Assembly (NCBI GenBank): GCA_023105745.1
Contig: JALGQZ010000018.1
Coordinates: 17,617,773 to 17,681,772 of the forward strand
Origin: Austropuccinia psidii
Taxonomy: Eukaryota; Basidiomycota; Pucciniomycetes; Pucciniales; Sphaerophragmiaceae
DNA: 64,000 nt
Direction of reading: 5' to 3'
In this document: positions 1 through 64,000 of the stretch, one piece after another
How positions within the stretch are numbered: the stretch's first letter is position 1
Layout: the number at the start of each line of letters is the position of its first letter
Program-made: the position numbers and the translations under genes
Notes under the pieces: generated by a model
Database searches by the model: none
The model's input: only the letters and a program-made list of their open reading frames with translations
What the model was told of the DNA's origin: nothing

Positions 1-1420
1 GAAACCGGTTGTTCTTTTAGCGGAACTTCTGTCAGCCAATGTCACTAGTGGTAGTTCTTTTTTCCGTTTTCCTCCACTTTTCCCACACATTTTGACTGGT
101 GCATCTTTGAGTTGTTTATGGCCCCTTTCCACCATTACTTGAGACTCTGGGTAATGGGGTCTGTGACTCTGATCCTTGATCCTGCTTTCTCTACTGCATC
201 TTGTAATTCTTTTCCAAACTCTGGCCCCCCATCAACAGTTACTTCTTTTGGTGAGCCATACCTGCATATCCATTCTGAGGTGAACCATTCTGAAACTGCT
301 TTTGCTGTTAATTTGACTAGTCCAACTGTTTCTGGCCATCCTGAAAAATCATCTCTGGCCACACCCATATACTTCCATCTTCCAGATTTGATATGAACTG
401 CATCCATACCAACCCTTTCAAAGATTGCCAATGTTGCTGTGGATTTTCCTTTTTCCCTTTGTAAGTTTTGACTTCTCTTTTGGCAGGCTAGGCAAGATTG
501 AACCCATTTCTTGACCAATTTCTTCATTCCTTCCCACCAAAATCTTGCTTTAATTCTTCTATAAATTTCATTTTCCCCTCTGTGGCCCATGTCTTCATGA
601 AGTGTCTTTAAAATGTAGCTTTGAGCTTCTTGACTTGATATTGCCAATTGAGGGTTTGGGTTATTTCTTCTTTTGAGCTGGCCATCTTCCAAGAAAAAGT
701 TGGATGACCTTCTTTTTATCCTTCTAAATTCTTCATCTTTACTTGATTGTGGTTTTTTCATTGTACTTAAGTATTCTTGCATTCTCTTCCAAAATCCTTC
801 TTGTTTTGTTGGTACTTGTATTCCTGAAAAATGGAGTGAATTTACATTCTTAGCCCCAAATCCAGGGTGTGGCTTGATCCAATCATCTTCTTCATCAAAT
901 TCTGGTGCATCTTCATCATCTTCTTCTGAGTTTTTTGGTCTTCTGGATAGCCCATCTGACATAGTGAAAGTCTTCCCTGGTTTGTGTACCAAATCAAAGG
1001 AGAATAGTTGAATGAAAGCCACACATCTTGTCATGGGGGCATTGGGTAAGCAAGGGGTTTTAATCATTTCAATTAAGGCCTTGGCATCAACTTGTAATTA
1101 AAAATGTTTTCCCCAAAGTATTGTCTGAAGCTTCTTGAGAATTCTTGCAACTGCACAGAGTTCTAATTTTGGCTGTGAGTATTTTGATTCAAATTTTGAA
1201 AAAGTTATTGATTCATATAATACTGGTCTGTATTTTCCTTCTTTATCTTCTTGAGTGAGGACTGCTCCTGCGGCAATGTAGCTTGAATCTACTGCTAGCT
1301 TAATGTTTCCTGCTCCTTTTTCATAATCCAATTTCTTGAGGGTTATTTCTTCTCCAACTATTCTTCTGAGCTTACGGAAAGCTTCTTCTCATTTTTTATC
1401 CCAGTCCCAGTCAAAATCTT
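1..1420 (-). pseudogene. Element 1 pol, RNase H and integrase half (broken)
   Basis: This is the 3' half of a Ty3/Gypsy polyprotein. RNase H sequence fills about 1098-1420 and ends in a DGLSRRP motif near 940-955. The integrase follows: an H-H-C-C zinc-binding region from HEDMGH (about 599) to CLACQKR (about 480), then a core with the first Asp in VGMDAVHIK (about 404) and the second in VDGGPEF (about 233). The long frame stops at 135, but integrase residues (MVERGHKQLKD, holding the expected catalytic Glu) continue in another frame down to base 1, so a frameshift lies near 140-155 and the gene leaves the window. A stop separates RNase H from the integrase frame near 1068-1097. The gene continues from the RT at 3372-4554 and was split by a solo LTR. 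The lineage is the one common in basidiomycetes with a DERxL-type RT, not the one of Elements 2-4. It is an old, dead copy. Confidence 0.85.
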
Positions 1421-3371
1421 TGTAAGGTTTGACTATGAAACAATAAGTAAATATTAAGAATATTTAACTTATTGTACTATGAATGTCCTTATGAATAATG
1501 AATAATAAGATAAAATTAATTATAATAATTGTGAATTATTATAATTAAGGTGTAAAAAATGATTATATTATTAAATAAATATAATAATATAATTTATATT
1601 ATAAAAAGATAATATAATAGACAAATATATTAATATATAATAATTAATATACTTATAAGCTCTTTATTATTCTTACCAACAAATAATAAAGGCGTTAAAA
1701 GTTGCTTTTTATAAGTAAAAAACAATTAATAACAATGATATTACTAATATCAAAGTTATTCATTAATATAAATATAAGAATTATTAAAAGTAATAATACA
1801 GAGAAAATAACGTACTTTTAACACTTAAAATTATAATTTTGGAAGGTTTTACGCCAAAATAATGTAAATACAATTTATACAAACTGTAGTTACAAATAAA
1901 AATAGAGAAATTACAAATATTCTTTGATTATACGTGGAAATAGAGCTTGAAGAGATTTTTGAGCAAAATAAATAGATAATTGAAGTAATGACGTCAAGAT
2001 TGATGATTATAATAAGATTATCTTTGGTCTTTAATAATATAAAGGTTTTATATATAAATAAGAAAGAAATTACCTTTTGATTTAATTATTTAGTGTTTTG
2101 TAAGCATCTGAGGGGAAAGTAGAGTGAAATGAGCTCTATTTATAGTAAATACCTCCCTCCTAGAGTCCAGCAGGTTTCTAGTAGACATGTACTGATGCTT
2201 TCTACTAGAATTGATCAATATTTTAAGGTTTGTTGATGATTACATCATGATCAAACCATCTTACCTCATAATTATGCCATTATTTAGAGCTGTCACTATA
2301 GCTCTAAGTTTGATGAAATCATAGGCTTGGCAGAAACCTAAAATTTGTGGAGTTTATTAGTATTGATCATAATATAATAGTATTCATCAGTTTTATCACT
2401 TATATGACTGTTAAACCTAAAATAAGATTACAGTGAGTGATCATAAATGATCAAATTTAAGCTTAAACTTTGATCATTAATACCTTTTAATTTATATAGG
2501 CTACAGCTATTCTGAGAGTGGATTCTGATAGCTTGTCATGTCATTAATAAACGTCCAAGAGCATTTTATTAAATAATCAAAACTCTATTTTTGATGATTT
2601 TTCTTGTAACTCATTGTTTCTGTTGAAATTTAATATTTTGAACTTCAAGCCATGATTTCAAGGGGTTATACCTTGAATATTATGATAATAATTAAATCAT
2701 TATTCACGTATGAACTATTAGAATCTTCCTGTCTACTGTTTTTTAAGTTTGGACCACTTTCACACAAAGTGGTCAACAGCTCTATTGATTTTATTCAATA
2801 ATCCATTACAAGTTTTAACCTTGTTGATAACATTTAAAATAAATTTCATATCTGTATTCCTATAGTAAATACCTGGTGACTTTATTCTTGGTTTATCTCT
2901 CTATCTTGTATATTTCAAGGGATATTTGCTAAAAACCATGAATATATGCATTGACCAAAAAGTGCATATATTCAGCTTAATTCCTTAAGTATTGACTTTG
3001 GAGATTAGCTTCTTAATTGTTTTATGTGTAGAGCTTTATGGGGAATCCAACGATAAAATTTATTTCACAGGTTGTTTCATTGGGTTCTGAGATAAATGAG
3101 GTTTTGTACCTTTTTTAAGATATTATTACTTATACTTCAGTAATTATTGACTTTTCAGATATGCCATGAAAATGACATATGTGTATTTTACCATGAGTAA
3201 TCTAATGGTGTAATTTATTTCAAATTTTTCCATTAGATTCTGAGTTAATTCAGATTTTGTACTTATTTATGGTATTTTTACTAGTTTTTAAGATAATTAT
3301 TATTAGTATAATTATTACAGAAATTTTGTTGTGACCTTTTTGGATATATGGTTATATCTCAAAGGCTCACA
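1421..3371 (-). mobile_element. Solo LTR, family A, inside Element 1 pol
   Basis: The 1,951-base repeat begins TGTAAGGTTTGACTATG and ends GGCTCACA on the plus strand (TG...CA ends; in LTR orientation it reads right to left). Full-length relatives lie at 7770-9725, 16936-18836 and 38494-40504, with a partial one at 62593-64000. The flanks are atctt (1416-1420) and atcct (3372-3376), a 5-base target duplication with one mismatch. It splits the RT-RNase H junction of Element 1: the protein reads up to LRTLTRED on one side and resumes at KDFDWDWDKK on the other. No internal region is present, so it is a solo LTR left by LTR-LTR recombination. A reversed TATA box (TATAAATAG on the minus strand) lies at 2136-2145. 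Confidence 0.9.
2752..2973. promoter_or_regulatory. Two conserved palindromes in the family A LTR
   Basis: GACCACTTT (2752-2760) pairs with AAAGTGGTC (2766-2774) around a 5-base loop. GAATATATGCA (2940-2950) pairs with TGCATATATTC (2963-2973) around TTGACCAAAAAG. The second is kept intact at 9309-9343, 17335-17369 and 40071-40105 while the surrounding LTR sequence has diverged. A role in transcription or RNA structure is possible but not shown. Confidence 0.6.
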
Positions 3372-4554
3372 ATCCTCTCTGGTGAGGGTTCTGAGTGGTG
3401 ATGCAACTTGTGAGAAGTTTTCAATGAACATCCTTACATAGGCACAAAGTCCAAGAGATCCCCTTATTTCCTTCTTGTTAATAGGTGTTGGCCAATTTTG
3501 AATTTTGTTGATCTTTTGTTTTGAAAATTTTTCTTCCTTTAAATCATACAACATGACCTACTGTGTCCAAAGCTGGAACACAGCATTAAAACTCTGATCC
3601 TGATATAGGAAGTCCTGCTTCTTCAATCCTGAATAAAACTCTTTCTAAGGTTATGGCATATTCCCATATAAATTTTCTTATTGAGGGGTTTTCTGGAAGT
3701 TTTTCTTGGTTGTAAAGTGATCTTGGTCCTTTTATTCTTTCATCATCAATGAAAATTCCTACACTTTCTGGTATTTCTTCTTGGATTATCCAGGTCATTT
3801 GGGCTTGGTATACTGCTACTGAGTTGGTGGCTCCTTGGGGTAGTCTTGTGAGTTGCATCCTTCCAAGGGGTGTTTCAAAAGTGGTGAGGGGTCTTGTAGT
3901 GACATCTAATTCTCTTTCATCATATCCTCCCATTATTTCTCCTAGTCCATAACATGCTGTTCCTGCAAATGCATCTACAAATTCTTCAATGTGAGGTGGT
4001 AAGCCAGCATCCTTGATGGTGACTTTGTTGAGTTCTTGAAGGTCATGGACAATTCTGAGTTTCCCATTTTATTCGGACACACAAAATATTGGGCTTGTGT
4101 AGCTTGAAGTGGATTGCTCATAGAGTCCAGTCCTGATTCTTTTGCTGATTAATTCAGTAAACTGAGGTAAAATTGATTTGGGAATGGGAATTGGTTTCTT
4201 CTGGCAAGGTTCATGAGGTATGACTGGTATCTTGTAAGGTTTTCCATATGAGTGTTTGAGTAATCCTCTTTCTTCTTCACAGAAAGCTATTGCTTTTTCC
4301 CTTAAGGTAATAACATTTTTGAGTAAATTTATTTCTTCATTTGATAACCATCCTGGTGGGCCAAAATGTACTGCTTGAAGTCTTTAATGGGTGACCTTGA
4401 AGTTTTCTTGAAATATAGGTGGGTTTGGTGATAAGGTTGCTTCATAAGGATCTCTTGACAAAGGTGGGTTAAGGTCTTGAGGCATTGGCTCATTGACTGG
4501 TCTCACCTTCTTCAGGACTGATTTGTATTTGGCTGCTAAAATTTGGTGATCCAT
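3372..4554 (-). pseudogene. Element 1 reverse transcriptase half (broken)
   Basis: This is the reverse transcriptase of the same Ty3/Gypsy element, starting at an ATG at 4552-4554 (MDHQILAAKYKSV). Visible in order are an N-terminal region rich in proline, the finger motif LRIVHDLQELNKV (about 4030-4065), the palm segment MGGYDERELDVTTRPLTTF (from 3933), the polymerase motif as VGIFIDD (about 3745-3765; the usual motif is Y/F-x-D-D), and the thumb/connection WPTPINKKEIRGSLG (about 3460-3510). In-frame stops occur near 4071 (just before NGKLRIV) and near 4386, and the frame changes near 3560-3590. The last residues LRTLTRED abut the solo LTR at 3371. No Gag or protease belonging to this copy was recognised upstream. 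Confidence 0.85.
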
Positions 4555-6740
4555 CTTCAATTAGTGATTTTTTTTAATTCTTTCTAAGAATTTGCTAGTC
4601 TCCTGAAATATTGAGGTCTTCAAAATTCTTCTTTTCTTCTTTCTTCCATAAAAAAATGTAGTTTAAGGTCATAAAGGACCTACAACTAGGTGTGTAACCC
4701 CTGTATATTAGGTATACAATTCCTGCAGTTCAAGTCATGCAAGAACCTCCTGGCCTAATCCAAGGGCTTATCTTTATTCTTGAGCTGCTTTGGGCTTGAT
4801 TTTGGATTCCTCTTTACTCTTGTTTTATTCTTCAATCTTCATGATTCCCACTTGATTCAAGATTCTTCTGGTTGTTTTATTTCTTGATAAGCAATTTTCT
4901 TGTCTTAATTGATGGCTTGGGACTCCACTTTGTTCATTCTGGCCAATTTGATAATTCTAAACACCTGTGAAGCCCCTTGTTCCTGTTACACAAGAGGAGC
5001 AGTTTATTGTCATGCTAAGGACAAAAATGGTCCTTCAGCACTTTTCCTGACTAGGACAATCTCCTCCAGCTTCTTGGCTGTTATCATTTTTTATAAGTTT
5101 CCCTGCCAAAGTCTACAGGGGAAGCAGTTTAGTGTCATTCTGAGGAACTCTTGAGTCTTCAAGCTTCTTTAAAATCCCAAGGACAATTTGAGTTGAGTGG
5201 TTTACATCATCTTGTTGGTCCATCATTTTGCGTGAGTTCTGAGTTCATAATCAATCCATTGAGTAATCCTTCAGTCCACAAATCCTGACCACTTATTCTT
5301 GAATTTCAAATGAGTTTCAATGCAGAATCAAAGAAGTGTCCAAGGTCTTGTGTTGTCCAAAGGTCAATCCATAAGGAACTCCTGCTTTTCGACATAAATA
5401 ATCTTCTTCATTTTCAGTATTCTGAATAATTGTCCTATTATAAGTTGTTTCCCAATTCTCTTGCTATTTCTTCAAAATAATTTATGTCCGTTTGTTGTTT
5501 TGTATTCCTGAATTATACCTGTTATAAAGAAATGAAAAATGAAGAAACTATAATAATAAGATGATTTATAATTGATTTTTGATATTGATTGATTGATTTT
5601 TTTTGATAATATTTGTTTTGATGAGGGCCCCCCTCTCCATTTAAAAATGTTGAGTTGGTTTCCAAATTTTGAAGAGGATATGTTCTCATTCCCCCAAAAC
5701 TTCCACTATAAGGGATAGTGTAAGAAATAGGTTTACCCACCCCTTATTTTTTATGGTGAGTTTGATGAGAATAAACAATAATACAGTAAATTCACATAAT
5801 TTTTTTTTAAGTTGGACTGAATAGTATTTCTTGTTTGATTTTAAGTATAAAATAACCTGAAAACTGATATATCTGAGTAAAAATGACCCTTCAAAAGAAA
5901 TAATCCTGAATCACAATCAAGATCATGGAGCTCTTTGGTGAAAGGTGGTAATTTGTGCTATTTAGCAAAAATTGGTGCTCTTGAGAGTATTTATAGTTAA
6001 TATGAAATAAATGAATTATCATAGTTTGAGTCCTTCAATCATATGATGACCCTTATGATGCCACAACTCTTCCTTTTGGAATCATCATTGTGACTCAGAC
6101 TTTATTTCAAGTCCATCCCCTTTATTGTTCAGATTTTCTGTTACCCAGAAATGCATTTGAGTTGTTAAAAAAAATATAAACAGTGAAATTGAAAATTTGT
6201 ACAATTTAAAAAAACTCTTGTTTGCTTTTTGGGGGGGCTTTTTAGATTCCTTTTGGAATAAATAGCACATTGAGGTGTTATTAATATGTAAATTCCCCAA
6301 ATTATGTCATCAATTTATGAGTTTTTAATATAAATAACTCCTTCAGAGTTCAATTAATGCCTTCATGGCACAATTACTTCTTTCTTTCAAACAAGTTCCA
6401 ATCACTTTCTTGTAATTCAAGAAATATTTTAAATGAATTTATTATTTTAACCAATTAGTTGGTGTAGAGTTTTTTTGTTTTTTTTAATTATTATTTTTGA
6501 GTTGAAAAATTAAGCCAATTTAATGGCTCTTGTTGTAATAGTAAGAGAGGTATAATAAAGATAATAAGTAAATATAATATTCTTGAGATCATGAATGGGA
6601 TATGCCCCTAATTCTTAGGGAAAATGAATAAATAAATTTCAAAAAGAAATAAAAAAAATATGTTCAAAAGGTTCAAGTCAGTACATCTCTCTAATACTTG
6701 TTTATAATGACAGAAAATCAGAAAGTAAAAAAAGAAATGA
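4555..6740. other. A+T-rich stretch without a recognisable gene
   Basis: This may be the 5' side of Element 1, but no LTR end or primer site could be fixed. On the minus strand a short stretch near 5345-5420 reads as protein (ENEEDYLCRKAGVPYGL) before decaying into stops. A TATA-like box on the minus strand (CTATAAATACTC) lies near 5978-5990. Nothing else is supported. Confidence 0.4.
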
Positions 6741-7769
6741 AACCTTAGGTAGTTTATAGTCTTGCCTAGGACTTTTGGTTGATTTTTGTTTGTATTTTAA
6801 GTCCTTGTTGAGAATTTTTAGTGGGCAATTGATGGTCTTTCCAAGGACCTTATCTTGTGTCCAGGCACCTGATTGTTGCCCTTGGGGTTTCATGGCATTT
6901 AATTTATCTTCAAAGACAAGCTGTATAACTAGCTTAACTAGTTTATAGTCTTATTGAGGACTCATTTTCACTTTAAAAGCACTTTTAAGCTTATAGCATC
7001 AGAGAGCTATTTTCTTTATGAACACCTGTAGCATTCAAAATCAAATATGTCAGTATAATATATTATAAAACATAAGAAAGAAGCATAAAAAATAAAAATA
7101 AAAATAGAAATAGCAGTTTAAAGCCTTTCTTTGGCCTATTATTTTCAGATCCCTGTAGAAGTAAAAAATTATTTTCAGTTAATTGAAATAACAAAAGAAA
7201 CCAGAGGTTTAGTTTCTTGCTGAGGACACTTTCTGTTATTTTTATCCCTGTAACATAAAAAAATTAATAAACTAAATTAAATAAGCAAAACCAGCAGCTT
7301 AAAACCACGCTGAGGGCTTTTCTTTTTTTTGTTATTGGTAGCCCTAAAAGCAATACAATCAGCACAAAAATCAAGATACAAAAATTGAAAACCAGCAGTT
7401 TATAGCCTTACTGAGGGCTCTTGTTGATTTATTATTGTTTTACAAAACATAAATAAAAGAAAATTCAACAGTCTAAAGTCATTTTGGAGACTCTTATCTT
7501 TTTTTTTTAAAAAAAAAACTTTTTGTCAGCTCCAGTGATTCAATTAATTATTATTTTTTTTAGAAAATGAATTATTCAAAAGAAAAAAGTCATCAGCAAA
7601 ACTCAAATTTGTTTCATAGAAAATGAAAAATACACAGTTTAAAGTCATGTTTACAACTTTTCTTTTTAAAAGCCCTTCTTATTCATGAAAAAATTGGAAC
7701 ATAAATATATCTTCAGTAAAATAAGAAAGCTAATAAAATAATAATCAAAAATATAAAAGTGAGCAGTTT
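6741..7769. repeat. Stem-loop array, segment 1
   Basis: About nine degenerate units share the core CAGTTTAnAGYC-TTGCTGAG-GRCTTTT, spaced roughly 90-170 bases apart. Examples: AGTC/GACT (6758-6774), GGTC/GACC (6834-6849), AGTC/GACT (6947-6962), AGCC/GGCT (7401-7420). The arms differ between units but stay complementary. The third segment AAGTCCT (6799-6805) is complementary to AGGACTT (6768-6774). The array is cut after GAGCAGTTT at 7769 by Element 2 and resumes at 40505. No protein is encoded. Confidence 0.7.
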
Positions 7770-9725
7770 TGTAAGGTTTGACTATGAAACAATAAGTAAA
7801 AATTACTAATATTTTACTTATTGTACTATGAATGTCCTTATAAATAGAATAAATAAGATAAAAATAATTATAATTATGCCGTAAAAATAATTATATTATT
7901 GAATAAATATAATAATATAATTTATATTATGAAAAAATAATATAATAAATAAATATAATAATATAAGATAGTTTATATATTTAAAAGCACTTTATTATTG
8001 TTGCCAACAAATAATAAAGGGTCTAAAAAAATTGTTTTTTATTAATAAAAAACAATTATTAACAATAATATTACCAATATTAAAGTTATAAATGGATATA
8101 AATACTATTTATATTAATTATATAATTATTTAAAGTAATAATAGAGAGAAACCTATTATGATAAGAAGACATAACCTAATTTTAATACTTAATATGATAA
8201 TTTTGAATAATTTTATGCCAAAAAATGTTAATACAACTTATTTAAATTTTATTCACAATAAATTTTAAGAGAAATTACAAATATTCTTAATTTTACGTGG
8301 AATTGAGGTTTTTGAGAGAATTCTAAACAAAAAAGTTAAATAAATGTAATTATCACGTCCAGCATGATTATTATAATAAGAGAATCTTTGGTCCTTAATA
8401 ATATAAAAGTTCTATATATAAAGAATGAAGAAATTACCTTTTGAATTTAATTATTTAGTGTTTTGTAAGCATCTGAGGGGAAAATAGAGTGAAATGAGCT
8501 CTATTTATAGTAAATACCTCCCTCCTAGATTCCAGAAGGCTTCTAGTGGACGTGTACTGATGCTTTCTAATAGAATTGATCAATATTTTAAGTTTTGGTG
8601 ATGATTACATCATGATCAAACCATCTTACCTCATAATTGTGCCATTATTTATAGTTGTAACTATAACGCTAAGTTTGATGATATCATAGGCTTGGAAGAA
8701 GCCTATCATTTGTGGATTTTCTAAGTATTAATCATATTCTAATAGTATTCACCAGTTTTATTACTTATATGACAGTTAAACGTAAAATAAGATTACAGTG
8801 AGTGATCATAAATGATCAAATTTAAGCTTAGATTTTGATCATTAATAGCTTTTAGGTTATACACGCTACAGCTATTCTGGGAGTGGGTTCTGATAGCTTG
8901 GTATGTCAGTATTACACTGCCAAAAGCATTTTATTACATCATCAAAACTCTATTTTTGATGATTTCTCTTGTAACTCATCTTTTCTGTCAAAATCTAACA
9001 TTTTAGACTTCAAACCATGATTTCAAGGGGTTATACCTTGAATATTGTAATAAACAATACATCATTATTCACAAATGAACTATTAGAATATGAATGTCTA
9101 CTTGTCTTTAAGTTTGGACCACTTTCACAACAAAGTGGTCAACAGCTTTATTGATTTTAATCAGTAATCCATTACAGGTTTCAACCTTGTTTATAGCTTG
9201 TGAAAGAAAGTTGTTCATCTCTGTGTTCCTACAGTGATTATGTGGTGACTTTATTTTTGGTTTATCACTCTGCCATGCATATTTCAAAAGATATTAGCTA
9301 AAATCCTTGAATATATGCATTGACCAAAAAAGTGCATATATTCAGCTTAACTCCTTAAGTATTGACTTTGGAGATTAGCTTCTTAATTGTTTTATGTGTA
9401 GAACTTTATGGGGAATCCAATGGTACAATTCATTTTATATGTTGTTTCATTGAAATTTGAAATAATTAAGGATTCATGTTTTTTATAAGGTGTTATTACT
9501 TATAACTCATTAAATACTGACTTTACAGATATGCCATAAAAATTGTGTATGTGTATTTCACCATTAGGAATCCGATGGTGTAATTTATTTGACATTTTTA
9601 TTCATTGGATTTTAAGTTAAACCAAGTTTTATGCCTATTTATGGCAGTTTTGTAATTTTAAGGTAATTATTTTAAATATTTCTTGTGACCTTTTTGGGTA
9701 GGTGGTCATATCTCAAAGGTTCACA
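7770..9725 (-). repeat. 3' LTR of Element 2 (family A)
   Basis: It runs from TGTAAGG at 7770 to GGTTCACA ending at 9725 (1,956 bases); the element reads on the minus strand, so transcription would start near the TATA box TATAAATAG at 8501-8510 (minus). It pairs with the LTR at 38494-40504. Confidence 0.9.
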
Positions 9726-9745
9726 TTCCCTACCACCAAAAAAAG
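9726..9745 (-). promoter_or_regulatory. Polypurine tract of Element 2
   Basis: The minus strand reads CTTTTTTTGGTGGTAGGGAA directly before the LTR start TGTGAACC. This is the expected site and shape for the plus-strand DNA primer; compare TTTTTTGGAGGGAGGGTA in Element 4. Confidence 0.75.
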
Positions 9746-9795
9746 ATTGTACCACAATATGATATGTGTAATTAGGGTATCATCCAATGTCCTAC

Positions 9796-12700
9796 TGTGG
9801 TATTCCATACCATTTTTTTTCACCAGGCTCAATCTCATAGTACCCTATAACAGCAGAAAATCCAGCCTACAGGCAGACTTACACTCAAATTTTACACCAA
9901 AAGGTCAATTTTACAGCAAGAAGCTGGATTTAACTCATAAAACCATGGCACAGGCACCAAAGGGAAGTGTATGTGTTTAAATAAATTATTCATTTTCATT
10001 ATGCATATCCAAAAAAATCAAGTTACGTATAGCAAACTAGTTACAACAAATAAGGTACCACCCTTTAAATTAAACACCCCACCCAGCTTTACACCCCCTT
10101 ACCGTCACAGGAGTACCTTATCTTATATCCAAAGTAACCCCACTGGAAACCTTAAAACAGAATCAGATTTATTTACACCACTCATCACCTCATGCAAACC
10201 AAAGCTAGTTACAACAAGCTGCATGCAGTACACAATTTTAATTAAATCTCAACCACATGACTATTCATAGCATGTGTCAAACTCAAAAATCACATCATCT
10301 CATACATAACAGTAAATTCACCAGTACAAGAAATTATCACCTGACTTCATTTTAAAGTTCAAAAAGAAGAAAAACAACCATGACACCTGCATAAATTACA
10401 CAGCCACTTCTACCAAACCTAAAATAGGACATATGCAAAGGAATTACAAGGTCATCATGTGATACTGCATCCACCAACAGAATATCATGTGACAAGAAAG
10501 AGGCTGTGCACAACAAAAATCCCCAGCCAAAATTGAATCACCTCATGTATGCAAGGAAAATTCAAGAATATCACATCATGATTAGTTCACCAAAAGACAA
10601 TCATGTGATAAATGGAGGCTGTGCAGAAAGAAAATTATCACAAAACCTTAAATCACCTGACCCATGCAAGAAAGGTCCTCACCAAAAATGGAGTCACATG
10701 ATGAAATCAAGAGGAATTAAAGTGGAAAAAGACAGCTCCCATGGAGGGCCCTCTGGGCTCCCAAAAGGTATAAATAGAGGGGCTCTCTCCCCCAAATTTC
10801 AAAATCCCCCCCCATGCAAATTATATCCCCTGCACATTGCAAGCACAGGAATAATTCATCCCTCACCTGGGAGGTAGTCCAGAAAATTATAGTGAATTTA
10901 CTTGCCCAGTAGCTAAAGCTCAGTGGAAGTATAGTGTTAAAGATTGTCCAGTAGCTAAGCTCAGTGGAATCTTATTATTATCAAAAATAAAAAATAAAAA
11001 ATTACCCAATACCCAAGATTAGGGTTACTACTCTATTAAAATATTTCACCTAGTAAAATTGACAACATATATCAATATTTAAAATTAACTTACCCCTTTA
11101 AAAAATCCAATATCAAAGAACCTTACCTCTTAAATTTTACAAATACAATTTTATCTTATTATTAAACACTCTAAAAATAATAATAACAAACCTGTAAAAA
11201 AAATTATTTTATTCTATTATAACTTTACCTTAACAAAATTACCTTTATCAACACTGTGGAACTCCTTTTAGTGTGGGATTGGATAAGGCAGTCCTTGAGG
11301 GGGAAATCACAGGTAAACAGTTTTGAATTGCTGAAATAATCCTGTAACCAAGGGTGCTAATGGTGTTTTAGCTGCCCCTCTGAATATACTAAACAATCTC
11401 CCTACAGAGCTCACAAATCAATATTTAAGATTGTGGCTTTACAACTAGAGAAGACTTTTCAGCAGTCTCTATCAGACCTATTCAATAATCAGATAAGTAA
11501 CTTATAAGTTAAAAAAATATAAAATATAGTTTTCAAATAATAATATACAATAATTTTAAGGGTAAGACCTTAATAGTATAAGAGGTTGATTTAATATAAT
11601 AGTAAAAATATATATTATAAGGGGTAAGCTCAATTTTATGTTATATATGTTATGATACTTAATGGTTTGAGAGGGTAATTGTTAATATAATTTAATAATA
11701 AGAGCTTTAATAATTTATTGGTAAGATATTGTTCAATATAGAGAGTATGTTTTCAAATATATAAAAGATATAATATAATATAAGGGTAGGTTTTTTTTAT
11801 ATATAATAATATATAGTTGTAAGGTTGGTTTCTTTTAATATGAAGATATAATAAGACTATTTTTCCTTTATAATGTAAAGGGTATGGGGATAAACTCAAT
11901 ATTATGAGTATTATTGATAGTATTATAATTATAAGACTGATAATTTAAACATAGGGGGGATTAATAATATTAAGTAGACCTTCTTTTAACTACTATTATT
12001 CATAAATAACTATGAATTAAACCTATAAGTCTATAATACTTTAATAAAATAACTAAATTATCCTACTAGTAAGGGATGAATAGTTATTCTCCTTCTTGGT
12101 ATATAACTAATTGGATTCATGGGGAAAAGAGGAAAGAAATGAGGGAGAGAGGCCCTCTATTTATATTCTTTGGGCTCTCCATAGAGGCACTCAAAAACAA
12201 GGGACATAGAATTTTTCCACTTCTTTTGGCTGGGATAATTTCTTTATAGTGGTGAGATATCATTTGTTTGGTTGGTTGCATCAATTTATGTATGATTATG
12301 TAATCTGAGATGTTTTTGCTGGTGAGGAATTTTGATATGGTGTCATTTCTTCCAGGTATTGCACCATTTGTTTGGTTTGTTGCACAATTTTTGGTGGTAT
12401 GAGATGATTTTGTACAGTTATTGCACCATAGGTCTGTGCATTGTTTGAACTGTAGGGGGAGAATGCTGTGTATTGTGGGTATCCTATTTTTCCTGTATGA
12501 GTTTCTTCTTTTCTTTATCTAACTTAATTCTGCTTTTAATTTATATTTACTGGCTTATCAGGTGGCTGTGCTTGTGTTTCCACAGATATGCTGTGTAATT
12601 TAAGGTTTTTGATGGATTTTCCTTGCATAAATTGATTGCTTTCTCTTTCTTTCTGTCTTGTGACTGTTGATTAATACAGTTTTAATTTATTCCTTATTGA

Positions 12701-13455
12701 ACTGTCCTCAGTTTAATAACTGCATTGCTGAGTAATCCAATGGTTGAGCAGAGCTTGGGTAACTTGAGTGTTACACTACCCCTTTCACTGGTAACTTTAA
12801 CATTCTTGCTAGTTTGTCTTTTTCTTTTCCTTATTTTATTATTATTCTTGTAACCAAATGGTCCATTCTTCCAGGATTTGATTATGGGATTATACATTTT
12901 GATGAATTTAAATCCATTTTATTGCTGAATTCCTCTATTATAGTTGATTAATTATTGATTTTTCTTTGTTATTTCTTCAATTTATAGCCTTATAAATGAA
13001 ATTTCACTTGAAACTGGGCCAATAAGGTATGGAATACCACAACACCAATCAAATTTTCCAGAAAACCTTAATTAACCCATCCTACCAAGGAATTATCACC
13101 AAGAAGAAACAACTCACCTCAATTTAACCAAAAAAAATATTAAAATTAAACAGACAAGTATTTCATTAAAATCTAAAAATTAACCAAATTACTGACATTA
13201 TTCTTCATATTATATATTGAATAGGTCTGATCTGAGACTGCTGAATTTTGTCTTCTTCAGTTGTAAAGCCACTTACTAATTTTATTTTGGTTTGTGAGCT
13301 CCAAGGAAGATTTTGTTCAGTATTTTAGGAGGGGCAGGCAATACACCCTTGCCACCCTTTGTTACAGGAGTTATTAGCAATTCAAAACTAGTTACCTGTG
13401 ATTTCCCCCTCCAGGTACTGCCTCATTTTAATCCCACACAAGAGGAGTTCCCACA
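9796..13455 (+). mobile_element. Solo LTR D1, itself interrupted by solo LTR D2
   Basis: It begins TGTGGTATTCCATACC and ends GAGTTCCCACA, with TGTGG/CCACA as inverted ends. The flanks are ctac (9792-9795) and ctac (13456-13459), a 4-base target duplication. A TATA box (TATAAATAG) lies at 10769-10777 on the plus strand. Without D2 the LTR is about 1.87 kb. Its 10,670-13,455 part matches the truncated LTR of Element 5 (52734-53709, opposite strand). No internal genes remain, so it is a solo LTR. It inserted between the chromodomain end and the polypurine tract of Element 2. Short ORFs inside (for example 10506-10877) show no family resemblance. Confidence 0.85.
11255..13041 (-). mobile_element. 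Solo LTR D2 nested in D1
   Basis: TGTGGAACTCC at 11255 and GGAATACCACA ending at 13041 are the ends; the flanks acac (11251-11254) and acac (13042-13045) are a 4-base target duplication. Orientation is opposite to D1: a minus-strand TATAAATAG lies at 12157-12165. D1 sequence breaks at TTTATCAACAC and resumes at ACACCAATCAAATTTTCC. The internal sequence diverges strongly from D1 apart from the end near 11255-11470. Confidence 0.83.
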
Positions 13456-13508
13456 CTACCTCTTCAATAGACTTTGTTAGTCTTGAAGCTCAATAATGCT
13501 TGATTTTT

Positions 13509-14890
13509 CTATTCTTTAGGTTTTCTTTCATGTCTGAATCTTCTTAGTAGTTTACAAGAGTTTTTTATATCTTTCCCAAGTAACCATTCATCTTCTTGAG
13601 TTGAAGTTCTATACCTTACAAGGTATTTAATTTCTTTTCTGTTTGTTGTCCTTCTTTCTTTAAGGACCTTCACAATTTTCTTTTCCTCTCCTTCTTGCAA
13701 GGGTAGAATTTAAAGTGGGGGTTTATTTCTTAGTAGAAATACTTCCTTATCACTTGAGCTGTAAGGTTTTATCAGAATTACAGGGAAAGTTGGGTGTTTG
13801 TTCATTAATCCCCCTGTGAGTTCCAATTGCACAGCATTGGGTCCATGAAGTGCTTTTATGATAAATGGTCCTGCAAAGGAATCTTTAGATTTCTTTGGGC
13901 CTTTTATGTTATTAAAATTAAGGTTGATACTAGGACCAAGTCTCCTATTTTTAAGTAAGGTGGTTTATGAATTTTATCCCATCTTTCTTTTGCATATTTG
14001 AAAGATTCTGCATACATCTGTTTGCATGGTGTCTTGCTTTGTCAAGAATTATCTTAAAACTGCTTGCTGTTGGATGTATATCCACTAAGTCCTTTTTGAG
14101 GGTATCATAAGGAAGTATTGGTTTTCAACCTTTTTCTAGTATTTCTGGTGTTTTTCCAGTAGAAGAATGGATTGATGTTTTATACACCAGTTCAAGGGCT
14201 GGTATTAGTGTACAACAATCATGGGTAAAACCATCAGAATCTTTGAATTCTAGTCCATAAGCACAGAATCTTCTGATCATATCTTCCAAGGTTTGTATCA
14301 TCCTTTCTGCTAGAACATCAGTATGAGGATGGTAAGCTGTTGAGAATGATAGCTTTGTCCCAAACAAGTTATGGAGATTTGTCCATAATGCTGAAGTGAA
14401 TTTTGGGTCTCCGTCACTTATGATATTTTGGAATAAGCCTGCGTGGCTAATGACTTTGTTCCATATCATTATGGCTCTGCCCATAGCTGTGTCATCTTTG
14501 TGACATGGTAGGAACATGGGATTTTTGCTATACCTGTCAGCTAACACTAGACATGCATTATAACTTCTGTCGCCTCCTGGGGGTAATGCTGTTACCCAAT
14601 CCATATGAACTATTTCCTAAGGGTATTTTGGTTCTTGGATTTGGATCATCATTCCAAATTTTTTTCCTGTGGCTCTGTTGGCCTTTTGACATCTGTCACA
14701 GGTTTGGCAGTATTCTGAAACATCTTTTTTCCAATTTGGCCACCAAGAGCAGGTTTTCACCCTCTCTAGTATTCTTTCTTCTGAGAGATGTCCAGCTGAA
14801 ACACTATCATGACACTCATGTAAAATAGTGTTTATCAGGGTTTTATCTGTCAAGGCCATAACACATGTGTGTTTTGCTCTATGGTAAAGG
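13509..14890 (-). pseudogene. Element 2 integrase and chromodomain (3' end of pol)
   Basis: From right to left: the H-H-C-C zinc region (LHECHDSVSAGHL ... CDRCQK, about 14690-14830), the catalytic core (MDWVTALPPGG; first Asp near 14600, second in IISDGDPKF near 14420, Glu in LAERMIQT near 14310), a C-terminal region (about 13710-14000), and a chromodomain (KYLVRYRTSTQEDEWL, 13530-13640) ending in RRFRHERKPKE. Breaks: a stop between zinc region and core (about 14605-14616), a stop near 14124, and frame changes in 13700-14100. At 14890 the protein (LYHRAKHTC) is cut by Element 3; the preceding residues ([10 protein letters not shown]) are at 33353. The core Asp context reads DGDP where relatives have DRDP. 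Confidence 0.88.
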
Positions 14891-16285
14891 TGTCAGCTGG
14901 AGTCTATGTTGAAGCAGTAATTAGGCTATTTACAACTAGAACTATGACTGTGACACGTAAAAAATCATTTTAAAATAAGAGTTTAAATATAATATAATGG
15001 TTTATAATATAATAATGGGGTTCTACTATTTAATAATAGTGGTGGTGAGCGCTATTGAGAACCCTGGATGCAGTCTTAACAGTTGGATTACTATAATAAG
15101 AACTACAACAATTAAAATTATAAGTATACCCTGATTATTACCCAAGAGTAAAGCTGTTTTGGACAGTATACTACATAGGATATTCAAGAGCAGGATGAGG
15201 AAACAATTCTGGCTGTGAAAAGCCTCCTTTTTATCCTGAAATGGTAGAGGAAGTGAAGATTTTTTCACTCTTTAGTACTGTCTTGTGGTTTGCAAACAGC
15301 CTGTATAACCTGTATTGGGCTCAGAGGTGGTTTTGGAACCACATCTGGGCAGTTTTCACCAATACAGGGTGAAAAGCTTCATCTAGGGACCTCACAGCCT
15401 GATTCTGACGTGTATGACGCGTAGAATGCTGTACAGAAACTGTATGGAACCCCAGTATTGACTGAAATATGAGGTATTGAAGTAAAAACAAGCTTCTTTG
15501 TCTATTTGACACCTCATATCCATGATTATGGGATATTATCCCATGGTAAGGCTGTATATGACAGCAGGTGGGAATCTGACCTTAAAACAGCCATAGCTTT
15601 GTCAATTCTTGAGATATCAACCTCAAATTTGGTTCAGTGTGTAGCCCTGTATTTTCTCTACACAATGGTACCTCATTTTATATGGGTATCATTAAATATG
15701 GCAAGGTTATCCCATGTACAAGAGTTTTGTACATTTGCGTGGTATAGGCAAAAAGCTGTATTGAGCTTATTTGCCCCATACCTTTTGTTCTAGTTGAGCC
15801 ATGGGGAAATGAAGGACACCATCAGATAGCCCTGATTTTGATGTTTCCAAAAAGGCCCCACTTCAAGTATCTCACACTAAAACTGTAGAAGTTAGATGAG
15901 AGGTGAATGTTTTGTTCACCCTTATTTGGCCTGAAATTGACCATAACTCCAGTAATATTGGTGCTAGCTCAGTTTGGCTGGTACCATTGGATAGCCCTGG
16001 CTTAGAGCTTCATTCTGAGTACCCATTTGATGGGGTTAAACCTCTCCTTCCAGATTTTAGATGAGAGGTGAAAATTAAGGTTTATGCTCAGCAATAACCT
16101 TGTTATTTCTTGTCCTATGGTGATGGGACTTATATTTTCAGAAAGAGGTGAGCTTCCTCTTTCTTTTGATACCTTTTGAGCTTATTTAGCTAAGGTCCAT
16201 GTTTTGGTGGTATCTTGGCTCTACCATTGGTTTATGGTATTTTGGCTGTCATGCTTGTGCTCTGATTTTGAGTCACAGGCTGACA
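14891..16285 (-). repeat. 3' LTR of Element 3 (family B)
   Basis: It runs from TGTCAGCTGGAGTC at 14891 to CACAGGCTGACA ending at 16285 (1,395 bases). It pairs with 24541-25811 plus 33201-33352. ORFs of 60-95 codons on both strands in it (for example 15506-15793) are repeated in the 5' LTR because the DNA is repeated; no function is visible. Confidence 0.9.
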
Positions 16286-16306
16286 TACCCTCCCTCTAAA
16301 AAAGGC
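16286..16306 (-). promoter_or_regulatory. Polypurine tract of Element 3
   Basis: The minus strand reads TTTTTTAGAGGGAGGGTA directly before the LTR, one base different from the tract of Element 4. Confidence 0.75.
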
Positions 16307-16324
16307 TCATCATTGATGAGACTT

Positions 16325-16935
16325 TTAAGTCCTCCTAGAGGCTCTGAATCTCCTTAGATGAAGGTTCCCATCTGGTATGGCATCTTCTGCCAACCATTTG
16401 TCTTTATCAGCTGTTTGGTGTTTGAATCTGACGAAGTATTGTCTTTGATCCTTTCCATTGAGCCTGATCTTCCTGGCCCTGATGATCTTACTCACAGGCC
16501 CTGGGGAGTCCTCCACTTCCACTATATCATGTGGTGTGGGGTTCTTCTTCCTGGAGGGGAATTTATCCTCCTCTGTTTGGAAGTATGGTTTGACCAAACT
16601 TACTGGGAAGACTGGGTGCTTCCTGGAAAATTCCTCTGTAAGTTTGACTTCCACTGCATTCTTTCCTATCAACCTAATGATAGTGAAAGGCCCTACAAAT
16701 GAGTCCCTCATCTTCTTGGGTCCTTTAAGATTATTAAAGCTCAGTGTAGACACTAGCACCTGGCCCCCTTCCTTAAAGTCAGGTTCCATGTGTGTCTTGT
16801 CCCACCCCTGTTTATTATATTCTTTTGCCTAAGCTATGCATTTGGCAGCTGTGTCACAAGCCCTCTTCCACATATCATGGAAGTCTTTGGCTGTGGGGTG
16901 GATGGTCAGAAGATTCTTCTTCAAGTGATCCACAG
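16325..16935 (-). pseudogene. Element 3 integrase C-terminus and chromodomain
   Basis: This is the last part of the integrase. The C-terminal barrel region reads FKEGGQVLVSTLSFNN and GPKKMRDSFVGPFTI. The chromodomain reads QRQYFVRFKHQTADKDKWL and ends RRFRASRRT at the stop near 16325. Chromodomains in this lineage bind modified histone H3 and steer integration. An in-frame stop (CIA*AKEYNK) lies near 16828. Upstream the protein is cut at 16935 by a solo LTR; the rest of the integrase continues at 18842. The C-terminal residues matter because Element 4 keeps their relatives fused to its protease. Confidence 0.85.
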
Positions 16936-18836
16936 TGTGAACCTTTGAGATATGACCACATACCCAAAAAGGTCACAAGAAATATTTAATATAATTATAC
17001 ATCAAAAATAAGTACCTTAAAGCTATAAAAATACCATAAATTGGTATAAAACTTGGTTTAACTTAAAACCCAAGGAATAAAAATTTGAAGTAAATTATAC
17101 AATTGGATTCCCCATTGTAAAATACACATATACCATTTTTATGGCATATCTGTAAGGTCAATATTTACTAAGTTATAAGTAATAATACCTTATAAAAAAC
17201 ACAAATCCTTATTTATTTCAAAGCCCAATGAAACAACATGTAGAATGAATGGTACCATTGGATTCTCCATAAAAATCCACATATAACACAATTAAGAAGA
17301 TAAGCTTCAAAATCAATACTTAAGAAATTAACCTGAATATATGCACTTTTTTGGTCAATGCATATATTCAAGGATTTTAGCTAATATCTCTTGAATTATG
17401 CATGATAGAGTGATGAACCAAAAATAAATTCATCACGTAATTACTGTAGGAATACAGAAATGAAGTTTATTTCACAAGTTATAAACAAGGTTAAAACCTG
17501 TAAGGAATTATTGATTAAAATCAACAGAGCTGTTGACCACTTTGTTGTGAAAGTGGTCCAAACTTTAAAAAAGTAGACATCTGGATTCTACTAGATCATT
17601 TGTGAAGAATAATGTATTTTTATTATAATATTCAAGGTATAACCCCTTGAAATCATAGTTTGAAGTTTAAAATATTAAATTTCAACAGAAAAGATGAGTT
17701 ACAAGAAAAATCATCAAAAATAGAGTTTTGATGATGTAATGAAATGCTCTTGGAAGCATAATAAGGTTATGCCAAGCTATTTGAATTCACTCTCTGAATT
17801 GCTGTAGCGTGTAAATCTTAAAAGTTATCAAGGATCAAAGTTCAGGCTTAATTTGATCATTTATGATCACTCACTGTAACCTTAAATTAAGTTTAACAGT
17901 CATATGAGTGATACAATTGGTGAATACTATTAGTTTATGATTAAAACTAATAAAATACACGAATTTTGGGGTTCTGCCAAGCCTTTGATGTCATCAAACT
18001 TAGAGTTATAGTGATAACTCTAATTAATGGCGTAATAATGATGTAATATGGTTTGATCATGATGTAATCATCACCAAACCTTAAAATATTGATCAATTCC
18101 AGTGGATATGATCAGTACACGTCTACTAGAAGCCTGTTGGACTCTAGGAGGGAGGTATTTACTATAAATAGAGCTCTTTTTACTCTTTTTTCCCCTCAGA
18201 CACATCAATACAGTTAAAAAGGTAACATCTTTATTCTTTATATATAAGACTTTTATATTATCAAAGACCAAAGATCATCTTATTAAAATCATCAATTTTG
18301 ACGTGATTAAATCATTTATTTAATTGTTTTTGTTAAAAATCTCTCTAAAACCTCATTTCCACGTAAAAATCAAGAATATTTGTAATTTTCTCTATTTTTT
18401 GTTGTAAATACAATTTGTATAAGTTGTATTTACATTATTTGACGTAAAATATCTCAAAATATTATATTAAGTATTAAAAGTAGGTTATTTTCTCTTATTA
18501 TAATAATTTTCTCTTGATTATTCTTTTAATAATTCTTTAATTAATATAAATAGTATTTATATTAATTTGTAACTTTAATATTCGTAATATTATTGTTATT
18601 AATTGTTTTTTATCAATAAAAAACAATTTTTTACGCCTTTATTATTTGTTTGTAACAATAATAAAGTGCTATTAAATATATTAATTATTTTATATTAATA
18701 TATTTATTTTATTATATTATATTTTATTGATAATATAATTATTTTTATCTTATTTATTGCATTTATAAGGACATTCATAGTACAATAAGTAAAATATTAG
18801 TAATTTTTACTTATTGTTTCATAGTCAAACCTTACA
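16936..18836 (+). mobile_element. Solo LTR, family A, in Element 3 integrase
   Basis: It starts TGTGAACCTTTGAG and ends AACCTTACA (1,901 bases). The perfect target duplication cacag (16931-16935 and 18837-18841) shows a clean insertion followed by LTR-LTR recombination. Orientation is opposite to the LTRs of Element 2. The TATA box TATAAATAG lies near 18163-18171. The short minus-strand ORF 18071-18271 is antisense to the LTR and recurs in the copy at 63246-63455. Confidence 0.92.
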
Positions 18837-18841
18837 CACAG

Positions 18842-21460
18842 GCAACAGGGGATTCCACCCTTTCTCTACCACTGAAGGTGTTTTTCCTGTGGTAGAGTGC
18901 TGACTTGTATTATAAGCCAGTTGGACAGCTGGTAGAAGGGTAACCCAGTCATGGGTGTATCCTTCATGGTCTTTGTATTCCATGCCATAGGCACAGAACC
19001 TTCTCAGGATGTCTTCCATAGTCTGGATCATCCTCTCAGCTAGGCCATCTGTTTGGGGATGGTAACCTGTGGAAAAAGCAAGCTTGGTGCCAAGCATGTC
19101 ATACAAGTTGGTCCAAAATTCAGATGTGAATTTTGGGTCCCTATCACTAATGATGATTTTAGGGACTCCACAGGTAGATATGATGTTATTCCAAAATAAT
19201 AAAGGGCAGTATCCATGGCTGTGTCCTCCTTGTGGCATGGTAGACACCTCATGCTCTTTCTGAGCCTATCAACTATGATCAATCAGGCATTGTAGTTTTC
19301 TTTGCCTCCTGGGACAAGTCCTGTAACCCAGTCCATGTTGATAGTTGCCCATGGGTGTTTGGGTTCCTCTATATGTTGAAGTAACCCATACTTCTTCCCA
19401 TGTTTCCTATTTCCCTTTTGGCATCTTTCACAAGTGTTGATGTATTCTCCCAACTCTAGTTCCCACTTGGGCCACCAAGCTGTGCTTGCTACCCTCTCCT
19501 TGGTCCTGTCTTCACTCATGTGTCCCATATAGGGGCAGTCATGGCATTCCTGCAGGATCAAGGAGATGTGGTCTCTGTCTACCACTGTGAGTGCACTTGT
19601 GTGTTTCTCTCTGTGGTAGAGCAGACCATCTATAAGGAAGAGCTTGTTATCCTTATAGGCCCTCAACCAGGGTTCTTCCAGCTGGGATTCCAGTTCTGGA
19701 CTCCTGTACTTTTGTTTAAGGAGTTGTAGTAGTATGTCACGCTGTTTGTGTTTGGCATAAGACTTCAGTACTGCACTAAAAAATTCATTGTTCAGTTCAG
19801 AGGAACTTATTCCCAATATGGGAGTTTCTGTCCCCTCTGAATCAGTGTTTCCACTGTCAAGGGTACCACTTCCTGGATCCCATTCAGAAAATCTGAAGTT
19901 CTTCCTCCTATCTACTTCCATGAAATGGATAGGGATTTTGGCTGCAACTTCAGGGTCATAAGCTGGATTGCTTTTGACATTGTCCAGTGGCCATCTTCTA
20001 AGGCCATCTTCATTGGTATGGCTTTTACCTTCCTTGTATATGATGGTCATGTTCCCTCTATACTCCTGGATGGCTATTTGCCATCTCAGCATGTGTCTAT
20101 TTGTAGTCTTCATGTTCAGTAAAGACTTCAAGGGTGTGCAGTCTGTGTAGACTTCAAAGACTGAACCCTCCAGATAATAATGTAGTTTTGCTAGAGCCCA
20201 GACTAGACATAGACACTCAGTCTGGGTGGCTCTATACCTGGCTTCTGAATCTTTCAGCTGCCTTGAGATGTAGCAAATTACTCCTTCTCTTGGTTCACCA
20301 TCCACAATTTGTCTCTGGTGCAGGGCTGCCCCTAGGCCTTGACTGCATTCTGCATCTATATATAACTTGAATGGTAGTTCAAAGTCAGGTAAGATGATCA
20401 CAGGTGCATTTGTGAGTTCATATTTGATCCTCTCATATGCATCCCTCCTTTCCTTGGTTATTTCAAAAACTACATCTTTTGAACATAGCTTGTATAAGCT
20501 ACTAGTTATGTGTGCAAAGTTTTTGATGTGGTTTCTATAGTAGCTAGCAAACCCAAGGAAAGATTGCATCTCTTTGATTCTCTTTGGTACTGGCTTTTGC
20601 AGTACTGCTGCTACTTTATTCAGGTCAATTGCCAGACTAAGACCTGAGACTTTATGTCCTAGAGCTAGTAACTCTTGTTGGCCAAAATTGCACTTTTTAA
20701 GTGAAATTTTCAGATTTATGGGTGTACATTTACTTAGTACTTTGTCTATGTATTGCAAATGGTCTTCCCATGTCTCTGAGTATATAATTATATCATCAAT
20801 ATATACCACCCTCCAGCCTTCCAGTATTTCTTCTTGAAATATTGTTTCCATCATCCTTTGTAAATGGGCTGGTGCATTTTTTATGCCAAATGGCATCCTG
20901 GTATACTCATATATTCCCATATTGCATATTATTCTGAGTAATTTCATGGAGTTTGGTTTAACTCCATTTTGGTGGAAGCCTTTCATACAATCCATTTTAG
21001 TTATGTATTTGGCTTTTGCTAGTTTATCCAAGGCATGAGGTATCCTGGGTATAAGGTACCTGTCTGCTTTTGTGTAGTTATTCAGAGCTCTTAAGTCTCC
21101 ACACAGTCTAGACTTGCCATCATGCCAGGTGATTAGGACAGGTGTGATGATTTCCACTATTTCATTATGTCCAATCTTCCTGATGACATCCATATCAAGG
21201 AGTTCATTGATATGTTTCTCAATTTCTTTCCTGGTTTCCAAGCTTGCTGGATAAGGAGGTCTCCTAAGCATGGGTGGATAAGGTCTTTCCACATCCAGAT
21301 ATAGTTCTATATCATGGCCTTTGATCTTTCCTAATGGCTCTTCACCAATGGAAAATTCTGGTCTGTTCTTTCTCAGCATCTTCAGTAAACTCAGTTTTTG
21401 TTTACTGGTGAGGGTAGTGCTAAACTGTCCCTCTCTGAATTCCTTCAGAAGTTCTTCTAG
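18842..21460 (-). pseudogene. Element 3 RT, RNase H and integrase
   Basis: The frame is open from the codon after a UGA (21461-21463) to 19283, 725 codons. RT: the first catalytic Asp is in [13 protein letters not shown], and YIDD lies at residues 193-196 counted from the ATG at 21379 (about 20,792-20,803). RNase [24 protein letters not shown] and [12 protein letters not shown] carry the acidic residues, and NEDGLRRWP ends the domain. Integrase: H-H-C-C zinc region (about 19430-19560), then the core with NMDWVTG (about 19330), IISDRDPKF (about 19140) and LAERMIQT (about 19050). A stop occurs at 19283 and a one-base frameshift near 19210-19250. The solo LTR at 18836 cuts the end. It is the least damaged polymerase in the window; the RT and RNase H active sites look intact. 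Confidence 0.93.
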
Positions 21461-21463
21461 TCA
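21458..21463 (-). promoter_or_regulatory. Candidate UGA CUA stop-codon readthrough site
   Basis: The gag-protease frame ends ...CAA GAT TGA and the pol frame continues in the same frame with CTA GAA GAA. UGA followed by CUA is the known leaky stop context in eukaryotes. The alternative is a plain C-to-T change of CGA. Element 2 has its gag/pro stop elsewhere (UAA at about 35772-35774), so the arrangement is not conserved inside the window. Confidence 0.35.
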
Positions 21464-22783
21464 ATCTTGAGAAGGTATCTGGTATATATCAAGGGAAAAT
21501 TTCTTTTCCTTGTTAGTACCAATGGTGATGTGCCTATTCTTACTGCTGTGAATGTCTATGCCATACATCCTCTGGTAATCTGTTCCCAGTAAAAGCCCTT
21601 GGATGTGCGCATCATCAAGCACTACAAACTCTGGGTTGAGTCTGATATTACCCTTCCTGTGGGGTATAATTATCTCTTTGATAATTGTCCCAATGGAAGT
21701 CATCTTTCCTGATGCACTTTTAAAGTTCTTTGCCTTAGTGGGCAAGAGCTGTTTTTCCCAGTTTGGGAAGTGGGTATCCAGATAGTTTCTGGCCACTATG
21801 GAGCAGTGTGCTGCACTGTCAATGATCAGTGGATGCTGAGCATTGTCAATGCCAACAGTCATTTTTGTGGCTGTCCCATGTATATATGCCATTCCTTTGG
21901 TTGGTGTAACCAGGAATGTTTGTGCATTTTGTGTGTGTTTGCACAAGTTCTTGTTAGTAGTGTCCTGTGGCATGCCTGCTTCCAACTGTATGTCCTGAAC
22001 TTCTAGTGGGGTTTCCTCTTGGTATTCCACTAAAAATTCCTCTCTTGGGTCTTGATAATCATCAGATGGTTCTCTGATGGCATCACCCATGGAGTATGAT
22101 TCAGAATCCTCTGTTGGAGATTCTTCCTCTGGGAATTTCTCAATGGCATAGACTTTTTTATTTGCCTTTGGACAGTTGTTGGCATAGTGGTCTGTTGAAC
22201 CACGATTGTGACAAGAATTCCTCTTCTTTGCCACTTCTGCTACTCTTTCTTTGGATTTTTCTTTAAATTCTACCCTGAAAGTTTGTTCCTCTTTGAAACT
22301 ACTGCTCTTATATGGGGTGAATTTCCCTATATTAGTCCTTTTCCTTATGTCTTGTAAGGTGTTGGCAATGTCATCTAGAGTGCAATTTTGGTTGCATCTG
22401 AATTTTACTGCATGCTCTAGTTCTCCTGGCAGTTGTGTCAGAAGCTTGTGATTCCTCATTTGAATGTTCATCTGAGGATCAATGGCTTTAAGTCTTTTAG
22501 ACTGTCTGAGACACCACTCATATGGATCTTTGTCCACTGAGTATTTGTCATTTTCAAATGACATTGTCTTCTGCCATATCCAAGCTCCATTACTGTACTT
22601 TTGGATGATTTGACTCTTCCACCATGGCCAGTTTCTTCTGCCATGGATTTCTTTCATTTCTGTGTACCATATACTAGCATGACCTTTAAATGCAGTATTC
22701 AATCTAGCAGTAATCCAGTAGTCTGGTATGCTTGGTACATCAATGAAGAGTCCATCAATATAATCTATGAGTTCCATATGATA
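21461..22783 (-). pseudogene. Element 3 Gag C-terminal half and protease (mutated)
   Basis: The frame is open for 438 codons from 22777, and its upstream neighbour residues (NWPKFSGSG) sit behind a stop near 22784. It contains the Gag capsid-like region (YWITARLNTAF, WPWWKSQIIQKY), a zinc knuckle reading CHNRGSTDHYANNC in which the second Cys is Arg, an acidic linker, and a retropepsin-like domain whose active site is IIDSAAHCS (about 21,820) instead of D-T-G. Element 4 has CHNCG and DTG at these places, so both losses are specific to this copy. The gene ends in a UGA directly before the RT frame. The enzyme should be inactive. Confidence 0.88.
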
Positions 22784-23591
22784 ATATTATCCTGATCCAG
22801 AGAATTTGGGCCAGTTTGAGTGGGGGTAATTTTTCTATTACTAGGACTACTGATTCTAGAGTGGTTTACAACTACTTCTGGCTCTTGTGCACTTATTTTA
22901 CAAAATCCAGAAGCTTCTGGATCATAGGGTCTGACTATTTCTTCCTCTGGCTGAAGGTGTTCTTGTTTTTGCCCTTGTTTCCTTGTCTTCTCCTGGAAAC
23001 TTCCTGGAATTGTGAAGAATGGTAACTTTGGCCACTGATCTTCTGGTTTCTGAATGGTGTGAAGCCACTGGAGAGCTGATTTGGCCTGCTCCTTGTGAGC
23101 CTGAAGGAATCTGAGTGGGCCCTGTCTGGGTTAACTGTTCTTCTATAGCTTGGATAGTGGCTTTATTCTCCCTTATCCTCTGTGCCCTTGCCTCCAGGAT
23201 TCTGAACTGCGTGGTAGGATTCCAACCCTTGGTTATTACCATCAGGTCTTTGAGGTCTATCTCTCTGAGACAGATCTTCTGGCAACTTGCTCCAAGTTCT
23301 GCCCAGTGACTTGCCAGGTTGAACCTCTTGTTGTCCATGCTCCATTGGAATAGGTCCTTGAGGAGTTGGTGGAGCTGAACAACTTGATCCATGTCTTTCC
23401 AGTCCTCTGGTTTGAGGTCTCCATTAAATTGGAGTGTGAATGGCAGGGTTGATATTATCTCCCTCATTGTTTTGCCATCCACTACTGTGTCCAAGGTGTC
23501 CTCTTTCAGGTCTTCTGGTTCTGGACAAACCTTCTCTATCCTCTGGTTGGTTCCTTTGGAAGCCAAGATCTCTGAGGTGTACAGGTGCCAT
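22784..23591 (-). pseudogene. Element 3 Gag N-terminal region (broken, starts inside an intron)
   Basis: The Gag ATG is at 23589-23591. MAPVHLRDLGFQRNQPE matches MTTPFLRDLGYPRNQPE of Element 4, which fixes the start. The frame has stops near 23424 and at about 23163 and then shifts before the capsid-like part. Compared with Element 4 it lacks several hundred bases that there encode a coiled coil. The start codon lies inside the predicted intron 23572-23639, so only unspliced RNA would make Gag. The same DNA is read through without a stop in the ORF1 frame. Confidence 0.6.
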
Positions 23592-23939
23592 GTTAGTGTT
23601 TGCAAGCAGTCAAAAACTTTATGTTCTTAGGGTATTTACCTTTGACTGTGCCTTGTACAAATTGTTTGTCTGCTGATTTTGGCAATTTACCTTTAGAGGT
23701 TACAACTGGGTTAATTATAGTAATTTTCCCTGTACAAGTTATCAAGGTTGGTTTACCTTTTATTGATGCAGAATTTCGTGGTTTTCTACTCTTCTGAGTG
23801 GCAATGGGTGTCCACTTCTTTGCTGTTATCAGGCCTTCACTGTGCCTCTTTCCTTTGCCTTTACTGCCCTCTGGTTCTGAGGGTGTCACTGGTGTGTTGG
23901 CCTGTGACTGGCTTTCAAGTGGTATGAATTTATCTTCCA
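22922..23939 (-). CDS. Element 3 ORF1: spliced protein overlapping gag
   Basis: Predicted exons 23939-23640 and 23571-22922 give about 316 codons without a stop. The upstream exon begins after a 3' splice site (TTGATTCAG, ending 23940) and encodes a Lys/Pro/Ser-rich stretch ending DKQFVQGTVK. Joining it across GTAAAT...CTAAC...CTCAG puts EILASKGTNQ in frame, and the second exon then stays open to 22922. Residues shared with Element 4 (VQG..KEIL, WSMDNK, QKI) and with Element 2 (GWNP) argue that this is a protein. It overlaps gag in the +1 frame. The function is unknown: no domain recognised; it is basic at the N-terminus. The first exon holding the start codon was not located. Confidence 0.5.
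23572..23639 (-). other. Predicted 68-base intron containing the Gag start codon
   Basis: The 5' site is AAAG|GTAAAT (intron from 23639), the branch-like CTAAC stands directly before the Gag ATG (23591), and the 3' site is CACCTCAG ending 23572. The length and the branch-to-AG distance of about 20 bases fit fungal introns. Splicing changes the product from Gag to ORF1. Confidence 0.55.
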
Positions 23940-24522
23940 CTGAATCAAAACAGGAAGAGGGCTTATGTCAGTTAAGACTTCTCAAGAAATGCTGGTTTTG
24001 CATGTCTAAGAATGGCCTCTGGGCTTGTATATTACTACAGTGTGCCCTTGTATAATGACAGTGTGATTGAATCAACAATTCCACGTCAGAAATACAGCTT
24101 ACTGATATTTGGTACACTGTTTGTATACCAATATCTCACAGAATAACTTGTAATTAGTGAGTGTAAACTGTCAAAAAGTGGTGTGTAACAGGGAAATTGA
24201 GTTAACAATATGTCCAACCAGGCCTCAACTGTTGGTTTCTCAGTATGAGGTGTCTTATTTTAATTAAAAAATTAGACTGTATTGATGGATTAAGTGCTTT
24301 TATATGTAAAACACACCAAAAATAAGGGTCTTGTGGTTATTAGCCACGTGACAGGTACTCTTAAAATATGAGTAAAAAAGGTGGTATATGTACCAAAAAG
24401 AGAAATATATATATAATATCCATATTTTTAAGAAATATTACGCCCAAAAAGAATAAAACAATTGTCAGAAAGTGAGAAATAAGAGAAAAACTCACTTATA
24501 AGGGTCTGAAACGGTTTAAAAC

Positions 24523-24540
24523 ACGGCCAGGCCCCCAAAA
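24523..24540 (-). promoter_or_regulatory. Primer-binding site of Element 3
   Basis: The minus strand reads TTTTGGGGGCCTGGCCGT immediately after the 5' LTR end. It is identical to the site in Element 4. TGG at the position matching a tRNA CCA end suggests a tRNA primer, but I cannot name the tRNA. A splice-donor-like AA|GTGAGT follows near 24,495. Confidence 0.7.
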
Positions 24541-25811
24541 TGTCAGCTGGAGTCTATGTTGAAGCAGTAATTAGGCTATTTACAACTAGAACTATGACTG
24601 TGACACGTAAAAAATCATTTTAAAATAAGAGTTTAAATATAATATAATAATGGGGTTCTAATATTGAAGAATAGTGGTGGTGAGTGCTATTGAGAACCCT
24701 GGATGCAGTCTTACCAGTTGGATTACTATAATAAGAACTACAATAATTAAAATTATAATTATACCCTGATTATTACCCAAGAGTAAAACTGTTTTGGACA
24801 GTTTACTACGTAGGATATTCAAGAGCAGGATGGTGAAACAATTCTGGCTGTGAAAAGCCTCCTTTTTATCCTGAAATGGGGTGGAAAGGGTGCTAGACCT
24901 TTCCATGTAGAGGAAGTGAAGTTTTTTCACTCTCTAGTACTGGCTTGTGGTTTGCAAACAGCCTGTATAACCTGTATTGGGCTCAGATGTGGTTTTGAAA
25001 CCACATATGGGCAGTTTTCACCAATACAGGGTGAAAATTTTCATCTGGGGACCTCACAGCCTGATTCTGACGTTTATGACACGTAGAATGCTGTACAGAA
25101 ACTGTATGGGACCCCAGTATTGACTGACATATGAGGTATTGAAGTAAAAACAATCTTCTTTGTCTATTTGACACCTAATATTCATGATTATGGGATATTA
25201 TCCCATGGTAAGGCTGTATATGACAGCAGGTGGGAATCTGACCTTAAAACAGCCATAACGTTGTCAATTCTTGAGATATCAACCTCAAATTTGGTTCAGT
25301 GTGTAGCCCTGTATTTTCTCTACACAATGGTACCTCATTTTATATGGGTATCATTAAATATGGAAAGGTTATCCCATGTACAGGATTTTTGTACATTTGC
25401 ATGGTATAGGCAAAAAGCTGTCCTGAGCTTATTTACCCCATAACTTTTGTTCTAGTTTAGCCATAGGCCAATGGACTTAACCATCAGATAGCTCTGATTG
25501 TGCTCTTTCCAAAAAGACCCCACTTCAAGTATCTCACACTAAAACTGTAGAAGTCAGATGAGAGGTGAATGTTTTGTTCACCTTTATTTGGCCTGAAATT
25601 GACCATAACTCAAGTAATATTGGTGCTAGCTCAGTTTAGCTGGTACCATTGGATAGCCCTGGCTTAGAGCTTCATTTTTAGTACCTATTTGATTGGGTTA
25701 AGCCTCTCCTTCTAGACTTTAGATGAGAGGTGAAAATTAAGGTTTATGCTCAGCAATAACTTTGAGCAGGAATAACTTTGTTATTTCTTGTCCTATGGTG
25801 ATGAGACTTAT
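24541..25811 (-). repeat. 5' LTR of Element 3, first part
   Basis: It begins TGTCAGCTGGAGTC and matches 14891-16140 until GATGAGACTTAT, where Element 4 was inserted. The LTR resumes at 33201 and ends at 33352, giving about 1.42 kb in all. Confidence 0.92.
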
Positions 25812-27310
25812 TGTCAGCCTGTGACTCAAAACAGAGCACCAGCATGACATCCAACATACCATAAGTAATGGTATGAGGAGTATTGGACAAATATAGCCAA
25901 TACAAGTAAGTTATGAAGAGGAAACCTCCTCAAATATAATAAGAAAGGACAAAGATATGCCCTATCAATGATAAGACCAAATAAGCAAAACCCTTATTTT
26001 CACCTCTCATCTAACTTATGCATATTTAAGTTATTATATACCAGAATGGTATTTTTTATTAAAGCTCACATAGAGAGCTACACAATGATATCATCCATGT
26101 TGTTGTAACACCACTACAACTGGAGATACCATATGACCTTTATTTCAAAACCAAGACCCCCCTGAAAGTCAAAGAGGGCTTGTACAAAACTGTACAAAAG
26201 TATAACCAAATTAAAGATATAAACAAGAGCTTTAATTTGAGATACATTAGACCTCTTTATCTCTTAAATTGACTGAGGGATCTTGGTTCAAAGGTTTAAC
26301 AACCAGAAATACAGATATTCTGAAAACAAGAAAGTAAACAAACCCCTGTATCTTTGGTATACACTCATACAACTGTACAGTGTAATATACCAAACTGTAG
26401 AGCTAATCAAGCCCTACAAAACTGTATCATCAGAATACAGATATCTTCCAAATTGAAGAAGATATCTGGCATGGAAGTTTTTAAAGCCTCATACTGATGT
26501 ACAAAAATACATCCAAAAACTTAAAACCCTTATAACTTTTGCTATTTGAAAGAAGGGTAAACATGAAGCATACCAAATTGAAGAGCTCATTAAGCCCTTC
26601 AATTCTGTGCTCTTGGATTCTTGATATCTCAAAAAATGACCAAGATATCTTGGTTGGAAGTATTTTGACCAATACTGGTCTGTACCAAACCTGTACCAAC
26701 CAGTACTGGCTTGATACTTAAAATAATGGTTGTTTAAAGCTTAAACCCGCCCAAAATGACTAATATTAGTCATCCAGACACTCTGGACACGTCACAATGG
26801 TGCTGACGTGGCCTGTGAAGAGTTTTTTCACCCTGTATTGATCCAGAATGATCATTTGTGGTCCAAAAACCACAATTCTGACTATGCTGACGTCAGAATT
26901 GATGGTACAGAACCACAACCCAGCCTCCAGAGTGAAAATTTTCACTCTGTAGACGTGTGAAGAGCCTACCAGTATCTCACAGTCCTCAGAGGAGATAAAA
27001 GCAGGTCTTTCCTCACTGGAAAAGACTCATCTTATCATGAATTAACATCCTTACGTAGTAAAACTGTCTTATACCAGTAGTACTCTTAGGATTATATTGA
27101 TATAATTAAAATAATTAATTATTGTAGTGTTTCTTTACAGTCAAAGATATTAGAGCATTGCAACCCAGGTCCTCAATAGACTCATCACCACTGTTACCAC
27201 ATAGCAGTAGGACCTGAAGATTTCATTTATTATTTATTTTTTGTGTGTCACAGTCATAGTGCTAGCTTGTATTTACTATTTTTGAGCTACTACATAGACT
27301 CACCCTGACA
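25812..27310 (+). repeat. 5' LTR of Element 4 (family B)
   Basis: It begins TGTCAGCCTGTGACTC and ends GACTCACCCTGACA (1,499 bases). A TATA-like GATAAAAG lies near 26993-27001, about 300 bases before the LTR end. Confidence 0.93.
26856..26949. promoter_or_regulatory. Cluster of palindromes upstream of the TATA-like box in LTR B
   Basis: TTGTGGT (26856-26862) pairs with ACCACAA (26869-26875). AATTCTGAC and GTCAGAATT form an inverted repeat around a CRE-like TGACGTCA (26888-26895). A perfect 22-base palindrome, half-site CAGAGTGAAAA, fills 26928-26949. The set is repeated in the 3' LTR (palindrome at 32813-32834). The position in U3 suggests transcription factor sites; this is an inference. Confidence 0.55.
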
Positions 27311-27328
27311 TTTTGGGGGCCTGGCCGT
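27311..27328 (+). promoter_or_regulatory. Primer-binding site of Element 4
   Basis: TTTTGGGGGCCTGGCCGT follows the 5' LTR directly and matches Element 3 exactly. A splice-donor-like AAAA|GTAAGT follows at 27401-27406. Confidence 0.75.
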
Positions 27329-27559
27329 TGTTTTAACCTATTCTGGACCTATTTTGGCAATTTTTGGATCATCTTCACTATTTTTGAAGGTTTTTTACTA
27401 TAAAAGTAAGTACAATTTCGAGTTTTTTTCATTTTTTAACTAATTTTCATCTCTTATATTATAAAAATATAATATATATTTTTTATATATTGTATTTTAT
27501 CAAAATATATTAAATAATATATTTTATTTTCTTTTTGAGTATTTATACTCTTCAAAGCT

Positions 27560-28400
27560 TTATATTGCAATTTTCACGAAAATTAATAACAATAAATAAT
27601 TATTATTAATTTTTCAAATTTATTTTTATATACAAACAGTATATTTAAATAAAAAAAATTATTTTTTACCAAATTGTGTAAAAATTAATTTAAATCATAA
27701 TATTTATTGTAAATCAACAATAAATATTGAAATAATAATTTTATTATTTCAATTCTTTAATATTCAAATTGAATATTATTGAAGAAGATCTTTTTTTACT
27801 CAAGTTGAGGAAAAATTGATTAAAATTTTCTTTTTTTGATAAATAATCAAAAAAAAAATCTTAATAATAATAAGTCATTATTATCAATTTACCACGAAAA
27901 TTGATAGTAATAAGTAACTATTATTAACTTCTCAAACTTATTTTTATATACAAATAGTATATTTAAATAGAAAGTATAATTAATTTTTACCAAATTGTGT
28001 AAAATTAATTTAAATCATAATATTTATTGTAAACCAACAATAAATATTTAGATAATAATTTTATTATTATTTCAATTCTTTAATATTCAAATTGAATATT
28101 ATTGAAGAAGAATCTTTCTACTCAAGTTGAGGAAAAATTCATCAATTTTAATAATAATAAGTAATTATTATTAACTTCCCAAACTTATTTTTATATACAA
28201 ATAGTATATTTAAATAGAAAGCATAATTAATTTTTACCAAATTGTGTAAAATTAATTTAAATCATAATATTTATTGTAAACCAACAATAAATATTTAAAT
28301 AATAATTTTATTATTATTTCAATTCTTTAATATTCAAATTGAATATTATTGAAGAAGAATCCTTTCTACTCAAGTTAAGGAAAAATTCATCAATTTTTTT
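27560..28400 (+). repeat. Three tandem leader repeats of Element 4
   Basis: A unit of about 250-320 bases occurs three times. The anchor TATTCAAATTGAATATTATT starts at 27761, 28083 and 28331; each unit also holds CAAATAGTATATTTAAAT-like and TTTACCAAATTGTGTAAA stretches. Self-complementary words (AATATT...AATATT) are frequent. The leader of Element 3 (about 580 bases) lacks the repeats. They lie in what may be a first intron. Confidence 0.75.
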
Positions 28401-28826
28401 TTTTTTTTTAAAATAAAAAAAATAAATAAATAAATAAATAAAAATAAGTAAATAACTTATCAATAATATTCAAGTTTAATAATATAAACTTTTAATATTA
28501 ACTACTTTACTTATAAAAATAAGTGAAACAAAACTGTTATTTCTTCAAAAAATAAAAAATAAAATAATAATAATAATAAATAATTAAAACTCAAATATCA
28601 AACCAAACTCAGAAGAAATAACAGTAAGGAATTGGAAATTTTGTTTATTCAAATTGAATTACAAACCTTCTCCATTTTCTTTCAAAGTGGAAAAAATACA
28701 TTCCATTTGAGACAAAATCACAGTGAAATTCATCTGTACCAGCCTCAAAGACAAGGAGGCAGTACTAACTCCCAAGCAAATTGCCAAGGAGTATAAAGCA
28801 GAAATCAGTCCAAGGGCCTTTTAAAG

Positions 28827-28897
28827 GTAAAGAAACCTTGGAAAATACAGAATTTTTGTCTTTTGTCATTTTTTAACATGACAACTCCATTTCTCAG
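28827..28897 (+). other. Predicted 71-base intron containing the Gag start codon (Element 4)
   Basis: The 5' site is AAAG|GTAAAG, TTTAAC stands directly before the ATG (28878), and the 3' site is TTTCTCAG ending 28897, followed by AGATCTTGG exactly as in Element 3. Splicing joins KSVQGPFK to EILDTQE in the ORF1 frame. ORF1 here stops at 29193 after about 98 codons of the second exon, and its upstream exon has a stop at 28766-28768, so ORF1 appears lost while Gag is intact. Confidence 0.5.
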
Positions 28898-31673
28898 AGA
28901 TCTTGGATACCCAAGAAATCAACCAGAAATCTGGCAAAGAAGAAACAGAGGGAGAAGGCCACCCCCTTCTGGATCAAATAACCAACAAAGGACTTATTAT
29001 CAGGAAACTCCTGCTCAAAGTCCCACCCCAAACCAAATCCAGCCCAGTCCAGCAAAAAAATTGGACAGATGCAGGGAAAATAACTCATATTCATGTACTC
29101 CTAAAAGGATTTTCCACATGGAGTATGGACAACAAAACCTTAACCATGGGAGTATCATGGAAGGAAATTGGAATAATGAGGCAAAAAATATGAGTCAATC
29201 TTATTACTTGCCAAAAGATTCTGGAAGAAATGAAAAGTTGGAATCTCAACAGCCATTTCATACTCTCAGAATAGACTTGAATCAGAGGGAATCAAACAGA
29301 AATCCAAGCCATAGAGAATTCCTGGCATATGAAAGAGCCCAATCTGATTCAGGAACACCAAGGCATGGAAGAAGAAATTCCATCTTTACCACATCAGTCC
29401 AACAGCTACAGGACTTGAAATCCAAAGGACAATATTTCCAGGACTCTCCAGTCATCCCTGGTGGTTTCCAGCAGAGGAAATGGAGCCCTAGTAGAGAACA
29501 AGAATTCTTTCAGGAAGGAGAAGATAGAATCAGATCCTTTGATGAAACAATGAATAAAATTAGTCCAAGAGGAACACAAATCCTAAAAGACACTGTACCT
29601 ACCAATAGTGTTAGCTCAGAATCAATTGATCCTCAGCTTAAGTCTATTGATGATAAAATACCGCCTCAAAAATTTGAAACCACAGATTCCAGAGGTAGTA
29701 GTTTCATATGGTCCAACATGGGTAAATTCATGGATTGGACATATGATCATGTTCAAGAAGTGACTTCAGAAATGAAAACACTCAAGGAAGAAAATTCCTT
29801 CCAAGCAACAGTCATAGAAGACTTGAACACAAATCTATCCAGAATTTGGGCAGAATTTGAAACTAAAAACAGACAGTTGAACTCAATACTAGAGGAACAA
29901 CAAGCTGTGAGAAGAGATTTAAGAAATATCCAATCTCAACAGGAAATCCTGGAAAAAGAAGTGGATTTTCTCTATAAAAAGGAGGAAAAAGAAGATAATT
30001 TCTTCCCTCAAACAACTCAAGAGGATAAACCAATCACCAAAGTAAAAGAGGAAGAATCAGAAAACCAAGCTCCTGAATCCCAGGATCCAAAGTTAAGGTC
30101 TGAGTCTATTTACCAAGATGGTGAGAACCTCAGTTACTCTGAGAAACAAGCATTGAAGCAATTACCTGATGTGGTAAATTGGCCTAAATTCTCAGGAATT
30201 GGAGAATATGATCATATGGAGCTTATTGATTATATTAATGGACTTTTTGTTGATGTACCAAAGATACCAGACTACTGGATCACCACAAGACTCAACACTG
30301 CATTCAGAGGCCATGCAAATATATGGTACACTGAAATGAAAGAGATACATGGTAGGAAAAGCTGGCCATGGTGGAGAAACCAAATAATACAAAAGTACAG
30401 CAATGGTACTTGGATTTGGCAAAAAACCATCTCTTTTGAGAGTGACAGATACTCTACAGGAAAAGACCCTTATGAATGGTGTCTTAAACAAACCAAAAGA
30501 CTCAAATCCATTGATCCAAACATGACAATAGAGATGAGAAATCATAAGATTCTGACAAAACTTCCAGGAGACTTAGAACATGCAGTAAAGTGCAGATGCA
30601 GCAAAATAAGCAGCATTGATGACATAGCAAATGTCATACAAGATGTCAGAAAAAAGACATCAATTGGCAGTAGTTCACCCTATAGGTCACATGATAGCAG
30701 AGAAAAACCAAAGATACTCATGGAAAAAGACCTCAAACCTACTAATGGTGAAGAAGCACCAAGGAGAAGGAACACATGCCATAACTGTGGATCACCTGAC
30801 CACTATGCAAATAATTGTCCCGAGGGAAAAAAGAAAATATTTGCAATAGAGGAAGAGTCAGTAGAAGAACACATGGAGTACAAATCTGACTCTGACAGCA
30901 TGGGAAATGGGCTAAGACAGGATTCAGACAGTGGATCAGAGCCTATTGAACAATATTTATTAGAGTATGAGGATGAGAAAACAGAATCAGTCCTAGGAAA
31001 CTCTTTGAAACCAGAACTCATTCAACCCAAAAAAGGTGAAGACAGAAGTGGCAGAACCATTGATGCTAAAGAGTATTTGGAAGTACCCAAAACTGGTATA
31101 GCCTTTATTCATGGAGCAAAATCAAAGCTTGATGTATACATTGAAAATAAAAAGCATCCTTTGATTTTTGACACAGGAGCAAATTGCTCAGTGGTAGCCA
31201 AAGAATACTTGGACAGACACTTTCCAATGTGGAATGCAGAGATGCTTTTAACAAAAGCAAGAAGCTTTAAAAGTGCTGCAGGCAAAGTGAAGTCACTTGG
31301 AATAATCCAAAAAATAATTATAATACCACACAAAATGGGAAACCTCAGACTACACATTGAATTTGTGGTACTTGAAAATGCTACGTTTGATGGATTTTTA
31401 ATGGGTACAGAGTACCATAAAATCTATGGCATAAGCATAAGTAATTCCCTAGAGAGTTACTTGATAATTGGGCAAGACAAACAAAGAAAGTTCTACTTTG
31501 AAACTGACAAACCCAATCAAATAAGAAGATATTCCAATAGGGATTATTTAACAGAAAGAAGGAATAAACCACCAGAAAAAGACCAATGGGTAAATCTGGA
31601 TGATGTTTCAGATAAAGATTCTTTTTTGAAAGGATCAAGAGCCTCCATGAGGACAAAAGAGTCTCATCAATGA
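28878..31673 (+). CDS. Element 4 Gag-protease-chromodomain fusion protein
   Basis: The frame is open for 931 codons from the ATG at 28878; the frame extends to a TTG at 28863, but MTTPFLRDLG matches the Gag starts of the related elements. In order: a Gln/Pro/Arg-rich N-terminus; a coiled-coil-like stretch (about 285-380, KTLKEENSFQ, QEILEKEVDFL); a capsid-like region (about 435-600, WPKFSGIGEYDHMELIDYI, WPWWRNQIIQ); a zinc knuckle CHNCGSPDHYANNC at 634-647 with all ligands; and a retropepsin domain with DTG at about 765. RT, RNase H and integrase are missing: after the protease the frame passes straight into RDYLTERR...KDQWVNLDDVSD and RASMRT, which align with the chromodomain end of Element 3 (RQYFVRF...KDKWLAEDAIPD, RASRRT). 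The fusion is thus an in-frame internal deletion. It should make virus-like particles and self-process; copying needs a partner. Confidence 0.93.
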   Translation: MTTPFLRDLGYPRNQPEIWQRRNRGRRPPPSGSNNQQRTYYQETPAQSPTPNQIQPSPAKKLDRCRENNSYSCTPKRIFHMEYGQQNLNHGSIMEGNWNNEAKNMSQSYYLPKDSGRNEKLESQQPFHTLRIDLNQRESNRNPSHREFLAYERAQSDSGTPRHGRRNSIFTTSVQQLQDLKSKGQYFQDSPVIPGGFQQRKWSPSREQEFFQEGEDRIRSFDETMNKISPRGTQILKDTVPTNSVSSESIDPQLKSIDDKIPPQKFETTDSRGSSFIWSNMGKFMDWTYDHVQEVTSEMKTLKEENSFQATVIEDLNTNLSRIWAEFETKNRQLNSILEEQQAVRRDLRNIQSQQEILEKEVDFLYKKEEKEDNFFPQTTQEDKPITKVKEEESENQAPESQDPKLRSESIYQDGENLSYSEKQALKQLPDVVNWPKFSGIGEYDHMELIDYINGLFVDVPKIPDYWITTRLNTAFRGHANIWYTEMKEIHGRKSWPWWRNQIIQKYSNGTWIWQKTISFESDRYSTGKDPYEWCLKQTKRLKSIDPNMTIEMRNHKILTKLPGDLEHAVKCRCSKISSIDDIANVIQDVRKKTSIGSSSPYRSHDSREKPKILMEKDLKPTNGEEAPRRRNTCHNCGSPDHYANNCPEGKKKIFAIEEESVEEHMEYKSDSDSMGNGLRQDSDSGSEPIEQYLLEYEDEKTESVLGNSLKPELIQPKKGEDRSGRTIDAKEYLEVPKTGIAFIHGAKSKLDVYIENKKHPLIFDTGANCSVVAKEYLDRHFPMWNAEMLLTKARSFKSAAGKVKSLGIIQKIIIIPHKMGNLRLHIEFVVLENATFDGFLMGTEYHKIYGISISNSLESYLIIGQDKQRKFYFETDKPNQIRRYSNRDYLTERRNKPPEKDQWVNLDDVSDKDSFLKGSRASMRTKESHQ

Positions 31674-31679
31674 TGAGCC

Positions 31680-31697
31680 TTTTTTGGAGGGAGGGTA
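31680..31697 (+). promoter_or_regulatory. Polypurine tract of Element 4
   Basis: TTTTTTGGAGGGAGGGTA stands directly before the 3' LTR and shortly after the stop codon. Confidence 0.8.
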
Positions 31698-33195
31698 TGT
31701 CAGCCTGTGACTCAAAACAGAGCACCAGCATGACATCCAACATACCATAAGTAATGTTATGAGGAGTATTGGACAAATATAGCCAATACAAGTAAGTTAT
31801 GAAGAGGAAACCTCCTCAAATATAATAAGAAAGGACAAAGATATGCCCTATCAATGATAAGACCAAATAAGCAAAACCCTTATTTTCACCTCTCATCTAA
31901 CTTATGCATATTTAAGTTACTATATACCAGAATGGTATTTTTATTAAAGCTCACATAGAGAGCTACACAATGATATCATCCATGTTGTTGTAACACCACT
32001 ACAACTGGAGATACCATATGACCTTTATTTCAAAACCAAGACCCCCCTGAAAGTCAAAGAGGGCTTGTACAAAACTGTACAAAAGTATAACCAAATTAAA
32101 GATATAAGCAAGAGCTTTAATTTGAGATACATTAGACCTCTTTATCTCTTAAATTGACTGAGGGATCTTGGTTCAAAGGTTTAACAACCAGAAATACAGA
32201 TATTCTGAAAACAAGAAAGTAAACAAACCCCTGTATCTTTGGTATACACTCATACAACTGTACAGTGTAATATACCAAACTGTAGAGCTAATCAAGCCCT
32301 ACAAAACTGTATCATCAGAATACAGATATCTTCCAAATTGAAGAAGATATCTGGCATGGAAGTTTTTAAAGCCTCATACTGATGTACAAAAATACATCCA
32401 AAAACTTAAAACCCTTATAACTTTTGCTATTTGAAAGAAGGGTAAACATGAAGCATACCAAATTGAAGAGCTCATTAAGCCCTTAAATTCTGTGCTCTTG
32501 GATTCTTGATATCTCAAAAAATGACCAAGATATCTTGGTTGGAAGTATTTTGACCAATACTGGTCTGTACCAAACCTGTACCAACCAGTACTGGCTTGAT
32601 GCTTAAAATAATGGTTGTTTAAAGCTTAAACCCGCCCAAAATGACTAATATTAGTCATCCAGACACTCTGGACATGTCACAATGGTGCTGACGTGGCCTG
32701 TGAAGAGTTTTTTCACCCTGTATTGATCCAGAATGATCATTTGTGGTCCAAAAACCACAATTCTGACTATGCTGACGTCAGAATTGATGGTACAGAACCA
32801 CAACCCAGCCTCCAGAGTGAAAATTTTCACTCTGTAGACGTGTGAAGAGCCTACCAGTCTCTCACAGTCCTCAGAGGAGATAAAAGTAGGTCTTTCCTCA
32901 CTGGAAAAGACTCAACTTATCATGAATTAACATCCTTACGTAGTAAAACTGTCTTATACCAGTAGTACTCTTAGGATTATATTGATATAATTAAAATAAT
33001 TAATTATTGTAGTGTTTCTTTACAGTCAAAGATATTAGAGCATTGCAACCCAGGTCCTCAATAGACTCATCACCACTGTTACCACATAGCAGTAGGACCT
33101 GAAGATTTCATTTATTATTTATTTTTTGTGTGTCACAGTCATAGTGCTAGCTTGTATTTACTACTTTTGAGCTACTACATAGACTCACCCTGACA
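31698..33195 (+). repeat. 3' LTR of Element 4 (family B)
   Basis: It begins TGTCAGCC and ends CCCTGACA (1,498 bases), nearly identical to the 5' LTR (differences such as gtaatggtatg/gtaatgttatg and ggacacgtc/ggacatgtc). The target duplication cttat follows. Confidence 0.93.
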
Positions 33196-33200
33196 CTTAT

Positions 33201-33352
33201 ATTTTCAGAAAGAGGCAAGTTTCCTCTTTTGTTTGATACCTTTTGAGCCTATTTGGCTCAGCTCCATGTTTTGGTGGTATCTTGGCTATACCATTGGTTT
33301 ATGGTATTTTGGCTGTCATGCTTGTGCTCTGGTTTTGAGTCACAGGCTGACA
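33201..33352 (-). repeat. 5' LTR of Element 3, second part
   Basis: The LTR interrupted at 25811 resumes with ATTTTCAGAAAGAGGCAAG and ends CACAGGCTGACA; it matches 16134-16285. The duplication aaagg follows at 33353-33357. Confidence 0.9.
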
Positions 33353-35771
33353 AAAGGATTCCATCAAGGAGGTGGAATCTTCCTTCATCATATTCCTTTT
33401 TCCATTTTTCATCTAATTTTAATGAAAGTGATGGATCTTTGCAGTCTTTCATTATAAGTTGGCTTAAGATATGGCAATTCTTGTCTATCTTATAGCTTTC
33501 TTTAGCTTTGTTCAAGAATTCTGTGCCAATGTCTGTAACACATATTACTTCTATATGGTGCTCCTCCTGTGGTACCCATGCTGGAATTTCAGGGGTATTT
33601 GCTAGAGCCCATCTTCTAAGACCATCTGCATTTTTATGAATATTGCCAGATTTATGAACAATAGTAATATTTCCTCTATATTCTTGGATAGAAATTTGCC
33701 ATCTCAGCATATGTCTATTCAGAGTTTTCATATTTAAGAGAGATTTTACAGCACTACTGTCTGTAATCACATCAAATACTGTTCCATCCAATTAATAATG
33801 TAATCTTTCTAAAGCCCACACTAAGCAGAGGAATTCCATTTGGCTTGCTCCATATCTTTCCTCTGTTGGCTTTATCTGTCTTGAAATAAAAAAAATTGGT
33901 CCTTCCAATGGGTTATCATTGACAATTTGTGTCTGGTGTAGTGCAGCACCTAGTCCTTCTCCACAAGCATCAATGTAAAGTTTAAAGGGTAGTTTCCAAT
34001 CTGGCATTAGAAGAAATGGGTCATTTGTTAAGGAATTTTTCAATTCTTCATATGCCTTGACTCTTTCTTCTGTCATTTCATAGACTGTTTGTTGGTCACA
34101 TAGTTTATACAAGGATTTGTAAATTTTTGCAAAGTCCTTTCTATGCTGTCTATAGTAAACAGAAAATCCTACAAATGATTTCTTTTATTTTTTGGCTTGA
34201 GGCATTGGCTTAAGTAGTACTGCTGCTACTTTATTCTTGTCTATGCCTAGACTAAGTCCAGATACAACATGTCCTAGTGATTTTAGTTCACTATATGCAA
34301 AATGACACTTTTTCAAGGAAATTTTCATATTCACTTGCACTATTGTTTTTAGTAGCCTTTCTAGTCTTTTAAGGTGATTTTCCAAAGTTTCTGAGCAAAC
34401 TATGATATAATCAATATAGATGATTAACCATCCTTCTGATAATTCTTCAGGAAATATGGTATTAATCATCCTTTGATAATGGGAAGGTGCATTCTTTATA
34501 CCAAATGGCATCCTTAAGTCTTCAAAAATCCCACAGTGGACTATTATCCTTAGTAGTTTCTTGGCACTGTCTGTTAAGAAATTTTGAGGAAAACCCTTTA
34601 AAGCATCCATGGCTGTAATGAACTTAGCTTGTGACAGTTGTGTCAATGTCTCATGGATTCTGGGTATTGGATATCTGTCTGGAATGGTATAGGTGTTCAG
34701 GGCTCTGAAGTCTCCTACCATTCTTGATTTTCCATTATGCCAAGTTATAATGACAGGTGTAGTGACCTCTTCCTGTTCATTATGTCCTACTTTTCTTAAT
34801 ACTCCAAGGTCCATTAATTCTTTAATGTGTACCTCCAAGGCTTCTCTAGCCCTTGGACTAGCTGGGTAAGCAGGTCTCCTCAGTAAAGGTGGGTAAGGCT
34901 TTTCCACATTAAGAATTATATCCACCTCATGCCCAATTATGGCACCTAGTGGTTCTTTGTCAGTTACAAAGGCATTTTTGTACTTAAATAAGAGGTCAAT
35001 CAATTTTTCTTTCATTTTTTCTGTTAATTCTTTATTGAATTCTGCCTCTTTGAGTTGATCAGATATGAAAAGTTCCTTTTCTGGACTTTTCTCTTCATTC
35101 TTAATAACTGTAATTTGTTTTTTGTCATTTAAGAAGCCAAACCTTTGTCTTTTGTTGTCTCCTATGGTAAAATATCTATCTTTTTGGTTAGAGATGTCTA
35201 TACCATAGATTGACAAGTAGTCATTTCTAAGTATGAAGTGATTACTAGTAAAGGTTTCCATCAATACAAACTCTACTTTAATTCTGACACATTGTAAGGG
35301 GTGAGGAAAAATGAGTGTTGAATCAATTATTCCAAGGGGCTTCATGCTCTCACTTGCACTACTAAATTTGACACCTTGTATTGGCATAAGTTTTTCTTGC
35401 AAATCTGGAACAATTGTTTTTAAATAGCTTTTACCAACACAGGTACAATATGCTCCTGTATCCAAGTTCACTTTTGCCTCTTTGTTATCAACCATAACAA
35501 TACTTATACTTGATTTTCCAGCTGTATATCCCATTCCTTTTGCAGGTTTGGTTCTATACATTTTGGCATCTTGTACATTTGTCAGGTTTGTGTCAGATTT
35601 TCCAACTTGTGGTAAGTTTGAGCTAACATCTAGTACTTCATAAATTATATCAATATTATTAATTTGTGCATTAATTATATTAATTTCATCACTTTCAGAA
35701 GCTTCTGACTCTTCTGTCTCTTTTTCAGAGTCAGATTCCTCCTCTTTGTCATTGTGGCTTTCTGTTCCCAC
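33353..35771 (-). pseudogene. Element 2 protease, RT and RNase H
   Basis: The upstream frame 34185-35771 (528 codons) holds the retropepsin-like domain (active site NLDTGAYCTCVG, intact) and RT up to KPMPQAKK. In RT the motif YIDD reads YIDY (about 34,400-34,420) and the helix after the first Asp reads KGFPQN instead of KGFHQN, so the polymerase is dead. A single in-frame UAA (about 34187) separates it from the RT thumb and RNase H ([34 protein letters not shown]), and another in-frame UAA at about 33791 precedes [15 protein letters not shown]. The frame then runs to [10 protein letters not shown], where Element 3 interrupts at 33353; the integrase continues at 14890. An in-frame UAA (35772-35774) separates it from gag. 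Confidence 0.9.
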
Positions 35772-35774
35772 AAT

Positions 35775-37759
35775 TTAATTCATTTTTGCCTTTTTGAGGC
35801 AGTTATTGGCTAAGTGTCCAATACCTCCACATTTATGGCATTTTCTTTGCTCATTATTGTTGGATATATTGGGCTTGAAAGTTTCTTTTGATTTGTCTCT
35901 TTTGATAAATGGTTTATTTGTACTTTTAATATCCAATTTCTTCCAATTTTTGTTCTTGTCACTATGTCTTCTAGTGCATTGATATACTCTTCTGTGGAGC
36001 ATGGTTCTATACACCTGCTTCTTAGGGCATGTTCTAGCTCTCCTCCACATTTCTTAAGTATTTTCATGTGTATCATCTTTTGTGACATTTCTGGGTACAG
36101 TTCATTTAGTCTTTCAACTTGTTTTAAGAACCAAGTTATAGGTTTGTCTTAGTCTGGGTCAAAGAAAGAATTTTCCAATACATTCTCTATCTTATACCTC
36201 CAGGCATCATTAGCCCACTTGGTTAATATTTCTTGCTTCCACCAAGACCAGGTGTTTTTGCAATTTGGTTTCCTTATGCCATAATACCATCTTTTTCCAG
36301 ATTTTTTAAACAATGAATGTAATATTGCAGTAATTAATTCATCTGGTATGGCATACTCTTCTTGTAGCATGTCAATTGTCTCGATAAATGACATATGGTC
36401 ATATTCACCTTCTCCTGTGAATATTGGCCATTCTTTCAATTGAGGTGCTTCTTTCATTAATACTTGGTTATTGTCTTGGTGTAAGGCTTTTTATGAATAT
36501 ATTTGTTAATTCCTCTTTTGGTTTAACAGGGCTTCTTATGTGAGAAAATGGAGTTGATAATTTTGGCATATTTGAGTTGGCTTCATTAATTTTATCCATT
36601 TTCTCAGTGATGAGCCTTATTTCACTTTGAATATCATCTTTCAGATGCATTCTTGCTTAATCACTTTTTTCCACATGGTCCAAAAGTAATTTCTGGGGTG
36701 ATGAAGTCTTTTCTTCAAATCTTTCTACATAAATACTTAGTTTGTTTAATTTTTCTGTAAGATTGTCAATACTCACGTCATAATTGATTGTCAATGTTTT
36801 ATCTTTGATATCTTTTATGTATTTATACAATTCTTGTTGTCCTTGTATTAATTTTTGAGTGTTGTCAATTAAAATGTTTGGTTTATTATTTTCAGCAATA
36901 AACTTAATGTTGTCAATTTCTTTTTTATTTATTAAAACAATATTTGTTAAAGAAGATAAGTTATTGTTCATTTAGTGTAATGAAAATAAACTGTGTTTAA
37001 TTTGTTTTAGAGGTAATATACTATTTTTAATTTCTGTTAAAGTATTTACAACATCTTTGGACAAGTTTATGTCTTTGGGAAATGAGGTTGTCTCATTCTT
37101 TGTTCTTCCTTGTCCTTGAATTCCATCAAGGTTCTGGCCATGTTGAATACATTGTCCATGGCATCCTTTTGGATTTTCAGAATCCTGTAGCTTGGGGAAT
37201 ATGGTTTTCTCCAATTCTTTTTCTTGTTCTTCTTCCCTTCTTGGGGAAGTGGGTTGGCTTGGGGCTTGCTGGTAGAGGCTACTAGGGCTTCTTCCTTGGT
37301 TGCCTCCTTCTTTTTGACATGGTACTCCTTGATCTTTTTGATTTGAGGTTTGGATGATAGTGGATTCCATCCATTGGAGTATCTCACTATTTCCTCCTCT
37401 TTGGGGAACTTTTTCAGAATGTGCCAGGAGTTCATCACTCCTTGGTGTACTTGAGGAAACATTTCCCAGTCCTTGTCTTTGTACACTGTGTAGTACTGTT
37501 TGTACTGGCTCATGTAAATGTCTATCTGAGCCCTCTGAATGTGATTTGTACCTGTTTTAGTTACTCATACTTAGTTCTAACACTGGTTCAGAAATCATGG
37601 GCATTTCTGGGACTTGCCTTTGGGATAAGGAACTTCCTTGTGTGAATTCTGTTCCACTGGGGATATTGCCCTTCTTTTCCCTTTTGAGGAATCAATTCTA
37701 CCTCTGAGTCCAGCTCCATCTAATTGGATGGAGTATTGTGATCCTCTCCTGGTAGTCAT
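35775..37759 (-). pseudogene. Element 2 Gag (broken)
   Basis: The Gag start is the ATG at 37757-37759 (MTTRRGSQYSI), inside the predicted intron. The frame is shifted by one base near 37,680, and stops occur near 36973 (before MNNNLSSL) and near 36658 (before ARMHLKDD). A further one-base shift near 36,460 leads to the capsid-like region (LKEWPIFTGEGEYDHMSFI, WSWWKQEILTKW, 36149-36457), a stop near 36149, and another shift near 35,950-36,000. The zinc knuckle CHKCGGIGHLANNC is intact (about 35,800-35,850). Long polar stretches before the capsid region look helical. Overall order and knuckle agree with Element 4. Confidence 0.8.
37067..37513 (-). pseudogene. Element 2 ORF1 (second frame over gag)
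   Basis: The frame is open for 149 codons from an ATG at 37513, in the +1 frame relative to Gag. It holds YSNGWNPLSSKPQ (TKGWNPTTQF in Element 3) and YRILKIQKDAMDNVFNMARTL (YRIPKIWQDSMENVLQMGRAM in Element 6), so it is conserved as protein. Its upstream exon is probably 37985-37836. Stops between 37,740 and 37,520 show it is no longer expressed whole. The function is unknown. Confidence 0.5.
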
Positions 37760-37985
37760 TATTTAAGAAATGAAAAAATAAGAGGATTTCAGAACAGGAA
37801 TCATTCTTATGGTAATTTATAAATGAGGTACTCACCTTCAGAGTCCTGAATAGTGGTTCCTGGAAAGTATAATTTTTTAGCTTTCCTTTTCTTAGTTATA
37901 ATTGGTGTTGGAGAACTTGGGCAAGTTTCTTCCACCAATCTTTCAACAGTGGCTTGGTTGTGTTCTTTTGGATTATCTTCAAATA
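37749..37985 (-). other. Element 2 leader exon and predicted intron with the Gag ATG
   Basis: The exon 37985-37836 follows TGTCTTTTTTAG (3' site) and ends TCTGAAG|GTGAGT (5' site). It is open over its whole length (FEDNPKEHNQ...TTIQDSEG). The intron 37835-37749 (87 bases) ends ACTACCAG and contains the Gag ATG (37759). Joining gives EGEDHNTPSN in the frame that, after the one-base lesion near 37,680, becomes ORF1. Confidence 0.5.
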
Positions 37986-38475
37986 CTAAAAAAGACAAAT
38001 AAATATAAGTCTTTTATATAAGAAGTGTTATTTTTGGTAAGATATGAAAATTTTCCACATAAAAAATTGCTTTTATATCTTTGAAAAAATGAAATGAATA
38101 AAGAAATAAAAGTGAAATAAAGATAACTTTTTTTATTGTTTTTTTAATATTTTTTTATTAATTTTTATGTTTTTATTTTTAAAGAATGAAATAAAAATGA
38201 ATATGATTCTTTTTATGAAATTAATTTATAATATAAAATTATTTTTGATTTATAAAATATCTTTTTTAATTACTAGAGTCACTCAGAGAAAGTTCTTGCA
38301 AGTCTAAGGATGTGAAAAACCACATGTAAGACAGTACAATTGCTTTCCAAATGCCTCAATAGTATTTAAAATAACTAATTATAGAATTCTTATATAATTT
38401 TATGATTATAATTATAATTTATCATTGGATAAACCCAATTATAATCTTTTTTTAAAGGTCTTTTAAAGTAAGTAT

Positions 38476-38493
38476 CACAGCCAGGCCCCCAAA
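38476..38493 (-). promoter_or_regulatory. Primer-binding site of Element 2
   Basis: The minus strand reads TTTGGGGGCCTGGCTGTG directly after the LTR end, close to the sites of Elements 3 and 4. The leader from here to 37986 is A+T-rich and holds no gene. Confidence 0.7.
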
Positions 38494-40504
38494 TTTAAGG
38501 TTTGACTATGAAACAATAAGTAAAAATTACTAATATTTTACTTATTGTACTATGAATGTCCTTATAATTATAATAAATAAGATAAAAAATTATAATAATA
38601 AAGAATTATTATAATTATGGCATAAAAAGAATTATATTATTGAATAAATATGATAATATGGTTTATATTATGAAGAAATAATATAGTTTATATTATGAAG
38701 AAATAATATAATAAATAAATATATTAATATAAGATAATTAATATATTTAAAAGCATTTTATTATTGTTTCCAACAAATAATAAAGGGTCTAAAGGAATTG
38801 TTTTTTATTAATAAAAAACAATTATTAACAATAATATTACCAATATTAAAGTTTTAAATGAATATAAATACTATTTATATTAGTTATATAATTATTTAAA
38901 GTAATAATAGAGAGAAACTTATTATAATAAGAAGAAATAACCTACTTTTAATACTTAATATAATAATTTTGAATAATTTTACGCCAAAAAATGTTAATTC
39001 AACTTATTTAAGCTTTATTTACAATAAATTTTAAGAGAAATTGCAAATATTCTTAATTTTACGTGGAATTGAGGTTTTTTAGAGAATTTTAAACAAAACA
39101 GTTAAATAAATGTAATAATCACGTCAAAGATGATGATTATGATAAGATTATCTTTGGTCTTTAATAATATAAATGTTTTATATATAAAGAATAAAGAAAT
39201 TACCTTTTTGATTTAATTATTTAGTGTTTTGTAAGCGTATGAGGGGAAAATAGAGTGAAATGCACTCTATTTATAGTAAACACCTCCCTCCTAGAGTCCA
39301 GCAGGCTTCTAGTAGACGTGTACTAATGCGTTCTACTATAATTGATCAATATTTTGAGGTTTGGTGATGATTACATCATGATCAAACCATCTTACCTCAT
39401 AATTATGCCATTATTTAGAGCTGTCACTATAACTCTAAGTTTGATGACATCATAGGCATGGCAGAAACCTAAAGTTTTTTAATTTTATTAGTATTAATAA
39501 TATTCTAATAGTATTCACCAGTTTTATTACTTATATGACAGTCAAACTTAAAATAAGATTACAGTGAGTGATCTTAAATGATCAAATTTAAGCTTAAGCT
39601 TTGATCATTAATAGCTTTTAAATTATACAGCTACAGCTATTCTGAGAGTGAATTCTAATAGCTTGTCATGTCCATATTACACTGACACAAGAATTTTATT
39701 CCATCATCAAAACTCTTTTTTTGATGATTTTTCTTGTAAATCATCTTTTCTGTTGAAATCTAATATTTTAAACTTCAAACCATAATTTCAAGGGGTTATA
39801 CCTTGAATATTGTAATAAACAATACGTCATTATTCAAAAATGAACTAGTATAATCTGACTGTCTACTGCTCTTTAAGTCTGGACCACTTTCACAACAAAG
39901 TGGTCAACAGCTTTATTGATTTTAATCAATAATCCATTACAGGTTTTAACCTTGTGTATAGCTTATGAAAGAAAGTTCATCTCCGTATTCCTACAGTAAG
40001 TACGTGGTGACTTTATTTTTGGTTTATTACTCTATCATGTATATCTCAAAAATTATTAGCTAAAATCCTTGAATATATGCATTGACCAAAAAAGTGCATA
40101 TATTCAGCTTAACTCCTTAAGTATTGACTTTGGAGATTAGCTTCTTAATTGTTTTATGTGTAGAGCTTTATGGGGAATCCAATGTTTCAATTTATTTTAC
40201 ATGGTTTTTCATTGGTGTTTGAACCAATTAATGATTTATGTTTTTCATAAGGTGTTATTACTTATAACTCCTTAAATATTGACTTTACAGATATGCCATA
40301 AAATGGTATATGTGTATTTTACAATGAGGAATTCAATGTTATAATTTATTTCACATGTTTATTCATTGGTGTTTAATTGAAACCAAGTATTATGCCTATT
40401 TATGGCAGCTTTGTAGCTTTAAGGTAATTATTTTTAAAGTTATAAGTATTTTGCATATTTCTTGTGAAATTTTTGGGTATGTGGTCATATCTCAAAGGTT
40501 CACA
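38494..40504 (-). repeat. 5' LTR of Element 2 (family A)
   Basis: It is 2,011 bases long and ends GGTTCACA at 40504. The other end reads TTTAAGG where other copies have TGTAAGG, a point mutation of the terminal TG. The minus-strand TATA box lies at 39267-39276. A small tandem duplication of about 20 bases (TTTATATTATGAAGAAATAA) occurs near 38660-38710. The target duplication agttt follows at 40505. Confidence 0.9.
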
Positions 40505-41204
40505 AGTTTAAAGCCATTCCCAGGGATTTTCTTTTATCTGTAGCCCTGCAGTATAAAAACTTAATAAAAAATAATTTAATTAAAATAAGCAAACCCAGCA
40601 GTTTAAAGCCATGCTGAGTGCTCCTTGTTTTTATTTTATAAATCATCAATAAAAGAAATTCCAACAGTTTAAAGTCATTTTGAGGACCTTTTTGTATATT
40701 TATCGCCTGTAGAACTTAAATTAAAATAATTCAGTATGACTTAAAGATAAATGAAATTAAATGAAAAAGTTTCAGAAGTTTAATGTCTTTCTGAGGACAT
40801 TTGGGTTTATTGTTTTGTATTGAGTCCTTGTTGAGAATTTTAGTGGGCATTTTATGGTCTTGCCAAGGACCATTAGTTGATTTTTTTGTATTTTGAGTCC
40901 CTGTTGAGAATTTTTAGTGGGCAATTTATGGTCTTGCCAAGGTCCTTTGGTTACTTGTTTTTATTTTATGTTATTTGTTGATATTTGAAGGGGCAGCTTA
41001 TGGTCTTGCCAAGGTCCTTTGGTTTATTGTTTTGTATTGAGTCCTTGTTGAGAATTTTAGTGGGCAGTTTATTCTCTTGCCAAGGACCATTGCTTTATTT
41101 TTTTGTTGATATTCTTGTTTATATGCTGAGGAATTTCATGATCTTTGAAGGGGCAGTTTATGGTCTTTCCAAGGACCTTATCTTTTGCCCAAGAACTTGC
41201 TTGT
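40505..41204. repeat. Stem-loop array, segment 2
   Basis: It continues the array of 6741-7769 after Element 2. About nine units, some very regular: AATGTC/GACATT (40782-40801), ATGGTC/GACCAT (40854-40873), and three further TATGGTCTTGCCAAGG units to 41180, repeated with the words TTGTATTGAGTCCTTGTTGAG between them. The segment ends at CTTGCTTGT, where the family E LTR is inserted; the same host sequence is seen uninterrupted near 6850-6890. Confidence 0.72.
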
Positions 41205-42999
41205 TGTGAGCCTTAGAGGTATTTTCATATACCCAAAAGACCACAAATGATAAATTAAGATACAGATATAAATAAAATAAATTTATTTATATTATAAAAA
41301 TAAAAATTGAAATATAAATACAAATTTATATTTAAAAATCAAAATTCAATTATAATTTAAAAATAAAATTACAATAAAATTTAAAATTATGAAAATTCAT
41401 TTTTACTTGTAAAAATTTAGTAAAAATGGATTTTTAATAAAAATTATGAAATTAAAATATTTTTTGTAAAAAGTTATATGAAATATATTATAGCTTTTTA
41501 TCCAATAAATAAACATAAAGAAATTATCACACCATTGGATTCCTCATAAAAAATAAAATGGGGTCACCTCTGGATGAAATTTATGTAACTCAACTCTAAA
41601 TAAGCTTAAATTAAGTTTTTAGTATTCTTTGTACAAAAGTATGAAAATCCTCAAAACCTCAATTTAATTCACACCACATGTGGTGTAAGCCATCAATTTT
41701 TGTGTTAAAATTTGGGTGTTGTGTTTAGTTTAGAAGCTATGAGTAATTGAAGTATTTTCATTTGAAATGTCAAAATGTGCACATGTATTACATAAGTGAA
41801 CTTTAATTTACATATGATGTATCAATTATTACAGATGTGTAATTGAAGAACTCAATTGAATTACATATGTAAATTATAATTGTATTACATGATGAGGAAT
41901 TAAAAGTAAAAATAAATTGAAAAGATTAAATTCTGGGGGGAAAAGACACTCTAGCTCTAAGGGGGAGCTAGACCCCCAAGATCCTTGCTGACTGGAATGG
42001 GATGTCAAACTCCATGCAAAATTTTATTACTTTTGGCCTGGAATTGAGTCACAGGGTCTGTGACTCAATTGATGATGAGGTTTTGATACCAACCAGGGTA
42101 GTTTTAACTGCTGCCAGGAGGTTAAAACTACCCTTAAGCTAAAACAATGTTAGTAAAAATGGTTTTACCGGGTTTCTACACCTCTTACACACATTCGGAC
42201 GTGTTTTGAAGTCTCTAGACCAGGTATTCCTATAGTAATGGCTAATTGAAGGGTCTAAAATGGCTTAAACCAGCCCTTTTTCTGTCTGAACCAGGGTTCA
42301 ATGATGCCATAATTGGCTTTTCTGTTTTCACGACTGACAAGGGTAAATTTCGCTTTTGGAATAAGAAAATTGATGGCTATAAAATAATTTCTTCTTTGCC
42401 CCACTTTTCTCTTCATGTTAGAATCTTTTCCTTTTATAATTAGTTTAAACACTGTTAAACCAATCAATAAAAGATTCCAAACACACTTTTTTAAGCATTT
42501 TGAACCTCTTAGCCACCTGAAAAAATTATCATAATCATTGTTTGTAACTCTTATAATCATTTTTACCCCTGAACCACCCCAAAATTGAATTAAAGCATCT
42601 TTCATCACTTTTAACTTTGTCACTTTGTTTCCGAGTTCATTCTGGTCAATTTTGGGTGTATTTTCTGTTTAAATATCTTTTTAAAGACTTTGTTCTTTAA
42701 TTGATTTCTTGCAGTTCTTTTCTCAATTAATTCCAATTGAAATTGCTCTTGAAGAAATTTCTTTTGTAGCCTTGAATCTCTCTTGCAGAGTATTTTTGGA
42801 TAAATCTTTATTGTTGGTAAAACAATAAATTTTTATTATATTATTGCTTTATACTTATAAAGTGAAAAACAATAAAATTGGTGTGTTTTCCTTTAAAAAA
42901 AATTTTTCTTACTATTTTTAAATAATTTTACCTTATACAGCTTTTCAGGACAGGAAAAGTATTTGATATTTTATCAAAGTTTCATATCCACACCTTACA
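41205..42999 (+). mobile_element. LTR of family E, solo
   Basis: It begins TGTGAGCCTTAGAGG and ends ATCCACACCTTACA (1,795 bases). The flanks cttgt (41200-41204) and atcgt (43000-43004) are a decayed duplication. Array sequence resumes at GTTGCCTTTGGGGTTTC, as near 6875. Relative to the LTR of Element 6 it has about 0.9 kb more between 41,715 and 42,645, bordered by a repeated TTTTGGGTGT-like word, so the copy in Element 6 probably lost this part. ORFs at 42246-42443 and 42255-42623 have no recognisable product. Confidence 0.8.
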
Positions 43000-45160
43000 A
43001 TCGTTGCCTTTGGGGTTTCATGGCATGTTATTTAGATTAAAAGCCAAGTTTTATAATTAGTTTAAACAGCTTATAGTCTTATTGAGGACTCATTTTCACT
43101 TTGAAAGCACTTTTAACCCTATAAAATAAGAGAATTTTTGCATGATGAACACCTGTAACATGCAAAATCCAATATGTCAGCATAATATATTATAAAACAT
43201 AAGCAACAAGAATAAAAATAGAAACAGCAGTTTAAATCCTTGCTTATGGCTTTTATTTATTTGTAGCCCTTTTTTTATTGTTTTCCTTTTCAAACTCCTG
43301 TAGAAATCAATAATCAGAAGTTTTAAATTAATTTTGGTAAAAATATAAAATAATGTTAAATTATAAAAACCATCAGTTTAAAGCCTTGATTAGGGCTTCT
43401 TCTTTTTGATTTAATTTATTTTAAAGCCCAGTAAAAAATTCAAAAATCATTTTAAGCTAAGTAAAATAAACAGCCACAAGATAGAAATAAAAGTAGAAAC
43501 CAGAAGTTTAATGTCTTTCTGAGGACATTTTGTCATCTTCACAGCCCTGTTTATTCATAAAAAAACTGTAACATAAATAAATTTTCAGCAAAATTAGAAA
43601 GCTAATAAAATAATAATAAAAAATGAAAAATAAAGGTGAGCAGTTTAAAGCCTTGCCCAGGTAATTTATTTATTTTTTGTTTAATTTTCATCCCTACTTC
43701 TGTTATATATTAATCTTTCTTTAGTTATATATATATATATATAGATGTTATTTAAAAGAAAACTGTAGAAAAAAATAATAAATTGTCAGTAAAGTAAGGA
43801 ATTTGATAAAAAATAAAATTAAGCAGTTTAAAGCCATTCTTGGGGCTTTTTTTCTTTTCAAAGCCCTGTTCATTCATAAAAAAAACATGGTCAGTCAACT
43901 AATTTAATAATGATAAACAATGGAGTTAAGCAGTTTATAGTCATGCTGAGGGCTTTTTATTTATTTTTTTATATTTTTTTTTTCAAGCCCTCCCAACGTA
44001 TTTTACCTAACTGAAAAAATAAAATATCAGAAAACTCAATAATTAATAATTCAATAAATAGACATAAAAAATGTAATTGAGCAGTTTAAAGCCTTGCTCA
44101 GGGCTTGTATTGTTATTTGGAGCCCTGTAGCACATCAAAATAAAATATGTCAGTTTCATGTAATACTAGGGAGAAAATGAAAAAGATTCCAGCAGTTTAA
44201 TGTCTTTCTGAGGACATTTACTATTTTTTTTCCTGTAATCTCTTTTTTTTTATTTTGTTGTTTTTATTTCTAAGAACTGTATCAATTGAAATTTTCAAGC
44301 AACATCAATCATAAGAGCACAAATAATTAAACATTGAAAACAAACACAAATAGAAGAAAACATCAGTTTAAAGCCTTGATGAGGGCTTTTTTATCTGGTT
44401 TCCTTCAATCATTTTATTGAACTAAAAAAAACTAAAATTTAAGTGAATCAAATAATCAGTAATTAAAAAAACATAAATAATGAAAATTCAGCATTTTAAT
44501 GCCTTTCTCAGGGCATTGATTTTATTGTTTTTATTCTGCAAAGCCCTCTTTTTCTTCCTAGAGTAAAAAATAGAAAAAAACATTTCAAGAAGATAACAAG
44601 TAGAATAAAATCAGTCTGTAAAAGAAATTAAAAGTCAATCAGTTCAAAAAAAGAAATAAGTAGCTTTAAGTCTTGCTGAGGACTCTTTTTTTGTTGTTTT
44701 TTAGCCATATTCTGTTATATATATATATATATTGTTTTTTTCTATTATTATTATTTTTGATTAATGAGAACCAGGGTTTATTCTGTTTTTTACCCTTTTT
44801 GTTCTTATATACATATTTTAACTCATATAGAAAAATGTAAAATAATAATTCATCAGTAGAATGAAAAAATCAGTAAATGATAGTAATAAAAATAAAATTG
44901 AGCAGTTTAAAGCCTTGCCCAGGGATTTTTTTTTCCTTTAAATTTCTAGCCCTGTATCAATCAAAATGTCCAACAAAATCAGTTATGAAAGAGAAAATAA
45001 AAAAATCCATCAGTTTAAAGCCTTGATGAGGGCTTTTCTTTTCATTTTTGATTTGAAACCCCCTTTTATATTGTTTCAATTTTTTTTCAGTTGACAGTAA
45101 TTTAATTTATTGTTGTATTTTTTAACCCTGTCATTGTTAGAAGGTAAGGTAGTAAGTTTT
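43000..45160. repeat. Stem-loop array, segment 3
   Basis: About fourteen units spaced 100-200 bases. Arms: AATGTC/GACATT at 43510-43529 and 44199-44218, AATGCC/GGCATT at 44498-44517, AAAGCC/GGCTTT at 43830-43849 and 44370-44389, AAGTC/GACTC near 44673-44692. A third segment downstream, AGCCCTG, can pair with the 3' arm instead: CAGGGCT 44099-44105 with AGCCCTG 44121-44127; GAGGGCTT 43948-43955 with AAGCCCTC 43985-43992. A T run follows most stems. No protein is encoded. Confidence 0.75.
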
Positions 45161-46800
45161 ACAGGCTGATCTAGAAGTTCTTAAAGCTCTCCGGGATGCT
45201 TTGGGTAGGCTGTTTGCATTCATAATCTCCTTAAAAAAAATTTAATATGATATAATCAGCTTTGGGTGTTTTAAACCCTGTTTTTTTGTTAAAACAATTG
45301 AGTCTATTAGAGTGTGTGGTGCTTTAATAACCTTTTAGGGTGTTTAAAATATGATTGGGTGAGCTAATTCTTTGTGTCTAACCTCCTTGAAAAGCACTTT
45401 CTTGTGCATTAAACCACTTTGGGTGTCTTTTTCTTTTGTTGATTGGTCTTGAATACCATTTAAACAGCTTTGGGTTAGAAGCTTTTGGCTCACTAGGTGT
45501 CAAAACACCATGTGATGTAGCTTGAAATCTTTGTGTGGGTAATTTCAGTGGTTCCTGGGGCTCTGGTTCATTTTTAGACTGATTCAAAGTCCACCTACCA
45601 CTTCCAGTACTTGGAATTGAGCCGGGTTGGGTGCTTTGGCAGTTGGATGGTGTCTATACACCGCACATCAGTTGGGTTCTGGCTCCCAGGTTCCCCAAGG
45701 TGAGGTTTCAATAATGTCAGCTGTTCACACATATTGTCAAGTCCCCTTTCCAAGCTAAATCCACCCAAAATCAAACCTTTCATCACCAGCTGTGATGAGG
45801 GTGTTAGTCAGTGAAATTCTTTAGCTTCAGTTCAGCTTTTCTTCTGTGATTGTGCAGCTATCCCCAAGCTAGCTGTGTTAATTATTTTCTTTTCTTTGTT
45901 CTTTTACCAAGCCAATGTAGTAGTGTGTTTTCATAATTCTTCTTGCTTGAATGTCTTCATGCAGTGCAGCCCTTGCATTCTTCTATGATTTTATCAAGGT
46001 GCTGAATTGATTTCCTGTTGCTAGAAGAGGTGCTAATGCAAGATTGAATTTCCAATTGTTGCCTTGCTATATGATCTTGGATCCAGAAGACTTGTTTGTC
46101 TTCTCATGCAAGGATGTCACATGCAGCATCATGAATAGTTCAGTGTTGTTTCTATGATGTATCATATCCTCAACTACAGTAGCAGCAGCTGTCAGTAATA
46201 ATATATCGGAGGAGTTGTTGAAGATTAAGAGATGCTTAAGCATTCTTTGACATATTTTATATTGCTTGCAGCTACCCACATGCACAAGTCAAAACTAGTT
46301 GAATTGTGTAAGTCCAATGTTGCAGAATTTGAATATTTAGATAGGTTTTTTCCATTTCAATCAGTGCTAGTTCTCCACAATCAAGACATTTTCCAATAGG
46401 TGGTACATGTATTAAAAATTACTGTTTCTTCTCTGTAAAATACATAAGAAGAGCCGTCAGCTGTTGATATTGATGGCTGATGAGTATTTTGAGTTCTCCA
46501 ATTAAAGATCTTGAATTTTGATAAGATTTAGATTTAGTTGAACCAAAGTTGATACCAATATAATTCTTTAATACTCCCTTTAAGCTTAGCTGCTTTGAGC
46601 ACTTGAGCTGTAACTGTATGATTTTTTTGTCTTCAATCAAATAGAAGCCTATCTTCATTATATCTCTCAATTTTATAAATTGTATCAAAGAAGAGCTGAA
46701 AAAGCTGTATCAGTGTAAGTACATGATGTGTTTTGAGGCTAATGCATTGAATACATCATATCTTGCATGGATGCAAGAGCCAAGGTACTTGTTCTAGGCT
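45161..46800. other. Intergenic stretch, no gene recognised
   Basis: Minus-strand frames 45595-45786 and 45378-45587 lie next to each other in different frames and may be one decayed gene (PKHPTRLNSKYWKW, KLPTQRFQATSHG); no family was recognised. Frames at 46067-46285 and 46419-46688 look like chance. Base composition is less A+T-rich than in the array. Confidence 0.35.
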
Positions 46801-46804
46801 GTGC

Positions 46805-46840
46805 ACTTGTATCTCCGGAGTGAAGCTAAAGTGTTTATAG
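46805..46840 (+). repeat. Possible left terminal inverted repeat of a DNA transposon
   Basis: ATCTCCGGAGTGAAGCTAAAG is similar, in inverted orientation, to ATCTCCAGCAGTGTAGCTAAAG on the minus strand at about 62,534-62,558. A second shared word (GCTGCGT followed by AGAAA) lies further in on both sides. No target duplication could be fixed. Confidence 0.3.
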
Positions 46841-47465
46841 CTTATACCTGCTGCGTCAGAAACCACAAGTCAGCCTCAATAGACTTTTCCTATAAATACC
46901 CCCCTTCCCTCTGCATTGCTTCTGTTTCCCCCACCAAAAAAAATCAAAATAAATAAAGAAATATTCAGTAGGAAAATAAAGGAAAATCTAGATTGATTTT
47001 ATCCAAGAAATAAATTGAGCTATATTGAAAATTATATTGAACTATAAAAAAAATAAGTGATTAATGCTTGTGGAAATACCTGCTCTATTACTTACTGTTT
47101 TCAAAAATAGACTATTTAAAAGGTAATGTGAGTTGTTTTTTTTTAATTAATTTTTCTTTTAACTAATAGAATTGGAAATGGGATAGAATAGATAATAAAA
47201 TCTGGAAAGACTAAAATAGAATTATAATATCATGTAAGATATTGTTTCCTTTATAGTTATCATCTTCTAATATAAAATTGATTGAAACTATTTTTTTTTC
47301 TTTTTTTTGCTTTTTTTTAGTATGAAAAAAAAAATTGAATTGTAAAGAGGAAAGATAAAAAATGGTAAATAAAAAATTGAATAAATAAATAATAATAATA
47401 TCTATGGAAATAGTATGGATGATTAGGAAAAGAATTGGGGACTTAGCAGGTGATATTTATTCTAA
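46841..47465. other. A+T-rich stretch with a possible promoter
   Basis: CCTATAAATACCCCCCTTCC (46890-46909) is a TATA box in a less A+T-rich setting on the plus strand, but no plus-strand gene follows. The rest is low-complexity A+T-rich sequence. The 3' end of Element 5 must lie in or before it. Confidence 0.35.
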
Positions 47466-48152
47466 TTAATTCCTTTGCCCAAGTATCTTTTTTACTAATT
47501 CTTGTTTGATAAAATTCCCTCCCCTGCATTCTTCTCTTTTAAAATTTTTCAAAAGTTGTTCTTGACAGAAGGATTTCCAATCTTCCGTGTTAAATTTAGT
47601 TGCACCACTTTTAAGGCTGAGGATTGCTGGTATAAATGTTTCTTCCCAGTGGAAGTCCCAGGAGGAATTTTTAATGAAAGAATTTCTTGAGATCTTGCTG
47701 ATTTTCCCATTTTTAATTACAAAATCGTGGAGGTTGAACAAGTCTTGGAATTCCCAGGTCCTCCAAAATAATGATTTCCTGAGGTTTTCATTCATTTCAA
47801 AAATTTCATTCCAGTATTGGCTCCCCAGGTTTCCACCAATTCCATCCCAGGTCAGTAACTCCAGAAATTTTTATTTTGTAAGGTTTAATCCAGGTAATTC
47901 TTTCCATGGACATGGAATTACAGTTTCTAATGGTGATTTTTCTTTTTCAAAAATTTCCTCAAAATCAATATATGGAAGGACTATGGTGGAAATATCAGGA
48001 CAGGGTTCTGGTTTTATTTTCAAGAACCAGTGAGGATTTTCATTCAATTCTTGGGGATTATTGTAATTGGCCCAGACTTCTTTTTCTTCTATCCAGCTGA
48101 TATTTGTGTTCAATGACCAGGGACTTTCTTCAAGTAATGGCCATGTCTCCAT
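47466..48152 (-). CDS. Unrecognised Trp-rich ORF of Element 5
   Basis: From METWPLLEESPWSLN at 48152 the frame continues past a single in-frame UAA (about 47,871-47,873, after PGLNLTK) to 47466, about 228 codons. It is acidic at first (Asp/Glu/Pro, IDFEEIFEKEKS), then basic, with many Trp and Phe residues (YWNEIFEMN, LFWRTWEFQDLF, WDFHWEETFIPA). I recognise no domain. It lies downstream of the Element 5 protease, where RT would be expected, so it may be an accessory protein of this lineage or a captured gene. Confidence 0.4.
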
Positions 48153-48287
48153 TTTTTAGGATTTGGTGGGTTTGAAAGTGTCAAAAGGTAATAAGATTTG
48201 GAACTTTTATCAAGTTTATTTATAAAAATAGTTTGAGGGTAGGTTTAATGGGTTTGGTTGCTAATTTTGGTAAGAATTTGGATATTC

Positions 48288-48680
48288 CTCTTTGGTAAGG
48301 CAGGAGGTCACTTCCTAGTGATTTTTTATGATTTGGGTGAGTGAAATTGGTAATTTTGGTTGATAAAAAATTATTTTCCTCTTTGATAAGGCAGGAGGTC
48401 ACTGCCTAGTGATTCTTGGTTTTCTTTTTTTTGATATTAATGGAGTATCTTTAAAGTGCCAAAGAGTTTCTTTATTGATATCTTCATCTTCTGGTTTTCA
48501 AATTGGATATCAATTAAAAATCTGGTCTTCTTTTATTAAGTATTCCCCTTAGGATTCAACAACTGGTGACTTGTCCATGGTGGAGGTGATTAATATTTTT
48601 AATGTAAGTTTTTTTTTAAGAAATACTTGATTGATAAGTTGCTTCTTTGTTAAGGCAGGAAGTCACTGCCTTCTGAGAGA
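48288..48680. repeat. Three short inverted repeats between the Element 5 ORFs
   Basis: AGGCAG-GAGGTCA-CTTCCT (48298-48316), AAGGCAG-GAGGTCA-CTGCCT (48388-48407) and AAGGCAG-GAAGTCA-CTGCCTT (48652-48672) are three copies of one stem-loop. Each follows TTTGNTA. The stems are perfect or miss one pair. Confidence 0.6.
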
Positions 48681-48748
48681 AAAATGAAATAAAAAAAGAA
48701 ACTAATGATACATTTTTAAAGAAGAAATCTTTATTTTGTTGATTTTAT

Positions 48749-49018
48749 TTAGAGTTGAACTCCCCCAAGTGGGAAAGGTAACTGTCTGCTGAGAAACCTG
48801 GCCAAAATAATGTCTTTGAGGGCTTCCACAAAGGCATTTCTTTCTTCAATTTCTGGTTCTGATGGAAATTCTGACCACCATAAGTCTTCATCAATGAATT
48901 TATATCCATCTCCAACCCATTTCAGTCTTTCAGTCTGGTATGTTGATCCATTCAATCCAAGGTACCATTGGGCCCAAATTTGATTGAAGTAGAGTCCTCT
49001 TCTTGGTAAAACTCCCAT
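48749..49018 (-). CDS. Second unrecognised ORF of Element 5
   Basis: 89 codons with many aromatic residues (FNQIWAQWYLGLNG, EDLWWSEFPSEPE) ending PLGGVQL. Upstream, another frame reads like protein too (EPLTEEVIKETSQNNSGIKHF, about 49,030-49,090), so a frameshift may separate two parts of one gene lying between protease and the ORF at 47466. No family recognised. Read together with its neighbour it suggests a coding region of 400 or more codons not present in Elements 2-4. Confidence 0.35.
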   Translation of the reverse strand: MGVLPRRGLYFNQIWAQWYLGLNGSTYQTERLKWVGDGYKFIDEDLWWSEFPSEPEIEERNAFVEALKDIILARFLSRQLPFPLGGVQL

Positions 49019-49197
49019 TGAAAATGTTTTATTCCAGAATTGTTTTGAGAGGTTTCTTTAATTACTTCTTCAGTTAATGGCTCTGGGAATTGTATTTTGT
49101 TCAAGTTTTCTCCTGGAAGTTGACATAAATATTTATCTTCAAATAAACTTTATTGAGTTCCATTCCCATAAATGTCTTCAAAGGTAATATAGAGCAA

Positions 49198-50391
49198 TTA
49201 AATGTAGTTGTATTCATTTTCTAGGTTTGATTCTGATTCTTCATCTTGATTGGGAGGTTGCTGAATTAATTCAGGGTTTTCCAGCTGCCATTCATAAGGT
49301 TCTTCTTGCTTGTTCAATGGTCTGTCCAAGAAGTTTATATGGTATGTTTCTTTCAAATGTTTGTCTCTTTCTTCCATAATTTTGAAGTATTTTTCTATTT
49401 CATTTATAATTTCTTCAGCTGAAAGCTCATTATGTTCACTAAATCTGACTTTCTTCTTTTTGAGTTTAGTTTTGAAAGGTTTTCCATGTATTTTCTCATT
49501 TCCATCCACCAAAATCTGGAAGGTTTCTTCATTATTATCAATTGGCTTGTAAACTATACTGGGTGATTCTTCTTCAGATGATGAGTCTTCAAGTTGTGTT
49601 TTGAGGTTTTCTGGCCATTTTTTATTTTGTAAATCTTGGCCAAATTCATCACTTTTTGGTGATATGGAGAATTCTTGGGTCTTCTGGGTTAAATTGATTA
49701 TGGTATTGTCTCTTTTTGCATTTTGATACTTCTTTCCTGGGGCATTTCTGACCAATTTTGCCATATTGCATAAATCCATTCCTCTAGGTGGACCAGTCTG
49801 CCATCCAAGTGCTTGAGGCTTGCATATTGGCATGCATAATCTTCTTCCATCAGGCTCTTGATAACTGATTATCTCACCTTGTTTATGGGAGAATTGTAGT
49901 CTCATATTGTTGTCTGCCAAGAAAGGTCTACCAAGTACTGTATGGACAGATCCTTTTGAAATGAAGAAGTGAATTAGAGTTTCTTCACCTGAATCCAAAA
50001 TGATTGGAGTGAATTCTGAAAGTGCCACCAATGAAGTAGTATGGCCTCCAATTCCCCTGAGGTTCATGTTAAAATTTCTTGTTGTGAGTGAAGCTTTTAT
50101 TGCTATTTCTTCTGGTATAATGTTGAGTTCTTCTCCAGTGTCCACTAATGCTCTGATAGGATATTCTTCCTTTCCAATGAATATTTCCATAAATCCCAAA
50201 GGACAGGCATAATGAATCTTAGGCTTTGGTATTTCTTTGAATCCAAATGATAATAGTCTTTCTTGAAGATCCATTGAGTTGAGTGATTTAATTTTTTCCT
50301 TGTCTTTTTTGGATAACTCCTGTAATTTATGGATAAAATTTGGCGACATCCTCAAAATTTCTTCAATGTTAAGGTTGATCTTTCGTTGCAT
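49198..50391 (-). CDS. Element 5 protease-containing polyprotein segment
   Basis: 397 codons. A retropepsin-like domain occupies the first half: LVDTGEELNIIPEE holds the D-T-G active site, and GRPFLADNNMRLQFSH the C-terminal GRPF motif common in this basidiomycete Ty3/Gypsy lineage. The second half is acidic and probably a linker (VRFSEHNELSAEEIINEI). It is one frame off the Gag frame upstream (gap 50392-50665), so either a lesion or a programmed shift separates them. RT is not found downstream; the matching RT type is that of Element 1 at the other end of the window, but no link between the two can be shown. Confidence 0.75.
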   Translation of the reverse strand: MQRKINLNIEEILRMSPNFIHKLQELSKKDKEKIKSLNSMDLQERLLSFGFKEIPKPKIHYACPLGFMEIFIGKEEYPIRALVDTGEELNIIPEEIAIKASLTTRNFNMNLRGIGGHTTSLVALSEFTPIILDSGEETLIHFFISKGSVHTVLGRPFLADNNMRLQFSHKQGEIISYQEPDGRRLCMPICKPQALGWQTGPPRGMDLCNMAKLVRNAPGKKYQNAKRDNTIINLTQKTQEFSISPKSDEFGQDLQNKKWPENLKTQLEDSSSEEESPSIVYKPIDNNEETFQILVDGNEKIHGKPFKTKLKKKKVRFSEHNELSAEEIINEIEKYFKIMEERDKHLKETYHINFLDRPLNKQEEPYEWQLENPELIQQPPNQDEESESNLENEYNYI

Positions 50392-50665
50392 AATTTTCTT
50401 AATAATTTTGTCAATTTCAAATTTTGTTTCAACTTGTTTCTTTGGAGGTTTTCTGAACTTCTGTCATTCTTTGGGAATTTTCTCATCTTCATTCTTATTG
50501 GCAATATTATCTATTTCCTCCTCAGGTTGGTCTGGTTTTGTAATTTGGTAGTAATTATGACTCTTTCCTCTTCTTTTTCTTCTTCAATGTAAGTTCCTGG
50601 AATTTCTGCTTTCTTCTTTGGCTCTTGATTTTGGGATTGTCTTTTCAACCTTTGTTTTGCCTGTC

Positions 50666-52453
50666 TTAATAAAATGTGTGATTCAAAAGGGTCATTGGCT
50701 GAGGAAATGGTAGGTGGTTTCCAATTTGACCAATCTTCAACATGAGCAATTGCGGTTTATTTATCTTCTTATTTCTTTTTGGTGGGCTTAACCTATTCTT
50801 CTTGTTTTTTTCTACCAGAGGTTTCTTCATAAATTTCTTGTTGAGTTCTGATTGTTCCTTTGCAAAGGCTCTGAGTATGTTTTTGGCACTTTCATTTCCT
50901 TCCATAGGTACTCTCTGATAATTGGGAAAGAGGTAAGATGCTCCTTGAGTTCTGACAATTCTTCCATCCAAATCTTCAGCAAGTTGAGTGCATCTAGTTG
51001 CTTATTGGCCTTCTTCCTTGCAGTAAGCACATTTTAATGGTGTTCTTGGAGCCATTTGAGCTGGTATGTATGGTTGATAACTTGATTAAAATGGTGGTAA
51101 GGGATTCCTTGGCCTGTATTGCTGATTATTTTGAGGGAATCTTTGCTCTTGATTATTGTTCCAATTCCTTGGTGGATTGACAGCTTCTGAAAGGGTTTTG
51201 AGTTGATTTAAAAATTCTTTAACTGATTCTTTTCCCTCATTTCTTGGTTGAGGTTCTGGTTGTGGAGGATTTTTGAGCTTGTGGGTGAGTTCTTTTACTT
51301 TTTTTAAAAATTCATCCCAGCTTTCATCCTCAAATCTTGTTTTCTTTTCTGGAGGTTTTGGTTTGGGAAATTATTTTTGTTGTATCAGAACCTTGGCCTC
51401 CAAGTCCTGTTCAATGTATAATTTCAAAATATCCAATCTTGGAATGATGTAACCTCCATCCAAGGCTTGAACCATAGCTCTGTCTTGAATCATTTCTTTG
51501 TAAATTGATTCTTGAACACTAGTGGAAAGGCTGGCTAATATTTCCTGATTATGATTGATATCACCTTGGATATATTGGTATCTTTTGAGGTAAGTGATGA
51601 TTGCTTCATATTCCCCAATGAATTTTCTGTATTGTGTCATGTTTCCTATTCCACCTTCATGTTGAGTTTTTGTGAATAATTCAGTTATTGAGGATAATCT
51701 GTATCTTCTTTCAGGTGATACTGTTCCCCATCTTCTTTTCATATCCACTTTTAATTGATTGCAATCAGCTTTTTCATATCCTGGCATTCCTTCAATATGA
51801 TAACTGATTTCTTCATCTTTTGTCCAAAATGCTATCTGTCTTGCAATGTCTCTTCCACTTGCACCTTCAATCTCTGCAATATTTTCAGCTTTCTGGAGGA
51901 ATATATCAACATCCTTTCCATCAAACCACAAATTATATTCCTTGGCTCTAATTTTCACTATTGGAGTAGTATTTCTTGGAATTTCTTGATGTAATGGAGT
52001 TGGGATTTGGGAAGAAATGTTTACTCTTCTTGGTAAAGTATTTCGTCTGTTTTCTGTATAAGGTGTTGATGTGGCCATGGGTCTTGGGTAAGGTGAAGGT
52101 GATCCATGCTGCCTGAATTATCTTGGAAGGGTGGTCTGTTCCTCAAGTGAACTATTTTGTGGAGTATAACTTGATGATTTATTTTTTCCTTCCATTTTGA
52201 TTAGTGCTAATAATTGCTCCTGCATTTCCAGTATTTTCTGATGAAGTCTGTCTGTTGAAGACATTTCTTCCTGTCCTTCAACAGTCTCTTCATTTAGGTT
52301 TTCTTCCTGGATTTCTTCAATACTGGAAGATAATTTTGATGATGAAGGTTTATCCATTTTTGATTGGTTTATTTCTTCCTTTGATTTTGGTGTTGAGTTA
52401 TTGATTTTACTTCTTTCAGCCAGATTAAGGAAATATTTCTCCACAACCTCCAA
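50666..52453 (-). pseudogene. Element 5 Gag (interrupted by stops)
   Basis: One reading frame with stops near 52118, 51371, 51085 and 51000. The segment 51371-52078 is a Gag capsid-like region (LWFDGKDVDIFLQKAENIAE, MKRRWGTVSPERRYR). A coiled, Gln/Glu-rich stretch precedes it. The zinc knuckle follows at about 50,985-51,028 and reads CAYCKEEGQ, a stop, then ATRC, so its His is lost. The knuckle is followed by RTQGASYLFPNYQRVP, the usual sequence after the knuckle in this lineage. The copy cannot make full Gag. Confidence 0.75.
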
Positions 52454-52712
52454 GTCTCTTTTATTGGTTTTTGGTGTTGCAATAGGAAAATTAGAATATT
52501 TTCTTGATTCCTCTCCTAATTCTGTTTCTCGCTTGGGTGGATAATAATAGTGATCAGAGTGAGTTGATGATTCAGATTCTTGAGATGATGATTTTGACTG
52601 ATTTTTATTATTTGAATCCAGTTTTTGTTATAAAAATAGTATTCTTGGAGTAGTTAAGAATTTTGAAATGGATTGTAAGTTAATTTATTTTTTATTGAAG
52701 TTGAGGTTGTCT

Positions 52713-52733
52713 GCCACTGTTGGGACGCCAGAT
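52713..52733 (-). promoter_or_regulatory. Primer-binding site of Element 5
   Basis: The minus strand reads TCTGGCGTCCCAACAGTGG right after the LTR end CCCACA. TGGCGTCCCAAC has the look of a tRNA-primed site and differs from the TTTGGGGG type of Elements 2-4 and 6, as expected for another lineage. Confidence 0.6.
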
Positions 52734-53709
52734 GTGGGAACTCCTCTTGTGTGGGATTAAAATGAGGCAGTACCTGAAGGGGGAAATTGCAGGTGACTAT
52801 TTTTGAATTGCTAATAACTCCTGTAACCAAGGGTGACAAGGGCGTATTTCCAGCCCCTCCTAAAATACTGAACAAAATCTTCCTTGGAGCTCACAAACCA
52901 AAATAAAATTAGTAAGTGGCTTTACAACTGCAGAAGACAAAATTCAGAAGTCTCAGATCAGACCTATTCAATATATCATATGAAAAATAATGTTAGTGAT
53001 TTTGATTAAATTTTGAGATTTTAATGAAATACTTGTCTGTTTCAATTTTAATTCTTTTAGTTGAATTGAGGTGAGTTGTTTCTTCTTGGTTAAAATTCCT
53101 TTTGTAAGATTGGTTTTTTTTAAGGTGTTCTGGAAAATTTGATGAGTTTTTATCAAGGTAATTTTGTTAAGGTAAAGCTATAATAGAGTAAAATAATTTT
53201 TCAAAGGTTTGTTATTTTTTAAGAGTGTTTAATAATGAGATAAAATATTATTTGTTAAATTTAAGAGGTAAGATTCTTTGATATTGTATTTTTAAAGGGG
53301 TAAGTAATTTTAAGATCTTGATAAATGGTGTTAGTTTTACTGGATAAAATATTTTAATAGAGTAGTAACCCTAATCTTGGGTTCTGAATAATTTCATAAT
53401 ATTTTTCTTAATACTAAGACCCACTGAGCTTAGCTACTGGGCAATATTTAACACTGTACTTCCACTGAGGTTAGCTACTGGGCAAGTAAATTCACTATGA
53501 TTCTATGGACTACCTCCCAGGTGAGGGATGACTTATTCCTGTGCTTGCAATGTGCAGAAGATATAATGTGCATGGGGGGATGTTGAAATTTGGGAGGAGA
53601 GAGCCCCTCTATTTATACTTTTTGGGAGTCCAGGGGGCCCTCCATGGGAGCTGGCTTTTTCCACTTAAATTCCTCTTTATTTCATCATGTGACTCCATTT
53701 TTGGTGAGC
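52734..53709 (-). repeat. 5' LTR of Element 5 (family D), truncated
   Basis: It ends TGTGGGAACTCCTCTTG at 52734 and matches D1 (10,670-11,254 and 13,042-13,455) over its whole length; a minus-strand TATAAATAG lies at 53609-53617. About 0.9 kb of U3 present in D1 (9796-10,670) is missing: at 53,705-53,712 LTR sequence (GGTGAGCC) passes straight into the integrase of Element 6. Confidence 0.85.
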
Positions 53710-56188
53710 CACTAGGCATGAATTATAGCTTCTGTCTTCCCCTTGTGGTACACCATTTACCCAAGCCATTAGGACAATTTCCCAAGGTCTGCTGGGTTCT
53801 TAGATTTTGATCATGTTTCCTAGTCTTTTTCCAGTTTATTTATTTGTGTTTTGACATCTGTCACAGGTTTTGAAATACTCTGAAACATCTTTTTGCCACA
53901 TTGGCCACAAGATACAGTTCTTGACTTTCTCCCTTGTTCTGTCCTCAGATAGGTGTCCTGAGAAGGGGCTGTCATGACATTCTTTCAGTACAAGATTGAT
54001 TAAGGATTGGTCCCTAACTATCATCACACATGTGTACTTAGTTCTATGATAAATTATACCATCTAGTGAATGGAATCTTCCTTAATCATATGATTTATTC
54101 AATATTTCATCTAAGGCATGTATTAAGTAGTTATCTTTAGAGTCTTTAGTAATTAATTGGCATATAAGGTTAGAATTCTTATTTTGAGTATAACTGTTCT
54201 TTACTTCCTCAAAGAAGGTGGTGTTAAGTTCTGTAACACTTATTCCTTCTATTGGGATCTGAGTGGAAGCTTCTTCTGTTATATAAGCAGGATTATCAAT
54301 GTTATTTGGTAATAGCCATCTGCTTAGTCCATCCAAATTTTCGTGAATATCTCCATCTTTATGAACAATGGCCATATTACCTCTATGCTCTTGTATGGCT
54401 ATTTTCCATCAGAGCATATGTCTTTTAGGTGTTTTCATGTTTAGAAGTGATTCAAGAGAGGTAAAATCTGTTATAACTTCAAAAACACATCCTTCCAGAA
54501 ACTAATTAAGTTTTTCCAAGGCCCAGAAAAGGCATAGACATTCCATTTGACTTGCCCCATATCTTGCTTCAGCTGTTTCAATCTGCCTAGATATGAAAAA
54601 TATGGGTCATTCCACAGGTTTTTCATTTATAATCTTGAATTGATTGATTGCAGCACCTAGCCCAACCCCTGATGCATCAATATAAAGCTTAAAGGGTAGC
54701 TTAAAGTCTTCAATCAGTAAGAGTGGAGCAGTGGTTAAGGCTTTGACTCTGTTAACAGTCATCTCAAATATTGTGTCTTTGTCACACAATTTATAAAGAG
54801 GTTGCTCTATATATTCAAAGTCTTTAATTTTCTGCCTGTAGTATCCTGCAAAACCCAAAAATTACTGAATTTCCTTTTTTTTTTGGAGGCATAGGTTTCA
54901 GTAGTACTGCTTCAAACTTGTTTCTTTCAATTCCAAGGGATAGACCACATACTACATGTCCTATGGCTTTGAGTTCTCCAGATCCAAAGTGGCTTTTCTT
55001 TAGAGAAATTTTCATGTTGACAGATTGAATTTTCCTCAAAACTCTGGATAATCTATATATATGTTCCTCCCACGTCTTGGAAAAGACAATAATCTCATCA
55101 ATTTAAATTATTAACCATCCTTGTGAAAGCTCTTCAGGGAAGCTTTCATTAAACATCCTTTGGAAGTGTGAAGGTGCATTTTTGATACCAAAAGGAATCC
55201 TCAAATATTCATACACTCCACAATGAACAGTAATTCTCCAATATTTTCTTGCTCTTGGTGTCACCACATTTTTATGGAATCCCTTAAGGGCATCCAAAGT
55301 GCTTATTTAAACTGCTTGAGATATTTGAGTAAGCACAATTTTTATTTTTGGTATGGGATACCTGCCTGGGACAGTGTAAGTGGTCAGACCTCTAAAGTTC
55401 ACAATCATTCTGAATTTTCCATTATGCCATGACACTATGACTGTTGTATTTATTTCAACTTCCTCATTGTGGCCAACCTTTCTTATTACACCAAGGTCCA
55501 GAAGTTCTTCAATATGGAGCTCCAGGCCTTATGTTGATTTTGGGCTTTCTGGATATGCAGGCCTGCTTAAGAGTGGTGGATGAGGTCTTTCAATATTTAA
55601 AGTGATGTCAACTTCATGCCCAACAATTTCTCCCAAAGGTTCCTTATCTAATTCAAAGGCTTCTTTGTGGTCATATATAAGGGTAGAGAGTTCATTTTCC
55701 TGTTTATCAGTAAGATGAAGACTTACTTCAGCTTCATTTAACTGTTCAGATTTTAATTTCTCAAACTCTAAGCTGACTGGTAATACTTCATTTACTGTAA
55801 TCTGTCTTATTAAGGGTAAAAAGGCAATTTTTTGATGCTTATTGTCCCCGATAGTAAACTATCTGCCTTTATTGCTATGTAAATCTATGCCATACATGAT
55901 CAAGTAATCATTTCCAAAGATAAAATGGGTACTGAAGCAGTTTTCCATAACAAACAATTCAGAAGTTATTCCTAAATTCCCATTGATGTGTTTAAATATG
56001 ACCGTAGTTTCATATATGCCCAATTCTTTCATTGGATTACTGGCACTGTTGAATTTTATACCATCAATTGGTAATAATTTCTCTCAAAAATTTGGCACAC
56101 AATTGTTAAAAAAGATTTGCCAACACAAGAGCAGAAAGCTCCTGGGTCAAGTAAAGTTTTGGTGGGTTTTTATCAATTACCACTTCTG
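53710..56188 (-). pseudogene. Element 6 protease to integrase (heavily decayed)
   Basis: From right to left: protease remnant (DPGAFCSCVG instead of DTG, about 56,130-56,160), RT ([27 protein letters not shown]; the YIDD site reads stop-I-D-E near 55,100), RNase H ([11 protein letters not shown] at about 54,680), and the integrase zinc region (LKECHDSPFSGHL ... CDRCQN, 53836-54027). The core begins MAWVNGVPQGEDRSYNSCLV and is cut at 53710. Stops and frameshifts occur every few hundred bases. It is closest to Element 2 in sequence. The missing integrase end, chromodomain and 3' LTR were not found elsewhere in the window. Confidence 0.85.
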
Positions 56189-58547
56189 TTATACAGGACA
56201 TACCAGCTGTATAGCTTCTCCCGTGTTTGGTTTGGTTTCCTTAATTTTTTCATCTTGAAAGTTTGACAAATCAAGTTGATCATTTCTTAATTGTGGCAAG
56301 TGGGAATAATATTCCATGATGTCAAATGTGAAATTGATATTTTCTATATCATTCAAACATTCTGAAAATATTGATGATTTATAATCTGAAGATGCAGAAA
56401 ATATTGATGATTTATCATCTGAATTTTCTTCATTTACATCATCTTTTTCAACATCAGGTTCTTTCTCAATGTCAAGTTCAGTGATTTTTCCCTTTTTTGG
56501 ACATTTATTAACTAAATGTGTGGTGCTTTGGGAAATATGGCACTTTCTGATTACATCTTCAGATTTATAATTTAGATTATTAGAATTTTCTTTGGGATTT
56601 TTGTCCACAAAATATTTCCAAGGTGTATTAAACCTTGTTTTGAGATTCACCCTACTAGAACCAATTTTGGCTCTGGTGGTTACTTATTCTAATATATTGA
56701 TAATATCCTCTGCTTAAGATTGTTCAGTAGTCCTGCTTTTGACAGCATTCTCTAAGTCACCTCCACATTGTCTCAGAATATTTCTGTGAATCATAAATTC
56801 TGACATCTGTGTCTCTGTTGACAAAACCATGGTAAAGACTTTTCTTTGTCAGAATTGAATTGGCATGATTCAAAGGCCATTTCTACTTTAAATCTCCAAG
56901 AATCATTGGCCCATTCATTAATAATTGGGGTTTTCCACCAAGTCCAGCTTTGATGTCCATGTGCTTGTCTTAATTTGATATACCATCTATGAGCTGATTT
57001 GGTAAACAAGGTGTTAAATCTTTCTGTTAATTAAAAATATTCTTTAATCAAGTCAATATCTCTGATGAATTCCATATGGTCATATTCTCCTTCACCACTC
57101 AAGTGAGGCCATTCTTTAAGTTTTGGTACTTCTTTCAAAAGTTCTTTGCCCATTGATGGTTTCAAGTTATTAAAAGAAGTGGAAAATTCATTTTTTAATT
57201 GTGAATTTTCCAAATACAATACTTTTGGCTTGGAATTTCTTGTACCCTCATTTTGATTAAGAGGTTTAGACATTCTTGATAAGGTGTGCAGTAATTGTTC
57301 AATCTCATTCATCTTACTGGTGCTACACCTTTGGTAATTTCTGAGTTCATGTTGGAAGCCTTGTATTAAAGTTATTCCTTCTATTTTATACATTTATTTT
57401 CTATGTGTCAGTTCTTGCCATAATTCTATCTGTCTAGTATTATCAGAAGTTACTTGATTCAACTTAATTGTTAATTTTGATGCTTCCTGTTGTGAGGTGT
57501 AAAAACACTTTTTCAAGTAAATTGTATATGTCTTTACTTCAGTAAATGAATTTGAAATGTCATCAAGGATTTTCTTATTATCTGCTTTGATAATATTGAT
57601 TGCTTGTTTTATTCTTGTTTCAGTTATGTCATCATTATGGAATTTAGAATATTTATCTGTCAATTCTTTTATAATTTCAGATTTTTCATTTATTTTATTA
57701 CCAAATTAATTGTTGTTATTTGAAGTTTTAATTGTTCTTGAAACTTTTCCAAGACAAATAAGTGTTTTATTGATTTGGCTCCTACTTAGATTATCTGTCT
57801 TAATATTGTTACAAATTGATGGAATTTTATCAGAAATATGACTTTTCACATCATTTATAGCTATGTACAAGTTTGGAATGCCATTCAAAATGTCAGAAAT
57901 CATTTCTGATATTTTGATATGGCATCCTCCTTTTTCTGTAATTCCATCATAGCTCTGCCCATCTGTAGCACATTTTCCATGGAATCCTGCCAAATCTTTG
58001 GGATTCTGTAGGCCTGGCTGGTGCCGTTCTTTTGCCCTTGTTCTGAGGTTGTGGCTGCTTTTTCATGTTGGAATTGCTGCTGCTGGCTATTTGGGCTGTT
58101 TTTGGCACTTGCTTGGGTGGTGGAGGGTTTTTTTTCCTCCATTCTGCTGCTAAGAGCATCATGTTTTTATTTTTCATCAATGGATTCAATCCATTGATTA
58201 ACTTTCAAGTGTTGGGATGCCCCAGAAATTTTCTCACAGTTAGGTAATAATTCATGCAGTTTTTCGACAGATCTGCAAGGATCTGGTACTCTTTGTGCTG
58301 CAAGGCATTGTTTTAAACCTTCTGGCTGGCTTTCTAAATGTCCACTGAGTATTCTGGTGGTGGTATCAGCTCTTTTTGAAGGTAAAACTGTGTTATCAGC
58401 ATCAGAGTGGCATAATTTGTCAATTTGGGCTCCATTTACTGACCCTTATCCTTCTGTAACTGATTGTCTCCTACCATAATCATGTCTATGACCTTTTTGG
58501 GAGCTGCTTGAGGGGTTATGAATTGCTTCAGATCTGGTTGAAGGCAT
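56189..58547 (-). pseudogene. Element 6 Gag and overlapping ORF1 (decayed)
   Basis: The Gag ATG is at 58545-58547 (MPSTRSEAIHNPSS), inside the predicted intron 58598-58534. Gag residues are spread over several frames: FHGKCATDGQSYDGITEKGG (57,993), a coiled stretch (57394-57663), the capsid-like region (LKEWPHLSGEGEYDHMEFI at about 57,060-57,130; WTWWKTPIINEW, 56791-57009) and a knuckle reading CHISQSTTHLVNKC with the second Cys changed to Ser. ORF1 is seen as INGLNPLMKNKN (57947-58189) and YRIPKIWQDSMENVL (57900-58142); the frame change between these mirrors the one-base shift in Gag, so a single lesion near 58,150 explains both. Confidence 0.7.
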
Positions 58548-58796
58548 AATTATGATCAAAAAAGCTTAAAATAGTAATTTTATGTCAAAAAAACTTACTA
58601 TTGGCCAAATTCTTAGCTTTTTGGAGAGTATTACTTATGTCCAAATTAAGTAATTATGGAGAGGTTTGTTCTTTTTTATTTTCATGAGCTATAATAGCAG
58701 TGCGTTTATGGTCAGAATTAACAGTACTTGCAGGGATAATACTAGTAACTGTTGATGCAGTTTCAATGTTTTCTTGTCTTACCATGTTTTCAGACA
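58534..58796 (-). other. Element 6 leader exon and predicted intron with the Gag ATG
   Basis: An exon 58796-58599 follows TTAATTTTAG and ends CAATA|GTAAGT. The intron 58598-58534 (65 bases) ends TCAACCAG and contains the Gag ATG. Joining gives ANLKQFITPQ in the ORF1 frame. The exon has one stop. The leader upstream to 59005 is A+T-rich and holds nothing else. Confidence 0.45.
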
Positions 58797-59005
58797 CTAA
58801 AATTAATGAAAGAAGAAATTAATAAAGTAAAAGAGGTTTTCTTTTTTCAAAAAGGAAAGTGAATAATAAATCCTCACTTATAACATGAAAAGTTCTATTT
58901 TTCATGAATTTTCAAATTATAAGTATTTTTTATGGATTTTTAAATCTTTCAATATAAGAAAGAAAGAATAAAAACCAAAAAAATTATGTCACAGGTAAAA
59001 TATAA

Positions 59006-59021
59006 TGGCTGGTCCCCCAAA
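59006..59021 (-). promoter_or_regulatory. Primer-binding site of Element 6
   Basis: The minus strand reads TTTGGGGGACCAGCCA after the LTR. The first eight bases equal those of Elements 2-4; the rest differs. Confidence 0.6.
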
Positions 59022-59852
59022 TGTAAGGTGTGGATATGAAACTTTGATCAAAAATAAAGTACTTTTCTTGTCCTCAAAATTTGTATAAGGTACAATATGA
59101 TTAAAAATGTTAAGATTTAAGATTTTTAAGAGAAAACATGCCAAAGTTATTGTTTTTAACTTTGTGAGTATAAAACAATAATAATATGAAGATCTATTGT
59201 TTTACCAACAACAAAAATTTATCCAAAAAACTCTACAAGAGATATTTAAGGCTACAAAAGAAATTTCTTCAAGAGCAATTTCAATTGGAATTAATTGAGC
59301 AAAGCACTACAGGCAATTAATATAAGAAAAAAGTGTTCAAAAGAATATTAAATAGAAAATCACACCTCAATTTTAACACAAAAAATTATGGTTAACACCA
59401 CATGTGTTGTGAATTAAATTAAGGTTTTGAGGATTTTCAATTTTAATACAGAAAATACTAAAAACTTAATTTAAGCTTATTTAGAGTTGAGTTACAGAAA
59501 TTCCACCCAGAGGTGACCCCACCTTATTTTTTATGAGGAATCCAATGGTGATATAATTTTCATATGTTTATTTATTGGTTTCAAAGCTATAATAATTTTT
59601 ATTTTGATATTTTTGATGAAAATTCATCTTTACTGCATTTTTTCAAGTAAAAAGGTGTTTTCACAATTTTAAATTTCACAGTAATTTTATTTTGCAATTA
59701 TGATTAATATTTAAATTTCATATATAAATTTTATATCTATATTTATATTTTGATTTTTTTTACAATATAAATAAATTTATTTTATTTATAATTATATCAT
59801 TTTTTATTCTTTGTGGTCTTTTGGGTATATAAATATACCTCTAAGGCTCACA
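59022..59852 (-). repeat. 5' LTR of Element 6 (family E, short form)
   Basis: TGTAAGGTGTGGATATG at 59022 to AAGGCTCACA ending 59852 (831 bases). It matches both ends of the family E LTR at 41205-42999 but lacks about 0.9 kb of its middle. Confidence 0.82.
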
Positions 59853-60375
59853 TCTAAATTACACACCACACCTCAATTTTAACGTAAAAATTGATGGTCA
59901 ACACTAAATATGGTGTGAATTAATTCAATTTTTTGATTATTTTTTTTATACATAAAATACTAAAAACTCAATTCAAGCTTACTTAGAGTTGAGTTACAGA
60001 AATTTCACCCAGAGGTGACCCCTCCTTTTTTTTTGTGAGGAATCTAATGGTGAAATAATTTTCATAAGTTTACTTGTTGGATGAAAATTTATAATAATTT
60101 TTGTTTTATTTTTTTTTCAAACATATCTTAATATTAATATTTTTGTTGAAAATTTATTTTTACTTAATTTTTTCAAGTAAAAATGTGTTTTCACAGTTTT
60201 AAATTTCAATGTAATTTTAATCTTAGCTTATAATAAAAATTTTAATTTTATATATAAATTTCATGTTTATAATTTAATTTTTTTTTATAATATAAATAAC
60301 TCATTTATTTATAATTATAACATGATTTGTTATTTGTGGTCTTTTGGGTATATAAGAATACCCCTAAGGCTCACA
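59853..60375 (-). repeat. Second, truncated family E LTR copy in tandem
   Basis: It repeats the sequence of about 59,360-59,852 (CACACCTCAATTTTAACG, GAGTTGAGTTACAGAAATT, GGTCTTTTGGGTATATAAG) and ends GGCTCACA at 60375, in the same orientation. The 3' part of the LTR is missing. Confidence 0.75.
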
Positions 60376-61264
60376 CATTATGTAATTATCTTGATCTTTT
60401 TCACCATAGTTTTCATAATAATATTCCACAAAGCTCTATCATTAATATATCTATTTTTGTAAAAACATTCATACAACTACAATAGTTGTTATTTCCATAT
60501 TATTCTCATTAACATTTATTTTCTCTTATAATGGGATATCTTAGATAATAGAGATTTTTTGATTACCATTAACCCTTTCAAAATAATTACTTAACAATTC
60601 TGACATATGATATGAAAATTTTGACTCTAATTAAGAAAAAAATTAACAAAAATTCATAAAATTTTAATAATCAATTAATCCTATTTCAATCTCAAATAAC
60701 TGAAATATATACATTTCATTCTTGTATATCCCATTATGTGAAAGTTTATCTTTGTTTTATGTTTTTATTTTTATAAAAATAATTGGTTTTTGAATTTTGA
60801 ATTCTTCCATTACTTTTATAACTTTGATCAAGTTTATATATATATATATTGCATTTAATTTCACCTCTTTTCCCTATGCACTTGCTTTAACTATAAATTT
60901 AGCTTATATATTTTCTTTATGTTCATTTATATTTATTCATTTATCCTTCATTTTTTGTTTAAATTGTATTTATCAGTTCTATTATTATTTATAAAACAGA
61001 GATATTCAAATTTATATTCTTATTAAATAATTATATTTATTATAATCATGTTTATATTTTTACTGTTTACCTTTTACTAATTTTGGCTTTATTATTGTAT
61101 TTATTTGTTTGAATGATATATTTATTCTAATTTTTTTATTTTTTACCTCATACTTATATTATATTTATTATATTACTTGTTTATTCTTATTATTCTAATT
61201 ACATTATTATATTAATTTTATCTTCAATTTTCATTTCTTATATATTTTCATATTATATTTCTTA
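60376..61264. other. A+T-rich stretch, nothing recognised
   Basis: Very A+T-rich, with short TA runs (60,835-60,850). The plus-strand frame 60797-60994 is hydrophobic but looks like a by-product of T-rich sequence. Confidence 0.4.
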
Positions 61265-62160
61265 TCAAGTTTCTTTTAGCAAAAAATGTAGAAACATAAA
61301 ACCAAAAAGCCAACAGCATAAAAAACAGCAACAAAAAATAATTAAACATATATTCAATAATGAATTTCCAAAATGAGATGTGTTTGTGCTACTAGATATA
61401 TCAAAAAGTTCAGCCTGAGTTTTCTTGAGTACAATTTGATGCTTCATCTCATAATATTCATGCCTTTTTCCATCCATTTTTTCAACTTCCTTGCTCATTA
61501 TAACATCTTCAGAAATTGTTTTTACTGCTGCACTTTTCCCTTCCAAGGTCTTTCTCTGCTTCTCCAATTTTTTGGCAATATGTTTTTGAGATTTGTTCAT
61601 TTTTTTGCTCTGGTTTTCTTTTGCCTCAGCCATGAGTATTTTCTTCTGCTTTTGCCCAACTGGCCAAGGGAAATCAGATCCAATTGATGTCAAGGAAGAA
61701 ACTGCCTCTTGGCTTATTTATTGTGAGCTCTTGCATTTTATTTTCGATTTCTTTAAATCTTGCATATGATGGTTCCCTTTTGGGGATTCTGAGAGAATAT
61801 TGTATGCTAAAAGGTGGGAAAATGCTCTCTTGTAAATCTTAGAGTATAAACTGATGGCCTTTGCAATCTGCCCACTTTTATTCAATGACTAGACATGTTG
61901 GATGCAGCCACTGAACTCATTCACTGCATACTGAAGTGAACTCCATCAACTTTTCAGGCTGACAGAAGTATGTTGAGTATGAGGGATAAAAGCTTGATAG
62001 TTTTTCAATACATGCATCCATAATGTTTAGTTTGTTTGATCTGTTCCAGTCAGTGGATCCTCCAACACCTCAATCCATGACTTGCAAAGCTGAATGTCTT
62101 CCTGATCATTATAGTTTGCTGACTGTATTGTTGTTGTTTTTTCTAATTTCAATGCTGAGA
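61265..62160 (-). pseudogene. NAM-associated-domain protein remnant (PIF/Harbinger type)
   Basis: The 5' part reads DQEDIQLCKSWIEVLEDPL and TGTDQT (about 62,040-62,115), then decays through stops (FSGCIQHV, IAKAISLYSKIYKRAFSHL, about 61,790-61,920). The last 142 codons (61265-61693) are open: GSDFPWPVGQKQKKILMAEA, a Lys/Glu-rich helix, MDGKRHEYYEMKHQIVLKK, and a hydrophobic tail of Leu/Ile/Cys/Phe that may be a read-through artefact. The order (E-x-LC-x-W, TGTDQ, W/SL region, P-x-G-x-K, KR-YYE-K) is that of the No-apical-meristem-associated C-terminal family, common in rust fungi and in the second gene of PIF/Harbinger transposons. The nuclease partner gene is not seen. The frame at 62185-62433 upstream was not recognised. 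Confidence 0.55.
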
Positions 62161-62454
62161 AACCCAGGAATAATAAAATATGATTTAGTGAAAAACCATA
62201 CCAGTCACAGTTTTAATTGAGCCATCAGCATTTATTGAGCTGCAAGATTGGGTTTCTTCACTGGGAAACAGTGTTGGATCCTTGGTATCCAATTTATTTG
62301 GAATATTTGTTTTCAATAAAATGATTAAGAAAAAAAATCCAATTAAAAGTGAAGATTGAATCTGTACAAAAAGTGGAAAATGGTGAATTTCACACAGATG
62401 TTGGTGATTTGGGAGGGTTTCCACATCTGGCAACTGAAGGTGTTTTTCTACCTA

Positions 62455-62562
62455 CGCAGCTAGGATGATTTTGGCTTTAGCTCCTCCGGTGCGGCTGGAT
62501 TTTGGATGCCGCGGAAGCTAAATTGGCAAATTTTGCGCTTTAGCTACACTGCTGGAGATGTT
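62455..62562 (-). repeat. G+C-richer block with possible right terminal inverted repeat
   Basis: The block stands out from its A+T-rich surroundings (GCTCCTCCGGTGCGGCTGG, GATGCCGCGG). On the minus strand it begins GAACATCTCCAGCAGTGTAG and repeats AGCTAAAG inside. TTAA at the outer edge would suit the 3-base TTA/TAA targets of PIF/Harbinger elements. The possible partner is at 46805-46840. Confidence 0.35.
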
Positions 62563-62592
62563 CTTAATTAGATATGTCAATCTGAAGAATTT

Positions 62593-64000
62593 TGTAAGGT
62601 TTGACTATGAAACAATAAGTAAAAATTACTAATTTATTACTTATTGTACTCTGAATGTCCTTATAAAATGAATAAATAAGATTAAAATAATAATAATAAT
62701 AAAGAAATATTATTATTATGGCGTAAAATTATTATATTATTAAATAAATATAATAATATAATTAATATTATATAAAAATATAATATTATATAAAAATATA
62801 ATATTATAAATAATATATTAATATAAAATAATTAATATATTATAAAGCTCTTTATTATTGTTACCAACAAATAATAAAGGCGTAAAAAATTGGTTTTTAT
62901 AAATAAAAAACAATTAATAACAATAATATTACTAATATTAAAGTTATAAATTAATATAAATACTATTTATATTAAATAAGAATTATTATGAATAATAATA
63001 AGAGAGAAATTATTCTAATAAGATGAAATAACCTACTTTTAACACTTAAGATAATAATTTTGAGTTATTTTACGCCAAAAGAATATAATACAACCTTTTC
63101 AAATTGTATTTACAATAAAAATAAAGAGAATTTACTAAATTTCTTGATTTTACGTGGAAATGAGCTTTTTAGAGAGATTTATAGCAAAAACAATTAAAGA
63201 ATTGATTTAATCACGTAAAAATGGTGATTAATAACAAGATGGTCTTTGGTCTTTAAGAATATAAGAGTTTTATATTTAAAGAATAAAGAAATTACCTTTT
63301 ATTTAATTGATTTAATGTTTTTGATGCGTCTGAGGGGAAAACAGAGTAAAAAGAGCTCTATTTATAGTAAATACCTCCCTCCTAGAGTCCAACAGGCTTC
63401 TAGTAGACGTGTACTGATCATATCCACTGGAATTGATCAATATTTTAAGGTTTGAGGGTGATTACATCATGATCAAACCATATTACATCATTATTGCACC
63501 ATTATTTAGAGTTATCACTATAACTCTAAGTGTGATGACATCAGAGGCTTGGCAGAACCCCAAATTTCGTGGATTTTATTAGTTTTAATCATAAACTAAT
63601 AGTATTCACCAATTTTATCACTATTAAGACTGTTAAACTTAATTTAAGGTTACAGTGTGTGATCATAACAGCTCAATTTAAGCTCAAACTTTGATCCTCA
63701 ATAACGTTTAAGGTTTTCACGCTACAGCAATTCAGAGAGTGAATTCTGATAGCCTGACATAACCTTATTATGCTGCCAAGAGCTTTTTCATTACATCATC
63801 AAAACTCTAATTTTGATGATTTTTCTTGTAACTCATCTTTTCTGTCGAAATTCAATATTTTAAACTTCAAACCTTGATTTCAGGGGGTTATACCCTGAAT
63901 TTAATAATAGAAATTACATCATTCTTCACGAATGAACTAGTAGAATCCAACTGTGTACTTTTTTCTAAGTTTGGAGCACTTTCACAACAAAGTGGTCAAC
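62593..64000 (-). mobile_element. Family A LTR, cut by the window end
   Basis: It starts TGTAAGGTTTGACTATG and follows the family A LTR for 1,408 bases, ending within the AAAGTGGTC palindrome. A minus-strand TATA box lies at 63358-63367. Whether it is solo or the 3' LTR of an element beyond the window cannot be seen. The ORF at 63246-63455 is antisense and recurs in the 16936-18836 copy. Confidence 0.9.

What the first reader, a model, noticed from the sequence alone, without database searches (positions are those of the whole stretch)
22922..23939. Gag start codon inside an intron: a splicing switch between Gag and an overlapping second protein
In Element 3, GTAAAT (from 23639), CTAAC just before the Gag ATG (23591) and CTCAG (to 23572) make a 68-base intron. 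Unspliced RNA starts Gag; splicing removes the ATG and joins an upstream coding exon in frame (VK|EIL) to a long frame that overlaps gag. The same layout recurs at 28827-28897 (Element 4), 37749-37835 (Element 2) and 58534-58598 (Element 6), with the ORF1 frame always +1 relative to Gag once visible one-base lesions are counted. I know of no description of this in fungal Ty3/Gypsy elements.
Basis: partly seen in the sequence, partly recalled or inferred. Interest (0 to 1): 0.9.

Follow-up and report, generated by a model that had tools for sequence, protein, structure and literature searches.

The report
Splicing swaps a retrotransposon's start codons
A family of jumping genes in what is very probably the myrtle rust fungus uses RNA splicing to choose between two overlapping proteins: unspliced RNA starts the coat protein, while splicing deletes that start codon and assembles a new one for a second protein, and spliced copies pasted back into the genome show that the splicing happens.

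Summary
In Element 3 the Gag ATG (23591) lies in a 68-base intron (23639-23572). A search of the window's own 1.015-Gb genome with the joined junction found copies lacking exactly this intron: 17 of 30 fetched loci, including all 13 with 0-1 mismatch. Seven of the 17 also lack a 556-base leader intron (24495-23940) and a 66-base in-frame intron (23756-23691); an eighth such copy came from the leader junction alone. Of five spliced copies followed outward, two showed 5-bp target-site duplications. The leader junction reads TTATAA|TGGAAGA, so splicing also creates the second protein's start codon. Internal-branch changes fall 2:8:37 on ORF1 codon positions 1:2:3 of the upstream exon (p=2e-10), against 151:152:155 in intron 1. 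The unspliced leader is purged of ATGs, down to none in 1,567 nt in Element 4. Corrections: Element 2's acceptor is probably 37552, not 37749, and lacks retrocopy support; Element 4's ORF1 is dead. No RNA was seen. ORF1's function, which I guess is CERV/Rev-like, is inferred.

The parts
24496..24540 (-). Element 3 exon 1, the part between the LTR and the donor (its 5' end in the LTR was not mapped); ends ...CCTTATAA in relatives
   Evidence: last base before the gap in fully spliced copies; LTR edge; sequence conserved in copies
23940..24495 (-). Element 3 intron 1 (leader intron, 556 nt, GTGAGT...TTCAG); absent from 7 of 17 spliced copies and from L085
23757..23939 (-). Element 3 exon 2a of ORF1; its first two bases TG join an A from exon 1 to make ATG
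   Evidence: junction sequences; codon-position bias 2:8:37 over the piece 23939-23751
23691..23756 (-). Element 3 intron 1b (66 nt, in frame, GT...AG); absent from 9 of 17 spliced copies and from L085
23640..23690 (-). Element 3 exon 2b of ORF1, ends ...GTCAAAG
23572..23639 (-). Element 3 intron 2 (68 nt) holding the Gag ATG at 23591 between the CTAAC branch-like site and the CAG acceptor
   Evidence: absent exactly from 17 of 30 fetched junction loci
23589..23591 (-). Element 3 Gag start codon
22925..23571 (-). Element 3 exon 3 of ORF1, +1 to Gag; near its end this copy changes frame relative to its relatives
   Evidence: (P0033 matches in two frames)
27406..28687 (+). Element 4 leader intron 1 (predicted: CTATAAAA|GTAAGT ... 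CAAAG|TGGAA)
   Evidence: sequence and likeness to Element 3; no retrocopy sought
28827..28897 (+). Element 4 intron 2 with Gag ATG at 28878
28878..31673 (+). Element 4 Gag frame, open to its stop (931 codons); ORF1 frame (+1) has stops
37836..37985 (-). Element 2 exon 2 of ORF1 (contains KKRKAKK); this copy begins TA where copy L078 begins TG
37552..37835 (-). Element 2 intron 2 as I predict it (284 nt, holds Gag ATG at 37759 and the first part of gag)
   Evidence: two tblastn blocks in L078; no spliced retrocopy found
37067..37551 (-). Element 2 exon 3 of ORF1, with the GWNP motif
58534..58598 (-). Element 6 intron 2 with Gag ATG at 58547 (decayed copy)
58797..58877 (-). Element 6 leader intron 1 (TTATAA|GTGAGG ... 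TTTTAG|TGTCTGAA), which would again make ATG
   Evidence: prediction only

Best explanation
These Ty3/Gypsy LTR retrotransposons of a rust fungus make two alternative proteins from one transcript by a splicing-controlled exchange of start codons. Unspliced genomic RNA is scanned through a long leader nearly free of AUGs to the Gag AUG. When the leader intron is removed, the end of exon 1 (...TTATAA) joins TGGAAGA and creates ORF1's AUG, with A at -3 and G at +4. Removal of intron 2 deletes Gag's AUG and joins ORF1's basic N-terminal exon to a long frame (+1 to gag) that overlaps the N-terminal part of Gag. The same spliced RNA is sometimes reverse-transcribed and inserted, leaving intronless copies. 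Shown by sequence in the Element 3 family: the splicing events, creation and removal of the two ATGs, dual open frames, codon-level constraint in ORF1, loss of ATGs from the unspliced leader. Inferred: that both proteins are made, and what ORF1 does. My most likely role for ORF1 (about 0.4) is a nuclear regulator that acts in trans and lets unspliced RNA leave the nucleus or escape splicing, in the manner of Cer1 CERV or retroviral Rev.
For: Pattern of the joined intron-2 boundary: 32 genome hits at 2 or fewer mismatches against 1 for the reversed pattern; of 30 loci fetched, 17 are elements lacking exactly intron 2, including all 13 with 0-1 mismatch. Of the 17, 7 lack introns 1, 1b and 2; 2 lack 1b and 2; 8 lack only 2. 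L085, found from the leader junction alone, lacks all three. L043/L072 (all three missing) has LTRs and TSD TACTC; L042/L075 (intron 2 missing) has TSD AGTCC. On a 50-copy tree (16 spliced, 34 unspliced), L043 and the pair L047/L048 lie among unspliced copies. Internal-branch changes on a 45-copy tree: exon 2a 2:8:37 (p=2e-10), exon 3 in the ORF1 frame 39:30:58 (p=0.003), intron 1 151:152:155 (the p-values treat changes as independent). 9 of 45 copies have Gag (246 codons) and ORF1 (232 codons) both open while the third frame holds 15-19 stops. ATGs in the leader: 3.4 per copy against 14.0 expected, and 0.33 against 4.10 from exon 2 to just before the Gag ATG (33 copies); none in 1,567 nt upstream of Element 4's Gag ATG (16.6 expected in the 1,570 nt tested). 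Element 2 against L078: changes at ORF1 positions 7:9:28 over exons 2 and 3 (p=4e-5, one pair).
Against: No RNA or protein data were available. The 40 unspliced copies were found with a query that spans the splice sites (window 23500-23700), so conservation of the sites in them is biased and I do not lean on it. Of five spliced copies followed outward, three did not yield a duplication: L071 has LTRs 98.6% alike over 724 nt but its 5' LTR is incomplete, and the 3' ends of L073 and L074 were not resolved in the stretches fetched. Element 4, a young insertion (LTRs 99.3% identical), has a dead ORF1, so ORF1 is not needed in cis for every element. For Element 2's proposed junction the genome search gave 4 hits against 3 for the control; I read three as unspliced copies and the fourth as unrelated, and none of the 120 listed public models covers more than 79% of the joined product, so none appears to join exons 2 and 3. 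L078's ORF1 holds a stop. Element 2's leader donor was not found. The leader-junction pattern at 2 mismatches is close to its control (32 against 22); some of its hits are loci already confirmed by the other junction, and one new one was read. ORF1 gives a poor structure model (mean pLDDT 54) and no convincing family match, so its function rests on analogy.
Confidence: 0.85

Rival explanations
1. Splicing is real, but ORF1 is a structural protein or alternative Gag N-terminus (for example a matrix-like or RNA-packaging factor) rather than a nuclear regulator.
For: ORF1 overlaps the N-terminal part of Gag; its core is predicted as helices at low confidence; spliced RNAs are themselves reverse-transcribed and inserted.
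Against: ORF1 shares no reading frame with Gag; its N-terminal exon is basic (Element 2 holds KKRKAKK); the gag-only Element 4 keeps Gag but has lost ORF1, as expected of a factor supplied in trans.
Confidence: 0.3
2. The introns are spliced only by accident; the intronless copies are rare by-products and the second frame is a fossil or chance opening.
For: Spliced copies are rare: 18 confirmed here, against 2,348 first-look candidates for the family region. Element 4 has lost ORF1.
Against: A 2:8:37 codon-position pattern in an exon outside Gag; 232 open codons in +1 while the third frame has 15-19 stops in the nine double-open copies; 884 database proteins resemble ORF1.
Confidence: 0.04
3. 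The intronless copies were not made by splicing: an intronless ancestor gained the introns later, or DNA deletions removed them.
For: Some intronless copies cluster (L049, L051, L052; L047, L048), so some may be copies of one intronless parent; unspliced members of the two other clades were not sampled.
Against: Gaps run exactly from GT to AG at up to three sites, in three different combinations; L043 (all three missing) sits among unspliced copies on the tree.
Confidence: 0.03
4. ORF1 is expressed mainly another way: by leaky scanning or initiation at an internal ATG, as the 148-residue models of the Element 2 type suggest.
For: Most of the 35 aligned public models of the Element 2 type (of 120 listed) start at an internal Met (MSQYKQYY...); no spliced Element 2 retrocopy was found.
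Against: In the Element 3 type, the N-terminal exon is under clear codon constraint and joins in frame by splicing. In the Element 2 type, exon 2 also changes mostly at third positions in the one pair compared (4:4:12).
Confidence: 0.1

Closest known systems
Cer1 / CERV of Caenorhabditis elegans (PMC10309623; abstract, sections 6 and 15, and passages seen)
   Same: LTR retrotransposon with full-length RNA for Gag-Pol and a spliced mRNA for a second protein; part of that protein uses a different frame from gag; a splice acceptor precedes its predicted initiator ATG; a KRKK nuclear signal is noted for CERV, and a KKRKAKK stretch lies in Element 2's exon 2.
   Different: CERV exons 1-3 and 5 keep the Cer1 polyprotein frame and only exon 4 is in another; CERV is 517 residues. 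In what I read nothing describes a gag start codon inside an intron or an AUG built by splicing. CERV's role in RNA export is shown by experiment; ORF1's is not.
Complex retroviruses with spliced regulatory genes such as Tat/Rev or Tax/Rex (recalled; only the Rev remarks in PMC10309623 were read)
   Same: One transcript, a donor near the primer-binding site, spliced mRNAs for small basic proteins, overlapping frames.
   Different: Fungal host; ORF1 overlaps the start of gag rather than env; no sequence similarity was tested directly.
Known fungal Ty3/Gypsy and Tf elements (recalled)
   Same: LTR, Gag, RT-RNase H-integrase order.
   Different: As I recall them they need no spliced mRNA. In the listings of my literature searches I saw no title or abstract start reporting a spliced second protein in a fungal Ty3 element; only open-access papers are held and most were not opened.

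Membership tests
Ty3/Gypsy LTR retrotransposon | RT, RNase H and integrase domains, with integrase after RT | tested here: met
   Element 3 frame 19286-21460: RVT_1, RT_RNaseH, Integrase_H2C2 in that order. Element 4 does not meet it: between its LTRs only Gag- and protease-side matches, none to the RT domain.
Ty3/Gypsy LTR retrotransposon | LTRs with TG...CA ends, polypurine tract, 5-bp target-site duplication | tested here: met
   L072: TGTCAG...TGACA, AGAGGGAGGGTA before the 3' LTR, TSD TACTC; L075: TSD AGTCC; 2 of 5 copies followed
Ty3/Gypsy LTR retrotransposon | Gag with capsid region and zinc knuckle | tested here: met
   zf-CCHC in the Element 4 frame (E 5e-5); the capsid region was recognised by eye, without a Pfam match
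Retroelement with alternatively spliced accessory gene (Cer1/CERV, complex retroviruses) | spliced form exists in vivo | tested here: met
   intronless genomic copies of the Element 3 family; no RNA seen; not met by search for Element 2
Retroelement with alternatively spliced accessory gene (Cer1/CERV, complex retroviruses) | spliced product is under protein-level constraint | tested here: met
   exon 2a 2:8:37; exon 3 39:30:58; Element 2 against L078 7:9:28. Not met by Element 4's own copy (stops).
CERV/Rev-type RNA export factor | nuclear protein needed for export of unspliced RNA | not testable with these tools
   needs cell experiments
CERV/Rev-type RNA export factor | sequence or fold similarity to CERV, Rev or Rex | tested here: inconclusive
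   no Pfam family or solved structure at a meaningful score; model too poor for a fold search; no direct comparison with CERV, Rev or Rex was made
One ORF1 family across Elements 2, 3 and 6 | detectable homology between the ORF1 proteins | tested here: inconclusive
   Element 2 and 6 share 32 residues at 50% (E 3e-6); Element 2-type and 3-type profiles do not match significantly (hhalign probability 0.7%, though the only aligned stretch is the GWNP motif)

The most novel reading that the evidence does not exclude
A fungal Ty3 lineage has evolved a retrovirus-like regulatory layer: a basic nuclear protein whose own start codon exists only in spliced RNA, encoded over gag, which in turn controls how much unspliced, Gag-coding genomic RNA leaves the nucleus. 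Splicing therefore sets a feedback loop by swapping one start codon for another, and gag-only elements such as Element 4 live off the protein supplied by others.
Probability: 0.4. Interest if true: 0.92.

Novelty: new variant of a known kind. Interest (0 to 1): 0.85.

Why it matters
Splicing-based control with overlapping accessory genes is known from retroviruses and from a nematode element; here it appears, with a distinct and exact logic (one AUG removed, another built), in elements of a gigabase fungal genome that is mostly transposable elements. Intronless retrocopies provide a natural record of which RNA forms were made and copied back, so the question can be pursued from assemblies alone. 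It also means that hundreds of 'hypothetical proteins' of A. psidii are probably retroelement ORF1 rather than host genes, which matters for annotating rust genomes.

Tried and rejected
One scan each of the viral and the bacterial/archaeal contigs confirmed no relative of ORF1. A fold search was not run because the ORF1 model was poor (mean pLDDT 54, pTM 0.27). Codon positions between Element 3 and Element 4 could not be counted usefully: indels left only 116 in-frame sites and no pattern (18:12:19). Shared-variant counts over the first 33 copies showed far fewer shared variants in exons than in the leader, but the sampling is biased and in exon 3 their excess fell on ORF1 position 2 (3:8:3), which is Gag position 3; I rest on the tree-based counts, where that position is the lowest. 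The CA piece was counted too (2:22:10) with an arbitrary phase, so it says only that Gag is constrained there. A search for retrocopies of my own Element 2 junction failed. An alternative Element 2 acceptor was asked for once and not answered. Element 4 and 6 copies elsewhere were not sampled, because the genome search answered only 4 of my requests. ATG depletion is not significant for Element 6 (4 against 6.4, P 0.23) and weak for Element 2 (4 against 9.5, P 0.04). Papers: passages of PMC8063080, PMC10886601, PMC12210899 and PMC12774611 were seen; PMC10309623 as stated; all others as listings only.

Rows dropped: 7 of 40 copies from the first search before the alignment (truncated or rearranged); 12 of 57 copies before the tree counts, because they lack a near-complete exon 2a, exon 3 or CA piece; 7 of 57, L053 among them, from the 50-copy tree, because they lack a near-complete exon 2a or exon 3; 2 of 40 before the site survey; 2 of 32 hits were not fetched; of the hits one new one was read.

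Full report
WHERE IT IS. The window (GC 32.4%) lies in a genome of 1.015 Gb in 84 contigs. Every listed relative of ORF1 is a 'hypothetical protein' of Austropuccinia psidii MF-1 (884 proteins, 120 listed; 809, 120 listed). The published A. psidii genome is just over 1 Gb, 33.8% GC and over 90% transposable elements (PMC8063080, passages) with 18 chromosomes per haploid set (PMC12774611, passages).

THE INTRON THAT HOLDS THE GAG ATG. On the minus strand, Element 3 reads GTCAAAG|GTAAAT...CTAACATG...CTCAG|AGATCTTGG (intron 23639-23572, ATG 23591). Gag continues in one frame, and the joined exon reads VK|EIL in the +1 frame. Public gene models from other loci, P0011 and P0033, match the element up to 23641 and resume at 23572; these are predictions, not RNA.

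SPLICED COPIES IN THE GENOME. If the RNA is spliced in the cell and sometimes reverse-transcribed, the genome should hold copies without the intron. The 19-base joined junction had 32 hits at 2 or fewer mismatches; the reversed control had 1. Thirty loci were fetched. Seventeen are elements in which intron 2 is exactly missing: all 13 with 0-1 mismatch and 4 of the 17 fetched with 2 mismatches. In 7 of the 17 a 556-base leader intron (24495-23940) and a 66-base in-frame intron (23756-23691) are missing too; 2 lack the 66-base intron and intron 2; 8 lack only intron 2. A copy found from the leader junction alone (L085) also lacks all three. Five such insertions were followed outward. L043/L072 (all three introns missing) has TG...CA LTRs, a polypurine tract and the duplication TACTC; L042/L075 (intron 2 missing) has AGTCC. 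L041/L071 has LTR stretches 98.6% alike over 724 nt but an incomplete 5' LTR, and the 3' ends of L073 and L074 were not resolved. The two complete ones are products of LTR-type replication. On a 50-copy tree (16 spliced, 34 unspliced) L043 and the pair L047/L048 sit among unspliced copies and the rest fall in two further clades with mixed intron states, so several events are needed; unspliced members of those two clades were not sampled, so I give no exact number.

TWO START CODONS, ONE REMOVED AND ONE BUILT. The leader donor TTATAA|GTGAGT is conserved in most copies, and exon 2 begins TGGAAGA. In spliced copies the joined sequence is typically CCTTATAATGGAAGA: an ATG with A at -3 and G at +4 that does not exist in the unspliced RNA. 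Element 6 (TTATAA|GTGAGG, TTTTAG|TGTCTGAA) and Element 4 (CTATAAAA|GTAAGT, CAAAG|TGGAA) have the same arrangement by sequence. An Element 2-type copy (L078) begins its exon with TG while Element 2 itself has TA; its leader donor was not found.

ORF1 IS UNDER SELECTION. For 45 copies (of 57; 12 lacked a near-complete piece) I counted parsimony changes on the tree. On internal branches exon 2a, which lies upstream of Gag's ATG, changed 2:8:37 times at codon positions 1:2:3 of ORF1 (binomial p=2e-10, changes taken as independent). The overlap changed 39:30:58 (p=0.003 for the excess at ORF1 position 3, which is Gag position 1). The leader intron changed 151:152:155 and about five times more often per site than the overlap. 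Terminal branches show much weaker bias (48:68:83; 241:232:258), as expected of decay after insertion. In 9 of 45 copies Gag (246 codons) and ORF1 (232 codons) are both open over the overlap while the third frame holds 15-19 stops. For the Element 2 type only one pair could be compared: 4:4:12 in exon 2 and 3:5:16 in 280 bases of exon 3.

GAG IS TRANSLATED FROM UNSPLICED RNA BY SCANNING (inference from sequence). In 33 copies the leader up to the Gag ATG holds 3.4 ATGs on average where 14.0 are expected from its dinucleotides, and exon 2 plus intron 2 hold 0.33 where 4.10 are expected. ATG is the most depleted of seven triplets tried; ATC is also low (5.2 against 9.3) and ATA high. In Element 4 the 1,567 bases before the Gag ATG contain no ATG (16.6 expected in the 1,570 tested). 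The effect is weak in Element 2 and not significant in Element 6.

WHAT ORF1 MIGHT DO. Its N-terminal exon is basic (KGKGKRHSEGLITAKKW in Element 3; KKRKAKK in Element 2). The predicted model is poor, with helices in the core and at the C-terminus. No Pfam family or solved structure fits convincingly. Element 4 is a young (LTRs 99.3% identical) element with Gag open, a dead ORF1 and no match to an RT domain, which suggests a factor that can act in trans. The nearest precedent is Cer1 of C. elegans, whose spliced mRNA encodes CERV, a nuclear protein required for export of genomic RNA (PMC10309623; abstract, sections on background and export, and passages). I therefore favour a CERV/Rev-like role at about 0.4 and keep a structural role as the main rival.

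Element 2's acceptor at 37749 gives a stop after 9 codons; 37552 gives a 210-codon ORF1 and agrees with L078, but the genome search for that joined junction gave 4 hits against 3 for the control; reading their flanks, three are unspliced copies and one looks unrelated. Element 4's ORF1 is not merely lesioned by one base but carries several stops. Element 3 itself also lacks some 460-480 bases that most of its relatives have near 22815.

PRINT. Listings of seven searches of open-access papers showed no report of a spliced second protein in a fungal Ty3 element; subscription papers were not searched and most listed papers were not opened.

Noticed in passing
25812-33195 (+), Element 4: A gag-only, apparently non-autonomous LTR element: LTRs 25812-27310 and 31698-33195 are 99.3% identical, Gag open for 931 codons from its ATG, no match to an RT domain between the LTRs, ORF1 dead.
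   Followed up: partly
27600-28400: The Element 4 leader seems by eye to hold several AT-rich repeated blocks and has no ATG before Gag's, although it is over 1.5 kb long.
   Followed up: partly
23756-23691: A 66-base in-frame intron inside ORF1's upstream exon, bounded by the repeat AAAGGTAAA; missing from 9 of 17 intron-2-less copies, retained in the other 8, so two ORF1 isoforms are possible.
   Followed up: partly
L047 and L048 (G000 contig C5, about 284 kb apart); L049, L051, L052: Intron-2-less copies that are close sisters on the tree: either duplications or spliced copies that went on to multiply.
   Followed up: no
about 22815 (Element 3): Element 3 lacks about 460-480 bases present in most relatives, with a 9-base direct repeat at the join.
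   Followed up: no
24536, 27315, 38490 (near the 5' ends of the internal regions): The sequence GGGGGCCTGGC next to the LTR is shared by Elements 2, 3 and 4; it was not matched to a primer tRNA.
   Followed up: no
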